Positions 1 through 52,753 of a stretch of 52,753 nucleotides of DNA are shown one piece after another. The stretch comes from Candidatus Mediterraneibacter excrementavium (lineage in GTDB: Bacteria; Bacillota; Clostridia; Lachnospirales; Lachnospiraceae). Below the pieces are notes generated by a model. It did not search any database. It was not told the DNA's origin and saw nothing but the letters and a program-made list of their open reading frames with translations. The stretch is from contig DWVL01000031.1 of assembly GCA_019120275.1 (NCBI GenBank), positions 1 through 52,753 on the forward strand, given 5' to 3'. Each line of letters starts with the position of its first letter. Position 1 is the first letter of the stretch. The translations under genes were made by a program, and so were the position numbers.

Positions 1-7
1 TAAATGA

Positions 8-427
8 CACCAATATTTTTAACTATGTGATACCGGGCGCTCTATGCCGGATCTGTCTTTGCTGAAGCCGCTCAGCCATGTGCTGGAAATTGACGTGAAT
101 GATCTGCTGAACGGTGCAATTATTTCGGAGGATAAATATAGAAAAAAAAGTGGGGAAAACCTGATCAGTCTTGCCGAGTTGAATCGCCTGAAAAGTTTTA
201 GATACGGATTTATCGGGTTTTATCCATTGGCTATATTGCTTCTTATCTACTGTTTGATAAAACATATCGAAAGCGCCGGGATTTTGTCTCTTATTGTTGC
301 ATACAGTACGGCTGTTTATTATTTCAGATATCGGACGGCAAAAGATGTAATGTCACTTATTATTGTCATATGCGGGATTATTGGTACAGTGGGATGTCTG
401 ATGGGATTTGTCGTGAAAACATGGTAA
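8..427 (+). pseudogene. Decayed HTH (XRE-type) membrane-anchored regulator, C-terminal remnant
   Basis: The readable part from 44 encodes a linker typical of Cro/C1-type regulators (GRSMPDLSLLKPLSHVLEID) followed by three hydrophobic segments (about residues 53-68, 77-92 and 102-123). The family normally starts with a DNA-binding helix-turn-helix whose last turn reads like QAVSKW(E/D)TGRS. In the same frame just upstream the sequence reads Q-Y-F-stop-L-C-D-T-G-R-S, so the pattern is still traceable but carries a TAA at 20-22 and a TGA at 5-7. I read this as a gene whose DNA-binding domain has decayed. Restart at the ATG at 44 to give a 127-residue membrane protein is possible, but there is no convincing ribosome-binding site. 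The window edge prevents seeing the rest. Confidence 0.55.
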
Positions 428-431
428 TGTA

Positions 432-491
432 AACACGGCGGTGATCGCGGGCATTGCCAATCTTATTGCATTTATCGCCGGGACGTGGTAA
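432..491 (+). pseudogene. Orphan hydrophobic coding tail after the HTH remnant
   Basis: Directly after the previous stop, in another frame, the sequence reads NTAVIAGIANLIAFIAGTW-stop, a plausible final membrane helix without a start codon of its own. It ends in TW-stop just like the preceding frame, so it could be the tail of a related duplicated gene or the frameshifted true end of the same gene. Too short for a function. Confidence 0.3.
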
Positions 492-533
492 CATTAACCT
501 CGGACAATCGAATATGCACATGTTACTGGTTTT

Positions 534-562
534 ACCGGGCGGGGAGCGCCGTCCCGGGTTTT
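534..562 (+). terminator. GC-rich hairpin with short U run before the thiW leader
   Basis: ACCGGGCGG (534-542) can pair with CCGTCCCGGGT (549-559) with two bulges around a GGAGCG loop; four Ts follow (559-562). It could end transcription from the decayed regulator or be a first control point in the thiW leader. The U run is short. Confidence 0.4.
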
Positions 563-584
563 CACTGTACACCATACAAAAACA

Positions 585-656
585 TCATGCGAGGGAATCC
601 GTGTTCCGGAGTGAGAGGATGCCAGCGAGCATCGACCGCCTTTTGGTACAGGAGGT
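585..656 (+). promoter_or_regulatory. Half-TPP-aptamer-like leader (candidate HMP-PP-type riboswitch) of thiW
   Basis: The leader contains GUGAGAGGAUG (611-621), a loop, then GCAUCGACC (629-637). This matches the P2/P3 arm and CUGAGA junction of the TPP aptamer before thiM (CUGAGAGGAAG...CUUCGACC), including a GGAA/UUCC helix in the P2 position (594-606). The P4/P5 pyrophosphate-binding arm is missing. Immediately downstream, ACCGCCT (635-641) can pair with AGGAGGT (650-656), hiding the thiW ribosome-binding site; its first three bases are also the 3' part of the aptamer-like arm, so the two folds would compete. In TPP riboswitches this arm binds the pyrimidine moiety. HMP-PP (thiS-motif) riboswitches are known for thiazole genes, but I cannot confirm that this matches their consensus. 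Confidence 0.5.
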
Positions 657-662
657 TCAAAC

Positions 663-1193
663 ATGAAGAAAGTCAATGTGAGAAAACTTGCCCTTGCGGG
701 GATCCTGGTGGCTGTCGGCATTGTATGTTCGCCGCTGTCGGTCCCGATCGGGGCATCGAAATGCGCTCCGGTCCAGCACTTCATCAATATTCTTGGCGGA
801 GTGTTCTTAGGACCAGGCTATGCGGTGGGCATGGCGTTCGTCACCAGTCTTCTGAGAAATCTGATGGGGACCGGCACACTGCTTGCATTTCCGGGTTCCA
901 TGTGCGGGGCGTTTCTGTGCGGCATGCTGTATAAGTACGGGAAGCATCTTCCCTTTGCCTATGCGGGCGAGCTGTTCGGGACATCCGTGATCGGAGGGCT
1001 TCTGAGCTATCCGGTTGCAACGCTGATCATGGGGAGCGAGAGCGCAGTATTCGGTTTTGTCATTCCATTCTTCGTATCCAGCTGCGGCGGTACGGTCATT
1101 GCGGCCATACTGGTAACGGCGATGAAGAGGATGAAAGTGTTTGATATTTATCTGGGAAATCTGGATGCAGAGTCACATGCAGTAAAACAATGA
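663..1193 (+). CDS. thiW: Thiazole-precursor ECF transporter S component ThiW
   Basis: A 176-residue, strongly hydrophobic protein with about five membrane segments and the ThiW-like stretches PIGASKCAPVQHF and GTGTLLAFPGSMCGA. ThiW proteins are substrate-binding subunits of energy-coupling-factor importers, thought to bring in hydroxyethylthiazole. The shared ECF module (EcfA, EcfA', EcfT) is not in the window and is presumably encoded elsewhere. The ATG at 663 follows an excellent AGGAGG (650-655), which may be masked by the leader hairpin. The TPP riboswitch and terminator before thiM follow the stop, so thiW may respond to a different signal from the rest of the block. Confidence 0.88.
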   Translation: MKKVNVRKLALAGILVAVGIVCSPLSVPIGASKCAPVQHFINILGGVFLGPGYAVGMAFVTSLLRNLMGTGTLLAFPGSMCGAFLCGMLYKYGKHLPFAYAGELFGTSVIGGLLSYPVATLIMGSESAVFGFVIPFFVSSCGGTVIAAILVTAMKRMKVFDIYLGNLDAESHAVKQ

Positions 1194-1233
1194 CTCAAAA
1201 TGAACTGACGATTGTCTGACATACATAAGAAAA

Positions 1234-1322
1234 AACGGGGAGCTTGCGTATCAAGCAGGCTGAGAGGAAGATGAATCGCTTCGACCCGCGACCTGATTTG
1301 GGTAATGCCAACGTAGGGATGA
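1234..1322 (+). promoter_or_regulatory. TPP riboswitch (THI element)
   Basis: The conserved parts occur in order: GGGGAGC (1237-1243), CTGAGAGGAAG (1260-1270), CTTCGACC (1279-1286), ACCTGAT (1291-1297), GGTAATGCCA (1301-1310) and CGTAGGGA (1312-1319). All helices of the aptamer can form. It lies 45 bases after thiW and about 105 bases before thiM, so it controls thiM and the genes behind it. Confidence 0.96.
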
Positions 1323-1337
1323 TACAGATACTACATG

Positions 1338-1376
1338 AAGCGGGCGTACCCTATCGGAAACGGGTCCCCGCTTTTC
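1338..1376 (+). terminator. Terminator of the TPP riboswitch expression platform
   Basis: AAGCGGG (1338-1344) pairs with CCCGCTT, and the inner TACCC with GGGT, around an A/T-rich loop; TTTTCTT follows. Its position just behind the aptamer points to TPP-dependent premature termination ahead of thiM. Confidence 0.85.
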
Positions 1377-1426
1377 TTATGCATGAAACCCTGTGGGTAA
1401 TACACTACATGGAAGAAGGAAAAATC

Positions 1427-2245
1427 ATGAGAGAATATCTGGAAAATGTCCGGGCGAAAGCGCCTCTGGTACACAATATCACGAATTATGTAACGGTAAA
1501 TGACGTGGCAAATATCCTGCTGGCCTGCGGCGGCAGTCCGATCATGTCCGATGAGGCGGAGGATGTGGAGGATATCACTTCAGTCTGCGGCGGCCTGAAC
1601 ATCAATATCGGTACCCTGCACAAGCTGAGCATCGGAGCCATGTTCCGCGCGGGAAGGAAGGCCAATGAACTGGGACATCCGGTGCTGCTGGATCCGGTGG
1701 GCGCCGGGGCCAGCGCGCTTCGCACGGATACGGCGCTGGGGCTCATGCGGGAACTGAAGCTGAGCGTGATCCGCGGAAATATTTCCGAGATCAAGACGCT
1801 GGCAAAAGGAAGCGGCACTACGAAAGGCGTGGACGCGGATGCGGCCGACGCAGTGACGGAGGAGACGCTGGATCAGGCCGTTGCATTTGTTAAACATTTT
1901 GCAAAAGAGACTGGAACGGTCATTGCCGTAACCGGAGCCATTGATCTGGTGTCTGACGGACGGATCTGCTATGTGATCCGGAACGGCCGCCCGGAGATGG
2001 GGCGGATCACCGGTACAGGATGTCAGCTCTCCGGCATGATGACGGCGTACGTTACGGCGAATCCGGAACACATCGCGGAAGCGGCGGCGGCAGCGGTCTG
2101 CGCCATGGGACTGGCCGGTGAGACCGGATGGAGCCGGATGCAGGAGGGGGACGGCAACGCGACCTACCGGAACCGGATCATCGATGCTATTTACAATATG
2201 ACCGGCGAAGAACTGGAGAAAGGGGCAAAATATGAGATCAGATAG
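1427..2245 (+). CDS. thiM: Hydroxyethylthiazole kinase ThiM
   Basis: Phosphorylates 4-methyl-5-hydroxyethylthiazole with ATP in thiamin salvage. The 272-residue protein starts MREYLENV and has the family's HNITNYVTVNDVAN segment (residues 16-29), LLDPVGAGAS (87-96) and the catalytic GTGCQLSG loop with Cys199. An open frame extends upstream through the riboswitch, but the ATG at 1427 follows GGAAGAAGGA (1411-1420) and fits the usual family start, so I reject the longer form. The 3' end overlaps thiE by 14 bases, indicating translational coupling. Expression is set by the riboswitch just upstream. Confidence 0.97.
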   Translation: MREYLENVRAKAPLVHNITNYVTVNDVANILLACGGSPIMSDEAEDVEDITSVCGGLNINIGTLHKLSIGAMFRAGRKANELGHPVLLDPVGAGASALRTDTALGLMRELKLSVIRGNISEIKTLAKGSGTTKGVDADAADAVTEETLDQAVAFVKHFAKETGTVIAVTGAIDLVSDGRICYVIRNGRPEMGRITGTGCQLSGMMTAYVTANPEHIAEAAAAAVCAMGLAGETGWSRMQEGDGNATYRNRIIDAIYNMTGEELEKGAKYEIR

Positions 2246-2888
2246 ACATACAAACTGCAGAAAAGAGGATCTGCTCCTCTATGCGGTGACGGACCGGAGC
2301 TGGCTGAACGGGGAAACCCTGTATGCGCAGGTGGAGAAAGCGCTGAAAGGCGGCGTGACTTTTGTACAGCTCAGGGAGAAGGCTCTGGATGAGCAGGCTT
2401 TCCTGGAGGAAGCAAAGGAGATCCAGAAGCTTTGCGAACAGTATCACGTGCCTTTTGTGATCAATGACAATGTGGAGATCGCCGCGCAGATCGGCGCGGA
2501 CGGCGTTCATGTGGGCCAGAGCGATATGGAGGCCGGCGATGTGCGGGAGAAGCTGGGGCCGGACAGGATCATCGGCGTGTCGGCCCAGACGGTGGAACAG
2601 GCTGTAAGAGCGCAGGAGCGCGGCGCGGACTATCTGGGCGTGGGCGCGGTATTCCCGACCGGCTCCAAGGCGGACGCGGTGGAAGTAAGTCATGAGACGG
2701 TGCGGGCGATCACGGAAGCGGTGGATATCCCGGTCATCGCCATCGGCGGGATCACGAAGGACAACGTGTCGGAGCTTTCGGGGACCGGGATCTGCGGCAT
2801 CGCAGTGATCAGCGCCATATTCGCGCAGACAGACATCGAGGGGGCCGCGCGGGTATTGAAAGAGCGGACAGAAGCAGCGGTAAAGTGA
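2232..2888 (+). CDS. thiE: Thiamine-phosphate synthase ThiE
   Basis: Condenses HMP pyrophosphate with thiazole phosphate to thiamine monophosphate. The 218-residue TIM-barrel protein carries YAVTDRSWL, TFVQLREK (residues 43-50), VINDNVEIA, GADGVHVGQSD, GVSAQT, the GAVFPTGSK phosphate/substrate loop and IPVIAIGGI. It starts inside the end of thiM and is followed 34 bases later by a HAD phosphatase, so thiazole phosphorylation, coupling and a possible next dephosphorylation step are adjacent. Confidence 0.97.
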   Translation: MRSDRHTNCRKEDLLLYAVTDRSWLNGETLYAQVEKALKGGVTFVQLREKALDEQAFLEEAKEIQKLCEQYHVPFVINDNVEIAAQIGADGVHVGQSDMEAGDVREKLGPDRIIGVSAQTVEQAVRAQERGADYLGVGAVFPTGSKADAVEVSHETVRAITEAVDIPVIAIGGITKDNVSELSGTGICGIAVISAIFAQTDIEGAARVLKERTEAAVK

Positions 2889-2922
2889 ACGGTTCGGAGC
2901 ACATACAGACAGGAGGTGCGGG

Positions 2923-3582
2923 ATGATCCGGGGAGTGATATTTGATGTGGACGGCGTGCTGTTGAATTCCATGCCCGTCTGGGAAAATCTGGGAGAGATC
3001 TATCTGGAACATCTGGGGATCGAGGCGGAAAAGGGGCTTGGTGAAACGCTTTTTGCCATGAGCCTGGAGGAAGGTGCGGATTACCTGATCGAAAACTATG
3101 GCCTGAAGCAGACGCCCGGGGAGATCATTGCAGGCCTGAACCGGGAAGTGCAGGACTTCTACGGGCGGAAAGTCCCGCTCAAAGAAGGCGTGCGCGGATA
3201 TCTGCAGGAATTCAGGGACCGGAAGATCCCGATGGCGATCGCCACGTCGGGGGACCGGGCGAATGCGGAGGCGGCGCTGAAGCGTCTGAAAGTCCTTTCG
3301 TATTTCCGGGCGGTGTTTACCTGTTCGGAGATTGGCAGCAGCAAGAGCCAGCCGGACATCTATTATGCGGCGGCCCTGCAGCTGGATACGGATCCGTCCG
3401 ACACATGGGTGTTCGAGGATGCGCTCCATGCCATCCGGACCGCGAAGAAGGCCGGATTCAGGACGGCGGGGGTATATGACCGGGCAAGCGGCCGGGACCT
3501 CGCACAGATCCGGGACACGGCGGATATTTATCTGCCGGAGTTTAAAGATTTCGATTTATTCTGGAAAAGAGCGTCCGCGTAA
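2923..3582 (+). CDS. HAD-superfamily phosphatase in the thiamin operon
   Basis: A 219-residue HAD hydrolase (beta-phosphoglucomutase-like subfamily). Motif I is FDVDGVLLNS with nucleophile Asp8 and acid/base Asp10; motif II is IATSGD; a lysine lies in SSKSQPDIY; motif III is VFEDALHAI. An alpha-helical cap fits between motifs I and II. AGGAGGTGCGGG precedes the ATG. Its position between thiE and thiD suggests hydrolysis of thiamine monophosphate or another thiamin-pathway phosphate, but HAD substrate range cannot be read from sequence. Kinase-type finishing by thiL or thiN is not visible in the window. Confidence 0.85.
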   Translation: MIRGVIFDVDGVLLNSMPVWENLGEIYLEHLGIEAEKGLGETLFAMSLEEGADYLIENYGLKQTPGEIIAGLNREVQDFYGRKVPLKEGVRGYLQEFRDRKIPMAIATSGDRANAEAALKRLKVLSYFRAVFTCSEIGSSKSQPDIYYAAALQLDTDPSDTWVFEDALHAIRTAKKAGFRTAGVYDRASGRDLAQIRDTADIYLPEFKDFDLFWKRASA

Positions 3583-3598
3583 ACCGGGGACACTTTTC

Positions 3599-3634
3599 AG
3601 CGGCAGGCCGGGGGCACCACTTTCTGCCGCTATA
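3599..3634 (+). other. Intercistronic hairpin before thiD
   Basis: AGCGGCAG (3599-3606) pairs with CTGCCGCT (3624-3631) across a 17-base loop. No U run follows, so it is more likely an RNA stability or partial attenuation element than a full terminator. Confidence 0.45.
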
Positions 3635-3676
3635 TAAAATTAATGCTGAATATGCAGAAAAGAGAGGATGAGGAAA

Positions 3677-4495
3677 ATGAGAACAGCATTAACGATCGCG
3701 GGAAGCGATTCCAGCGGAGGCGCCGGGATTCAGGCAGATATCAAGACAATGACCGCAAACGGCGTTTTCGCCATGAGCGCGGTCACGGCACTGACTGCAC
3801 AGAATACGACCGGCGTGACAGGGATCATGGAGGTATCTCCTGAATTTCTCAAGCAGCAGATTGACAGTATTTTTACGGATATCCGTCCGGACGCGGTGAA
3901 GATCGGGATGGTCTCATCATCGGATCTGATCACGGCGATCGCGGAGAAGCTCACAGAGTATCACGCGGAAAATATCGTTGTGGATCCGGTCATGGTGGCG
4001 ACCAGCGGGGCGAAGCTTATAAGCGACGATGCCATCGATACGCTGAAGGAACGCCTTCTTCCCATGGCATCGGTCCTGACGCCGAATATCCCGGAGGCGG
4101 AAGTGCTCTCAGGGATGGCGGTAAAGACGGAAGAGGATATGATCAGAGCGGCGGAAAGGATCAGTGAGAACTTTCACTGTGCCGTGCTTTTAAAAGGCGG
4201 ACATCAGTTAAATGATGCAAATGACCTCCTGTACAGGGACGGATCGTACCGCTGGTTCTACGGGAAGCGGATCGACAACCCGAACACCCACGGGACCGGA
4301 TGCACCCTGTCCAGCGCCATCGCTTCCAACCTGGCGAAAGGGTTTGACATGGATGCCTCCGTAGAGCGTGCGAAAGCATATATCTCCGGCGCACTGGGCG
4401 CCATGCTCGATCTTGGAAAGGGAAGCGGGCCGATGAACCATGCTTTTGATATCACAGGGGAATACGTGAAGACAGCGGAAGAGAGGTGTGAGTAA
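3677..4495 (+). CDS. thiD: Hydroxymethylpyrimidine/phosphomethylpyrimidine kinase ThiD
   Basis: Carries out the two phosphorylations from HMP to HMP pyrophosphate, the partner substrate of ThiE. The protein (272 residues) opens with the textbook ALTIAGSDSSGGAGIQADIK, has TALTAQNTTGV and VKIGMVSS, and ends the active site with NTHGTGCTLSSA. Two ATGs are available, at 3668 and 3677; GAGAGG lies only one base before the first but about ten before the second, and the second gives the normal family N terminus. The stop lies one base before the cytX ATG at 4497. Confidence 0.95.
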   Translation: MRTALTIAGSDSSGGAGIQADIKTMTANGVFAMSAVTALTAQNTTGVTGIMEVSPEFLKQQIDSIFTDIRPDAVKIGMVSSSDLITAIAEKLTEYHAENIVVDPVMVATSGAKLISDDAIDTLKERLLPMASVLTPNIPEAEVLSGMAVKTEEDMIRAAERISENFHCAVLLKGGHQLNDANDLLYRDGSYRWFYGKRIDNPNTHGTGCTLSSAIASNLAKGFDMDASVERAKAYISGALGAMLDLGKGSGPMNHAFDITGEYVKTAEERCE

Positions 4496-4496
4496 G

Positions 4497-5675
4497 ATGG
4501 AAGCAAAACGCACCTCAGTCTATGAAAACAGCCTGATCTGGTTCGGAGCCGGCGTATCCATCGCCGAGATCCTGACCGGAACGTACTTCGCGCCGCTCGG
4601 ATTCCAGAGAGGGCTTGCAGCCATCCTGACCGGCCATATCATCGGCTGCTGTATGATGTTCTTTGCCGGGCTGATCGGCGCGCGTATGCGAAAGAGCGCC
4701 ATGGAGACGGTTAAAATGAGCTTCGGGCAGAAAGGCGGCCTTCTCTTTGCCGTGCTCAATGTCCTGCAGCTGGTCGGATGGACTGCAATCATGATCTATG
4801 ACGGCGCGCTGGCGGCAGACAATATTTTCCACAGCGGGGCCTGGATCTGGTGCATTGTGATCGGCGCCCTGATCATCCTGTGGATCGCGGTGGGCGTGAC
4901 AAACCTCGGGAAGATCAATACCATTGCCATGGCTGCGCTCTTTATCCTGACCATTATCCTCTGCCGGGTGATCTTTTTTGGCGGAACTGAGACGGCAGGG
5001 ATGGGCAGCGATGCCATGAGCTTCGGGGCCGCCGTTGAGCTTTCCGTGGCCATGCCGCTCTCCTGGCTGCCGGTGATCAGCGATTATACAAGAGAGGCAC
5101 AGAAGCCGGTGAAAGCAACGGCGGCAAGTGTGATCGTGTATGGTCTGGTGAGCTGCTGGATGTATGTGATCGGCATGGGCGCGGCGATCTATACCGGAGA
5201 GTCGGATATCGCGGTGATCATGGCGAAAGCCGGACTGGGGATCGCGGCGCTCCTGATCGTGATCTTCTCTACCGTAACGACGACATTTCTGGACGCTTAT
5301 TCCGCAGGTGTGTCTGCAGAGTCCATTTTCGCAAAACTGAAAGGCGGACATGTGGGGATCGTGGTGACGATGATCGGGACCATTGCGGCGATCCTGTTCC
5401 CGATGGACGATATCACGGATTTCCTGTATCTGATCGGTTCGGTATTCGCGCCGATGATCGCCGTGCAGATTGCGGATGTGTTCATCCTGCGCAAGGATAA
5501 GAAACTGACAGATTTTGACTGGAGAAATCTGGTGATCTGGCTGATCGGGTTCATTGTGTACCGCTGGCTCATGACGGTTGACATCCCGGTGGGAAATACG
5601 CTCCCGGATATGGCGGTGGTGATCGTGCTCTGTCTGGTCGCTGAGGCCGTTCTTCCGAAAGAAAAAGAAAAATAA
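4497..5675 (+). CDS. cytX: Putative hydroxymethylpyrimidine transporter CytX (NCS1 family)
   Basis: A polytopic membrane protein of about 392 residues with 11-12 hydrophobic segments, similar to the cytosine/purine/thiamin permease (NCS1) group. Recognisable stretches are WFGAGVSIAEILTGTYFAPL at the N terminus, LQLVGWTAIMIYDGA and AMPLSWLPVISDYTREAQKP. CytX homologues lie with thi genes and are thought to import the pyrimidine precursor, which matches ThiD next door. A GTG at 4488 would overlap thiD, but GAGAGG (4481-4486) is spaced better for the ATG at 4497. Confidence 0.88.
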   Translation: MEAKRTSVYENSLIWFGAGVSIAEILTGTYFAPLGFQRGLAAILTGHIIGCCMMFFAGLIGARMRKSAMETVKMSFGQKGGLLFAVLNVLQLVGWTAIMIYDGALAADNIFHSGAWIWCIVIGALIILWIAVGVTNLGKINTIAMAALFILTIILCRVIFFGGTETAGMGSDAMSFGAAVELSVAMPLSWLPVISDYTREAQKPVKATAASVIVYGLVSCWMYVIGMGAAIYTGESDIAVIMAKAGLGIAALLIVIFSTVTTTFLDAYSAGVSAESIFAKLKGGHVGIVVTMIGTIAAILFPMDDITDFLYLIGSVFAPMIAVQIADVFILRKDKKLTDFDWRNLVIWLIGFIVYRWLMTVDIPVGNTLPDMAVVIVLCLVAEAVLPKEKEK

Positions 5676-5719
5676 AATCGGTAAAAACATACCATAATCA
5701 GTATAATGGATAGCGGATT

Positions 5720-5749
5720 CTTCCATTCATGGAAGCAATGTGATATAAT
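5720..5749 (+). promoter_or_regulatory. mscL promoter with inverted repeat at -35
   Basis: A perfect -10 TATAAT (5744-5749) lies 17 bases after a weak -35 TTCCAT (5721-5726). The -35 is inside the inverted repeat CTTCCAT-tc-ATGGAAG (5720-5735), which could be a protein site. mscL starts 48 bases downstream. Confidence 0.45.
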
Positions 5750-5797
5750 TTCCGACTGGTAATCTGACAAAAGATTTTTTTCAAGGAGAGTAAACAA

Positions 5798-6205
5798 ATG
5801 AAAAAACTGATTGAGGAATTTAAGGCATTCGCCCTTCGTGGAAACATGATGGACATGGCAGTCGGTGTTATCATTGGTGGCGGTTTTACAGGAATTGTTA
5901 CCTCACTTACGGATAACTTTATCAACCCGATCCTGAACGTAGTTACAGGCGCTCAGATGTACACCCTTCAGAATGTTATGGGATTTGCGTCCAAGTTCGT
6001 ATCTGACCTTGTGAACTTCCTGATCCTGGCATTCGTTCTCTTTGTTCTTCTCAAAGCGGTGAACAAGCTGATGTCCCTGGGACAGAAGAAAGAAGAGCCG
6101 GCAGCACCGACTACGAAGAAATGTCCGTACTGCTTAAGCGAGATCCCGATCGAGGCGACACGCTGCCCGCACTGTACATCTGTTCTGGAAGAAAAGGAAG
6201 CGTAG
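5798..6205 (+). CDS. mscL: Large-conductance mechanosensitive channel MscL with zinc-ribbon tail
   Basis: Releases solutes when the membrane is stretched by osmotic downshock. The N-terminal part has the MscL signature EFKAFALRGNMMDMAVGVIIG leading into TM1, a short extracellular loop and TM2 (about 65-88). The C-terminal part, residues about 108-128, is a small zinc ribbon with CPYC and CPHC pairs in place of the usual helical bundle only; this type of tail is seen in clostridial MscL proteins. The ribosome-binding site is AAGGAGAG. The 3' 95 bases overlap, in antisense, the end of the AraC-type gene on the other strand. Confidence 0.95.
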   Translation: MKKLIEEFKAFALRGNMMDMAVGVIIGGGFTGIVTSLTDNFINPILNVVTGAQMYTLQNVMGFASKFVSDLVNFLILAFVLFVLLKAVNKLMSLGQKKEEPAAPTTKKCPYCLSEIPIEATRCPHCTSVLEEKEA

Positions 6206-7088
6206 GAACTTCCTTTATAAACTGTTTCGGAGTCATGCCGTATTTCTTCCTGAATTCCCGGTAGAAGTACGAGAGATTGGCAAACCCGCATGACAGAGAG
6301 ACTTCAAGTACTGATTGGCCGCCCTGCGCTAAGCGCGAGGCGGCTTTTTCCAATCTCAGGTTCTTAATATACTCCAGGCAGGACATGCCGGTGTATTTCT
6401 TGAAAAAGCGCATAAAATGATATTCGCTGAAGAAACAGAGCTTTGCCAGCTGCCCGATCGAAAGCTCTTCGTGATAATGTTCCCCGATATATTCCAGTAC
6501 AAGTTTGAGTTTGGCGGTATGTTCATCTTCAAGCTGCGGTCTGCTGTTTTCAGCCTGCCGGTATGGGATGAGCGTGGCGATAGCATAGAGCAGCAGGGCT
6601 TTCAGTTTCATTTCGTAACCGGCTTCCTTTATTTCCTGCGTCTGTTCCATCTCACAGAAAATCTGCCGCATTTTTTCATATACGGGATGATCTGTGCGGA
6701 TGATGTATGGAAGGACAAGGGCATGCCGGCTGACGGGATTTAGATATTTCACAGCACAGATATCCCCGGAGTCCATATCAAGATAATCCATATGGAAAAC
6801 ATAGGTCGCGGATGTTATGCCGGTCCCGGGTGCGATCGTGATCGAGTGCAGTTCCGCAGGGGGAATAAACAGGATGTCCCCGGTCTTTGCTTCGTAATTC
6901 TCCAGATGGATATGATAGGTGCAGGCTCCGTCAGTGATCATGGTCAGTTCGGCTTCTTCGTGCCAGTGCGCGGTGACTGCCGGGCACAGATCGGACAGTG
7001 TTGTGATATAACGTTTCAGCGGAAACATCCGCTCTCCGTGTCTGGTCTGTTCTTTCTGGGACGGGGAAAGGTCATGTCCGGGATTCAT
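6111..7088 (-). CDS. AraC-family regulator, likely maltodextrin/alpha-glucoside activator
   Basis: A 325-residue regulator. The N-terminal cupin-like sensor has AHWHEEAELTMITDG with His41 and His43; the C-terminal double HTH includes LSIGQLAKLCFFSEYHFMRF and VSLSCGFANLSYFYREFRKKYGMTPKQF. About 30 residues follow the usual end of the AraC domain, encoded antisense to the mscL zinc ribbon. AAAGGAGG sits well before the ATG at 7088. The gene is divergent from the alpha-glucosidase, with a shared 21-bp-spaced direct repeat between them that matches the one next to the second AraC gene. Confidence 0.92.
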   Translation of the reverse strand: MNPGHDLSPSQKEQTRHGERMFPLKRYITTLSDLCPAVTAHWHEEAELTMITDGACTYHIHLENYEAKTGDILFIPPAELHSITIAPGTGITSATYVFHMDYLDMDSGDICAVKYLNPVSRHALVLPYIIRTDHPVYEKMRQIFCEMEQTQEIKEAGYEMKLKALLLYAIATLIPYRQAENSRPQLEDEHTAKLKLVLEYIGEHYHEELSIGQLAKLCFFSEYHFMRFFKKYTGMSCLEYIKNLRLEKAASRLAQGGQSVLEVSLSCGFANLSYFYREFRKKYGMTPKQFIKEVPTLPFLPEQMYSAGSVSPRSGSRLSSTDISS

Positions 7089-7128
7089 ACAGCGGGAACC
7101 TCCTTTTGAACTGTGGATTAAAAGCAGA

Positions 7129-7185
7129 ATTGTGCTATATATTTCAATAATAGTGCAAGATTTCTTTTCCTCTAAGGCCTATAAT
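7129..7185 (+). promoter_or_regulatory. AraC-type bipartite operator and alpha-glucosidase promoter
   Basis: Two half sites, ATTGTGCTATA (7129) and TAGTGCAAGA (7151-7160), repeat GTGC exactly 21 bp apart, which is two helix turns and typical of AraC-family direct repeats. A perfect -10 TATAAT is at 7180-7185 with no good -35, as expected for an activator-dependent promoter. On the minus strand the upstream half site contains CACAAT, a possible -10 of the araC gene, so the regulator may repress itself. The same arrangement recurs at 28503-28559. Confidence 0.6.
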
Positions 7186-7263
7186 AACAGCATCATGCAA
7201 AAACCGCAATATAAGTCATTAAAATGCAGAGAATGCGGACACAATGGAGAGGAGAATGTTATT

Positions 7264-8952
7264 ATGATGAAAAAATGGTGGCACGACAAAGTGGCATATC
7301 AGATTTATCCGAAGAGTTTTGCAGATACAGACGGTGACGGGATCGGTGATCTCAGAGGTGTTATTTCCAGACTCGATTATCTTAAAGAACTGGGCGTAGA
7401 CATTATCTGGCTCTCACCCATCTACCAGTCTCCGTTTGTGGATCAGGGATATGATATATCGGATTATTACAGGATCGCGGAAGAGTTCGGCACGATGGAA
7501 GAGTTTGATGAACTGCTCGAAGAGACGAAGAAGCGTAATATGTATGTGCTGATGGACCTGGTGATCAACCACTGCTCTGATAAGCATGAATGGTTTCAGA
7601 AAGCGCTGGCGGACCCGTATGGCAAATATGCAGGTTTCTTTCATTTCGTAAAAGGAAAGGACGGGAAAGCTCCCAGCAATTACCGGTCGTATTTCGGCGG
7701 CAGCGCCTGGGAGCCGGTTCCGGGAACGGATCTTTATTATCTTCACATGTTTGCCAAAGAGCAGCCGGATCTGAACTGGGAGAATCCGGCTCTGCGCGAA
7801 GAAATCTATAAAATGATCAACTGGTGGCTGGACAAAGGTCTTGCCGGCTTCCGCATTGATGCGATCATCAATATAAAAAAGGATCTGGATTTCCCGTCTT
7901 TTGAGCCGGACGGACCGGACGGACTGGCATCCTGCGTGAAAATGGTTGAGGAAGTGCAGGGCGTCGGAGAATATTTTGAGGATATTAAAAGACATACATT
8001 TGCAAAATACGACGCCTTTACAGTGGCGGAAGTCTTCAATATGAAAGAAAACGAGCTGGAGGAGTTTATCGGAGAGGACGGACATTTCTCTTCCATGTTT
8101 GATTTCAGCGCGCATATGCTGGCACAGGGGGAAAATGGATGGTATAACAGCAGAAAACCTTCGTTTAAAGAATGGAGAGATACGATCTTCGCATCCCAGA
8201 TGCGGATGCAGAAAGTAGGGCATGCGGCCAATATCATCGAGAATCATGACGAGCCAAGGGGAGCCAGCCGTTTTCTGCCGGAATACGCGCAGAATGAGGC
8301 GGGAAAGAAAATGCTGGCAACTACATCCCTGCTCCTTTACGGGATCCCGTTTATCTATCAGGGCCAGGAAATCGGAATGACCAACTGCCGGCGCAGTGAT
8401 ATTTCGGAATATGATGACATTAATACGAAAGACCAGTATATGGAAGCGCTGAGAGCTGGATGCAGCGTGCAGCAGGCTCTGGACTGCTGTTACGAGAACA
8501 GCCGGGACAATGCGCGTACTCCGATGCAGTGGAACGGGGAAAAGGGTGCAGGCTTCACAGACGGCACGCCATGGCTTGCGCTGAATCCAAACTATACAGA
8601 GATAAATGTAGAAGAGCAGGACAAACGGGCGGACTCCGTACTTAATTATTACCGCAGGCTGACAGCATTGAAAAAAGCGCCGGCTTACGGAGAGACTTTT
8701 ACATACGGAGAATTCATTCCGGATTATGCGGATCAGGACGGGGGCTTTGCATACCACAGAAAGACGGAGGACCAGGATATCCTGATAGCAGCAAATTACG
8801 GAACAGAGCCGTGTACGCTGAAACTGGCCGGTACATCCGCGGAAGTGCTCCTGTCCAATATCGGGAACGCGGATATCCGCGCCGGAGAGATCGCGGAGAA
8901 GGGAACGGTTACGCTTGAGAGCTGTGAGGCGGCGGTCCTTCTTCTGAAGTAG
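7264..8952 (+). CDS. Alpha-glucosidase (GH13, oligo-1,6-glucosidase/maltase group)
   Basis: A 562-residue cytoplasmic GH13 enzyme releasing glucose from short malto-oligosaccharides. It has YQIYPKSFADTDGDGIGDLRG at the N terminus, region I DLVINHCSD, region II GFRIDA with nucleophile Asp199, region III AEVFN with acid/base Glu256, region IV ENHDE with Asp329, and the QPDLNWENP motif of this subgroup. The residue after the nucleophile is Ala rather than the Val common in isomaltose-cleaving enzymes, which hints at alpha-1,4 preference (inference). The start is the ATG at 7264 after GGAGAGGAG; the longer upstream frame runs through the promoter. It is divergent from the AraC gene. Confidence 0.93.
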   Translation: MMKKWWHDKVAYQIYPKSFADTDGDGIGDLRGVISRLDYLKELGVDIIWLSPIYQSPFVDQGYDISDYYRIAEEFGTMEEFDELLEETKKRNMYVLMDLVINHCSDKHEWFQKALADPYGKYAGFFHFVKGKDGKAPSNYRSYFGGSAWEPVPGTDLYYLHMFAKEQPDLNWENPALREEIYKMINWWLDKGLAGFRIDAIINIKKDLDFPSFEPDGPDGLASCVKMVEEVQGVGEYFEDIKRHTFAKYDAFTVAEVFNMKENELEEFIGEDGHFSSMFDFSAHMLAQGENGWYNSRKPSFKEWRDTIFASQMRMQKVGHAANIIENHDEPRGASRFLPEYAQNEAGKKMLATTSLLLYGIPFIYQGQEIGMTNCRRSDISEYDDINTKDQYMEALRAGCSVQQALDCCYENSRDNARTPMQWNGEKGAGFTDGTPWLALNPNYTEINVEEQDKRADSVLNYYRRLTALKKAPAYGETFTYGEFIPDYADQDGGFAYHRKTEDQDILIAANYGTEPCTLKLAGTSAEVLLSNIGNADIRAGEIAEKGTVTLESCEAAVLLLK

Positions 8953-8974
8953 GAAGATCCGGTGAAAAAGCATC

Positions 8975-9003
8975 TTGTCATTTTGGAGAACATCTTATAC
9001 AAT
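8975..9003 (+). promoter_or_regulatory. Sigma-A-like promoter upstream of nhaC
   Basis: TTGTCA (8975-8980), 17 bases, TACAAT (8998-9003). It fires towards nhaC, but the hairpin at 9032-9057 lies between, so either the hairpin attenuates nhaC or nhaC has another start. Confidence 0.5.
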
Positions 9004-9031
9004 GAAAACACATGCTATTGTCGAAACGATG

Positions 9032-9057
9032 AAGCGGCTGCGTATGCGGCCGCTTTT
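9032..9057 (+). terminator. Terminator after the alpha-glucosidase / in the nhaC leader
   Basis: AAGCGGC pairs with GCCGCTT with further inner pairs, followed by TTTT. Confidence 0.6.
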
Positions 9058-9115
9058 GTCAGCTGGGTGACCGTGGCGGACTGCATGGGAAAAAGATGAA
9101 GGAATGGAGAGATAA

Positions 9116-10639
9116 ATGATGATGGATGGTTCGATGTTTATCGGGACATGGTGGGCGCTTCTTCCGCCGCTTCTGGCGATCGTGCTTGCTTTTGTCACGA
9201 AGGAGGTATACAGTTCCCTGTTTCTGGGAGTGGCAGTCGGGGCGCTTTTATACAGCGGGTTTCATCCGTGGGAATCTTTTGTGAATTTTTTTGAGATCAT
9301 GAAGGACAGCATGAATCTGAATATCCTGATCTTTGATGTCCTTTTGGGCATGATCATCGTTCTGATGGCGAAGACGGGCGGATCCGCTGCTTACGGCAAA
9401 TGGGCGGGGACAAAGATCAGGTCAAAGAAAAGCGCGCTGCTGGCGACGACGGGACTGGGGATCCTGATCTTTGTGGACGATTATTTTAACTGTCTGACGG
9501 TTGGATCTGTTATGCGGCCGGTGACGGACCGCTACAGAGTATCCCGGGCAAAGCTGGCTTATATCATTGATTCTACAGCGGCCCCGGTATGCATCATCGC
9601 GCCGATCTCCAGCTGGGCAGCGGCTGTGAATTCCTATGTGCCGGAAGATGCCGGGATCACAGGGTTTCAGCTGTTCCTGCGGACGATCCCCTATAATCTG
9701 TATGCGATCCTGACGCTTTTTATGGTCATCTTCATTACGGTGACAGCGTTTGATTTCGGCCTGATGAAAAAACATGAGGACAATGCCGCGAAGGGGGACC
9801 TCTTTACTAGCGGAGGAGAAGAATTTGAGCAGGTATCCGAAGACGAGGTCAATCCAAACGGCAAGGTGATCGATCTGGTCCTTCCGGTCGCCGTGCTGAT
9901 CGTATCTGCTGTCGGCGCCATGATCTATACCGGTTACCTGGGCGGCGCCACAGACATTATTACGGCATTCTCCGGATGTGATGCGGAAACCAGCCTGATC
10001 TTTGCTACGATGATCACGATCTTCTTTATGCTGATCCTCTATCTTCCGCGTAAAGTTGTGACATTTAAAGGCTTCATGGACGGCCTGGCGGAAGGGTTCA
10101 AGCTGATGGTGCCGGCTGTGACGATCCTGATCTTTGCCTGGTCGCTGAAAGGAGTGGGAGACGCGCTCGGACTTGCAGATTTTGTAGGACATGTCGTGGG
10201 TGACAATGCGTCCGCCAGCATTTTTATCCCGGTAGTGATGTTTGCGGCTGCAGTATTCCTCTCGTTTTCTACCGGGACATCCTGGGGGACTTTTGCCATC
10301 CTTGTTCCGATCGCCACCGCCCTGTTCAGCGGCGGCGGAAATATCGAGATGATGGTGATCTCCGTATCGGCAGTACTGGCAGGGGCAGTCTGCGGCGACC
10401 ATGTATCCCCGATCTCCGATACGACAGTCATGTCGTCCGCCGGGGCGCAGAGCAACCATATTAATCATGTATCCACACAGATGCAGTATGCAGCCGTTGT
10501 TGCGGCGGTGTGCGTCATCGGCTATCTGATCGCAGGGGTCGTACATGTGTGGTGGCTTGTGCTCGGCATCAGCATTCTGCTGCTGACCGGCGCGCTTACA
10601 GTGATCCGGGTCATGACGCGGCGGGGAAAAACGGACTGA
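9116..10639 (+). CDS. NhaC-family Na+/H+ antiporter
   Basis: A 507-residue membrane protein with about 11-12 hydrophobic segments. It has the NhaC-type duplicated core: IFVDDYFNCLTVGSVMRPV in the first half and LSFSTGTSWGTFAILVP with CGDHVSPISDTTVMSSAGA in the second. Members exchange Na+ for protons, and some exchange carboxylates (malate/lactate) or amino acids, so the real substrate is open. A charged cytoplasmic loop (about 225-250) separates the halves. GGAGAG precedes the ATG. A C39-like protein follows after 12 bases, so the two are probably co-transcribed. Confidence 0.88.
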   Translation: MMMDGSMFIGTWWALLPPLLAIVLAFVTKEVYSSLFLGVAVGALLYSGFHPWESFVNFFEIMKDSMNLNILIFDVLLGMIIVLMAKTGGSAAYGKWAGTKIRSKKSALLATTGLGILIFVDDYFNCLTVGSVMRPVTDRYRVSRAKLAYIIDSTAAPVCIIAPISSWAAAVNSYVPEDAGITGFQLFLRTIPYNLYAILTLFMVIFITVTAFDFGLMKKHEDNAAKGDLFTSGGEEFEQVSEDEVNPNGKVIDLVLPVAVLIVSAVGAMIYTGYLGGATDIITAFSGCDAETSLIFATMITIFFMLILYLPRKVVTFKGFMDGLAEGFKLMVPAVTILIFAWSLKGVGDALGLADFVGHVVGDNASASIFIPVVMFAAAVFLSFSTGTSWGTFAILVPIATALFSGGGNIEMMVISVSAVLAGAVCGDHVSPISDTTVMSSAGAQSNHINHVSTQMQYAAVVAAVCVIGYLIAGVVHVWWLVLGISILLLTGALTVIRVMTRRGKTD

Positions 10640-10651
10640 AAGAAGAGAAAG

Positions 10652-11305
10652 ATGAAAAAGATCATAGAAGTGCCGTATATCAGCCAGAGCCCGTTCTGGC
10701 CCACAGGCTGCGAGAGCGTGTCGGCAGTGATGCTGCTCCGGCATCTGGGGATTGATATCACGGTAGATGCATTTATTGAGAAATATCTGGAAAAACAGGG
10801 GTTTACGGAGAAGGAAGGAGAACTTTTCGGACCTGATCCGCGAAAATATTTCTGCGGGAGTCCCTATGATGAGGATGCCTACGGCTGCTATGCGCCGGTG
10901 ATCAGAAGAGCGCTGACAAAAGTATTTGCACGACAGTGCGGCGGGGATGCGGGGAACAGGAACGGGAAGCCGCAGTATGAAGCCGTGGATGAGACCGGAA
11001 AGCCGACAGAAATGCTGATCACCGATTATATCGACCGGGGAATGCCGGTCCTGTGCTGGACCTGTATTGATATGCGGGAACCTGTCACAGGCCCCCGGTG
11101 GAGGCTTTACGATACGGGAGAGGTGTTTACGTGGGTATCCAATGAGCACTGTATGCTGCTGGTCGGATATGACAGGGATAAGTATTATTTTAATGATCCG
11201 CATAACGGAAACGGTCTTGCCGGATACGGGAAAAATCTGTTTGAAAAACGCCGGCGCGCCCAGCATATGCAGGCGGTCGGCGTCAGAACGATCACAGCAG
11301 ATTAA
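10652..11305 (+). CDS. C39-like cysteine peptidase-fold protein
   Basis: A 217-residue protein with the layout of peptidase_C39_2 domains: [18 protein letters not shown] with candidate nucleophile Cys20, a central insertion, [11 protein letters not shown] with His166, and YYFNDPHNG with Asn181/Asp182 as the third catalytic position. Relatives process or bind peptides, often outside the cell, but there is no signal peptide or membrane segment, so it should stay in the cytoplasm. It follows nhaC by 12 bases. Its last 14 bases overlap, tail to tail, the end of asnA, and no terminator separates them. Substrate unknown. Confidence 0.75.
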
Positions 11306-12302
11306 TGCCGTTAGCGAGCGCTTCTTCAGCGATGTCATCCGGCCAGAGAGAGGACTGGACTTCACCGATGTGTGCTTTTCTCAGATAATACATACAGATA
11401 CGGGACTGCCCGATGCCGCCTCCGACGGTGTAGGGCAGTTCTTTATTGAGCAGGGACTTCTGGAACGGCAGTTCTGCGCGGTCCTCACAGCCGGCGGTCT
11501 TCAGCTGGCTTCTCAGTGAATCTTCATCCACACGTATGCCCATGGAAGAAAGTTCCAGTCCCATGTCAAGTACCGGGTAGTAAACGATGATGTCTCCGTT
11601 CAGTTCCCAGTCGTCGTAGTCCGGGGCGCGTCCGTCGTGCTTCTCCCCGGATGCGAGAACTTTACCGATCTGAGAGATAAATACGGCACCTTTCGCTTTG
11701 GCGATCCGGTTTTCCCGCTCTTTCGGCGTACATTCCGGGAACATGTCTTCCAGTTCCTGTGATGTGATAAAGAAGATGTCATCGGGCAGGAGTGGTTCTA
11801 TGTAGTTATATCTCCTGGAGATATAATCTTCTGTGTCTTTTAAGGCGCTGTATACTTTGCGGACGGTGTACTCCAGTGTCTCCATGTTGCGCTCTTCTTT
11901 GGAGATGATCTTCTCCCAGTCCCACTGATCGACATAGAGGGAATGGATATTGTCTGTATCTTCATCCCGGCGGATGGCGCTCATATCCGTGTACAGTCCT
12001 TCTCCTGAATGGAATCCGTATTTTTTGAGTGCATAGCGTTTCCATTTCGCAAGAGAATGTACGATCTCGGCTTTGGCATCATCCTGTTCTTTAATGCCGA
12101 AGGATACCGGGCGTTCGACTCCGTTCAGGTTGTCGTTCATGCCGGATTCCGGGCGGACAAACAGCGGCGCAGACACGCGGGTCAGATGCAGGGATTTCGC
12201 GAGCGCACGTTCAAAGTGATCTTTTACTTCTTTTATAGCCACCTCGGTTTCACGGATCGTCAGAGGAGAGTGATATCTTTCCGGTATTTTCAGGTTTTCC
12301 AT
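11292..12302 (-). CDS. asnA: Aspartate--ammonia ligase AsnA
   Basis: Makes asparagine from aspartate, ammonia and ATP; structurally related to class II aspartyl-tRNA synthetases. The 336-residue protein has the usual length and motifs: [26 protein letters not shown] (42-67), [24 protein letters not shown] and the C-terminal [23 protein letters not shown] lies before the ATG. Expression is from its own promoter at 12352-12380 (minus), with a palindrome near +1. No T-box or other amino-acid-sensing leader is present. Confidence 0.97.
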
Positions 12303-12328
12303 GTTCAGTCCTCCTTTATGTTAAATGC

Positions 12329-12380
12329 GGTAATTTTGAAATTACCTCTCTATTTTACTGGTGTAAAGTATAGAAGTCAA
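12329..12380 (-). promoter_or_regulatory. asnA promoter with palindrome at +1
   Basis: On the minus strand TTGACT (12375-12380), 17 bases, TAAAAT (12352-12357). The expected start falls on GGTAATTT-ca-AAATTACC (12329-12346), which could be a repressor operator or a 5' mRNA hairpin. Confidence 0.75.
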
Positions 12381-12433
12381 CTGCTAAATTAACAGATAAT
12401 AATAAAAAAATTATTCTAATTTCTAAAAATGGA

Positions 12434-12462
12434 TTGACAAAATGGAAATATAGAGTTATTAT
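12434..12462 (+). promoter_or_regulatory. Strong sigma-A promoter of the structured RNA candidate
   Basis: TTGACA (12434-12439), 17 bases, TATTAT (12457-12462). The predicted start is near 12469. No protein gene follows for 400 bases. Confidence 0.75.
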
Positions 12463-12468
12463 AATTTC

Positions 12469-12776
12469 AACAAATAAAACTGCTGGACAGTTTTATAAAA
12501 CCCATTGAATATCGTGATTGGGAAATGGGTAATCAGATATAGAGAAATATCATAATGACGAGAAAGTTATGAGAGAAGCAAAATCTATATCAGAGAAAAG
12601 ATTATCGAGGACTCAAGTTCAATGGGAATTTAAGTAAAGGAGGTACGGACCACCGGCAACGTAAATTGATTCTATCGGACTTCGAAGAGATAGAAAGAAA
12701 GAGGTAAAAGAATGATAGAAATATCAGGATGAAAGTGGATGTTGATCAAGAATGTTTGGTTGGCATCCACTTTCAC
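12469..12776 (+). ncRNA. Candidate structured non-coding RNA (about 310 nt)
   Basis: Downstream of a strong promoter lie several stable helices and no convincing gene. The 5' hairpin is ATAAAACTG/CAGTTTTAT (12474-12482, 12488-12496). The second is ACCCATT/AATGGGT (12500-12506, 12524-12530). A perfect AAAGGAGGT (12636-12644) is folded into a hairpin with ACCACC (12649-12654) and has no start codon at normal distance. TCTATC/GATAGA follows (12671-12676, 12689-12694). The 3' end is a 12-bp stem (12730-12741, 12764-12775) without a clear U run. The unpaired parts are purine-rich. I do not recognise the family; the size and stand-alone position would suit clostridial RNAs such as raiA, or a 6S-like RNA, but this is a guess. 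The other 12303-12875 sequence is the asnA promoter and the leader of the next gene. Confidence 0.5.
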
Positions 12777-12875
12777 TGTGTAATAATAGTGCAGATGTCT
12801 TGTCAATGACCGGGAACGCTGATAGAATATAACAGAAAACCGTATAAATATATGATATAAGGGGCAGGGGGACTA

Positions 12876-13604
12876 ATGATGAATGTGAATGAGATATTTG
12901 AGAGGATTCATAGTTATATATTTGACGAGCTGCTGGCAGGAGTGGGGATCGAACAGCATACACTGACGCAGAATGCAGCTGCAGTGCTTGTGGTAACGAT
13001 GCTGCTGGGCCTTCTTCTCGGTTTCCTGGGGTGGAAGATCGTCCGTGTCTGGGCGGCGATAGCCGGATTTTTCCTTGGGTTTTCCGCAGGCGTTTTTGTT
13101 TCTGCGCTGGCAGGGATTGGCGGAAACGGCATATTGATCGCAGGACTTGTAGCGGCAATCGTATTTGCGGTGCTCGGTGCGGTGCTTTACAGGGCGGGTG
13201 TGTTTCTGGTCATACTTTTCAGCGTATTCAGTCTGTGCATCCAGATCATTGATCCGCAGAGCTGGATCGTACTGATCCTCTGTCTGCTGATCGCGCTTGC
13301 GGCAGCCATCCTTTCGATCCGCTATGTAGCGGTGCTGACGATACTGGCTACAGGAATTTACGGGGCCAGTGTTGCAGGGAACGCACTCTACGGTCTGCTT
13401 CCGCTGAACGGCGAACTGATCCGTGTTATCATCTTTCTTATCCTGGCAGCAGGAGGCATTGCTGTACAGCTTCTTCTGGAGTCAAAGAAACAGAAGACGG
13501 CGAGTCTTAAGAAAGCAGAGCAGATCAGGGAAGAGCGGTCAGCCGCCAATGATGTGGAGCGCGCCAGGGCGGTGATCGAAAATCTCGACAGAAATAAGAA
13601 ATAA
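12876..13604 (+). CDS. DUF4203-like polytopic membrane protein
   Basis: A 242-residue protein with an N-terminal outside or cytoplasmic segment of about 35 residues, six to seven closely packed hydrophobic helices (residues 36-203), and a charged, probably helical tail (204-242: KKAEQIREERSAANDVERAR). Gly-rich helices such as LLGLLLGFLGWKIVRVWAAIAGF resemble the DUF4203/TM7S3-like group. Function unknown. ATG codons at 12876 and 12879 share one GGGGCAGGGGG ribosome-binding region. Confidence 0.75.
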   Translation: MMNVNEIFERIHSYIFDELLAGVGIEQHTLTQNAAAVLVVTMLLGLLLGFLGWKIVRVWAAIAGFFLGFSAGVFVSALAGIGGNGILIAGLVAAIVFAVLGAVLYRAGVFLVILFSVFSLCIQIIDPQSWIVLILCLLIALAAAILSIRYVAVLTILATGIYGASVAGNALYGLLPLNGELIRVIIFLILAAGGIAVQLLLESKKQKTASLKKAEQIREERSAANDVERARAVIENLDRNKK

Positions 13605-13629
13605 AACTGAAAATGATGTACATTTTATG

Positions 13630-13695
13630 ACACACCTTATCTGATAGGATGTCTTTGTTGGGAAATAAAGACAGTAATTTCAGAGAAAGGTGTGT
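13630..13695 (+). promoter_or_regulatory. Leader fold that can hide the ribosome-binding site of the small ORF
   Basis: ACACACCTT (13630-13638) is complementary to AAGGTGTGT (13687-13695), which contains the AAAGGTG ribosome-binding site of the next gene. Inside it lies a second hairpin TGTCTTT/AAAGACA (13650-13656, 13667-13673). Confidence 0.45.
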
Positions 13696-13699
13696 TTTT

Positions 13700-13882
13700 A
13701 TGTATATCAGAAAATCAGTTTTGTATGTACTTACAGCAGTTTTGGGAGCAGCATTTCTTTCTGTGCTGTGTATTTTATACTGTTTTACGCAGACAGAGGT
13801 GCCGACAGCCGTCTATGCGGCGGGATGGTTCGGCTGTCTGGGAGCAATGCTGGCTGCGGCCGGAAAGATCGGCAGGAGTTAA
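13700..13882 (+). CDS. Small 60-residue membrane protein
   Basis: The product starts MYIRKSVLYVLTAVLG and has two hydrophobic helices (about 7-29 and 36-54) joined by TQTEVPTAVY, ending KIGRS. AAAGGTG lies seven bases before the ATG. The frame is also open upstream to 13649, but without a ribosome-binding site. I do not recognise a family. The structured leader suggests translational control. Confidence 0.5.
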   Translation: MYIRKSVLYVLTAVLGAAFLSVLCILYCFTQTEVPTAVYAAGWFGCLGAMLAAAGKIGRS

Positions 13883-13908
13883 AAGAGTGAAAAGTCCGTG
13901 TCTGCGTG

Positions 13909-13938
13909 TTGTCATATTGTATGCCGATGATGTATAAT
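13909..13938 (+). promoter_or_regulatory. Promoter of the PHP-domain gene
   Basis: TTGTCA (13909-13914), 18 bases, TATAAT (13933-13938), about 54 bases before the ATG at 13992. Confidence 0.65.
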
Positions 13939-13991
13939 TGATATATAAAATCAGGATTTAATACAGGACATCAGAAAAAGGGGGCTTTCCC

Positions 13992-14807
13992 ATGAAGATT
14001 GACATGCACTGCCACGTGAAAGAAGGTTCCATTGACAGCAAAGTCGGACTGGATGAGTATATAACGATACTTAAGAAGCATGGATTCCAGGGCATGGTCA
14101 TTACGGATCATGACACTTACAATGGATACCGGTACTGGAAAGAACACATTAAAGGGAAAAAGCATACGGATTTCGTGGTGCTTAAAGGGATTGAGTATGA
14201 TACCCGTGATGCAGGACATATCCTGGTGATCATGCCGGAGGGCGTGAAGATGCGCCTTCTGGAGATGCGGGGGATGCCGCTGGCGCTCCTTATCGATCTG
14301 GTCCACCGCAATGGCGGCGTCCTTGGACCGGCCCATCCCTGCGGTGAAAAGTATATGAGTTTTACCAATGCCAGACGGTATTACCTGTCTCCGGAGATCG
14401 TGAAGCGGTTTGATTTTGTGGAGGCGTTTAACAGCTGTGAATCTGTGGAATCCAATGCCGGTGCGGAGAAGCTGGCCAGGAAGTACGGCAAGGTGACGAC
14501 GGGCGGGAGCGATGCCCACAAACCGGACTGTGTCGGAAAGGCGTATACGATCCTTCCGGAGCCGGTGACATGTGAGACGGAGCTGATCTCCCTGATCCAC
14601 AAGAAAGCTTCCTTTGAAGCCGGAGGAACACTTTACGGAAAGACGACGAAAGAAAAGATTGGAAAGATCAACAAACTGCTGGTTTATTCTTTCTGGGTGT
14701 ACAATAAAAGCGGGGAATTGATGAAGCGGAGAGGCCGCAACAAGAAGATGGTAGAAGAGCATCCTTTCGATCCCATTGATCCGGTGGAATTATATTATCA
14801 TTCATAG
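13992..14807 (+). CDS. PHP-domain metal-dependent phosphoesterase
   Basis: A 271-residue PHP protein with the metal-binding series MHCH (His6, His8), ITDHDTYN, a Glu in KGIEYDTRDAGHIL, GPAHPCGEKY and GGSDAHKPDCVG. Related proteins hydrolyse phosphoesters, for example nucleoside 3',5'-bisphosphates or histidinol phosphate, but the substrate cannot be told from sequence. The C terminus has a basic stretch MKRRGRNKK and an acidic end. The gene has its own promoter and stands alone, ending at a bidirectional terminator. Confidence 0.85.
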   Translation: MKIDMHCHVKEGSIDSKVGLDEYITILKKHGFQGMVITDHDTYNGYRYWKEHIKGKKHTDFVVLKGIEYDTRDAGHILVIMPEGVKMRLLEMRGMPLALLIDLVHRNGGVLGPAHPCGEKYMSFTNARRYYLSPEIVKRFDFVEAFNSCESVESNAGAEKLARKYGKVTTGGSDAHKPDCVGKAYTILPEPVTCETELISLIHKKASFEAGGTLYGKTTKEKIGKINKLLVYSFWVYNKSGELMKRRGRNKKMVEEHPFDPIDPVELYYHS

Positions 14808-14843
14808 CCGTATGGCAACCTGATATCATGGAGAGATAAAAGA

Positions 14844-14887
14844 AAAAGCTGCCTGTCAGTTATCTGCGTAACTGATAGACAGCTTTT
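14844..14887. terminator. Bidirectional terminator between PHP gene and minus-strand operon
   Basis: AAAAGCTG-cc-TGTCAGTTA pairs with TAACTGATAGACAGCTTTT around TCTGCG. The minus strand has TTTTTCTTTT after the stem; the plus strand has TTTTCCGTTTT. The stem includes the last codons of the minus-strand gene. Confidence 0.85.
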
Positions 14888-15210
14888 CCGTTTTCTGTTG
14901 TCTCGGTGATCATTTTCTGTTTTACCATATAGGGCAGGATCGAACCGAGGAATTTCGCCGGATCGGTCACCCCGATCTGTTCCCGGCTGAAGGGCTGCTT
15001 CGCCGTCAGGTCTTTTACGAACGGTTCCAGCTCTTTTGCGGTCATGGGGCCGTTTTTCTTAAGCGCTTTCTTCACGGCGGAGATCCCTTTTGCGCTGAGC
15101 ATGTTGGAGAGATCCTGCTTCTGTCGCATGGAGCGCCACATTCCCCATCCGTAGACGATGATCGTCGCCAGGGCGAAGAGAAGGACGTATGGAAGATATT
15201 CAAGGATCAT
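14860..15210 (-). CDS. Membrane-anchored small protein, winged-helix-like tail
   Basis: A 116-residue protein starting MILEYLPYVLLFALATIIVYGWGMW (one membrane helix, residues 5-22) followed by a soluble part with ISAVKKALKKNGPMTAKELEPFVKDL and MVKQKMITETTENGKAVYQLRR, which looks like a winged-helix fold with its beta hairpin. The ATG overlaps the stop of the PqqD-like gene by four bases (ATGA), so the two are translationally coupled. GGAGAG precedes it. An upstream extension of the frame reads through the PqqD-like gene and is rejected. Function unknown. Confidence 0.7.
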   Translation of the reverse strand: MILEYLPYVLLFALATIIVYGWGMWRSMRQKQDLSNMLSAKGISAVKKALKKNGPMTAKELEPFVKDLTAKQPFSREQIGVTDPAKFLGSILPYMVKQKMITETTENGKAVYQLRR

Positions 15211-15560
15211 TTTGTCTTCTCTCCTTTCCAGCGGATCAGATGGTTGTCGTGGAGGATCTCCAGGAATTTGATCAGCCTTGAGAGGGATTTCTCCATCTTC
15301 GGATATTTCGCGTCCAGTTCTTTTGAGAGCTGGTGCACATCTTTCACATCGTCGATGGCGAGCCACACGAAGCTCCCGTAGCCGTCAAGCTTTACATCGC
15401 TTACGCGGGGGCGTTTGAAGAACTTCTGGGCGATCCGGTGATAGAACCCTTTCCATTCGATATAGACGGTCACGATGCCGTCGTCGCCTGTCTCATATTC
15501 AACTTCCGGGTTTTTAACCGGGACATAATCAAGATAATTTTTGCTGTCTTTTTTCTTCAT
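15207..15560 (-). CDS. PqqD-family protein
   Basis: A 117-residue protein of the PqqD type: an N-terminal beta sheet (VPVKNPEVEYETGDDGIVTVYIEWKG), LDGYGSFVWLAIDDVKDVHQLSKEL in the position where PqqD-like domains have their conserved helix, then RLIKFLEILHDNHLIRWKG. PqqD proteins bind leader peptides of ribosomally made peptides and present them to radical SAM enzymes. No radical SAM enzyme or precursor peptide is in the window, so this copy may have another role tied to the OPT transporter upstream and its coupled membrane partner downstream. Confidence 0.7.
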   Translation of the reverse strand: MKKKDSKNYLDYVPVKNPEVEYETGDDGIVTVYIEWKGFYHRIAQKFFKRPRVSDVKLDGYGSFVWLAIDDVKDVHQLSKELDAKYPKMEKSLSRLIKFLEILHDNHLIRWKGEKTK

Positions 15561-15574
15561 ATTTCTCTACCAGA

Positions 15575-15607
15575 TGATAGAAAGAAACAGCCTGCAGGAG
15601 CAGGCTG
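15575..15607 (-). terminator. Hairpin between OPT gene and PqqD-like gene
   Basis: CAGCCTG (15588-15594) pairs with CAGGCTG (15601-15607). Read on the minus strand it is followed by TTTCTTTCT, so it should partly stop transcription after the OPT gene and lower expression of the two small genes. Confidence 0.65.
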
Positions 15608-15631
15608 CATCTTTCACTTTTTTATAAGGTT

Positions 15632-17536
15632 TTATTTCTTGTCTTTTTTCATGCAGCGTGTGTACAGATAGATCAGCAGCAGAATGAAGACAACAAGGCT
15701 TACCGGTTGCGGAGTCGTGAAACCGAATTTCTCGCTCAGGTTGATCACGGAATCCACTTCGAGTACGGCAAGTACTGCCAGCACGATACCCATGATGCCT
15801 TCGCCGGCAATCAGACCGGATGTAAAGAGAACGCCTCTGTCGCCGCGCTCTTTCTTCTCTGCGTCTGAGCCTTTGATCTTCTCAACGATGAAACGTACAA
15901 CACCGCCGGCCATGATGCCTGCACTTAAGCTGAACGGCAGGTACATACCAACTGCGAACGGCATAACCGGCACTTTCAGGATCTCAGCCATAACAGCCAC
16001 GAAGACACCAATGAAGATCAGCGCCCACGGAAGCTCTGCGTTCATGATACCCTCGACGAGCATCTTCATCATGGTCGCCTGCGCTGCCGGGAGCTGCTCG
16101 CTTCCGTATCCCCATGCCTCATTGAGGAGGTAGAGTACGAAGCCGACCGCTGCCGCGGAAACTACAACGCCGAGCATCTCACCGAGCTGCTGTTTCTTCG
16201 GCGTAGCGCCTACGATGAAACCGGTCTTCAGGTCCTGTGATGTATCGCCGGCGATGGCCGCTACGATACAGATCACGCCGCCGATGGCGATGGCGCCCAC
16301 CATACCTGTCGTGCCGTCTGTTCCTGTTGCTTTCAGGAGCAGCGTAGCGATGATCAGTGTGGCGATAGCCATACCGGATACCGGGTTGTTGGAAGAACCG
16401 ATCAGGCCGACCATACGTGAGGATACGGAGGCAAAGAAGAATCCGAAGATCACGATGATCAGAGAACCGAATGGATTAACCGGGAATGCCGGGAGCAGCC
16501 AGATCAGGATCACGATCGCTGCAAGGATCACAAGCAGGAATGACATCGGAAGATCCTGCTGTGTACGCAGGGCGTTCTTCTGTGCGTGCTTCTTGCTGAG
16601 GCTGGCCATTGCCTGCTTGAATGTGCGGACGATCAGCGGGAATGTCTTTACAAGGCTGATCATACCGCCGGCAGCAACGGCGCCGGCGCCGATGTATTTA
16701 ATATAGTTGCTCCACAGGGCGGACGGGCCGTCAGCTGCGAGCATCTCGCTGATCGGGGCTGTGCCCGGGTAGATCGTCGCGTCACCACCGAACAGTGCGA
16801 TGGCCGGCATGAGCACGAACCAGCTTAAGGTACCGCCGGCCAGCATGTAGCTGGAGATCTTCGGTCCGCAGATGAAGCCCACACCAGCCAGTGACGGGAG
16901 CACCTGGATACCGATCTGAGATCCGGCATAACCCTGGAATGCGTATCCGATCTCGCTGGGGAAAAGTTTCAGTCCGTCAGCGATGAATTTGTAAAATGCA
17001 GCGATGCCAAGTCCCGTGAATACAGAACCGGCCTTGCTGCCGCCTTCCTCACCTGCCAGAAGGACTTCCGCACATGCAGTTCCTTCCGGGAACGGCAGTG
17101 TGCCGTGCTCTTCTACGATGAGCGCCTGGCGCAGCGGCACCATGAAGCAGACTCCGAGGAGACCGCCGAACAGTGCGATGAAGAAAATTGTTACAATGCT
17201 TGGAAATTCGATCTTGCCTTCCTCTGCCCACAGGAACAGTGCCGGAAGTGTGAAGATCGCACCTGCTGCAAGAGACTCACCGGCGGAACCGATCGTCTGT
17301 ACAAGGTTGTTCTCAAGGATGGAATCTCTTCTGAGGATCACACGGATGATACCCATGGAGATAACGGCCGCCGGGATGGAAGCGGAGATGGTCATTCCGA
17401 CTAACAGTCCCAGGTATGCATTGGCAGCGCCGAATACAATGGCGAGAAGACAACCGATCACAGCAGAGGTTACCGTAAATTCCGGGACGATCTTGTCCGC
17501 CGGGATATACGGCTTGAACTCGTTTTTGTTGTCCAT
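15632..17536 (-). CDS. OPT-family oligopeptide (or metal-chelate) transporter
   Basis: A 634-residue membrane protein with about 14-16 helices, typical of bacterial OPT transporters. Recognisable stretches are VFGAANAYLGLLVGMTISASIPAAV, TIGSAGESLAAGAIFTLPAL, GTLPFPEGTACAEVL, GLIGSSNNPVSGMAIATL and AGDTSQDLKTGFIVGATP. Family members import small peptides or metal-siderophore chelates with protons. It is first in a minus-strand unit with the PqqD-like and membrane-anchored proteins. An extended -10 TGATATAAT (17588-17596, minus) lies about 50 bases before the ATG. Confidence 0.92.
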   Translation of the reverse strand: MDNKNEFKPYIPADKIVPEFTVTSAVIGCLLAIVFGAANAYLGLLVGMTISASIPAAVISMGIIRVILRRDSILENNLVQTIGSAGESLAAGAIFTLPALFLWAEEGKIEFPSIVTIFFIALFGGLLGVCFMVPLRQALIVEEHGTLPFPEGTACAEVLLAGEEGGSKAGSVFTGLGIAAFYKFIADGLKLFPSEIGYAFQGYAGSQIGIQVLPSLAGVGFICGPKISSYMLAGGTLSWFVLMPAIALFGGDATIYPGTAPISEMLAADGPSALWSNYIKYIGAGAVAAGGMISLVKTFPLIVRTFKQAMASLSKKHAQKNALRTQQDLPMSFLLVILAAIVILIWLLPAFPVNPFGSLIIVIFGFFFASVSSRMVGLIGSSNNPVSGMAIATLIIATLLLKATGTDGTTGMVGAIAIGGVICIVAAIAGDTSQDLKTGFIVGATPKKQQLGEMLGVVVSAAAVGFVLYLLNEAWGYGSEQLPAAQATMMKMLVEGIMNAELPWALIFIGVFVAVMAEILKVPVMPFAVGMYLPFSLSAGIMAGGVVRFIVEKIKGSDAEKKERGDRGVLFTSGLIAGEGIMGIVLAVLAVLEVDSVINLSEKFGFTTPQPVSLVVFILLLIYLYTRCMKKDKK

Positions 17537-17587
17537 GTTTTTTCATTCCTTTCTGAATTTTAACGACTTCTTAACGCAGTCTTAGCT

Positions 17588-17596
17588 ATTATATCA
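17588..17596 (-). promoter_or_regulatory. Extended -10 promoter of the OPT gene
   Basis: TGATATAAT on the minus strand, with no good -35, fitting an extended -10 promoter. Confidence 0.5.
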
Positions 17597-17647
17597 CTTG
17601 ACCACATTAAAGGGAAGAAGAATTTGATGAATTTTATCATAAAATGT

Positions 17648-17691
17648 TTGACGCATCTTAAAATTGCACATACAATAGTTGCAGATACAAT
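17648..17691 (+). promoter_or_regulatory. ABC exporter promoter with two MarR-type operators
   Basis: TTGACG (17648-17653), 17 bases, TACAAT (17671-17676). Two near-identical palindromic sites, ATTGCACATACAAT (17663-17676) and GTTGCAGATACAAT (17678-17691), lie 15 bp apart over the -10 and the start. The MarR gene at the end of the operon is the likely repressor. Confidence 0.7.
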
Positions 17692-17712
17692 AATTAAGAG
17701 GTGATATCTGAA

Positions 17713-19440
17713 ATGCTGAGGCGTATTTTTTCCTATATCGGATCGTACCGGAAGTATCTGGTCCTGGCTGTCCTGTGCATTACGGCGGAGTCGCTCTTTG
17801 AGCTGATCATCCCGCTGATCATGGCGGATATCGTGGATATCGGCGTGGCGGCCCGGGATCAGGCCTACATCTTCCGGCAGAGCGGGCTGATGCTCGTCTG
17901 CGCGGCGCTGGCCCTGGGACTTGGGATCGGGAGCGCGCAGTTCGCAGCTCTGGCCGGCCAGGGACTGGGCGCCAATTTAAGGGAGACGGAGTATGCGAAG
18001 CTGCAGCAGTTTTCCTTTGCGAATGTGGATCATTTCCAGCTGTCCTCCCTTGTCACCCGGATGACCAGCGATGTGACCAATATCCAGAACAGTATCTCCA
18101 GCGGCATGCGGCCGGCGTGCAGAGGCCCGGTCATGCTGGTGGCGGCTACGGCGGTGGCATTTTCCATCAATTCAAGGCTGGCCCTGGTCTTTCTGGTGGC
18201 GCTGCCCACGCTGGCCCTCTGCCTCTTCCTGATCATCCGGAAGGTGCGGCCGCTCTACGGAAAGATGCAGGAGGCTATTGATCTGGTGAATCGGATCATC
18301 CAGGAGAACCTGACCGCGATCCGGGTCGTCAAGGCCTATGTGCGCGGGGACTATGAGATCGGCAAATTCGGGGAGGTCAACACCAATCTCCAGACCCAGT
18401 CCGAGCGTGCCTTCCGGATCGCCACCACCAACATGGCGGCCATGCAGTTCGTGATGTACGGGACGATCCTGGGCATCCTCTGGTTCGGGGGCGGCATGAT
18501 CCGGACGGGGTCCATGCAGGTGGGCGCGCTGACCGGATTTCTGAGCTATGTGCTCCAGATCCTGAATTCCCTGATGATGATCTCCAATATCTTCCTCATG
18601 CTGACCCGCTCGCTTGCCTCGGGCAGACGGATCATCGAAGTGCTGGACGAGGAGATCGACATTACAGAGGACCAGGCGGAGGATATCGAAGTGGAGCGGG
18701 GCGAGATCGAGTTCCGCCACGTGTATTTTAAATATAAGGAAGAAGCGGCAGAGCCGGTGCTCTCGGATATCACCTTCCATATCCGGGCCGGCCAGACGGT
18801 GGGGATCGTAGGGCAGACCGGCTCCGCCAAGACGACGCTGGTGCAGCTCATTCCCAGGCTCTATGACATTACATCCGGAGAGCTCCTGATCGACGGGGTG
18901 CCGGTGGAGCGGTATCCGCTCCGGCATCTGCGGGATGCGGTCTCCATGGTGCTGCAGAAGAATACGCTTTTCTCGGGGACGCTGAAGGAGAACCTTCTGT
19001 GGGGAGATAAGGATGCCTCCCAGGAGGAGATCGAAGAGGCCTGCCGGATCGCCGGCGCGGATGAATTCATCGGCCGGCTGGAGAACGGCTATGATACGGA
19101 AATGGGGCAGGGCGGCGTCAATGTCTCCGGCGGCCAGAAGCAGCGTCTCTGCATCGCCCGTGCCATCCTGAAGAAACCGAAGGTGCTGATCCTGGATGAC
19201 TCCACCAGTGCGGTGGATACGGCGACGGAAGCGCGGATCCGGGAGAGGCTGGCGCGGAAACTGCCGGATATGACGAAGATCATCATTGCCCAGCGCATAT
19301 CTTCGGTGCGGCATGCCGACCAGATCCTTGTGCTGGACGACGGGAAGATCCGGGGTATGGGAACCCACGAAGAACTGCTGCGGGATAACCGGATCTATCA
19401 GGAAATCTATGAATCTCAGAAGGAAGGAGCGGATCTGTAA
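17713..19440 (+). CDS. ABC exporter half-transporter A (degenerate-site subunit)
   Basis: A 575-residue exporter subunit with six membrane helices, then an ATPase domain with Walker A GQTGSAKTT, signature VSGGQKQR and Walker B LILDDSTSAVD. The residue after Walker B is Asp, not the catalytic Glu, while the signature is canonical; this is the normal pattern for one partner of BmrC/BmrD- or LmrC/LmrD-like heterodimers. The start is the ATG at 17713 after AGAGGTG; a GTG 12 bases earlier lies inside that ribosome-binding site. It overlaps the partner gene by one base. Likely role: drug or toxic compound export. Confidence 0.92.
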   Translation: MLRRIFSYIGSYRKYLVLAVLCITAESLFELIIPLIMADIVDIGVAARDQAYIFRQSGLMLVCAALALGLGIGSAQFAALAGQGLGANLRETEYAKLQQFSFANVDHFQLSSLVTRMTSDVTNIQNSISSGMRPACRGPVMLVAATAVAFSINSRLALVFLVALPTLALCLFLIIRKVRPLYGKMQEAIDLVNRIIQENLTAIRVVKAYVRGDYEIGKFGEVNTNLQTQSERAFRIATTNMAAMQFVMYGTILGILWFGGGMIRTGSMQVGALTGFLSYVLQILNSLMMISNIFLMLTRSLASGRRIIEVLDEEIDITEDQAEDIEVERGEIEFRHVYFKYKEEAAEPVLSDITFHIRAGQTVGIVGQTGSAKTTLVQLIPRLYDITSGELLIDGVPVERYPLRHLRDAVSMVLQKNTLFSGTLKENLLWGDKDASQEEIEEACRIAGADEFIGRLENGYDTEMGQGGVNVSGGQKQRLCIARAILKKPKVLILDDSTSAVDTATEARIRERLARKLPDMTKIIIAQRISSVRHADQILVLDDGKIRGMGTHEELLRDNRIYQEIYESQKEGADL

Positions 19441-21287
19441 TGGCGAGATACACGGGATACAAACGGCCGAAAGATACCCGCAGGGCGCTGTGGGAACTGC
19501 TCCGCTATATGGGCCATCACCGGTGGCTCATGCTGCTGGTGGCGGTGCTCGTGTGCATCAGTACCGGCGCCAATGTAACGGGGACCTATCTGCTCAAACC
19601 GGTGATCAATGACTATATCCTGCCAGGGGACGTACAGGGGCTGATCCTGGCGCTCCTTTTCATGGGCGGCATGTATCTGTGCGGCGCCCTGTCTACATTC
19701 TGGTATAACCGGCTGATGGTGAAGACGTCCCAGAAAGTGGTGGGGGATATCCGCCGGGATCTGTTCGCCCATGTGCAGACCCTGCCGCTTAAATATTTCG
19801 ACGCCAATACCCATGGCGAGCTGATGAGCCGTTTTACCAATGATGTGGATACGATCCAGGAGGCGCTGAACAACAGTTTTACCATGGTGATCCAGAGCGC
19901 CCTGACGCTTACCGGCACGGTGGTGATGCTGATCGTGCTGAATGTGCGGATGGCGCTGATCGTGATCATATTTCTGCTGGTCATGTTCTGGTTCATCAAA
20001 TGGAACGGGAAGCGGAGCAAAGAATATTTTGACCGGCAGCAGGCATGCCTGGCCGATATCAACGGATTTACGGAAGAGATGGTGGCCGGGCAGAAGGTCG
20101 AGAAGATCTTTAACCATGAGGAAGAGGATATGAAAGTCTTCCGGGAGAAGAACGGGAAACTCCGCACGGCGTCGACAAAGGCGCTTGCCTATTCTTCCAT
20201 GATGATCCCAAGCATCGTCAGCCTGTCCTACGGATGCTATGCGGTGTCGGCCTGCGCGGGCGCGCTCCTTGCCATTGCCGGGATGATGGACCTTGGAAGC
20301 CTGGCGGCCTATCTGGTCTATGTGCGCCAGAGCGCCATGCCGCTCAATCAGTTTACCCAGCAGATGAACTTCATCCTGTCGGCACTGGCCGGCGCGGAAC
20401 GCATTTTCGAAATGATGCACGAGGAGCCGGAACCCGATGAAGGGACCGTGACGCTGGTGCGGACGCCGGGCGGAACGGCCGGACAGGAGAGCTGGACGGC
20501 AGACGGCGGAAGCGGCTGGGCATGGAAAGAGGAAGACGGGACGCTCACGCCTCTTAAGGGGGACGTCCGGTTTGAAAATGTGGTCTTCGGCTATGTGCCG
20601 GGACAGAACGTGCTGGACGGCATCAGCCTGTATGCGAAGCCGGGGCAGAAGATCGCCTTTGTGGGCTCCACGGGCGCAGGCAAGACGACGATCATCAATC
20701 TCATCAACCGGTTCTATGAGATTAGGAGCGGGCGCATCCTCTATGACGGGATCGATATCCGGCGGATCCGGAAGGACGATCTGCGCCGGTCCCTCGGCAT
20801 GGTGATCCAGGATACCCATCTTTTTACGGGGACCATTGCTGACAATATCCGCTACGGCCGGCCGGAGGCGACGGATGAGGAAGTTGTGGCCGCGGCGAAG
20901 CTGGCCAGCGCGGATTCCTTTATCCGGAGGCTGCCGGACGGATACGAGACCATGCTGTACAGCGACGGCAGCAATCTGTCCCAGGGCCAGCGACAGCTCC
21001 TGGCCATCGCCCGGGCAGCCGCAGCGCAGGCGCCGGTTCTGATCCTTGACGAGGCCACCTCCTCGGTGGATACGCGGACCGAGCGGCTGATCGAGAAGGG
21101 CATGGACGCCCTGATGGAAGGCCGGACGGTCTTCGTGATCGCCCACCGGCTCTCAACCGTGCGCAATTCCAAGGCGATCCTGGTGCTGGAGCACGGGACG
21201 GTCATCGAGCGGGGCAGCCATGAAGAACTGCTGGATCAGAGAGGCAGATATTATCAGCTCTATACGGGCATGTATGAACTGGAGTAG
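19440..21287 (+). CDS. ABC exporter half-transporter B (catalytic-site subunit)
   Basis: A 615-residue partner of the preceding protein. Six membrane helices, then a 40-residue insertion (about 335-375, Gly/Trp rich) before the ATPase domain with Walker A GSTGAGKTT, signature LSQGQRQLL (Gln in place of Gly) and Walker B LILDEATSSVD with the catalytic Glu. The altered signature here and altered Walker B in the partner together make one degenerate and one working site, as in heterodimeric exporters. Starts on TAATG at 19440, so translation is coupled. A MarR gene follows. Confidence 0.93.
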   Translation: MARYTGYKRPKDTRRALWELLRYMGHHRWLMLLVAVLVCISTGANVTGTYLLKPVINDYILPGDVQGLILALLFMGGMYLCGALSTFWYNRLMVKTSQKVVGDIRRDLFAHVQTLPLKYFDANTHGELMSRFTNDVDTIQEALNNSFTMVIQSALTLTGTVVMLIVLNVRMALIVIIFLLVMFWFIKWNGKRSKEYFDRQQACLADINGFTEEMVAGQKVEKIFNHEEEDMKVFREKNGKLRTASTKALAYSSMMIPSIVSLSYGCYAVSACAGALLAIAGMMDLGSLAAYLVYVRQSAMPLNQFTQQMNFILSALAGAERIFEMMHEEPEPDEGTVTLVRTPGGTAGQESWTADGGSGWAWKEEDGTLTPLKGDVRFENVVFGYVPGQNVLDGISLYAKPGQKIAFVGSTGAGKTTIINLINRFYEIRSGRILYDGIDIRRIRKDDLRRSLGMVIQDTHLFTGTIADNIRYGRPEATDEEVVAAAKLASADSFIRRLPDGYETMLYSDGSNLSQGQRQLLAIARAAAAQAPVLILDEATSSVDTRTERLIEKGMDALMEGRTVFVIAHRLSTVRNSKAILVLEHGTVIERGSHEELLDQRGRYYQLYTGMYELE

Positions 21288-21300
21288 GAGGATCATTGTG

Positions 21301-21747
21301 ATGGAAATACGAAAAGAAACAGATATTAAGGTGCAGATCAGGAAGACCTTATTTGAGATCGAGCAGCAGAAGCGCGCCAGAGTCCAGAGATTCCTTCTGG
21401 AGATCGGCCTGACGCCGGGCCAGGGTCAGGCAAGGATCCTCTCTTCCCTTGCGGCGGCGGGCAATGTGACCCAGCGGGAGCTCGCGGATGCCTGTCTGGT
21501 GGATGTGACTACCATGTCCCGGACGCTGGACCGGCTGGAAGAGAAAGGCCTGATCCGGCGGGAGCGGGATCCCCAGAGCCGCCGGGCCTACCGGGTCGGC
21601 CTGACGGATGCGGGCAGGGAGACGGCGAAAAGGGTGGATGTTGGATTCGCAGAGCTGGAACAGATCCTGTGCGGAGGCCTGACGGACGGGGAACTCCGCG
21701 CACTTGCCGGATCCCTCCGGAAGATCCGGGAAAATCTGAATGAGTGA
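21301..21747 (+). CDS. MarR-family repressor of the ABC exporter
   Basis: A 148-residue winged-helix regulator: helix ...LLEIGLTPGQGQARILSSLAAAGNVTQRELADACLVDVTTMSRTLDRLEEKGLIRRERDPQSRRAYRVGLTDAGRE has the complete MarR HTH and wing (DPQSRRAYRV). AGGAGG lies nine bases before the ATG at 21301; the adjacent GTG at 21298 is an alternative. It is 13 bases behind the exporter pair and probably binds the two palindromes at 17663-17691, giving autoregulation that is relieved by an exported compound. Confidence 0.9.
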   Translation: MEIRKETDIKVQIRKTLFEIEQQKRARVQRFLLEIGLTPGQGQARILSSLAAAGNVTQRELADACLVDVTTMSRTLDRLEEKGLIRRERDPQSRRAYRVGLTDAGRETAKRVDVGFAELEQILCGGLTDGELRALAGSLRKIRENLNE

Positions 21748-21821
21748 TGCATTTTCAGGTGCGCATTATGTGGAAATGTGTTACACTTCTATCGGAAACC
21801 AAATGCAGGAGGCAGCTTTGA

Positions 21822-22586
21822 GTGGAAGCGTATACAAGTTTTGCGGAGGTATATGATACCTTCATGGATAATGTCCCCTATGAAGAGTGGGGCGGATATA
21901 TCCATCGCATGCTATGTGAAAATAACATAAACGACGGGATCCTGCTGGATCTGGGGTGCGGCACCGGGACCATGACGGAGCTTTTCGCGGGATTCGGCTA
22001 TGATATGATCGGCGTGGATAATTCCGCGGATATGCTGGAGATCGCCATGGAGAAGAAGGAAGTGTCCGGGCACGATATCCTTTATCTCCTGCAGGATATG
22101 CGGGCGTTCGAACTGTACGGCACGGTGCGGGCGGTGTTGAGCGTCTGCGATTCCGTGAATTATATGACGGATCCGGCGGACCTTCTCCAGGTGTTCCGGC
22201 TGGTCAACAATTACCTGGATCCCGGCGGCATTTTTATTTTTGATTTTAATACTGTCCATAAGTACCGGGACGTCATGGGCGACTGCACGATCGCGGAGGA
22301 CCGGGGAGAATGCAGTTTTATCTGGGATAATTATTATTATGAAGACGAACGGATCAATGAATATGATCTGACCTTATTTATCCGGGAACCCGGCCATGGA
22401 CCGGAGGAATTGTACCGGAAATACCGGGAGACCCACTATCAGAGAGGCTACACGCTGGAGGAGATAAAGGGACTGCTTAAAGAGGCGGGGTTGATTTTCC
22501 TGGATGCCCGGGACATGGACACGGAAGGCGCGGCGGCGGACGAGAGCGAGCGCATCTGTGTGACCGCACGGGAATCCGGGAAATAG
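21822..22586 (+). CDS. Class I SAM-dependent methyltransferase
   Basis: A 254-residue methyltransferase with motif I LLDLGCGTGTMTELFA (about 40-55), the acidic loop MIGVDNSADML, and LLQDMRAFEL. It resembles the small-molecule methyltransferases often near ribosome-silencing or translation genes in Firmicutes, but the substrate is unknown. The start is a GTG at 21822, ten bases behind AGGAGG; no ATG is available nearby. It runs into hslO after 32 bases. Confidence 0.85.
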   Translation: MEAYTSFAEVYDTFMDNVPYEEWGGYIHRMLCENNINDGILLDLGCGTGTMTELFAGFGYDMIGVDNSADMLEIAMEKKEVSGHDILYLLQDMRAFELYGTVRAVLSVCDSVNYMTDPADLLQVFRLVNNYLDPGGIFIFDFNTVHKYRDVMGDCTIAEDRGECSFIWDNYYYEDERINEYDLTLFIREPGHGPEELYRKYRETHYQRGYTLEEIKGLLKEAGLIFLDARDMDTEGAAADESERICVTARESGK

Positions 22587-22618
22587 CTATAGTTATAGAG
22601 AGAACAGGAGAATAGAAG

Positions 22619-23497
22619 ATGAGTGATTATATTGTAAGAGCGGCGGCTGCGAATACGCAGATTCGCGCGTTTGCGGCGGTGACAACAGAACTGGTGGAGG
22701 AGGCCAGACAGCGGCACGGTACAAGCCCGGTGGCGACGGCGGCCCTGGGAAGACTGCTGACCGGCGGCGTGATGATGGGCAGCATGATGAAAAATGCGAC
22801 CGATATGCTGACCATCCAGATCAAATGTTCCGGTCCGATCCGGGGGCTGACCGTAACGGCGGACAGCCAGGGGAATGTGAAAGGCTATGCATTTGACCCG
22901 GAGGTCATGCTCCCGCCGAAGAACGGCAAGCTGGATGTGGGCGGCGCACTGGGACAGGGCGTGATGACCGTGATCAAAGACATGGGCCTGAAAGAACCCT
23001 ACTCCGGACAGACGATTCTGCAGACCGGGGAGATCGCGGAAGACCTGACCTATTACTTCGCGACCTCAGAGCAGATTCCTTCCTCTGTGGGCCTTGGCGT
23101 ACTCATGGAAGGAGACAACACGGTCCGCTGCGCAGGCGGATTCATCGTGCAGGTCATGCCGTTTATCGAGGATGCAGTCCTGAACCGGCTGGAAGAAAAC
23201 ATCAAAAACATCCAGTCCGTGACCTCCATGCTGGACAATGGCCACACACCGGAAGAAATGCTCGCCCGGGTGCTGGACGGGCTGGATCTTGAGATTACAG
23301 ACACCATGCCGGCGAAATTTACCTGTAACTGCTCCAAAGAGCGGATCGAAAAAGCCATCATCAGCGTGGGGAAAAAAGAGATCCAGGCCATGATCGACGA
23401 TGGAAAAGACATCGAAGTAAAATGCCATTTCTGCAATACGGCGTACAATTATACGGTAGAAGAATTGCGGGGACTTTTGAAACGGGCCGCAAGATAA
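22619..23497 (+). CDS. hslO: Redox-regulated chaperone Hsp33
   Basis: A 292-residue holdase chaperone activated by oxidation. N-terminal domain contains VATAALGRLLTGGVMMGSMMK and GGALGQGVMTVIKD; the C-terminal redox switch has the four zinc ligands as CNC (in KFTCNCSKER) and CHFC. Normal family length. The first of two palindromic repeat elements begins within 20 bases after the stop. Confidence 0.97.
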   Translation: MSDYIVRAAAANTQIRAFAAVTTELVEEARQRHGTSPVATAALGRLLTGGVMMGSMMKNATDMLTIQIKCSGPIRGLTVTADSQGNVKGYAFDPEVMLPPKNGKLDVGGALGQGVMTVIKDMGLKEPYSGQTILQTGEIAEDLTYYFATSEQIPSSVGLGVLMEGDNTVRCAGGFIVQVMPFIEDAVLNRLEENIKNIQSVTSMLDNGHTPEEMLARVLDGLDLEITDTMPAKFTCNCSKERIEKAIISVGKKEIQAMIDDGKDIEVKCHFCNTAYNYTVEELRGLLKRAAR

Positions 23498-23508
23498 TGA
23501 TAAAAATG

Positions 23509-23557
23509 TGAAAAAAGTGTGAATAGGGACGTAGTAAAATTGAATTTTACTACGTCC
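23509..23557. repeat. Palindromic dispersed element, copy 1
   Basis: GTGAAAAAAGTGTGAA and a two-base spacer precede a 33-bp palindrome whose left arm is GGGACGTAGTAAAATT, followed by one central G and the exact inverse arm. The copy at 40994-41045 has the same palindrome and the same flank with one or two changes. It lies between the hslO stop and the nadE ribosome-binding site; no U run follows, so it is not an ordinary terminator. Confidence 0.92.
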
Positions 23558-23572
23558 CGGATGGAGGGAAAT

Positions 23573-25486
23573 ATGAGACACGGGTTTGTGAAGGTTGCGG
23601 CGGCCACGCCGGATATCCGGGTTGCGGATGTGGAGTTCAATACAGAGAAGATCTGTGAGGCGATCAGCGAGGCGTGTGAGAAGAAGGCGAAGATCATCGT
23701 GTTCCCGGAACTGTGCGTGACCGGGTATACGTGCGGGGACCTGTTTACGCAGGATGCACTTCTGAAGGCGGCGAAGGACGCGCTGGTGAAGATCGCGGAG
23801 TTTACGGCGGATAAGGACATTCTGGCGTTTGTGGGCGCGCCGCTGTGCGTGAGCGGCAAGCTTTACAATGTGGCGGCGGCCATGAACTGCGGCCGGGTGC
23901 TTGGCTTTACGACGAAGACGTTTCTTCCGAACTATGCAGAGTTCTATGAGATGCGCCAGTTTACGCCGGGACCGGACATGTCCGGCTATATCCGTTTCAA
24001 CGGCCATCAGGTGCCGTTCGGCCCGCAGCTTCTTTTTAAGGATGAAGAGATGGAGGAGCTGATCGTGTCCGCGGAGATCTGCGAGGACGTATGGTCTCCG
24101 GTGCCGCCCAGCATTGAGGCGGCCATTGAGGGCGCGACCGTGATCGTGAACTGTTCGGCCAGCGACGAGACCATCGGCAAGGACGCCTACCGGCGGGAGC
24201 TGATCGCCGGCCAGTCGGCGCGTCTGATCGCGGGGTATATCTACGCCAATGCAGGTGAGGGGGAGTCCACGACGGATGTGGTCTTCGGCGGCCACAATAT
24301 CATCGCGGAGAACGGCGCGATCCTGAAGCAGGCGAAACGCTACCACAATGAGATCATATATTCGGAGCTGGATATTCAGCGGATCGTCAGCGAGCGCCGC
24401 AAAAATACGACGTTCAAGGCGACTGCAGGGCAGGTGCTGAACCAGATCCCGTTCACGGTCAGCCATGAGGATACAGAACTGACAAGAACTTTCCCGAAGA
24501 AACCTTTCGTGCCGGAAGATGAGCGGACCCGTGCGGAGCGCTGTGAGGAGATCCTGACGATCCAGGCCATGGGGCTGAAGAAACGTCTGGCGCACACCCA
24601 TGCAAAGACAGCCGTGGTCGGCATTTCCGGAGGACTTGATTCTACCCTGGCCCTGCTGGTGACCGCGAAGGCGTTCGACATGCTTGGCCGGGACAAGAAA
24701 GAGATCATCGCGGTGACCATGCCCTGCTTCGGGACGACGGACCGCACCTACAATAATGCCTGCGATATGGCGAGGAAGACCGGGGCCACGCTCATTGAAG
24801 TGCCCATCGCCGAGGCAGTTAATATCCATTTCCGGGATATCGGACAGGATCCGGAAAATCATGATGTGACGTATGAAAATTCCCAGGCCAGGGAGCGCAC
24901 CCAGGTGCTCATGGACATCTCAAACCGCACGGGCGGCATGGTCATCGGCACCGGCGATATGTCGGAGCTGGCGCTTGGCTGGGCAACCTATAATGGCGAC
25001 CATATGTCCATGTACGGTGTCAATGCGTCCGTGCCGAAGACGCTGGTGCGCCATCTGGTAAAATATGCCGCGGACGACACGGCGGATGAGAAACTGAAGG
25101 CAGTGCTCTATGACGTGCTCGACACGCCGGTGAGCCCGGAACTGCTCCCGCCAAAGGGCGGGGATATCGCACAGAAGACAGAAGACCTGGTGGGCCCCTA
25201 CGAGCTTCATGATTTCTTCCTCTACTATATGCTCCGGTTCGGATACGGGCCGGCCAAGATCTTCCGCCTGGCGGAGCGGACATTTGACGGCGAGTATGAC
25301 CGGGAGACGATCCTGAAATGGCTGAAGACTTTCTGCCGGAGATTTTTTGCCCAGCAGTTCAAACGTTCCTGTCTGCCGGACGGCCCGAAGATCGGTACGG
25401 TGGCGCTGTCCCCGAGAGGTGACTGGCGGATGCCCAGCGATGCCTGCGCGTCCGTGTGGATGAAAGAACTGGAGGAGATCGGATGA
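23573..25486 (+). CDS. nadE: Glutamine-dependent NAD+ synthetase
   Basis: Final step of NAD synthesis: amidates nicotinate adenine dinucleotide with glutamine-derived ammonia. The 637-residue two-domain enzyme has a nitrilase-type glutaminase with Glu46 (FPELCVTG), Lys115 (KTFLPNY) and Cys170 (AEICEDVW), then a synthetase with P-loop SGGLDSTLAL and GTGDMSELALGW. The ATG at 23573 has GGAGGG four bases ahead and gives the standard N terminus; an in-frame GTG at 23519 would start inside the palindrome and is rejected. Its stop overlaps the next gene (ATGA). Confidence 0.96.
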   Translation: MRHGFVKVAAATPDIRVADVEFNTEKICEAISEACEKKAKIIVFPELCVTGYTCGDLFTQDALLKAAKDALVKIAEFTADKDILAFVGAPLCVSGKLYNVAAAMNCGRVLGFTTKTFLPNYAEFYEMRQFTPGPDMSGYIRFNGHQVPFGPQLLFKDEEMEELIVSAEICEDVWSPVPPSIEAAIEGATVIVNCSASDETIGKDAYRRELIAGQSARLIAGYIYANAGEGESTTDVVFGGHNIIAENGAILKQAKRYHNEIIYSELDIQRIVSERRKNTTFKATAGQVLNQIPFTVSHEDTELTRTFPKKPFVPEDERTRAERCEEILTIQAMGLKKRLAHTHAKTAVVGISGGLDSTLALLVTAKAFDMLGRDKKEIIAVTMPCFGTTDRTYNNACDMARKTGATLIEVPIAEAVNIHFRDIGQDPENHDVTYENSQARERTQVLMDISNRTGGMVIGTGDMSELALGWATYNGDHMSMYGVNASVPKTLVRHLVKYAADDTADEKLKAVLYDVLDTPVSPELLPPKGGDIAQKTEDLVGPYELHDFFLYYMLRFGYGPAKIFRLAERTFDGEYDRETILKWLKTFCRRFFAQQFKRSCLPDGPKIGTVALSPRGDWRMPSDACASVWMKELEEIG

Positions 25487-26514
25487 AACTTATCAGAACC
25501 GAGGACGCGGTCGGAAGCGTCCTCTGCCACGATATCACGCAGATCATACCGGGCGTGGTGAAAGACGCAGTCTTCCGCAAGGGCCACGTGGTGACGGAAG
25601 CAGATATCCCGGTGCTGCTTTCCGTGGGAAAAGAACATCTCTATGTATGGGAGAAGCAGGAAGGCATGCTCCATGAAAATGACGCGGCTGAGATCCTGCG
25701 GCAGGTGTGTCAGGGCAGCTACATGAGAGCTTCCGAACCGAAAGAGGGGAAGATCGAACTGACGGCAGAAGTTGACGGACTCCTGAAGATCGACCGGGAG
25801 AAGCTGAATGCGGTGAATGCCCTGGGGCAGATGGTGCTTGCCTCCCGCCACGGGGACTTCCCAGTGAAAAAAGGCGACAGGATCGCAGGCATGCGCGTGG
25901 TGCCGCTGGTGATCGAAGAAGAGAAAATGAACCGGGTAAAAGAAATCTGCGGCACAGAACCCGTTTTTCGGATCCTGCCCTTCCGGAAACTGAAAGCCGG
26001 GATCGTGACCACGGGAAGCGAGGTGTACCGCGGCCGGATTGAGGATAAATTTACTCCTGTGGTGAAAGCAAAGCTGGAAGAACAGGGGATTGAAGTACTG
26101 GGCAATACGCTCAGCGACGATAAGGCGGAAATGACGACAGACGCGATCCGTGAATGGATCAGCCGGGGCGCGGACATGGTTGTCTGCACGGGCGGCATGA
26201 GTGTGGATCCGGACGACCGGACCCCTCTCGCTATCAGAAATGCATCGGATGAAGTGATCACCTACGGTGCGCCGGTACTGCCGGGCGCGATGTTCATGCT
26301 GTCATATAAAAAGAAAGAGGACGGCGGGGAGATCCCGATCCTGGGTCTGCCCGGCTGCGTCATGTATGCAAGACGCACAATTTTTGATCTGGCGCTTCCG
26401 CGCATCGCGGCAGGAGAGCGTCTGTGCGCGGAAGACTTTTACATGCTCGGAGAGGGCGGACTGTGCCTGAACTGTGAAGTGTGCACCTATCCGAACTGCG
26501 GATTTGGAAAATAG
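25483..26514 (+). CDS. Molybdopterin-binding-domain protein (MoeA/MoaB-like) with Cys-rich tail
   Basis: A 343-residue protein. The first ~165 residues are a clostridial N-terminal domain (EDAVGSVLCHDITQIIPG, FRKGHVVTEADIPVLLS); residues about 170-310 form a MogA/MoaB-like fold with KAGIVTTGSEVYRGRI, GADMVVCTGGMSVDPDDRTP and IPILGLPGCVMYARRT. The end, CLNCEVCTYPNCGFGK, has four Cys and could bind a metal or Fe-S centre. Molybdenum cofactor genes are absent from the window, and the gene is coupled to nadE by a 4-base overlap. Role uncertain. Confidence 0.85.
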   Translation: MKLIRTEDAVGSVLCHDITQIIPGVVKDAVFRKGHVVTEADIPVLLSVGKEHLYVWEKQEGMLHENDAAEILRQVCQGSYMRASEPKEGKIELTAEVDGLLKIDREKLNAVNALGQMVLASRHGDFPVKKGDRIAGMRVVPLVIEEEKMNRVKEICGTEPVFRILPFRKLKAGIVTTGSEVYRGRIEDKFTPVVKAKLEEQGIEVLGNTLSDDKAEMTTDAIREWISRGADMVVCTGGMSVDPDDRTPLAIRNASDEVITYGAPVLPGAMFMLSYKKKEDGGEIPILGLPGCVMYARRTIFDLALPRIAAGERLCAEDFYMLGEGGLCLNCEVCTYPNCGFGK

Positions 26515-26538
26515 GCATTCAAAAACCGCTTCATTCAA

Positions 26539-27546
26539 CTAGAACTCACTTCGCTTTTCACAGATGGTTAAGAACTCTTTCTGTACAGGATCAAAGGGCG
26601 TAGAATCTCCGCCGATGATATTTCTGTACCATAAAATAGCGTAACGCAGTCTGCGGTAGTTTTCTACGGCTTCCTGATCGCACCAGTTTTTAAAGTCGGC
26701 AATCCTGGACCGCACAAATTTCCCTAAACCGTCATAGAGATAGTGTATGACGGAGATCAGGGAAACGATCAGCGTGAGTTGTGCTGCAAATACAATCGTA
26801 CCAGGGTCGTCATACCCTGTAACCGGCATCAGAAGGGATATAAGCGTACAGACCATATGGATAAATCCGAGAACACCCCACTCGTTGGCGGTTGCATTAT
26901 GAAATATCCATGCGATCACCAGTGAAAGAATGCCAGCGATTACGATCACCCAGTCAAATCCGTGTCCGAACCAGCTGTATCGTTCCATACCGGGCAGGAA
27001 CGGGAGTGCGGAAATAGCGATGATCCCCATGTGCAGCAGCAAAAACAGAGTACCTGCAAGACAGGCACGCCGTTCTTTTCTGGCAGTTACGGCATCTTTG
27101 TAAAGCTGCTGTATGTCTTCTGTTTTTTTGTAAAGCGGTTGGAAGTGTTCTAAATAACTTTGCACGTGGAAAGAGACATGCCATTCATCATCTTCGGATC
27201 CAAATGTTCCGATATCGACGGTCCCATCAGGAAATTCGCCGATATAGCCGCTTTTTGTCTGATCGTAGGAAGCATCTGCAGCAGAGGCAAAGAGCCATGC
27301 TTTGTGGTCGTCGATCGCTTTTCGGACATCACTGAATCCGGGTTTGTGTTCGGTCTCATTTTCTGTATTGTCGTCAGAAGAAGCCGAAACTTTATAAAAT
27401 ACGCTTATGGCTGATGAACGATTTTGGTCTATATTCTGGAAAAAAGCCTGGCTTGCTGTTGGCTGTCTGCCGGGCAGCCTGCCGGGATCCAGTGTGCCGT
27501 TGGCATTGACATCTTTAAATAACTCCTGATCTTTTGGAAATTGCAT
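26539..27546 (-). CDS. Uncharacterised membrane protein with Ca-loop-like N terminus
   Basis: A 335-residue protein that I do not recognise. Residues 12-20, DVNANGTLD, resemble an EF-hand or dockerin calcium loop. Residues 60-160 are soluble and charged. Four to five hydrophobic helices lie at about 165-185, 198-218, 222-240 and 250-275, followed by a cytoplasmic tail (YRRLRYAILWYRNIIGG). No signal peptide. It has a good promoter and is a single-gene unit between the molybdopterin-domain gene and the second AraC gene. Confidence 0.6.
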   Translation of the reverse strand: MQFPKDQELFKDVNANGTLDPGRLPGRQPTASQAFFQNIDQNRSSAISVFYKVSASSDDNTENETEHKPGFSDVRKAIDDHKAWLFASAADASYDQTKSGYIGEFPDGTVDIGTFGSEDDEWHVSFHVQSYLEHFQPLYKKTEDIQQLYKDAVTARKERRACLAGTLFLLLHMGIIAISALPFLPGMERYSWFGHGFDWVIVIAGILSLVIAWIFHNATANEWGVLGFIHMVCTLISLLMPVTGYDDPGTIVFAAQLTLIVSLISVIHYLYDGLGKFVRSRIADFKNWCDQEAVENYRRLRYAILWYRNIIGGDSTPFDPVQKEFLTICEKRSEF

Positions 27547-27584
27547 GAAAATCCGCCCCCTTTTTGTTTCTTATAGACAATTTC

Positions 27585-27613
27585 AGTATATCAAAGCAGG
27601 TATACGGTGACAA
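27585..27613 (-). promoter_or_regulatory. Promoter of the uncharacterised membrane protein gene
   Basis: On the minus strand TTGTCA (27608-27613), 17 bases, TATACT (27585-27590). It starts two bases from the end of the neighbouring AraC gene. Confidence 0.7.
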
Positions 27614-27614
27614 G

Positions 27615-28496
27615 TTATTCTGTTGTCCGGGCCTTCCCCGGCGATACCCCGTATTTCCTCTTGAAGATCCGGTTAAAGTAGGAGAGATTGTCAAACCCGC
27701 ACTGTGCCGCGATCTCCAGCACCGGGCTGTCTGAAGTCTTCAGCAGGCGGTCTGCCATGGTGAGCCGGTAGTCGTTGAGGTAGTCGATAAATCCGGTCCC
27801 GATGTTCTGTTTAAAGAACTTCATGAAATGAGACTTGCTGTAGCAGGTAAGTTCTGCCATATCTTCGATGGTAATGTGCCCGGCATAGTGGTCTTCAACA
27901 TATTTTAAGATGGTTTTCATTTTTTCCAGAGACTTCATCTGCGATGCGGATGCGGTCTCTTTTTTCTGCCGGTTGGAGACGAGCAGAAAGAAGAACTGAA
28001 AGAGCAGTCCTTTGACCGCCAGCTGATACCCTTCAGTCTGTGCACTGCACAGTAGGTCGATCTGGCGGATGCAGCCGGAGACATCCTTATAATACGGAAG
28101 CTCCGGCGTCAGGAAGGTTTCCGGCAGGATCTCGCCGTTCATAAAAGGAAAGATCCACCGCACGGCGCAGAGGTCATTTTTGCCGGAAATGAGCAGTTCC
28201 GGCTTCAGGATGATATTTTCGTATTCCATTATATAATCCTGATCCTGTTCGATCGAATGCAGCTGCCCCGGACGGATGAGGATGATGTCCCCGGATGTGA
28301 CCGGGCGTTTCTCCAGGTCAGCGGACACGATGCCCCGCCCCTTCTTGATCACGATCATCTCCAGCTCCGCGTGCCAGTGCAGAGGTACGGACGGAAAGTC
28401 CTGTGGGATGGAGCACAGATAGGTGTTATAGGGGAAATCTGCGGTTGTATGCGGTTTTGTTTCATGGTAGTTCTGGTATTCACTGAGATTCATCAT
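27615..28496 (-). CDS. AraC-family regulator of maltodextrin phosphorolysis
   Basis: A 293-residue AraC regulator divergent from glycogen phosphorylase. N-terminal cupin with PLHWHAELEMIVIKKG; C-terminal HTH pair with ITIEDMAELTCYSKSHFMKFFKQNIG and IAAQCGFDNLSYFNRIFKRKYGVSP. It resembles the first AraC protein in layout. The start is ATGATG at 28491-28496. No ribosome-binding site precedes it; the -10 TACAAT ends six bases before the first A, so the mRNA may be leaderless. A longer frame to 28532 would start within the promoter. Confidence 0.9.
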   Translation of the reverse strand: MMNLSEYQNYHETKPHTTADFPYNTYLCSIPQDFPSVPLHWHAELEMIVIKKGRGIVSADLEKRPVTSGDIILIRPGQLHSIEQDQDYIMEYENIILKPELLISGKNDLCAVRWIFPFMNGEILPETFLTPELPYYKDVSGCIRQIDLLCSAQTEGYQLAVKGLLFQFFFLLVSNRQKKETASASQMKSLEKMKTILKYVEDHYAGHITIEDMAELTCYSKSHFMKFFKQNIGTGFIDYLNDYRLTMADRLLKTSDSPVLEIAAQCGFDNLSYFNRIFKRKYGVSPGKARTTE

Positions 28497-28502
28497 GATA
28501 GT

Positions 28503-28559
28503 ATTGTACAATAAGTGGAAAGTATATTGCAAGAATTATCACAGAAACTGTACTATAAT
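28503..28559. promoter_or_regulatory. Second AraC-type bipartite operator with divergent promoters
   Basis: ATTGTACAATA (28503) and TATTGCAAGA (28525-28534) match the operator at 7129-7160 with the same spacing, and TATAAT (28554-28559) is 51 bp from the operator start in both places. On the minus strand TTGCAA (28527-28532), 18 bases, TACAAT (28503-28508) is the regulator's own promoter, overlapped by the operator. Confidence 0.65.
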
Positions 28560-28610
28560 GCGAATCAAAGCTTACAGTATGAATTCTTTTTTGAAAGGGG
28601 TATCACTACC

Positions 28611-30872
28611 ATGAATATTCAGGAAAAAGTAGAAACATATCTCGGCAAACCGGTTGCTCAGGCATCCGACAGAGAAATCTATGACAGCCTGCTTTCCCTC
28701 GTACAGGAAATGGCAGCAGGCAAGGAACACAAGGACAGCAAGAAGAAACTCTATTACATTTCAGCAGAGTTCCTGATCGGAAAACTGCTCTCCAACAACA
28801 TGATCAATCTCGGCATCTATCAGGAAGTGAAGGAGATGCTTGAGAAGAACGGCAAAGACATCTGTGAGATTGAGGAGGTCGAGCCGGAGCCGTCCCTCGG
28901 AAACGGCGGACTCGGACGTCTGGCTGCATGTTTCCTTGATTCGATCGCAACCCTGGGGCTTACCGGAGACGGTATCGGCCTGAACTACCATCTGGGACTC
29001 TTCAAACAGGAGTTTAAGGATCATCTTCAGAAAGAGACCCCGAACCCGTGGATCGAAGAGAAATCCTGGCTGAAGAAAACGGACACGGTTTATCCGGTTC
29101 AGTTCAGAGGCTTGAATGTCAATGCAAGAATGTATGACATCGAGGTGACAGGATACAATAACCTGACAAACAAACTTCACCTCTTCGATCTTGATTCGGT
29201 TGATGACTCTATCGTGGAGGATGGGATTGACTTTGACAAGGAAGATATCGAGAAAAATCTGACGCTGTTCCTTTATCCGGATGATAGCGACGAGCAGGGA
29301 AGGCTGCTGCGTATCTATCAGCAGTATTTCATGGTCAGCAGCGGCGCGCAGCTGATCCTTGACGAGTGCGTGGCGAAGGGAAGCAATCTCTACGATCTGC
29401 CGGACTACGCGGTGATCCAGATCAATGACACCCACCCGACCATGGTAATCCCGGAAATGATCCGTCTGCTTATAGAGCGCGGCATGGAAATGGACGACGC
29501 CATCGACGTTGTCTCCAGGACATGCGCGTACACGAATCATACGATCCTCGCTGAGGCGCTGGAGAAATGGCCGGTGTATTATCTGAAGAAAGTTGTTCCG
29601 CAGCTCATGCCGATCATCGAGGTGCTGGATGACAAAGTAAGAAGAAAATATGAGGATGAGAGCGTGGCCATCATCGACCGCAATGAAATGGTGCACATGG
29701 CCCACATTGACATCCACTATGGATTCAGCGTAAACGGCGTTGCCGCGCTGCACACGGAGATCCTTAAGAACTCTGAGCTGAACAATTTCTACCGGATCTA
29801 CCCGGAGAAATTCAACAACAAGACAAACGGCATCACCTTCCGCCGCTGGCTGCTTCACTGCAACCCGCGTCTGGCCGCGCTGCTTGACGAGACCATCGGC
29901 GAAGGCTACAAAAAAGACGCCACAGAGCTTGAGAAGCTTCTTGCATATAAAGATGACGACCAGATCCTGAACAGGCTGCTCGAGATCAAGCACCGGAATA
30001 AAGAAGATCTCTGCGCTTATCTGCGCGAGACACAGGGATTGGAGATCAGTGCGGATACGATCTTCGACATCCAGGTAAAACGTCTTCACGAGTACAAACG
30101 CCAGCAGCTCAATGCGCTGTATATTATCGACAAATATCTGGAGATCAAGGCCGGCAAGATCCCGGCGGCTCCGGTAACAGCCATCTTCGGCGCGAAGGCG
30201 GCTCCGGCATATGTGATCGCAAAGGACATTATCCATCTGATCCTCTGCCTGCAGGAGATCATTAATAATGATCCGGAGGTTAACAAATATCTCCGCGTTG
30301 TCATGGTAGAAAACTACAATGTGACAAAAGCAGGGAAGCTGATCCCGGCATGCGATATTTCCGAGCAGATCTCCCTTGCATCCAAAGAGGCCAGCGGAAC
30401 CGGAAACATGAAGTTCATGCTCAACGGCGCGGTGACGCTTGGAACCGAGGATGGTGCAAATGTTGAGATCCACGGGGAAGTGGGCGACGATAATATTTTC
30501 GTATTCGGCGCATCCAGCGACGAGGTCATCGAACATTATGCGAAAGCAGACTACGTTGCCAAGGACTTTTATGAAAACAATGAATCGATCAAGGCTGCCG
30601 TGGATTTCATTACCGGTGATGAGATGCTGAAGGTTGGATGCGAGGAGAACCTGACCCGTCTGAAAAACGAACTGATCAATAAGGACTGGTTCATGACGCT
30701 TCTTGATTTTGATTCATATAAAGAAACAAAAGAGAGAGCGCTTGCCGCATACGCGGACCGCAGAAAATGGGCGCAGATGACTCTTGTCAATATTGCAAAA
30801 GCCGGATTCTTCTCATCCGATCGTACCATTGAGGAGTACAACAGAGACATCTGGCATTTGGGAGAGGAATAA
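28611..30872 (+). CDS. glgP: Glycogen/maltodextrin phosphorylase
   Basis: Cleaves alpha-1,4-glucans with phosphate to glucose-1-phosphate. The 753-residue enzyme has [19 protein letters not shown] near the N terminus, [25 protein letters not shown] and the pyridoxal-phosphate site [14 protein letters not shown] with its Lys. The N terminus is short, as in clostridial enzymes without the mammalian regulatory region. GAAAGGGG precedes the ATG at 28611. malQ follows after three bases, forming a maltodextrin-degrading pair controlled by the AraC-type operator. Confidence 0.95.
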
Positions 30873-30875
30873 AAA

Positions 30876-32366
30876 ATGGAAAGAGCAAGCGGAGTTTTAT
30901 TACCGGTGTTTTCCCTGCCGTCAAAATACGGGATCGGATGTTTTTCAAAAGAAGCGTATAAATTTGTGGATCGGCTGAAGGAGGCGGGCGTGAGCTACTG
31001 GCAGATACTGCCGCTCGGACCGACCGGGTACGGGGATTCCCCGTACCAGTCTTTCTCCACGTATGCAGGCAATCCATATTTCATCGACCTGAAGACCCTG
31101 ATCAAAGAAGGACTTCTTACAAAGAAAGAATGTAAAGAATACGATTTTGGCGGACGGCCGGACCGCATTGATTATGAGAAGATTTATAATTCGCGGTTCA
31201 AAGTGCTGAAAAAAGCTTACGACCGTTTTTGCGAAAAGGGTGGGGAGGACAGTGAGGATTATCGGAAATTTGTCACAGAACAGGCAGACTGGCTCGATGA
31301 TTACAGCATGTATATGGCGATCAAAGATGCCAACAACGGAGTAAGCTGGAATGAGTGGCCGCTTCCGCTTAAGAACAGGGAAGAGAAGGCGCTGGAAGAA
31401 GCAGGGGAACAGCTTGCCGGAGAAATCGGATTCTATCGCTTCCAGCAGTATGAATTTGACAGACAGTGGAAGAAGCTGCATGCCTATGCCAATGAAAAGG
31501 GGATTCAGATCATCGGGGATATCCCGATCTATGTGGCATTTGACAGCGCGGATACCTGGGCGGCGCCGGAAATGTTCCAGTTTGATGAAAATAATGAACC
31601 GACAGGAGTGGCAGGCTGTCCTCCGGATGCCTTTTCCGCTACCGGACAGTTATGGGGAAATCCGCTCTATGACTGGGAATATCATAAGAAGACAGGATAC
31701 GGATGGTGGATCCGCCGGATCGCATACTGCTTCAAACTTTATGATGTGGTCCGGATCGATCATTTCCGCGGGTTCGATGAGTATTACGCGATCCCTTATG
31801 GAGATAAAACAGCGGAGAACGGGAAATGGCTGCCCGGACCGGGAATGGATCTTTTCCGTGCGGTCGAGGAAAAGCTCGGAAGGCCGGCGATTATTGCAGA
31901 AGATCTTGGCTTCCTCACACCCAGCGTGCTGAAGCTTTTAAAAGACAGCGGATTTCCCGGAATGAAAGTGCTTCAGTTCGCTTTTGATGCCCGGGAGTCA
32001 TCCAATTATCTGCCGCATACCTATCCGACAAACTGCGTGGTTTACACTGGCACTCATGATAATGATACGACAAGAGGCTGGTACCACGAAGTCGGCAAAG
32101 ATGCAAGAGACTTTGCAAAAGAGTACATGTGCAAGGAAAGACTGGATGAAGATACCCTGACAAAAGACTTCATCGCCATGGCTATGAGCAGCGTGGCAGA
32201 TCTGTGCGTGATCCCCATGCAGGATTATCTGAATCTGGGGAGTGAAGCCCGCATCAATATCCCGTCCACACTCGGCGGCAACTGGGTATGGCGGATGAAA
32301 AAAGGGCAGTTTGACAAAGAAGTTGTCAGAGAGATGGCGAGGGTCGCGAAACTCTACGGGAGATAA
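30876..32366 (+). CDS. malQ: 4-alpha-glucanotransferase (amylomaltase)
   Basis: Moves glucan chains among maltodextrins, feeding longer ones to the phosphorylase. A 496-residue GH77 enzyme with LPVFSLPSKYGIGCF, YWQILPLGPTGYGDSPYQSFS, IGDIPIYVAFDSADTW, the nucleophile region VRIDHFRGF, acid/base IAEDLGFLTP and GTHDNDTTRGW. It is three bases behind the phosphorylase gene. Confidence 0.97.
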   Translation: MERASGVLLPVFSLPSKYGIGCFSKEAYKFVDRLKEAGVSYWQILPLGPTGYGDSPYQSFSTYAGNPYFIDLKTLIKEGLLTKKECKEYDFGGRPDRIDYEKIYNSRFKVLKKAYDRFCEKGGEDSEDYRKFVTEQADWLDDYSMYMAIKDANNGVSWNEWPLPLKNREEKALEEAGEQLAGEIGFYRFQQYEFDRQWKKLHAYANEKGIQIIGDIPIYVAFDSADTWAAPEMFQFDENNEPTGVAGCPPDAFSATGQLWGNPLYDWEYHKKTGYGWWIRRIAYCFKLYDVVRIDHFRGFDEYYAIPYGDKTAENGKWLPGPGMDLFRAVEEKLGRPAIIAEDLGFLTPSVLKLLKDSGFPGMKVLQFAFDARESSNYLPHTYPTNCVVYTGTHDNDTTRGWYHEVGKDARDFAKEYMCKERLDEDTLTKDFIAMAMSSVADLCVIPMQDYLNLGSEARINIPSTLGGNWVWRMKKGQFDKEVVREMARVAKLYGR

Positions 32367-32374
32367 ATTATGAT

Positions 32375-32836
32375 TTATTCAATCAGCGTCCCGATCCAGT
32401 AGATCAGGCCCAGCCCCCAGCTTGTGAATATTCCATACAGGATCACGGGGCCGGCGATGGTGAAGATTTTGCATCCGATCCCGAAGACCTGTCCTTCTTT
32501 TTTGTATTCAATGGCTGGGGCGGCGACGGAGTTGGCGAATCCTGTGATCGGGACGAGCGCTCCGGCGCCGCCCCATTTTGCCAGTTTAGGGTAGATGCCT
32601 GTGCCGGTGAGCAGGACGCTGATGAGCACCAGTGCAATGGACGTCCAGCTGCTGCAGGCATCCCGGCTGAGGCCCTGTGTCTCACAGTAGTGGAAGATGA
32701 CCTGGCCGACGGTGCAGATCAGTCCGCCGAGCAGGAAGGCTTTCAACATGTTCAGCCAGACGTTGTGCGCCGGTGTTTTCTGTTTCACATATTTTTCGTA
32801 TTGCTTTTCTTTTTTCAGTTTCTCAATCTTATCCAT
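32375..32836 (-). CDS. spoVAC: Stage V sporulation protein AC
   Basis: SpoVAC is part of the spore inner-membrane channel that loads and releases dipicolinic acid. The 153-residue protein has a charged N terminus, then helices with MLKAFLLGGLICTVGQVIFHY, ISVLLTGTGIYPKLAKWGGAGALVPITGFANSVAAPAIEYKKEG and VFGIGCKIFTIAGPVILYG. It is encoded on the minus strand, opposite to spoVAD-spoVAE, which is unlike the usual co-directional order. AGAGGAGG precedes the ATG, and a sigma-G-like promoter lies at 32876-32904. Confidence 0.95.
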   Translation of the reverse strand: MDKIEKLKKEKQYEKYVKQKTPAHNVWLNMLKAFLLGGLICTVGQVIFHYCETQGLSRDACSSWTSIALVLISVLLTGTGIYPKLAKWGGAGALVPITGFANSVAAPAIEYKKEGQVFGIGCKIFTIAGPVILYGIFTSWGLGLIYWIGTLIE

Positions 32837-32875
32837 GATTCAACAGACCTCCTCTGGGATGATTTTCTTTTTTGT

Positions 32876-32904
32876 TAGTATCCGGATCTTTCGGGGAAAT
32901 ATAC
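32876..32904 (-). promoter_or_regulatory. Sigma-G-like promoter of spoVAC
   Basis: On the minus strand GTATA (32900-32904), 17 bases, GATACTA (32876-32882); the forespore consensus is about GMATA and CATACTA. Confidence 0.55.
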
Positions 32905-32915
32905 CTCTGCTGCAT

Positions 32916-32945
32916 ACATATTCCTGAAGAAATGTGCAGATACTG
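32916..32945 (+). promoter_or_regulatory. Possible sigma-G promoter of spoVAD
   Basis: ACATA (32916-32920), 18 bases, GATACTG (32939-32945). Weaker than the spoVAC site, but correctly placed for a divergent forespore pair. Confidence 0.4.
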
Positions 32946-32951
32946 CTTACA

Positions 32952-33041
32952 TGCAGGAAACGGACCGGAAGAAACCGTGTTGAAATGAAACGGGCCGGAA
33001 GGGATCGTTTTTGCAGGAATCGGAATGGAAGAGAAGAGGAT
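32952..33041 (+). repeat. Three imperfect 30-bp tandem repeats before spoVAD
   Basis: Units start at 32952, 32982 and 33012. Each contains an AAACGG(A/G)CCGGAAG-like core (AATCGGAATGGAAG in the third); the first and third also share TGCAGG at the start. They fill the spoVAD leader. Confidence 0.75.
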
Positions 33042-33047
33042 GCCGCA

Positions 33048-34130
33048 ATGAATGAGATTGTAAAAGGAAAGCAGAGCCTTCTGTTTCTGCATGCCCCGCG
33101 GATCGTGAGCGCGTCATCGGTGGTCGGCAGCAAGGAGTCGGAAGGTCCTTTAAGGAAACTGTTTGACCGGGCGGAAAAGGATGACCTGTTCGGCGCGCAG
33201 ACATGGGAAGAGGCGGAGAGCACGATGCAGAAGGAAGCCTGCATGACGGCGCTTTGTAAGGCGGGGATCAGCGCGGAAGAGATCCGGTATCTGTTCGGCG
33301 GGGATCTTCTCCGGCAGGGGATCGCCACGTCGATGGGAGTGGAGGATTTCCGGATCCCGATGTTCGGCCTCTATGGTGCGTGCTCGACGTCCGGGGAAGC
33401 GCTGGCGCTGGCCGCAATGAGCGCATCGGCCGGATATGGGAAATATATGCTGGCGGTCACGTCCAGCCATTTCGGGAGCGCGGAGAAAGAATTCCGTTTT
33501 CCGCTTGGTTATGCAAATCAGCGGCCATTGTCGGCGCAGTGGACGGTGACCGGAAGCGGAGCGTTTATTGTAGGCGGAGCGGATGAAGGAAGAAAAACAG
33601 ATGAAAGGACTGTTCCGGAAATGAGCGGGGTGCCGGAACAGAGCAGGCGCTTTGGCCATGTCTGTATTTCCGGGATCACAGTGGGAAAGATCGTGGATTA
33701 CGGCCTTAAAGATTCCCAGAATATGGGAGCGTGCATGGCGCCCGCTGCAATGGATACCATAATGAGGAATTTCGGGGATATGGGGCGTACAGCGGCATAT
33801 TATGACCGCATCATTACAGGCGACCTGGGATATATCGGCAGTTCGATCCTGACGGATCTGATGAAAGGGCAGGGGCAGGATATCCGTGGGAGACATTTGG
33901 ACTGCGGGATGACGATTTTTGACCGGGAAACCCAGGATACGCATGCGGGTGGAAGCGGATGCGGATGTGCGGCAGTCACGCTGGCAGCGTATGTGCTGCC
34001 GAAGATCGAGAGCGGCGAGTGGGGAAGAGTGCTTTTTGTTCCGACGGGTGCGCTTATGTCGACGGTCAGCTTTAACGAGGGAGCCAGTGTGCCGGGGATC
34101 GCCCACGGGATCGTACTGGAACATTTCTGA
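33048..34130 (+). CDS. spoVAD: Stage V sporulation protein AD
   Basis: SpoVAD is a thiolase-fold protein that binds dipicolinic acid for the spore channel. The 360-residue product shows RIVSASSVVGSKESEGPL, LLRQGIATSMGVEDFRIPMFGLYGACSTSGEAL, the Cys-containing GACST site of the thiolase fold, SAQWTVTGSGAFIV and HAGGSGCGCAAVTL. The start is the ATG at 33048 after AGAGG; the frame is open upstream only because of the 30-bp repeats. spoVAE follows after 17 bases. Confidence 0.96.
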   Translation: MNEIVKGKQSLLFLHAPRIVSASSVVGSKESEGPLRKLFDRAEKDDLFGAQTWEEAESTMQKEACMTALCKAGISAEEIRYLFGGDLLRQGIATSMGVEDFRIPMFGLYGACSTSGEALALAAMSASAGYGKYMLAVTSSHFGSAEKEFRFPLGYANQRPLSAQWTVTGSGAFIVGGADEGRKTDERTVPEMSGVPEQSRRFGHVCISGITVGKIVDYGLKDSQNMGACMAPAAMDTIMRNFGDMGRTAAYYDRIITGDLGYIGSSILTDLMKGQGQDIRGRHLDCGMTIFDRETQDTHAGGSGCGCAAVTLAAYVLPKIESGEWGRVLFVPTGALMSTVSFNEGASVPGIAHGIVLEHF

Positions 34131-34147
34131 ACAGGAGGAGAAGAGAG

Positions 34148-34504
34148 ATGGAATATATGACTGCATTTGTTACGGGAGGACTGATCTGTGCGGCGGTGCA
34201 GATCCTGCTGGACCGGACGAAGATGATGCCGGGCCGCGTGATGGTATTGCTCGTATGCACCGGAGCTGTTCTGGGATTCGCGGGGATCTACGTGCCGTTT
34301 CAGGAGATGGCGGGGTCCGGGGCAAGCGTTCCCCTGCTCGGGTTTGGAAATCTCCTGTGGCAGGGCGTGAAGGAGGCTGTGGATAAGAATGGATTCCTGG
34401 GGGTGTTCCTCGGAGGATTTAAGGCAAGTGCTGCAGGCATATCCGCAGCATTGATCTTCGGATATATCGCCTCGTTCATATTTGATCCAAAGATGAAAAA
34501 ATAA
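34148..34504 (+). CDS. spoVAE: Stage V sporulation protein AE
   Basis: A 118-residue, four-helix membrane protein of the SpoVAC/SpoVAEb group (TGGLICAAVQILLDRTKMMPG, GASVPLLGFGNLLWQGVKEAV, GFLGVFLGGFKASAAGISAAL). It belongs to the same dipicolinate channel as SpoVAC and SpoVAD and follows spoVAD with GGAGGAGAAGAG as ribosome-binding site. Confidence 0.95.
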   Translation: MEYMTAFVTGGLICAAVQILLDRTKMMPGRVMVLLVCTGAVLGFAGIYVPFQEMAGSGASVPLLGFGNLLWQGVKEAVDKNGFLGVFLGGFKASAAGISAALIFGYIASFIFDPKMKK

Positions 34505-34535
34505 GGTAATGCGTTAATGCGATAAAGAAAATGCG

Positions 34536-34564
34536 TTGACAGAAAGCAGTGCCGATGCTATCAT
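34536..34564 (+). promoter_or_regulatory. glmS promoter
   Basis: TTGACA (34536-34541), 17 bases, TATCAT (34559-34564). The leader is only about 60 bases and has no room for a glmS ribozyme. GCGTTAATGCGAT (34511-34523), just upstream, recurs with one change at 52599-52611. Confidence 0.8.
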
Positions 34565-34631
34565 AACGCTGTATTTGCACATGCATTTACGGTTGCCTGA
34601 AAACGCAGATAATCGAGAGGAGTATATAAAA

Positions 34632-36467
34632 GTGTGTGGAATCGTCGGATATGTAGGAGAACAGCAGGCTGCACCGATCCTTCTGGAAGGATTGTCGAAG
34701 CTTGAGTACAGAGGATATGACTCGGCCGGCATCGCAGTGCGCGATGAGGCAGGAGAAATTTCCGTTGTAAAGGCAAAAGGAAGATTGAAGATCCTGTCAG
34801 AAAAGACAGACAATGGGCGCAGCGTGCATGGCACATGCGGCATCGGGCATACCCGCTGGGCGACCCACGGGGAGCCGTCGGAGAATAACGCGCACCCGCA
34901 CTGCACGGACGACCGTTCGGTGGTGCTGGTACATAACGGGATCATTGAGAATTATCAGGAACTGAAGGACAAGCTTGTCAAATCCGGATATAAATTTTAT
35001 TCCCAGACAGACACGGAGATCGCGGTCAAGCTGGTCGACTATTATTATAAGAAAACAGGCACCCCGCTGGAGGCGCTCACAAGAGCTATGCTCCGGATCA
35101 GAGGTTCCTATGCCTTCGGCGTGATGTTTAAAGATTATCCGGGGAAACTTTTCGCGGCAAGAAAGGACAGCCCGCTGATCATTGGGAAAAATGATTCGGG
35201 AAGCCTGATGGCGTCCGACGTCCCGGCGATCCTGGATAAAACGAGGAATGTCTATTACATCGATAATCATGAGATCGCGGAACTGAGCCGGGATGAGATC
35301 CATTTCTATAACATTGACCGGGAAGAGATCGACAAAGAGATGGTGGAGATCAAATGGGATGCGGAGTCCGCGGAAAAGGGCGGATACGAGCATTTCATGC
35401 TCAAAGAGATCCACGAGCAGCCGAAAGCCGTACAGGATATGATCGGCGCCTATGTAAAAGACGGCGCGGTCGACTTTACGGAAGTGGGAATCACGGAAGA
35501 GACATTTGCAGATCTGCAGCGCATTTACATCGTGGCCTGCGGATCGGCCTACCATGTGGGCATGGCGGGGAAATATGTGCTGGAAGATCTGGCGGGGATC
35601 CCGGTGGAGGTGGATCTGGCGTCCGAATTCCGCTACCGTGATCCGATCATCGTGCCGGACTCCATGGTGATCATTGTCTCCCAGTCCGGGGAGACGGCGG
35701 ACAGTCTGGCGGCGCTGCGCCTGATGAAAGAGCGTGGGGTGCCGGTAATGGGGATTATCAATGTGGTCGGATCCAGCATTGCCAGGGAGAGTGATTATAC
35801 ACTTTATACTTATGCCGGCCCGGAGATCTCCGTGGCGACGACCAAGGCGTACAGCACCCAGCTCATCGCCATGTACCTGATCGCCATCGAAGCGGCGAAG
35901 GCAAAAGGAAAGATCGATGAAGGCCGGTATGGAGAACTTCTGACAGAGATGGAGACGCTCCCGTCCAAGATCCAGCGGGTGCTGGACGATAAGGAACGGA
36001 TCCAGTGGTTTGCAGCCAAGTACGCGAATGCACGGGATATCTTCTTCATCGGGCGTGGGTTGGATTACGCGATCAGTCTGGAAGGCAGCCTGAAGATGAA
36101 GGAGATCAGTTACATTCATTCTGAAGCTTATGCGGCTGGAGAACTGAAGCACGGTCCGATCAGTCTGGTGGAAGACGGCATCCTGGTGGTGGGCGTCTGC
36201 ACCCAGAGCGGACTTTTTGAGAAGACCTTAAGCAACATGCTGGAGGTCAAGAGCCGCGGCGCCTATCTGATGGGTCTGACGACTTATGGCAATTATAATA
36301 TCGAAGATACGGCGGATTTCTCCGTCTACGTGCCGAAAACGGAAGAATACTTTACAACCAGTCTGGCGATCATCCCGCTGCAGCTCATGGGATATTATGT
36401 GAGCGTGGCGAAGGGACTGGATGTGGATAAACCGAGAAATCTGGCAAAATCAGTGACGGTAGAGTAA
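34632..36467 (+). CDS. glmS: Glutamine--fructose-6-phosphate aminotransferase
   Basis: Makes glucosamine-6-phosphate for the cell wall. The 611-residue enzyme begins (M)CGIVGYVG with the N-terminal Cys nucleophile, has LEYRGYDSAGIA, HTRWATHGEPSENNAHPH and two SIS domains (ACGSAYHVG, SQSGETADSL, GRGLDYAISLEGSLKMKEISYIHSEAY) and ends KSVTVE. The start is a GTG at 34632; the ATG at 34536 would overlap the -35 box. GAGAGGAG precedes the GTG. No ribozyme is present. Confidence 0.97.
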   Translation: MCGIVGYVGEQQAAPILLEGLSKLEYRGYDSAGIAVRDEAGEISVVKAKGRLKILSEKTDNGRSVHGTCGIGHTRWATHGEPSENNAHPHCTDDRSVVLVHNGIIENYQELKDKLVKSGYKFYSQTDTEIAVKLVDYYYKKTGTPLEALTRAMLRIRGSYAFGVMFKDYPGKLFAARKDSPLIIGKNDSGSLMASDVPAILDKTRNVYYIDNHEIAELSRDEIHFYNIDREEIDKEMVEIKWDAESAEKGGYEHFMLKEIHEQPKAVQDMIGAYVKDGAVDFTEVGITEETFADLQRIYIVACGSAYHVGMAGKYVLEDLAGIPVEVDLASEFRYRDPIIVPDSMVIIVSQSGETADSLAALRLMKERGVPVMGIINVVGSSIARESDYTLYTYAGPEISVATTKAYSTQLIAMYLIAIEAAKAKGKIDEGRYGELLTEMETLPSKIQRVLDDKERIQWFAAKYANARDIFFIGRGLDYAISLEGSLKMKEISYIHSEAYAAGELKHGPISLVEDGILVVGVCTQSGLFEKTLSNMLEVKSRGAYLMGLTTYGNYNIEDTADFSVYVPKTEEYFTTSLAIIPLQLMGYYVSVAKGLDVDKPRNLAKSVTVE

Positions 36468-36512
36468 CTGTTTTACGAACATTTAACAAACTTGCATTTA
36501 CATGAGTGCGGC

Positions 36513-36566
36513 TCCCTCTGTTATAATGATCCCAGCGAGAGATCATTATGACGGAGGGACTTTTTT
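36513..36566 (+). terminator. glmS terminator
   Basis: TCCCTCTGTTATAATGATC pairs with GATCATTATGACGGAGGGA around CCAGCGAGA, followed by TTTTTT. The stem includes TATAAT, which might also act as a promoter for the next, broken gene. Confidence 0.85.
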
Positions 36567-36595
36567 GTAGTTTTTTTACAGAAGAGCGGATGGAT

Positions 36596-37016
36596 ATGAA
36601 GAATAATATTACGGTACAGATCGGATCCGGATACGGGGATCTGAGGAAATCGGAAAAACAGGCGGCGGATTATATCTTAAATCATATGGAAGAGGCGGCG
36701 GAACTGCCACTTGACCGGCTGGCGGAAGCGGCGAAGGTGAGCCAGCCCACTGTGCTGCGCATGCTGAAAGCCGTAGGGTATGAGGGATACCGGGATTTCC
36801 GCTATCAGCTGGTGGCGGAGCTGGCAAAGACCGGAGGCGCAGGGCACGGACGGGAATCGGACCTGATGTACGGGTATACGCTGGACCGGAAGAAAGGACT
36901 GGATGCGGTGCCCCTGAATATTACAATGACAACGGAGCGGATGCTGGAGGAAACACTGAAGAATCTGCCGCTCAAAACATACCGGAAAGTCATCGATGCG
37001 CTGAGGTCCGCCCGTA
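36596..37016 (+). pseudogene. RpiR/MurR-family regulator, truncated by deletion
   Basis: Residues after the ATG at 36596 match an RpiR-type HTH: LRKSEKQAADYILNHMEEAAELPLDRLAEAAKVSQPTVLRMLKAVGYEGYRDFRYQL, then the linker up to KTYRKVIDALRSAR. This is exactly where the sugar-phosphate-binding SIS domain should begin. Instead the DNA continues as the 3' end of a phnW gene in another frame, so the frame runs on for about 43 unrelated residues to 37144. The HTH alone might still be made, but the sensor is gone. A phosphonate-gene regulator in origin, by position. Confidence 0.8.
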
Positions 37017-37260
37017 TATTGACAGCACGCACCAGGGACCGATCATCACGACCTTCTTTTACCCGGAGAAATGTCATTTTACATTTTCCCAGATGTATGA
37101 ATACATCAAGGACAGGGGCTACGCCATTTATCCGGGCAAGGTGACGGAGGCGGAGACGTTCCGCATCGGCAACATCGGCGAGATCTATAAAGAGGACATC
37201 GAGAAGGTGTGTGCGATCATGAAGGAATTTCTGGAGGAATATAATCATGAAGAAAATTAA
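37017..37260 (+). pseudogene. phnW: 2-aminoethylphosphonate--pyruvate aminotransferase, C-terminal remnant
   Basis: In a frame different from the regulator, the sequence reads YIDSTHQGPIITTFFYPEK, YEYIKDRGYAIYPGKVTEAE, TFRIGNIGEIYKEDIEKVC, closing EEYNHEEN-stop. This is the C-terminal domain of PhnW. The N-terminal ~280 residues, including the pyridoxal-phosphate lysine, are missing, and there is no start codon. It overlaps phnX by 14 bases, as an intact phnW would. Together with the regulator fragment it records one internal deletion of an rpiR-phnW-phnX operon. Confidence 0.85.
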
Positions 37261-38020
37261 GGCAGTGATCTTCGACTGGGCAGGGACCACCGTTGACTAC
37301 GGGTGCATGGCTCCGGTGCAGGCCTTCGTCGAAGTGTTTAAACAGTACGGCATCGAGCCGACGATGGAAGAAGTAAGGAAGCCCATGGGTATGCTGAAGA
37401 TCGATCACATCCGCACCATGCTTCAGATGGAGCGGATCCGCGGCCTGTGGGTTGAAAAATACGGCAAAGAACCGGGCGAGGAAGAGGCGCAGGCGCTCTA
37501 CTCGATCTTCGAGGAGAAGCTCTTAAGCATCCTTCCGGATCATTCCGGGGTGAAGCCGGGCGTGGTGGAGACGGTGAATCGGCTTCGGAGAAACGGGATC
37601 CTGATCGGATCCACCACCGGGTACAACGATAAGATGATGGAGATCGTCGTGCCGGCGGCAAAGGCGCAGGGATATGAGCCGGACGTATGGTTCAGCCCGG
37701 ACTCCACGGGACAGAAAGGACGCCCGTACCCGTACATGATCTTCCGCAACATGGAAGCGCTGGATATCAAGAAAGTGCGCCGGGTCCTGAAAGTGGGCGA
37801 CACGGTTTCGGATATCAAGGAAGGCCGGAACGCCGGCGTGTGGTCTGCCGGCATCGTGATCGGAAGTTCCGAGATGGGACTGACCGAGGAAGAGTACAAT
37901 GCGCTCGCGCCGGAAGAGCAGAAAAAGAGGTGCAGCGAGGTGTCCGACCGGTTTCTGGCGGCAGGCGCGGATAAGATCTTTTATACCATAGATGATTTGG
38001 GAGAGTTCCTGCTCGGATAG
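37247..38020 (+). CDS. phnX: Phosphonoacetaldehyde hydrolase PhnX
   Basis: Splits phosphonoacetaldehyde to acetaldehyde and phosphate. The 257-residue HAD enzyme has FDWAGTTVDYG with Asp10 and the small Ala at the second position of the motif, KPMGMLKIDHIR with the Schiff-base Lys51, GSTTGYN and VKVGDTVSDIKEG. It looks intact, but the partner transaminase PhnW is destroyed just upstream, so its substrate would have to come from elsewhere. GGAGG lies ten bases before the ATG. Confidence 0.93.
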   Translation: MKKIKAVIFDWAGTTVDYGCMAPVQAFVEVFKQYGIEPTMEEVRKPMGMLKIDHIRTMLQMERIRGLWVEKYGKEPGEEEAQALYSIFEEKLLSILPDHSGVKPGVVETVNRLRRNGILIGSTTGYNDKMMEIVVPAAKAQGYEPDVWFSPDSTGQKGRPYPYMIFRNMEALDIKKVRRVLKVGDTVSDIKEGRNAGVWSAGIVIGSSEMGLTEEEYNALAPEEQKKRCSEVSDRFLAAGADKIFYTIDDLGEFLLG

Positions 38021-38029
38021 GAAATCCTG

Positions 38030-38068
38030 GCTCTGATCTGCAAAAAAACGCGCAGATCAGGGCTTTTT
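38030..38068 (+). terminator. phnX terminator
   Basis: GCTCTGATCTGC pairs with GCAGATCAGGGC (12 bp, one G-T pair) around an A-rich loop, followed by TTTTT. Confidence 0.9.
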
Positions 38069-38073
38069 CCGAC

Positions 38074-38128
38074 TTTACACAGATTTAACATAACCCTGAT
38101 TTTACATTTTACATTTCTTTTTTATGAT
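38074..38128 (+). promoter_or_regulatory. PhoP box and pst promoter
   Basis: TTTACA (38074), TTAACA (38085, 11 bp later), TTTACA (38101) and TTTACA (38108) form PhoP-like direct repeats upstream of a -10 TATGAT (38123-38128). The -35 is poor, as expected for PhoP activation under phosphate starvation. Confidence 0.6.
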
Positions 38129-38221
38129 AAATACCGTCGACGGAAGAGAACGATCCGCGGCGGCGCATAAACAGAAGATGCGCGGTACATAATAACCTGA
38201 ATAAAAAAGGAGATTATCGAA

Positions 38222-39145
38222 ATGAAAATGAAAAAGTTTATTGCAGTACTTGCAGCGGCATCAATGGTAGCAGCGATGGCAGTCGGATGCGGCGGAGGAG
38301 AGGACACTTCAGCAGAGGGAACTGACGCAGCAACAGAAGAAGGCGGCGAAGAAGCGGCAGCAGGCGAATGGGATGCGGCCAACATGATCACCGTTGTATC
38401 CCGTGAAGAGGGATCCGGAACAAGAGGAGCCTTCACAGAGCTGTTCGGTGTAGTAGATGAAGAAGACAACGATATGACAACGCTTGACGCTCAGGTAACA
38501 AACAGCACATCCGTAATGATGACAACGGTATCTGAGAATGAGTACGCGATCGGTTACATTTCACTCGGCTCTCTTGACGAGTCACTTGTAAAAGCTGTGA
38601 AGATCGACGGTGCAGAGGCTACGGCGGAGAACATCGAGAACGGATCATACAAAGTATCCAGACCGTTCAATGTAGCAGTGAAACCGGATTCAACAAACGA
38701 AGTGGCAAAAGACTTCATGGCATTCATCATGAGCACAGAGGGACAGGAAGTTGTCTCAGGCGAGGGTTACATCCCGGTATCTGATGTAGAGGCTTATGCA
38801 GGAAGCGCTCCGGAAGGAAGCTGTGTAGTCGGCGGATCTTCTTCCGTATCCCCGCTGATGGAGAAACTCATTGAGGCTTATGCGGCAGTGAACCCGAATG
38901 CATCCATCGAACTTCAGACATCTGACTCTACAACAGGTATGACATCCGCGATCGAGGGAAGCTATGACATCGGTATGGCATCCAGAGAGCTGAAAGATGA
39001 AGAGGCGGCTGAACTTGAGGGCACAGTGATCGCAACAGACGGTATCGCGGTAATTGTAAACCAGAACAACCCGACAGATGATCTGTCAGCAGACCAGGTT
39101 AAGAGCATCTACCTTGGCGATGTGACAACATGGGACGCCCTGTAA
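38222..39145 (+). CDS. pstS: Phosphate-binding lipoprotein PstS, circularly permuted
   Basis: A 307-residue lipoprotein with lipobox AMAVGC (Cys23) and an acidic linker (24-55). Residues 56-192 contain segments normally in the second half of PstS: VSREEGSGTRGAF (phosphate loop), AIGYISLGSL, NGSYKVSRPFNVAV and GQEVVSGEGYIPV. Residues 200-307 contain what is normally the first half: VVGGSSSVSPLMEKL, DSTTGM, YDIGMASRELKDEEA, IATDGIAVIVN and LSADQVKSIYLGDVTTW. All phosphate-contact motifs are there, in swapped order. Mature length is normal. First gene of the pst operon. Confidence 0.93.
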   Translation: MKMKKFIAVLAAASMVAAMAVGCGGGEDTSAEGTDAATEEGGEEAAAGEWDAANMITVVSREEGSGTRGAFTELFGVVDEEDNDMTTLDAQVTNSTSVMMTTVSENEYAIGYISLGSLDESLVKAVKIDGAEATAENIENGSYKVSRPFNVAVKPDSTNEVAKDFMAFIMSTEGQEVVSGEGYIPVSDVEAYAGSAPEGSCVVGGSSSVSPLMEKLIEAYAAVNPNASIELQTSDSTTGMTSAIEGSYDIGMASRELKDEEAAELEGTVIATDGIAVIVNQNNPTDDLSADQVKSIYLGDVTTWDAL

Positions 39146-39184
39146 TCTGAACAGAAGAAAATCGTTTTCACTTAAACAAATGTG

Positions 39185-39211
39185 AGCCGGGCGGGAGATG
39201 TCTGCCCGGCT
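39185..39211 (+). other. Hairpin between pstS and pstC
   Basis: AGCCGGGC pairs with GCCCGGCT; no U run. Probably favours higher pstS mRNA than pstCAB mRNA. Confidence 0.55.
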
Positions 39212-39226
39212 TATTAGGAGAAAGAA

Positions 39227-40120
39227 ATGAGATCAAAAGCATGGACTGAGAAATTCATGCAGGGGGTATTTTTCGTGGCTGCGTGCGCGTCTGTCCTGGC
39301 CGTAGCGCTCATCTGCGTATTCCTGTTTGCCAACGGCATCCCTGCAATGAGAGAGATCGGATTTATCAAATTCCTTACGGGAGAGATCTGGCGTCCGAAC
39401 AGCGAGCAGTTCGGGATCCTGCCGATGATCGTAGGAAGCCTTTATGTTACAGCGGGCGCGATCATCTTCGGCGTGCCGATCGGCATCCTGACGTCTGTAT
39501 TTATGGCAATGTACTGTCCGAAGCAGATTTACAAACCGCTGAAGGCGGCTACAGAACTCCTTGCCGGGATCCCGTCGGTCATCTACGGCTTCTTCGGCCT
39601 GGTCGTTGTAGTGCCGCTGATCCGCGAGTTCGGAACAGTTTTATATAAAGCCAATCTTGTAAAGAGTCCGGGAAACGGAAACAGCATCCTGACAGCGTCC
39701 CTGATCCTGGGCATGATGATCCTTCCGACCATCATCGGCACGACAGAGAGTGCGATGCGTGCGGTTCCGGCTCACTATTATGAAGGATCACTTGCACTTG
39801 GAGCGACAAAAGAGAGAAGCATCTTCCGGGTCATCATCCCGGCGGCCAAATCCGGCGTCATCGCCGGCATCGTGCTGGGCATCGGGCGCGCCATCGGCGA
39901 GACCATGGCGGTCATCATGATCGTCGGCAACCAGGCCCGCCTGACGGGAAGCATCCTTGACGGAATCCGTACCCTGACCGGAAATATCGTGATCGAGATG
40001 GGATATGCGACAGGCCTGCACCGCGAAGCGCTGATCGCGACCGGCGTGGTCCTCTTTGTATTCATACTGATCATCAATTTCAGCGTTGCGCTGCTGAAGA
40101 GGGGGGCGGATCATGAATAA
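39227..40120 (+). CDS. pstC: Phosphate ABC transporter permease PstC
   Basis: A 297-residue, six-helix permease with ATELLAGIPSVIYGFFGLVVVVP and the ATPase-contact loop YYEGSLALGATKERSIFRVIIPAAKSGVIAGIVLGIGRAIGET. Forms the membrane channel with PstA. TAGGAGA lies before the ATG, and the 3' end overlaps pstA by eight bases. Confidence 0.97.
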   Translation: MRSKAWTEKFMQGVFFVAACASVLAVALICVFLFANGIPAMREIGFIKFLTGEIWRPNSEQFGILPMIVGSLYVTAGAIIFGVPIGILTSVFMAMYCPKQIYKPLKAATELLAGIPSVIYGFFGLVVVVPLIREFGTVLYKANLVKSPGNGNSILTASLILGMMILPTIIGTTESAMRAVPAHYYEGSLALGATKERSIFRVIIPAAKSGVIAGIVLGIGRAIGETMAVIMIVGNQARLTGSILDGIRTLTGNIVIEMGYATGLHREALIATGVVLFVFILIINFSVALLKRGADHE

Positions 40121-40991
40121 TCACAGAGAAATGGCGAACAAGACATCAATCGGCGATAAGTTCAGGACCTACCTGAAGCATCCGGGCTCATTTATCACAA
40201 TGCTGCTCGTGATGCTGGCGGCGATTATCACATTTGCAGTGCTGATCTTCCTTATCGCATACATCCTGATCAACGGCGTGCCGCACATTACACCGTCCCT
40301 GTTCTCCCTGGAGTACAGCTCCGAGAACGCATCGGTGGTGCCGGCCTTTGTCAACACCATCGCGATGACCCTGCTTTCGCTGATCATCGCAGTACCTTTC
40401 GGCATCTTTTCCGCGATCTTCCTGGTGGAGTACGCGAAGAGAGGAAATAAATTCGTGGAAGTCATCCGTCTGACGACAGAGACGCTTTCCGGCATCCCGT
40501 CCATCGTGTACGGCCTGTTCGGTATGCTGTTCTTCGTCAACGCGCTGGGCTGGGGTTTCTCCCTGCTGGCAGGCGCTTTCACCATCGCGATCATGATCCT
40601 TCCGCTGATCATGAGGACAACAGAGGAAGCCTTAAAGGCCGTACCGGACTCTTACCGTGAAGGAAGCTTCGGACTGGGCGCAGGGAAGCTGCGCACCGTG
40701 TTCCGCATCGTACTTCCATCTGCCATCCCGGGCGTTCTGGCAGGCGTCATCCTGGCGATCGGACGTATCGTCGGCGAGACGGCGGCCCTGATGTATACAT
40801 CGGGAACCGTGGCGCAGATCCCGGACAGCATCATGGGATCCGGGCGTACACTGGCGCTTCACATGTACGTGCTCTCCAGCGAGGGACTTTACATGGATCA
40901 GGCGTACGCGACCGCGGTCATCCTGCTCGTCCTCGTAGTAGGAATCAACGCACTGTCGAGCGTGATCGCAAGAAAACTTACGAAGGCATAA
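40113..40991 (+). CDS. pstA: Phosphate ABC transporter permease PstA
   Basis: A 292-residue, six-helix permease with TTETLSGIPSIVYGLFGMLFFVN and SYREGSFGLGAGKLRTVFRIVLPSAIPGVLAGVILAIGRIVGETAAL. Partner of PstC. Its stop is followed immediately by the second palindromic element. Confidence 0.97.
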   Translation: MNNHREMANKTSIGDKFRTYLKHPGSFITMLLVMLAAIITFAVLIFLIAYILINGVPHITPSLFSLEYSSENASVVPAFVNTIAMTLLSLIIAVPFGIFSAIFLVEYAKRGNKFVEVIRLTTETLSGIPSIVYGLFGMLFFVNALGWGFSLLAGAFTIAIMILPLIMRTTEEALKAVPDSYREGSFGLGAGKLRTVFRIVLPSAIPGVLAGVILAIGRIVGETAALMYTSGTVAQIPDSIMGSGRTLALHMYVLSSEGLYMDQAYATAVILLVLVVGINALSSVIARKLTKA

Positions 40992-40993
40992 AT

Positions 40994-41045
40994 TGTGAAA
41001 AAACTGTGAACCGGGACGTAGTAAAATTGAATTTTACTACGTCCC
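40994..41045. repeat. Palindromic dispersed element, copy 2
   Basis: GTGAAAAAACTGTGAA, two bases, then the identical 33-bp palindrome (arm GGGACGTAGTAAAATT). It begins two bases after the pstA stop and ends before the pstB ribosome-binding site, the same layout as copy 1 at hslO/nadE. Confidence 0.92.
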
Positions 41046-41066
41046 CAACCAAGAAAGGGTAGGGAA

Positions 41067-41816
41067 ATGTCTAAAATAAGTATCAAGAATCTTGATTTAT
41101 ATTACGGGGATTTTAAGGCCCTCAAGGATGTAAATCTTGAGATCGAATCAAATAAGATCACCGCTTTCATCGGACCTTCCGGATGCGGTAAATCTACACT
41201 CCTTAAATCCATCAACCGGATGAACGACCTGGTGGAGGGCTGCCGCATTGAGGGTGAGATCCTTCTGGACGGCGAGAATATTTTTAAAGGCATGGATGTC
41301 AATATGCTGAGAAAACGGGTGGGCATGGTATTCCAGAAACCGAATCCGTTCCCCATGAGCATCTATGATAATATTGCCTTCGGACCCAGGACCCATGGAA
41401 TCCATTCCAAGTCAAAACTGGATGACATTGTGGAGAAATCCCTGAGAAATGCGGCGATCTGGGATGAGTGCAAGGACCGTCTGAAATCAAGTGCGCTGGG
41501 TATGTCCGGCGGTCAGCAGCAGCGGCTCTGCATCGCCAGGGCGCTGGCCGTAGAGCCGGAAGTGCTTCTTATGGATGAGCCGACATCTGCGCTTGATCCG
41601 ATTTCTACATCCAAGATCGAAGACCTTGCGATGGAATTGAAAAAAGACTATACTATAGTCATGGTTACACACAATATGCAGCAGGCCGTGCGTGTATCCG
41701 ACAATACCGCTTTCTTCCTGCTCGGAGAAGTTGTAGAGTACAATGACACAGAGAAATTGTTCTCAATCCCGTCCGACAAACGGACAGAAGACTATATCAC
41801 AGGGAGGTTCGGTTAA
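41067..41816 (+). CDS. pstB: Phosphate ABC transporter ATPase PstB
   Basis: A 249-residue ATPase with Walker [11 protein letters not shown]-loop [15 protein letters not shown], signature MSGGQQQR, Walker [14 protein letters not shown] and switch His in VTHNMQQA. It powers PstCA. The palindromic element separates it from pstA, which may affect its mRNA level. Confidence 0.98.
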
Positions 41817-41819
41817 ATT

Positions 41820-42491
41820 ATGCGTAACAGATTTGATGCACAGCTGCACTCACTGGATGAGCAGCTCACACATATGGGAGAACTCTGCGAGACCGCGATT
41901 GCGAAAGCGACACAGGCGCTTAAGGATGGCAGCGTCGAGCAGGCGAAGATCATTATTTCTGAAGACGAAGAGATCGATCAGTGCGAGAAGGATATCGAGA
42001 GACTGTGCCTGAAGCTCCTGCTCCAGCAGCAGCCGGTGGCGAAGGACTTAAGAAGGATTTCCGCAGCGCTGAAAATGATCACGGACATGGAGCGGATCGG
42101 CGACCAGACGTCGGATATCGCGGAGATCATCATCTCCACTAAAGACCAGACGGCAGCTGTAGATGATATTTCCGAGATCGGAAATATGGCTTCACGTGTC
42201 AGCAAGATGGTGCGTGACAGTGTAACAGCTTATGTAAACCGGGATCTGGAACTGGCCCGGAACGTGATGCAGTCAGATGATGAAGTCGATGCGTACTTTG
42301 ATGAAATCCGTGACAAGATGATCGCCTATATTAAAGACGAAAAAGGACAGAACGGCCGCAAGATCTTTGATCTGATCATGGTGACGAAATACCTTGAGCG
42401 TATCGGCGACCATGCGACCAACATTGCCGAGTGGGTGGAATTCTCCATCACCGGTGTGCACAAAGACAGCGCGATCATTCATGAGAGTTAA
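41820..42491 (+). CDS. phoU: Phosphate signalling protein PhoU
   Basis: A 223-residue, all-helical protein with two PhoU repeats, each with a metal-binding (E/D)xxxD pattern: DLRRISAALKMITDMERIGDQTSDIAE and IFDLIMVTKYLERIGDHATNIAEW. It connects the Pst transporter with the PhoR kinase. Three bases behind pstB. Confidence 0.97.
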   Translation: MRNRFDAQLHSLDEQLTHMGELCETAIAKATQALKDGSVEQAKIIISEDEEIDQCEKDIERLCLKLLLQQQPVAKDLRRISAALKMITDMERIGDQTSDIAEIIISTKDQTAAVDDISEIGNMASRVSKMVRDSVTAYVNRDLELARNVMQSDDEVDAYFDEIRDKMIAYIKDEKGQNGRKIFDLIMVTKYLERIGDHATNIAEWVEFSITGVHKDSAIIHES

Positions 42492-42527
42492 GATCAGCTG
42501 AATATATGGACAAAGGAGAACTGGAAA

Positions 42528-43202
42528 ATGATATATTGCGTGGAAGATGACGACAACATCCGCGAACTGGTGATATATACATTGGAGACGACCGGGCTTA
42601 AGGCCAGAGGTTTCGCAGACGGTTCTGCTTTTATGGAAGCTCTGGCGTTCGACACGCCGGAGCTTATTCTGCTTGACATCATGCTCCCCGGCGATGACGG
42701 CCTGGAACTGCTGAAGAAACTGAAATCTTCATCAAAGACGAAGAATATCCCGGTGATCATGGTGACGGCAAAGGGCTCAGAGTACGACAAGGTCGTAGGA
42801 CTGGATTCCGGAGCAGACGATTATGTGACAAAGCCCTTCGGCATGATGGAGCTTGTCTCCCGCATCAAAGCCGTGCTCAGGCGGAGCGGCAAGGTGGAGG
42901 ACCGGACGGATATGGAGACGGCCGGTGTCCATGTGGATGTGAAGAAACATGAAGTCACGGTGGATGGGAAAGAGATTTCCCTGACGCTCAAAGAATTTGA
43001 ACTTCTCGAAAAACTGATGCGCAACCAGGGCATCGTCCTGACGCGGGATCAGCTGCTGACAGAGATCTGGGGGTATGATTTCGACGGCGAGACAAGGACC
43101 GTCGATGTCCATATCCGTACACTGAGACAGAAACTGGGCGACAAGGGCGAGATCATCCAGACCGTGCGCGGTGTGGGATACAGAGTCGGAGGAACCGCAT
43201 GA
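42528..43202 (+). CDS. phoP: Phosphate response regulator PhoP/PhoB
   Basis: A 224-residue OmpR-type regulator. Receiver domain with acidic pocket EDDD, phospho-acceptor Asp50 (LILLDIMLPG) and VTKPF; winged-helix output domain with LTLKEFELLEKLMRN, RTVDVHIRTLRQKLGD and TVRGVGYRV. It should bind the TTTACA/TTAACA repeats before pstS. It overlaps phoR by four bases. Confidence 0.95.
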   Translation: MIYCVEDDDNIRELVIYTLETTGLKARGFADGSAFMEALAFDTPELILLDIMLPGDDGLELLKKLKSSSKTKNIPVIMVTAKGSEYDKVVGLDSGADDYVTKPFGMMELVSRIKAVLRRSGKVEDRTDMETAGVHVDVKKHEVTVDGKEISLTLKEFELLEKLMRNQGIVLTRDQLLTEIWGYDFDGETRTVDVHIRTLRQKLGDKGEIIQTVRGVGYRVGGTA

Positions 43203-44521
43203 GAAAGAAGATCCAGAGAAGCATGGTGATGGTGCTGGCTGTCACCCTGCTTCTTTCTTACGCGATCATAACGATCATCACATATAACAGAAATATAGCC
43301 ATGCTGGAGGCGGAAGTCCGGCAGGAGGCCCGCTATATTCAGGCGGCCATTAATATATCCGGCCCGGATTATCTGGCGGAAATGAACGGGGTGGACTGGA
43401 CGACCCGCGTGACCCAGATCAGTCCTGAGGGTGAAGTTCTCTATGATACAAGACGGGATGAGAGCACGCTGGAAGATCACAGCGGTAGGAAAGAGGTCCG
43501 GGAAGCCCTTGCCTCCGGCGAGGGGGAGGATGTCCGGATGTCCGATACAGTGGGGCAGGAACTGTATTATTATGCACTGCTCCTGGATGACGGGACGGTG
43601 CTTCGCGCGTCGAAATCCATGGATGGCCTGATCGGGACAGCGCTCAATAACCTGCCTGTTATGGCGGGGCTTGCGGTTATTATGATAATCCTCGCCTACT
43701 TCATGGCGAAATGGCAGACAAACCGGCTAGTGAAACCGATCTACGAGCTGGATCTGGAACATCCGCTGGAAAATAAGACGTATGACGAGCTGACGCCTTT
43801 TCTGGAAGCGATGGATAAACAGAACCGGGAAAAGGAAGCGGTATCCAATATGCGGAAAGAATTTTCCGCAAATGTTTCCCATGAACTGAAGACGCCGCTT
43901 ACATCCATTTCAGGATATGCGGAGATCATGAAAAACGGATTGGTCCGCCCGGCGGACGTTCCGGTATTTTCCGAGCGCATCTATAAAGAAGCGCGGCGGC
44001 TGATCAATCTTGTGGAAGACATTATTAAACTCTCCAAACTGGATGAGGAGTCCGTAGAGCTGGAGAAGCAGGAGGTTGATCTCTATGAAATGACCAGAGA
44101 GATTGTCAGCCGCCTGGCACCTCAGGCCCAGCAGCGGAATATCCGGATGGAAGTGACCGGCGAGCCTGTGACTTATTTCGGGATCCGGCAGATCCTGGAT
44201 GAGATGATCTATAACGTATGTGAAAATGCCGTGAAATATAACAATGAAAACGGCCGTGTCTCCGTCTGGGTCGGCAATACTCTGGAAGGCCCGAAAGTGA
44301 CGGTCACGGATACCGGCATCGGGATCCCGGAGGAGCATCATGAGCGGATCTTCGAGCGGTTCTACCGGGTGGACAAGAGCCACTCCAAAGAGCGGGGGGG
44401 CACCGGGCTCGGCCTTTCTATTGTAAAACACGGTGCGCTCCTTCACGGGGCGAAAGTGACGGTGGACAGTGTGCCGGGGAAGGGAACGCGGATCGAGATG
44501 CAGTTCCCGAAGAAGAAGTGA
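43199..44521 (+). CDS. phoR: Phosphate sensor histidine kinase PhoR
   Basis: A 440-residue kinase with TM1 (about 8-28), an extracellular region of ~120 residues, TM2 (152-169), the dimerisation helix with His228 (FSANVSHELKTPLTS), N box CENAVKYNN, G1 VTDTGIGIP, F box ERFYRVD and G2 GGTGLGLSIVKHG. There is no PAS domain after TM2, which is shorter than the B. subtilis protein. Last gene of the pst-pho run. Confidence 0.95.
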   Translation: MRKKIQRSMVMVLAVTLLLSYAIITIITYNRNIAMLEAEVRQEARYIQAAINISGPDYLAEMNGVDWTTRVTQISPEGEVLYDTRRDESTLEDHSGRKEVREALASGEGEDVRMSDTVGQELYYYALLLDDGTVLRASKSMDGLIGTALNNLPVMAGLAVIMIILAYFMAKWQTNRLVKPIYELDLEHPLENKTYDELTPFLEAMDKQNREKEAVSNMRKEFSANVSHELKTPLTSISGYAEIMKNGLVRPADVPVFSERIYKEARRLINLVEDIIKLSKLDEESVELEKQEVDLYEMTREIVSRLAPQAQQRNIRMEVTGEPVTYFGIRQILDEMIYNVCENAVKYNNENGRVSVWVGNTLEGPKVTVTDTGIGIPEEHHERIFERFYRVDKSHSKERGGTGLGLSIVKHGALLHGAKVTVDSVPGKGTRIEMQFPKKK

Positions 44522-44562
44522 AATTCCTGTTTATTGAATTGACAGGAAAAGCACAGCAAATA

Positions 44563-44670
44563 ATTTGATCAGAATGCGGATTTATGGAATAAGGGGTAAA
44601 GCCGGACCGCTCCACAATTACCGGTCCGGCTTTACCCCTTATTCCGTGAAAGGTGCATCCGATCAAAAAT
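44563..44670. repeat. Very long inverted repeat after phoR
   Basis: A perfect 24-bp stem (44586-44609 with 44622-44645; arms begin GGAATAAGGGGTAAAG) with a 12-base loop extends imperfectly outwards through ATGC/GCAT to TTTGATC/GATCAAA, about 50 bases per arm. TTTTTCTG follows on the plus strand, so it could end phoR transcription, but the stem is far longer than other terminators here. The remaining part of 44522-45060 has no gene. Confidence 0.8.
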
Positions 44671-44793
44671 TTTTCTGAGATTCTGTACTTGAGTCCGTCG
44701 GTTCAGTTCTATAAACGGAAATCAAGCAAGTTATCAACAGCTGTGCTAACGTTTAAAATATAAACACCGTCATATTTCTAAAACCTTGAATTT

Positions 44794-44950
44794 GGTCCGT
44801 ATGAAATGTATGAGTAATACGGACCAGATTTGCAAAATACGGGTGAAATACAGGAATCGTAAACTAGATCCGTATTGACTCACTAAATCATACCGACGGA
44901 ATAGTTGATTTCTTTAATATTAACCGTATAGAGGTTCTAAAAATACGGAC
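44794..44950. repeat. Cluster of ATACGG(ACC) motifs in alternating orientation
   Basis: Motifs: GGTCCGTAT (44794-44802), ATACGGACC (44817-44825), ATACGGG (44837-44843), GATCCGTAT (44867-44875), AACCGTAT (44922-44929), ATACGGAC (44943-44950). The first two form a 10-bp stem. The surrounding sequence is AT-rich and non-coding. Possible protein-binding array. Confidence 0.6.
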
Positions 44951-45065
44951 TAAATATATAATTGCTATTTTTAAATCGTAAATCCTCTAAATAGTTTCCA
45001 TTTATGCTTCAAGAGTGTAAAACAGATCCGGCAAACAACAGGCTGTCCGGAAAACCGGAATTTTC

Positions 45066-45105
45066 TTGTCAAGCTGATCCGGCTGTGCTATTATGTGTAT
45101 AACAC
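45066..45105 (+). promoter_or_regulatory. GntR-clpC promoter and operator
   Basis: TTGTCA (45066-45071), 17 bases, TATTAT (45089-45094); the palindrome GTGT-ATA-ACAC (45095-45105) covers the start point and is a likely operator of the GntR protein. Confidence 0.7.
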
Positions 45106-45125
45106 ACCAGAGAAAGGAGCTTGTT

Positions 45126-45503
45126 ATGATCATAGAAGTTGATTTTAACAGTGATGAAGCGATCTATGTTCAGCTCTGCAACCAGATCATCCTGGGGATT
45201 GCGACTTCTGTCATCCGGGAGGGAGATTCTCTTCCATCTGTACGCCAGCTGGCAGATACGATCGGCGTGAATATGCATACGGTAAACAAAGCGTACAGCG
45301 TTCTGAAACGGGAAGGGTATATCAGCCTGGATAAACGGCGGGGAGCGGTGATCGCTGTCGATGCAGATAAGCTGGAACAGCTGGAAGCCATGCGGCGTGA
45401 ACTGCGGCTCGTGCTTGCACGCGGCTGCTGTAAAAACATTTCACGGCGGGAAGTTCATGATCTGGTGGATGAAATATTTGATGAATACGGGCAGCCCGGA
45501 TAA
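45126..45503 (+). CDS. GntR-family regulator (YtrA subgroup) upstream of clpC
   Basis: A 125-residue regulator with the short YtrA layout: IYVQLCNQIILGIATSVIREGDSLPSVRQLADTIGVNMHTVNKAYSVLKREGYI is the winged HTH, followed by a ~45-residue helical tail (EQLEAMRRELRLVLARGCCKNIS). AAAGGAG precedes the ATG at 45126. It is 40 bases before clpC and probably controls both genes through the palindrome at its promoter. The double Cys in RGCCKN could be redox active, which is speculative. Confidence 0.9.
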   Translation: MIIEVDFNSDEAIYVQLCNQIILGIATSVIREGDSLPSVRQLADTIGVNMHTVNKAYSVLKREGYISLDKRRGAVIAVDADKLEQLEAMRRELRLVLARGCCKNISRREVHDLVDEIFDEYGQPG

Positions 45504-45543
45504 CGGACTGACGTTATAAACTGAAAGCAGCAGGAGGAGGTAT

Positions 45544-47979
45544 ATGCATATTTCATATACGAAACAGGCAGAAAATGCGATTAAATATGCGGAGAAAAAG
45601 GCGGCGGAGATGCATCATCCCTATATCGGGACAGAGCATCTTCTTCTTGGACTCTGCAGTGAATATGCCGGGGTGGCAGGGCAGATCCTTGCGCGGAACG
45701 GCGTGGAGGAAGAGAAGATCTGCCGGCTTATGGATGAACTGATCGCGCCGCAGAGCGACGTGATGCTCACAGATAAACCGGAGAGAAGTCCCCGTTATCA
45801 GGATATTCTTGAAAACAGTGAAAAAGAAGCACACCGACTTCGGACAACAGATGTAGGAACAGAGCATCTGCTTTTGTCGATCATCCGGGATGTGGACTGT
45901 GTGGCGGCCCGGATCCTGATCACGCTGAATATCAATCTCCAGAAAATCTTCCAGGATATCCTGGTCGCAGCTGGGATTGATCCGAAAGTATATCAGGACG
46001 AGGTCCAGGAGGAGGGGAGAAATGCCCGGTCCATGATGGATCAGTTCTGTACGGATATGACACAGCGGGCATCAGAGGGCCGGCTGGATCCGGTGATCGG
46101 CAGAGAACAGGAGATGCATCGGCTTATGCAGATCCTGAGCCGAAGGACAAAGAACAATCCGTGCCTGGTAGGGGAACCCGGAGTGGGAAAGACGGCAGTC
46201 GTAGAGGGACTGGCACAGCGGCTGGCATCCGGAATGGTTCCGGAGAAAATGAAAGATAAGAAAATCTATACGCTGGATCTTCCGGGTCTGATCGCCGGGT
46301 CAAAATACCGTGGCGAGTTTGAAGAGCGGATGAAAGGCCTGATCGCCGAGGTTGAGTCGAATGGAAACATCATCCTGTTCCTGGATGAGATCCATACCAT
46401 GATCGGAGCGGGCGGGGCGGAAGGCGCCATCGATGCGTCGAGCATTTTAAAACCGTCGCTTGCCCGTGGGGAACTGCAGCTGATCGGTGCGACGACGATC
46501 ACGGAATACCGGAAATACATTGAGAAGGATGCGGCGCTGGAACGGCGTTTTCAGCCTGTTTCGGTAGAAGAACCGGCAAAAGACCAGTGCCTTCAGATCC
46601 TTACAGGACTGAAAGACAGTTATGAAAAACACCATAAGGTGAAGATAGAGGATAAAGCGCTGGAGGCTGCAGTTCAGATGTCAGAGCGTTATATTACAGA
46701 CCGTAATCTTCCGGATAAGGCGATCGACGTTCTGGATGAGGCCTGCTCCAAAGTCAGCCTGAAGAGTTATAAAGTGCCGGATAATCTGACCGCGCTGGAA
46801 GATTCCCTGAAAGAACTTGCCGCAGAGAAAGAGGAGAGCATCCGGCGGGGAGATTTTACAGAAGCCTCCCTGATCCAGAAAGAGCAGGAACAGGCCCGGT
46901 GGAAGCTTAATGATGTCAGGAAACGTTTCCAGAAGAAAACGGCATCCGGGAATTTTTCCGTGACAGAAGATGACATTGCGGAAGTTGTGTCAGCCTGGAC
47001 AAAGATCCCTGTACAGAAACTGGCGGAGAGCGACGCGGACCGGCTGAGAAAGCTGGAAAGTGTTCTGAAGAAAAGGGTGATCGGGCAGGATGAGGCTGTC
47101 AGTGCAGTGGCACGTGCAGTCCGCAGAGGCCGCGTGGGACTGAAAGACCCGCACCGTCCGATCGGTTCATTCCTGTTCCTGGGACCGACAGGCGTAGGAA
47201 AAACAGAACTTTCCAAGACGCTGGCTGAAGCGCTCTTTGGTACGGAAGATGCCATGATCCGTGTGGATATGTCAGAGTATATGGAAAAGCATTCCGTAGC
47301 GAAGATGATCGGTTCTCCTCCGGGATATGTGGGTCATGAGGAAGGAGGTCAGCTGAGTGACCAGGTCAGGACGCATCCGTATTCGGTCGTGCTTTTTGAT
47401 GAGATTGAAAAAGCCCATCCGGATGTATTCAACATTCTGCTGCAGGTGCTGGATGACGGACGGATTACAGATTCCCAGGGAAGAAGGGTGGATTTCTCCA
47501 ATACGGTGATCATCATGACTTCCAATGCCGGGGCCAAGGCTATCGTGGAGCCCAAGAAACTCGGATTTGCCACAGGCGATGATCCGGCCGGAGATTACAG
47601 ACGGATGAAGCAGAACGTGATGGATGAGGTGAAGACGATCTTCCGCCCGGAATTCCTGAACCGTATTGATGAGACGATCGTATTCCATGCGCTTGACAGA
47701 AACCATATGAAGAAGATCGTGACAATGCTGTGCCGGGAACTGACCAAACGACTGGCAGATCAGATGGATATCCATCTGACAATGCGCGATTCGGCTAAGA
47801 ATCTGATCGTTGAGAAGGGAACAGATGCGAAATACGGGGCAAGGCCGCTGCGTCGTGCTCTGCAGACGGAACTGGAAGATAAACTTGCGGATGCCGTACT
47901 TGCCGGGGAGATCAAAGCGGGCGACCATATACAGGCGCGTGCGTCTAAAAAGGAGATACAGTTTGTGGCTGTGCCATAA
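45544..47979 (+). CDS. clpC: ATP-dependent Clp protease ATPase ClpC
   Basis: An 811-residue AAA+ unfoldase that feeds ClpP. Two Clp_N repeats (1-145), first AAA domain with [17 protein letters not shown] and [21 protein letters not shown], a UVR-like middle segment ([21 protein letters not shown]), and a second AAA domain with [33 protein letters not shown] and the ClpP loop region. The middle segment identifies it as ClpC rather than ClpB. The usual ctsR-mcsA-mcsB partners are not here; a GntR gene takes their place. Confidence 0.95.
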
Positions 47980-48081
47980 AGTATCTGTAGAAAAATACCG
48001 GGCTTTATATTATAATATCGATAACAGGGATGCTGACAGCATCACATATACCATAACAGGAAAACTCAGGAGGAACTACAG

Positions 48082-48495
48082 ATGACGGTGGTAAAAGAAT
48101 TGCTGCGTGCAGAAAGTGACGGCACACTCAGTTTTGGAGATTATACGCTTGGAATAAAGACCAAGAAAGACAATTATGAATTCGAGGGCGACATTTATAA
48201 AGTAAAAACTTTTTCGGAGATTACAAAACTTGAAAAGAACGGAATGTTTGTGTATGAGTCCGTGCCGGGAAGCGCTGTTGAGAATTTCCGGGAGACTGCG
48301 GATGAAGTCTCATTTTCGGTGTCCGCGCAGACGGATGTGCAGTTCACGCTGGAACTGGAGCCGGAAAGTGAATATGAAGTACTGATCGACGGAGCGTCAG
48401 CCGGAACGATGAAGACGAATCTGAGCGGGAAGCTGAGCGTGAGCGTGGAACTCTCAGCTGATAAGAGCGCGCAGGTGAAAGTGGTAAAGTGTTGA
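48082..48495 (+). CDS. Conserved Lachnospiraceae protein of unknown function
   Basis: A 137-residue acidic, beta-rich soluble protein (SFGDYTLGIKTKKDNYEFEGDIYKVKTFSEITKLEKNGMFVYESVPGSAVENF). Proteins of this kind have been labelled endosialidase in clostridial genomes, but no sialidase motif is visible and I do not support that name. No signal peptide or membrane segment. CAGGAGGA precedes the ATG. It lies between clpC and radA, with possible TATAAT at about 48012. Confidence 0.7.
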   Translation: MTVVKELLRAESDGTLSFGDYTLGIKTKKDNYEFEGDIYKVKTFSEITKLEKNGMFVYESVPGSAVENFRETADEVSFSVSAQTDVQFTLELEPESEYEVLIDGASAGTMKTNLSGKLSVSVELSADKSAQVKVVKC

Positions 48496-48526
48496 TCAGA
48501 TCAAAATGATATTTTAAATATTCAAT

Positions 48527-48554
48527 GCCCCGGACAGCAGTGTGCTTCCGGGGC
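48527..48554 (+). terminator. Hairpin between the unknown gene and radA
   Basis: GCCCCGGA pairs with TCCGGGGC; no clear U run, so terminator strength is uncertain. Confidence 0.45.
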
Positions 48555-48597
48555 GTATCCCTGTCATCATAAGATTACGATGAAAGGAAACATAAAA

Positions 48598-49974
48598 GTG
48601 GCTAAAGCAAAGAAAAGCATATTTTTCTGCCAGAATTGCGGGCATGAAGAATCGAAGTGGCTGGGACAATGCCCGGCCTGCGGAGAATGGAATACGTTTG
48701 TCGAGGAAAGGATTGACAGCGGGATCACAAAAGGGGCATCGGCCGGTGCGCGCTCTGTACGGGAGTCTGTGCGGGACGCAAAGGTTGTTCCGCTGAACAG
48801 CGTCTCTGCGGATGACGATGCCCGTATGCGGACCGGGATCCGGGAGCTGGACCGGGTGCTGGGCGGTGGGATCGTACCCGGTTCGCTGGTGCTGGTGGGC
48901 GGTGATCCGGGGATCGGGAAATCAACGCTCCTCCTCCAGGTATGCCGGCTGCTCGCCGGGGAGAAAAAAGTGCTTTACATTTCCGGGGAGGAGTCTCAGG
49001 CGCAGATCAAACTTCGGGCAAACCGGATGGGGATGTTTTCTGAGAATCTTTACCTTCTGTGCGAGACGAATCTGGAGATCATCCGCGGGGTGATCGAGAA
49101 AGAAAGGCCGGAACTTGTAGTGATCGACTCGATCCAGACGATGTACAGCGAAGAGGTGTCTTCTGCGCCGGGAAGTGTTTCCCAGGTGCGGGAGTCAACG
49201 AATGTGTTTCTCCAGCTGGCGAAAGGGTTGTGTATCCCGATCTTTATCGTAGGGCATGTGACGAAAGAGGGAACGGTCGCAGGTCCGAGGGTACTGGAAC
49301 ATATGGTGGATACGGTACTGTATTTCGAAGGGGACCGGCATGCGTCCTACCGGATTCTGCGGGCAGTGAAGAACCGTTTTGGGTCAACCAATGAGATCGG
49401 TGTGTTCGAGATGCAGCAGTCCGGTCTGGTGGAAGTGGAAAATCCGTCGGAATATATGCTGAGCGGACGGCCGGAGCATGCTTCCGGTTCGGTGGTGGCC
49501 TGCTCCATCGAGGGCACGCGGCCGATCCTGATTGAGATTCAGGCGCTGGTCTGCCAGAGTAATTTTGGGATGCCAAGGAGAACCGCCGCGGGAACGGATT
49601 ATAACCGGGTGAATCTTCTGATGGCAGTCCTGGAGAAACGGCTCGGCATGGCGCTCGGGAATTCAGATGCTTATGTTAATATTGCCGGCGGAATCCGCAT
49701 GAATGAGCCTGCGATTGATCTCGGCATTGTGATGGCGATCGTGTCCAGTTTCCGCAACCGCCCGGTGGATGAGAAGACCATTGTATTCGGAGAAGTGGGT
49801 TTAAGCGGAGAAGTCCGGGCGGTCAATATGCCGGAGCAGCGGGTCGCGGAGGCGAAGAAGCTGGGATTCGAGACCTGTATTCTGCCGGAAGTTTCTCTGA
49901 AGATGGTAAAAGGGATCAAAGGGATTAAACTGGTAGGGGTGAAAAATATCGGCGATGCTGTGAGAGAAATCTGA
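48598..49974 (+). CDS. radA: DNA repair protein RadA/Sms
   Basis: A branch-migrating recombination ATPase. The 458-residue protein starts (M)AKAKKSIFFCQNCG with a zinc finger of four Cys (CQNC...CPAC), has RecA-like Walker A GDPGIGKST, the RadA-specific KNRFG motif (KNRFGSTNEIGVFEM) and a C-terminal Lon-protease-like domain. The GTG at 48598 follows AAAGGA and gives the normal N terminus; an ATG at 48580 is in frame but lies within the ribosome-binding region. Confidence 0.96.
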   Translation: MAKAKKSIFFCQNCGHEESKWLGQCPACGEWNTFVEERIDSGITKGASAGARSVRESVRDAKVVPLNSVSADDDARMRTGIRELDRVLGGGIVPGSLVLVGGDPGIGKSTLLLQVCRLLAGEKKVLYISGEESQAQIKLRANRMGMFSENLYLLCETNLEIIRGVIEKERPELVVIDSIQTMYSEEVSSAPGSVSQVRESTNVFLQLAKGLCIPIFIVGHVTKEGTVAGPRVLEHMVDTVLYFEGDRHASYRILRAVKNRFGSTNEIGVFEMQQSGLVEVENPSEYMLSGRPEHASGSVVACSIEGTRPILIEIQALVCQSNFGMPRRTAAGTDYNRVNLLMAVLEKRLGMALGNSDAYVNIAGGIRMNEPAIDLGIVMAIVSSFRNRPVDEKTIVFGEVGLSGEVRAVNMPEQRVAEAKKLGFETCILPEVSLKMVKGIKGIKLVGVKNIGDAVREI

Positions 49975-50025
49975 GTATGTAAAGTGGTCTGAAAGCTCAG
50001 CGGATTAGAAGAAAGGATGAGAGAA

Positions 50026-50448
50026 ATGGAACCGTATATTATAAAAGCGAGATACTATGAGACAGATCAGATGGGGATCATCCATCATGCCAATTATATC
50101 CGATGGATGGAGGAAGCGCGGATCGATCTGATGAACCAGATGGGATATCCATACCGCCGCTTCGAGGAGATGGGATATTTAAGTCCGGTGCTTCATGCGG
50201 AATGTGAATATAAGAAAAGCGTCAAATTCGATGATGAAGTAAAGATCGTTGTGAGCCTTCAAGAATTCGGCCGTCTCAAATTCACATTGAAATATGAAAT
50301 CTATAATTTGTCCCAGGACGGCGTGCTGAGCGCAGTCGGATCCACCAGACACTGCTTCCTGAACAGTAAGACGGGATTGCCGGTACTGATGGATAAGGAA
50401 ATGAAAGAGTTTTCCGAAACCATGGGAAAAATGCTTAAGACAGATTAG
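50026..50448 (+). CDS. YbgC/4HBT-type acyl-CoA thioesterase
   Basis: A 140-residue hot-dog-fold thioesterase with RYYETDQMGIIHHANYIRWMEEARIDLMNQMGY; the Asp in ETDQMG is the catalytic acid of the 4-hydroxybenzoyl-CoA thioesterase/YbgC group. Substrate unknown. The ATG at 50026 has better spacing to GAAAGGA than the one at 50017. A strong terminator follows. Confidence 0.9.
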   Translation: MEPYIIKARYYETDQMGIIHHANYIRWMEEARIDLMNQMGYPYRRFEEMGYLSPVLHAECEYKKSVKFDDEVKIVVSLQEFGRLKFTLKYEIYNLSQDGVLSAVGSTRHCFLNSKTGLPVLMDKEMKEFSETMGKMLKTD

Positions 50449-50473
50449 ATGGGGCAGGATCACGGAAAAACTG

Positions 50474-50500
50474 ACCGCGGTATATACCGCGGTTTTTCGT
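50474..50500 (+). terminator. Terminator after the thioesterase gene
   Basis: Perfect palindrome ACCGCGGTATATACCGCGGT followed by TTTTCGTTTT. Confidence 0.93.
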
Positions 50501-50566
50501 TTTACAGGGGGCGGAGAATCCTGCGAAGCAGGATACTTTTCATGCGATGATAAAATAAATGATATA

Positions 50567-50613
50567 AACAGTATATAACAGTTGACAACAGTTCTATACT
50601 GTTATATACTGTT
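50567..50613 (+). promoter_or_regulatory. Promoter and 15-bp inverted-repeat operator of the GntR-ABC operon
   Basis: AACAGTATATAACAG (50567-50581) and its exact inverse (50599-50613) are 32 bp apart and flank or cover the promoter TTGACA (50582-50587), 17 bases, TATACT (50605-50610). A bound GntR dimer on both arms would block RNA polymerase. Confidence 0.8.
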
Positions 50614-50633
50614 TATCAACAGGAGAGCACAAT

Positions 50634-51005
50634 ATGAAGATTATAATCAACAGTTCATCAATGGTACCGATATATGAACAGATCGTAGATCAGGTAAAAG
50701 CGCAGATCGTGGCCGGAGACCTGAAGGAAAATTATATCCTTCCCTCCGTCCGCGGACTTGCGAAAGATCTGAAGATCAGTGCGCTGACTGTCAAGAAGGC
50801 GTACGACAATCTTGAACAGGACGGTTTTACTGTTACCGTACATGGCAAAGGCACTTATGTGGCAGCGGCCAATCCGGAACGCATGAAAGAAGAACAGATG
50901 CGGAGCGTGGAGGCGGAGCTGGACTGGACTGTGCAGAAGGCGCGCAGATGTGGTCTTGCGGACGCGGAAATACGGAAGATTTTTGAAATTATCATGGAGG
51001 ACTAG
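50634..51005 (+). CDS. GntR-family regulator (YtrA subgroup) of ABC cassette
   Basis: A 123-residue regulator: VPIYEQIVDQVKAQIVAGDLKENYILPSVRGLAKDLKISALTVKKAYDNLEQDGF with wing VHGKGTYVA and a short helical tail. It is directly followed by the ABC ATPase gene and probably represses the operon through the inverted repeat at its promoter, as YtrA does in Bacillus, where inducers include cell-wall antibiotics. Confidence 0.92.
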   Translation: MKIIINSSSMVPIYEQIVDQVKAQIVAGDLKENYILPSVRGLAKDLKISALTVKKAYDNLEQDGFTVTVHGKGTYVAAANPERMKEEQMRSVEAELDWTVQKARRCGLADAEIRKIFEIIMED

Positions 51006-51860
51006 ATGATGCTGGAAATAAAAGATCTGGTAAAAAATTACAGGGATTTCAGACTGGAATGTTCACTGCAGGTGAAGCCGGGGCAGATCACCGGATTGAT
51101 CGGGGAGAACGGTTCCGGAAAGAGTACGACCTTTAAATCCATTCTCGGACTGATCCGGCCCGACAGCGGGACGATCCGGATATTTGGAAAAGAAAGGTCT
51201 GAACTGGATCAGACGGACCGCCAGCAGATTGCCGCGGTGTTGTCGGACTCCGGGTTCAGCGGCTATCTGACGATCCGGGATATCATTCCGATCCTGGTCC
51301 ATATGTACAGGCGTTTTGACAGGGAGTATTTTCAGCATCAGGTGAAGAGATTCGATCTTCCGGAAAATAAGATGGTGAAAGAATTTTCTACAGGAATGAA
51401 AGCAAAGCTAAAGCTTCTGGCAGCGCTTGGAAGCCGTGCAAAGATGTTCATTATGGATGAACCGACATCGGGCCTTGATGTCGTTGCCAGGGATGAACTG
51501 CTGGATCTGATCAGAGAGTATATGGCGGAGAATGAAGACAGTTCGGTACTGATCAGTTCCCACATATCCGGGGATCTGGAGTCTTTATGCGATGATGTAT
51601 ACATGATCCATGAGGGAAAGATTGTACTGCATGAGGATATTGATACACTGTTAAGTGACTATGGGATTTTAAAAGTTGACGAAAAGCAGTATGCTGACAT
51701 GGATAAACAATATATGATCCGTACAATGCATGAGGCGTTTGGCTATGCATGTATGACGGACCAGAAGCAGTACTATATGGAAAATTATCCGGGAGCAGTG
51801 CTTGAAAAGGGCTCTCTCGACAGTGTGATCACGATGATGATAAGGGGTGACGAACTATGA
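51006..51860 (+). CDS. ABC transporter ATPase (YtrB/BcrA-like)
   Basis: A 284-residue ATPase with Walker A GENGSGKST, Q-loop region SDSGFSGYLTIRDIIP, signature FSTGMKAKLKLLAALG, Walker B MFIMDEPTSGLD and switch ISSHISGDLESLCDD, plus a ~75-residue C-terminal extension. Two start codons (51006, 51009) are adjacent. It overlaps the permease gene by four bases. The cassette resembles antibiotic-sensing exporters of the bacitracin/ytr type. Confidence 0.92.
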   Translation: MMLEIKDLVKNYRDFRLECSLQVKPGQITGLIGENGSGKSTTFKSILGLIRPDSGTIRIFGKERSELDQTDRQQIAAVLSDSGFSGYLTIRDIIPILVHMYRRFDREYFQHQVKRFDLPENKMVKEFSTGMKAKLKLLAALGSRAKMFIMDEPTSGLDVVARDELLDLIREYMAENEDSSVLISSHISGDLESLCDDVYMIHEGKIVLHEDIDTLLSDYGILKVDEKQYADMDKQYMIRTMHEAFGYACMTDQKQYYMENYPGAVLEKGSLDSVITMMIRGDEL

Positions 51861-52519
51861 AAGGATTGATCGTGAAGGATATAGAACTGACAAAGAATCA
51901 GGGGAAAACGCTTCTGATCCTGGCCGTGGTCATTGCAGTATTCCTGGAAATATCAGGAATGGGCAGCGATTTCGCAACTGCATATATTACGATCATATTT
52001 TCGCTTTTTGCGTCAACAACGGTCTCCTATGATGAATATGAAAACGGGTTTCCGTTTCTTCTTTCCCTGCCGGTGAGCAGACGTGACTATGTAAATGCAA
52101 AGTATGCATTCAGCGGTATGCTTATCCTTACTGCGTGGATCATCGGCACAGCATTTGGGATGATCTTCAGAGGCATCCGCGGGGAGGAGATCTTTGCACC
52201 GGATAAACTTGGAGCGACGATCGGATATCTGGCGGTGTCGGTTGTCTTTGTAGCGGTGATGCTGCCGCTCCGCCTGAAATTTGAAGGAGATAAGGGAAAA
52301 CTCATCCTTCCCCTGGTGATCGCCGGTGCAGGGATCCTTCTCTACGGAGGAGTAAAACTCGCAGATTTGTCCGGGATCGATGCTGAAAAAGAGGCGCTCC
52401 GCATCCTGAGTGGCATGGGTACTGCAGGAATCCTGGTGATGCTTGCAGCCATTATGGTGCTGGCGGCAGGAATATCGTGGCTGTGCAGCAGACGGATCAT
52501 GATGAAAAAAGAATTCTGA
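51857..52519 (+). CDS. ABC-2-type transporter permease
   Basis: A 220-residue membrane protein with six helices: GKTLLILAVVIAVFLEISGMG, YITIIFSLFASTTVSYDEYENGFPFLLSLPVSRRDYVNAKY (the usual cytoplasmic ABC-2 motif), two helices at about 90-150, and two near the end. Partner of the preceding ATPase. Transported substrate unknown. Confidence 0.88.
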   Translation: MKGLIVKDIELTKNQGKTLLILAVVIAVFLEISGMGSDFATAYITIIFSLFASTTVSYDEYENGFPFLLSLPVSRRDYVNAKYAFSGMLILTAWIIGTAFGMIFRGIRGEEIFAPDKLGATIGYLAVSVVFVAVMLPLRLKFEGDKGKLILPLVIAGAGILLYGGVKLADLSGIDAEKEALRILSGMGTAGILVMLAAIMVLAAGISWLCSRRIMMKKEF

Positions 52520-52525
52520 GCAATT

Positions 52526-52598
52526 AAAAAACAGGTTTTTCAACACTGGGAGAACAACTTTTTACAACTCCTGTAAGTTTGTTGATAACCTGTTTTTT
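52526..52598 (+). terminator. Long terminator after the ABC cassette
   Basis: AAAAAACAGGTT pairs with AACCTGTTTTTT, with TCAACA/TGTTGA inside; A and T runs at the edges allow action on both strands. Confidence 0.85.
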
Positions 52599-52753
52599 GC
52601 ATTAATGCGATTGTATTGACATAAAAAACATGGTATTGTGGACACACTCAAATATTTGATTTCATTTAGTACCCGTTCGCGGGTTCTGTATATCTGCAGA
52701 TTTCAACAGGCCTGTCCGGCCGGCTTTCCAAAATGAACAAACAGGTATTCCTT
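52599..52753 (+). other. Leader region of a gene beyond the window
   Basis: GCATTAATGCGAT (52599-52611) resembles the sequence before glmS and is followed by TTGACA (52616-52621), but no good -10 is at the right distance. ACCCG-TTCG-CGGGT forms a small tetraloop hairpin, and GGCC/GGCC sequences follow. No open frame can be assigned. Confidence 0.3.

Follow-up and report, generated by a model that had tools for sequence, protein, structure and literature searches.

The pstS gene of this Candidatus Mediterraneibacter excrementavium contig encodes a true circular permutation of full-length PstS, in which the half that is C-terminal in canonical receptors comes first and the N-terminal half comes last (C-N, not the canonical N-C). 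The permuted gene lies within the window, the whole analysed stretch of 52,753 nucleotides, as the first gene before pstCAB-phoU and a response regulator/kinase pair. We are fairly confident in the overall reading that this natural circular permutant is the high-affinity phosphate receptor of PstSCAB, and that the permuted form probably originated through tandem duplication, at least twice. The relevant features are as follows.

38074 to 38113, plus strand: Pho-box-like cluster 5' of pstS, TTTACA-5-TTAACA and two TTTACA
38222 to 39145, plus strand: permuted pstS, an open reading frame with an ATG start for a 307-aa lipoprotein
38222 to 38290, plus strand: lipoprotein signal peptide of permuted pstS, last residue Cys23, assigned from sequence
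38291 to 38386, plus strand: acidic, low-complexity tether linker, residues 24-55, assigned from sequence
38387 to 38779, plus strand: C-type half, placed first, residues 56-186 (SREEGSGTR ... GYIPV)
38780 to 38815, plus strand: 12-residue linker from the old C terminus to the old N terminus, residues 187-198
38816 to 39136, plus strand: N-type half, placed second, residues 199-305 (GSSSVSP ... GDVTTWD)
39137 to 39145, plus strand: new C-terminal end (AL, stop) within the former inter-half loop
39227 to 40120, plus strand: pstC (TIGR02138, 296.8 bits, above cut-off)
40113 to 40991, plus strand: pstA (TIGR00974, 282.4 bits, above cut-off)
41067 to 41816, plus strand: pstB (TIGR00972, 418.5 bits, above cut-off)
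41820 to 42491, plus strand: phoU (Pfam PhoU)
42528 to 43202, plus strand: PhoB/PnpR-like response regulator (Pfam Response_reg and Trans_reg_C)
43199 to 44521, plus strand: PhoR/PnpS-like histidine kinase (Pfam HisKA and HATPase_c)

Two profiles each match the protein in two stretches: Pfam PBP_like_2 (PF12849) at 118 bits against a cut-off of 27, and NCBIfam TIGR02136 at 191.3 bits, below its cut-off of 206.6. In both, the C-terminal part of the protein corresponds to the N-terminal part of the profile, residues 200-305 covering the profile's first half. Sequence searches match the N-terminal part of the protein to the C halves of canonical PstS, and the canonical PDB structures 4q8r, 4gd5 and 1twy each give two aligned segments whose order is swapped. 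Linear profiles split permuted proteins into two partial matches, a caution for annotators. Against the cores of 57 canonical open reading frames (51 distinct), the best single aligned stretch had a median of 88.7 bits and 131 of 285 residues; with the canonical sequences doubled, the medians were 149.0 bits and 251 residues. As a control, the same doubling brought no gain for 159 permuted relatives, 152 of them distinct (279.8 single, 276.8 doubled). The doubling test rules out chance likeness of the halves.

The profiles, PDB alignments and doubling test all agree with the preliminary description, which had placed C-type segments first and N-type segments last. Its further points are also borne out: each half is present once in a full-length PstS (order string CN), neither duplicated nor truncated; a lipoprotein signal is followed by an acidic linker, ending around residue 55; and the old C and N termini are joined, by the 12 residues 187-198. 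The comparison that it had suggested, alignment with canonical and with doubled PstS, favoured the doubled form in 57/57 cases.

An AlphaFold2 model of the window protein, built on a 58-row alignment of permuted proteins, is one continuous fold (pLDDT 96.7, pTM 0.89). Sequential Foldseek comparison of canonical 4gd5, 4q8r and 1twy with this model aligned 131-135 columns only (TM 0.41-0.45), the match over about half that is expected of a permutant in a sequential comparison. One PDB entry, 4H1X, is a close full-length match (TM 0.94, rmsd 1.3 Å, 256 columns in Foldseek), and among the PDB chains listed it aligns as a single stretch (48-306 against 3-263). This protein, Streptococcus pneumoniae SP_2084 (PstS of Pst1; chain title "Phosphate-binding protein pstS 2"), has the same half order and fold over its whole length at 42% identity, and is likewise the receptor of a Pst operon. 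Within the permuted family it sits on a different branch, a starred set of five permuted rows (98/95*), with its nearest kin in the order around a Streptococcus genome. A search of a viral structure library returned weak matches only.

The pneumococcal relative belongs to a studied system. SP_2084-8 encode PstS, C, A and B of Pst1 together with PhoU (PMC6722419); pst1 is induced by low Pi via PnpR, and at 200 μM initial Pi uptake drops about 2-fold when pst1-phoU1 is deleted (PMC4913102). The earlier statement that no functional description was known therefore does not hold, although the available text of that study leaves the permutation unmentioned. The word stem "permut" is absent from the main text of PMC4913102, and "4H1X" goes unmentioned in the literature searched. 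Apparently, the permutation in this solved structure has passed without remark.

Permuted PstS is common in Gram-positive bacteria. Counting genomes in which a match extends over both halves in C-N order, we found it in 33/37 genomes of the genus and 37/61 relatives overall. Lachnospiraceae homologues do share this order, and the four exceptions within the genus comprise one fragment at a contig end, one canonical PstS and two genomes without a match. The corresponding counts were at least 90/294 in the window's order, at least 18/398 in its phylum, 39/148 in the order to which a Streptococcus hillyeri genome belongs (with one match in two stretches), and 5/197 in the phylum around an Adlercreutzia genome, where two of the five lie on contigs longer than 1.6 Mb. 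Similar gut-clostridial proteins, which had been anticipated, do exist; the family is not confined to them, being frequent in the orders of the window and of Streptococcus and reaching the Adlercreutzia phylum. By profiles, 179 distinct open reading frames have the C-N order. The best 80 named loci yielded 81 open reading frames, all permuted; this list was sorted by similarity to a permuted query and is hence uninformative on frequency. Among the matches listed, the nearest named locus is from Candidatus Mediterraneibacter guildfordensis (99%); others include Dorea, Blautia, Streptococcus and Adlercreutzia, as well as drafts labelled Mailhella, Treponema, Helicobacteraceae and Accumulibacter, which could be mis-binned.

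Both forms may be found within one genus (G675 and G718 permuted, G696 canonical; G533 and G552 permuted, G456 canonical), and one genome, G088, carries two permuted and one canonical pstS. Two permuted pstS genes also stand next to each other in one locus (L081, L094). Genome G002, of the window's genus, had no permuted PstS that we could find, and its canonical PstS (L068) groups with PDB 4exl, as if a permuted receptor had been replaced by a canonical one.

Canonical proteins join their halves through a loop of 8 residues in 51/52 open reading frames, with GG in 50/52. Permuted open reading frames reach their stop 2-5 residues past the profile match in 172/179 cases (range 0-11), with GG there in 0/179, and the join between old C and old N termini measures 12-14 residues in 167/179 (range 11-21). 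A lipobox-like Cys is present in 160/179. The break thus falls in the 8-residue inter-half loop, between helix and strand; in the model of the window protein, the ends lie after helix 241-249 and before strand 8-12. Domain II of E. coli PBP spans about residues 85-257, and by these boundaries we take the inter-half loop to lie within lobe II, with the lobe-crossing strands elsewhere. Judged by these boundaries and the predicted secondary structure, the new termini are probably inside lobe II and not at the lobe hinge, where the preliminary description had, probably wrongly, put the new end. The chain ends of canonical PstS sit in lobe I. With the inter-half loop inside lobe II, that lobe would carry both new termini and, with them, the exit of the lipid anchor, and we infer that permutation would shift the anchor from lobe I to lobe II.

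The probable route to this arrangement is an in-frame tandem duplication of pstS to N-C-N-C, after which the outer halves, the first N and the last C, were lost; what remained was C-N, both of its new ends lying in the former inter-half loop. Such an N-C-N-C protein can exist. Two genomes of one genus encode a 527-aa tandem PstS lipoprotein before a PstC-like permease gene, with 4 residues only between the profile matches of its two copies:

L051, 1096 to 2679: tandem PstS
L052, 1099 to 2682: tandem PstS

As a receptor, the tandem protein may have two phosphate sites. These proteins as the actual ancestor are ruled out, the two copies being each other's nearest kin; their clustering makes them a parallel case.

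Trees were made on both halves set into one order. A first quick tree held 138 rows (130 of 154 distinct open reading frames, four tandem copies and four PDB rows), leaving out 24 near relatives from the genus. A second retained 101 of 140 rows, with 39 near-duplicate or very divergent rows dropped, PDB 4exl and 1twy among them; L168 (end branch 3.9) was further dropped from the AU tests and half-trees. One permuted sequence, L118, nests with the canonical L133 and L166 (100/98*). It is 68% identical to L133 in PstS (69% and 64% in the two halves) and 77% in PstC. Its predicted structure is that of a permuted PstS (pLDDT 90.7; TM 0.86 and rmsd 3.4 Å against 4H1X), in a model that is not independent, since 34/35 of its alignment rows are main-family or other permuted proteins. 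With groups named after a tree had been seen, a single clade of all permuted rows was rejected (dlnL 125, AU p 0.00065), and again in a second sample of 74 of the 101 rows (27 dropped) with 20 added (dlnL 129, AU p 0.0001); the permuted rows minus L118 are compatible with one clade (AU p 0.57). The AU tests thus reject one event for all permuted PstS, on the strength of one sequence, L118, and of groups chosen after the tree. Our interpretation is that there were probably at least two events, one giving the large family that includes the window protein and pneumococcal PstS1, and separately one in the L118 lineage. The second permutation, apparent from a single draft-genome sequence, would be an independent one. 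Three further proteins (L093, L117 and L120) form a divergent permuted subgroup, for two of which, L093 and L117, no pst permease gene was found adjacent; they may have another origin or another role. The long-branched L168 may likewise stem from a further event.

The same trees bear on an account with one ancient permutation only, in which L133 and L166 reverted to canonical order. Permuting twice in principle restores the order, and in the first quick tree of 138 rows, before L166 was added, L118 and L133 paired inside the permuted clade with starred support. Once the canonical L166 was included, however, L118 became nested among canonical proteins, and two separate reversions would be required. 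Moreover, L133 and L166 retain the 8-residue VGG loop, found at the C-terminal end of 0/179 permuted proteins, so a reversion would need to recreate it. We regard reversion as unlikely.

Shuffling, that is, a joining in new order of halves from two different pstS genes, strikes us as decidedly improbable. Some genomes do have several pstS genes, such as the one with two permuted and one canonical, and a mixed origin is raised as a possibility for another permuted binding protein, TpMglB-2, in the available text of PMC4990184. Trees of the N half and the C half nonetheless agree, within their few columns and many unresolved forks: L118 is nearest L133 in both, and the permuted label takes three changes in each. 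The near-equal likeness of L118 to L133 in its two halves (69% and 64%) also speaks against a mixed source.

The loops expected to hold phosphate are largely preserved. Across 62 permuted rows and 39 other rows (35 canonical and four tandem copies), R61, S65, G66 and S206 are kept in 62/62 and 39/39; T67 is kept in 61/62 and 37/39, S236 in 58/62 and 37/39, and D249 in 55/62 and 24/39, respectively. Position 207 (38840 to 38842) is Thr in 39/39 of the other rows, whereas the permuted rows have Ser in 44/62, including Ser207 of the window protein, and Thr in 18/62. We take this position to be the equivalent of E. coli Thr10, and the correspondence of the loops to the E. coli phosphate ligands is likewise our assumption. 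At the level of sequence, then, the phosphate site of the permuted proteins is not letter-for-letter the same as the canonical one, and Ser at position 207 is a possible phosphate-site change going with the permutation.

A pst permease gene lies within 1.5 kb downstream on the same strand in 170/179 permuted open reading frames (of the remainder, six lacked room and three had none) and in 42/52 canonical ones. Within the draft genome of the window, no other PstS-like match is strong; the two found besides the permuted PstS are weak and N-terminal only. As SP_2084 serves in Pst1, and deletion of pst1 together with phoU1 halves initial Pi uptake, the permuted form very probably works, by analogy, as a normal Pi receptor. 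It would bind Pi in the inter-lobe cleft and deliver it to PstCA as ordinary PstS does, anchored by its N-terminal lipid, which would leave from within lobe II, at the inter-half loop, and not from lobe I. It is very unlikely that the protein no longer serves phosphate transport and instead handles another anion or acts in signalling alone. Its sub-threshold NCBIfam PstS score (191.3 against 206.6) and the prevalence of Ser at the Thr10 position might hint at such a change, but the canonical relative L133 also scores under that cut-off (187.3), the remaining loop residues are kept, this is the one strong PstS-like protein of its genome, the gene precedes pstCAB-phoU with a Pho-box-like repeat upstream, and pneumococcal Pst1 contributes to Pi uptake (PMC4913102). 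Last, that the half order is an artefact of assembly or binning, as a draft source in 96 contigs and 86% complete might suggest, has next to no probability and is already refuted for the family of the window protein: the 179 distinct open reading frames from many assemblies and 33/37 genus genomes rule out assembly error, and the same order recurs in records that carry strain titles (Dorea sp. D27, Blautia sp. MSJ-19 and Streptococcus hillyeri), in the single-contig genomes G018 and G028, and in crystallised 4H1X.

Canonical PstS (E. coli PBP; C. perfringens 4q8r/4gd5) shares the two halves, most of the conserved loops and the operon, and differs in its N-C order, with the other break as the site of its termini and anchor. 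Permuted binding proteins as such are already known. TpMglB-2 (Tp0684), a Type Ic sugar-binding lipoprotein, is likewise a natural permutant and a tethered ABC binding lipoprotein, according to the available text of PMC4990184; it keeps ligand binding, and its relatives are mostly in treponemes and Gram-positives. It differs in its Type I/Cluster B fold, ligand and break point, and the close matches of the window protein are PstS proteins, not the Type Ic/Cluster Bc sugar-binding fold. Glycine-betaine-binding proteins are permuted among themselves (CPSARST, PMC2395249, whose references name OpuAC and ProX), and differ from PstS in ligand and family; the long Foldseek matches of the window model include OpuAC structures, at TM 0.40-0.50, rmsd 7-10 Å and 10-15% identity. 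The literature matches listed include no description of a permuted PstS, which does not prove its absence. In PstS, permutation is widespread and apparently recurrent; the second permutation (L118) and the natural N-C-N-C tandem PstS are apparently new here.

In the window's order and the Streptococcus-centred order, as sampled, a large share of genomes has a core nutrient receptor in permuted form. Tethering has been proposed as a possible reason for the permutation of TpMglB-2 (PMC4990184, in the text available). For PstS, we offer as a tentative and rather doubtful idea that permutation is recurrent and selected: in Gram-positive lipoproteins, relocating the tether to lobe II, away from lobe I and the first phosphate loop beside it, would alter receptor opening or docking to PstC/PstA. 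If this were true, L118 and L133, whose PstC proteins are 77% identical, would be a natural before-and-after pair. The apparent recurrence at the same loop, the tandem intermediate and this close permuted/canonical pair make the question of why a binding protein should be permuted testable.

Upstream of pstS, TTTACA-5-TTAACA occupies 38074-38090 and two further TTTACA reach 38113, forming the densest TTWACA cluster on the plus strand. The pneumococcal Pho-box upstream of pstS1 has similar repeats (PMC4913102, available text). A search pattern derived from the pstS-upstream site itself gave one exact and one one-mismatch occurrence, against 0.08 expected at up to one mismatch. The second repeat (36472-36488, one mismatch) lies upstream of genes for an RpiR-type HTH protein and a phosphonoacetaldehyde hydrolase (37247-38020; TIGR01422, 361 bits), which suggests a phosphonate-use unit adjoining the pst operon. 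The RpiR-type regulator (36548-37144) is only 198 aa long with family matches confined to its HTH part; the rest, towards the C terminus, appears to have been lost or frameshifted.
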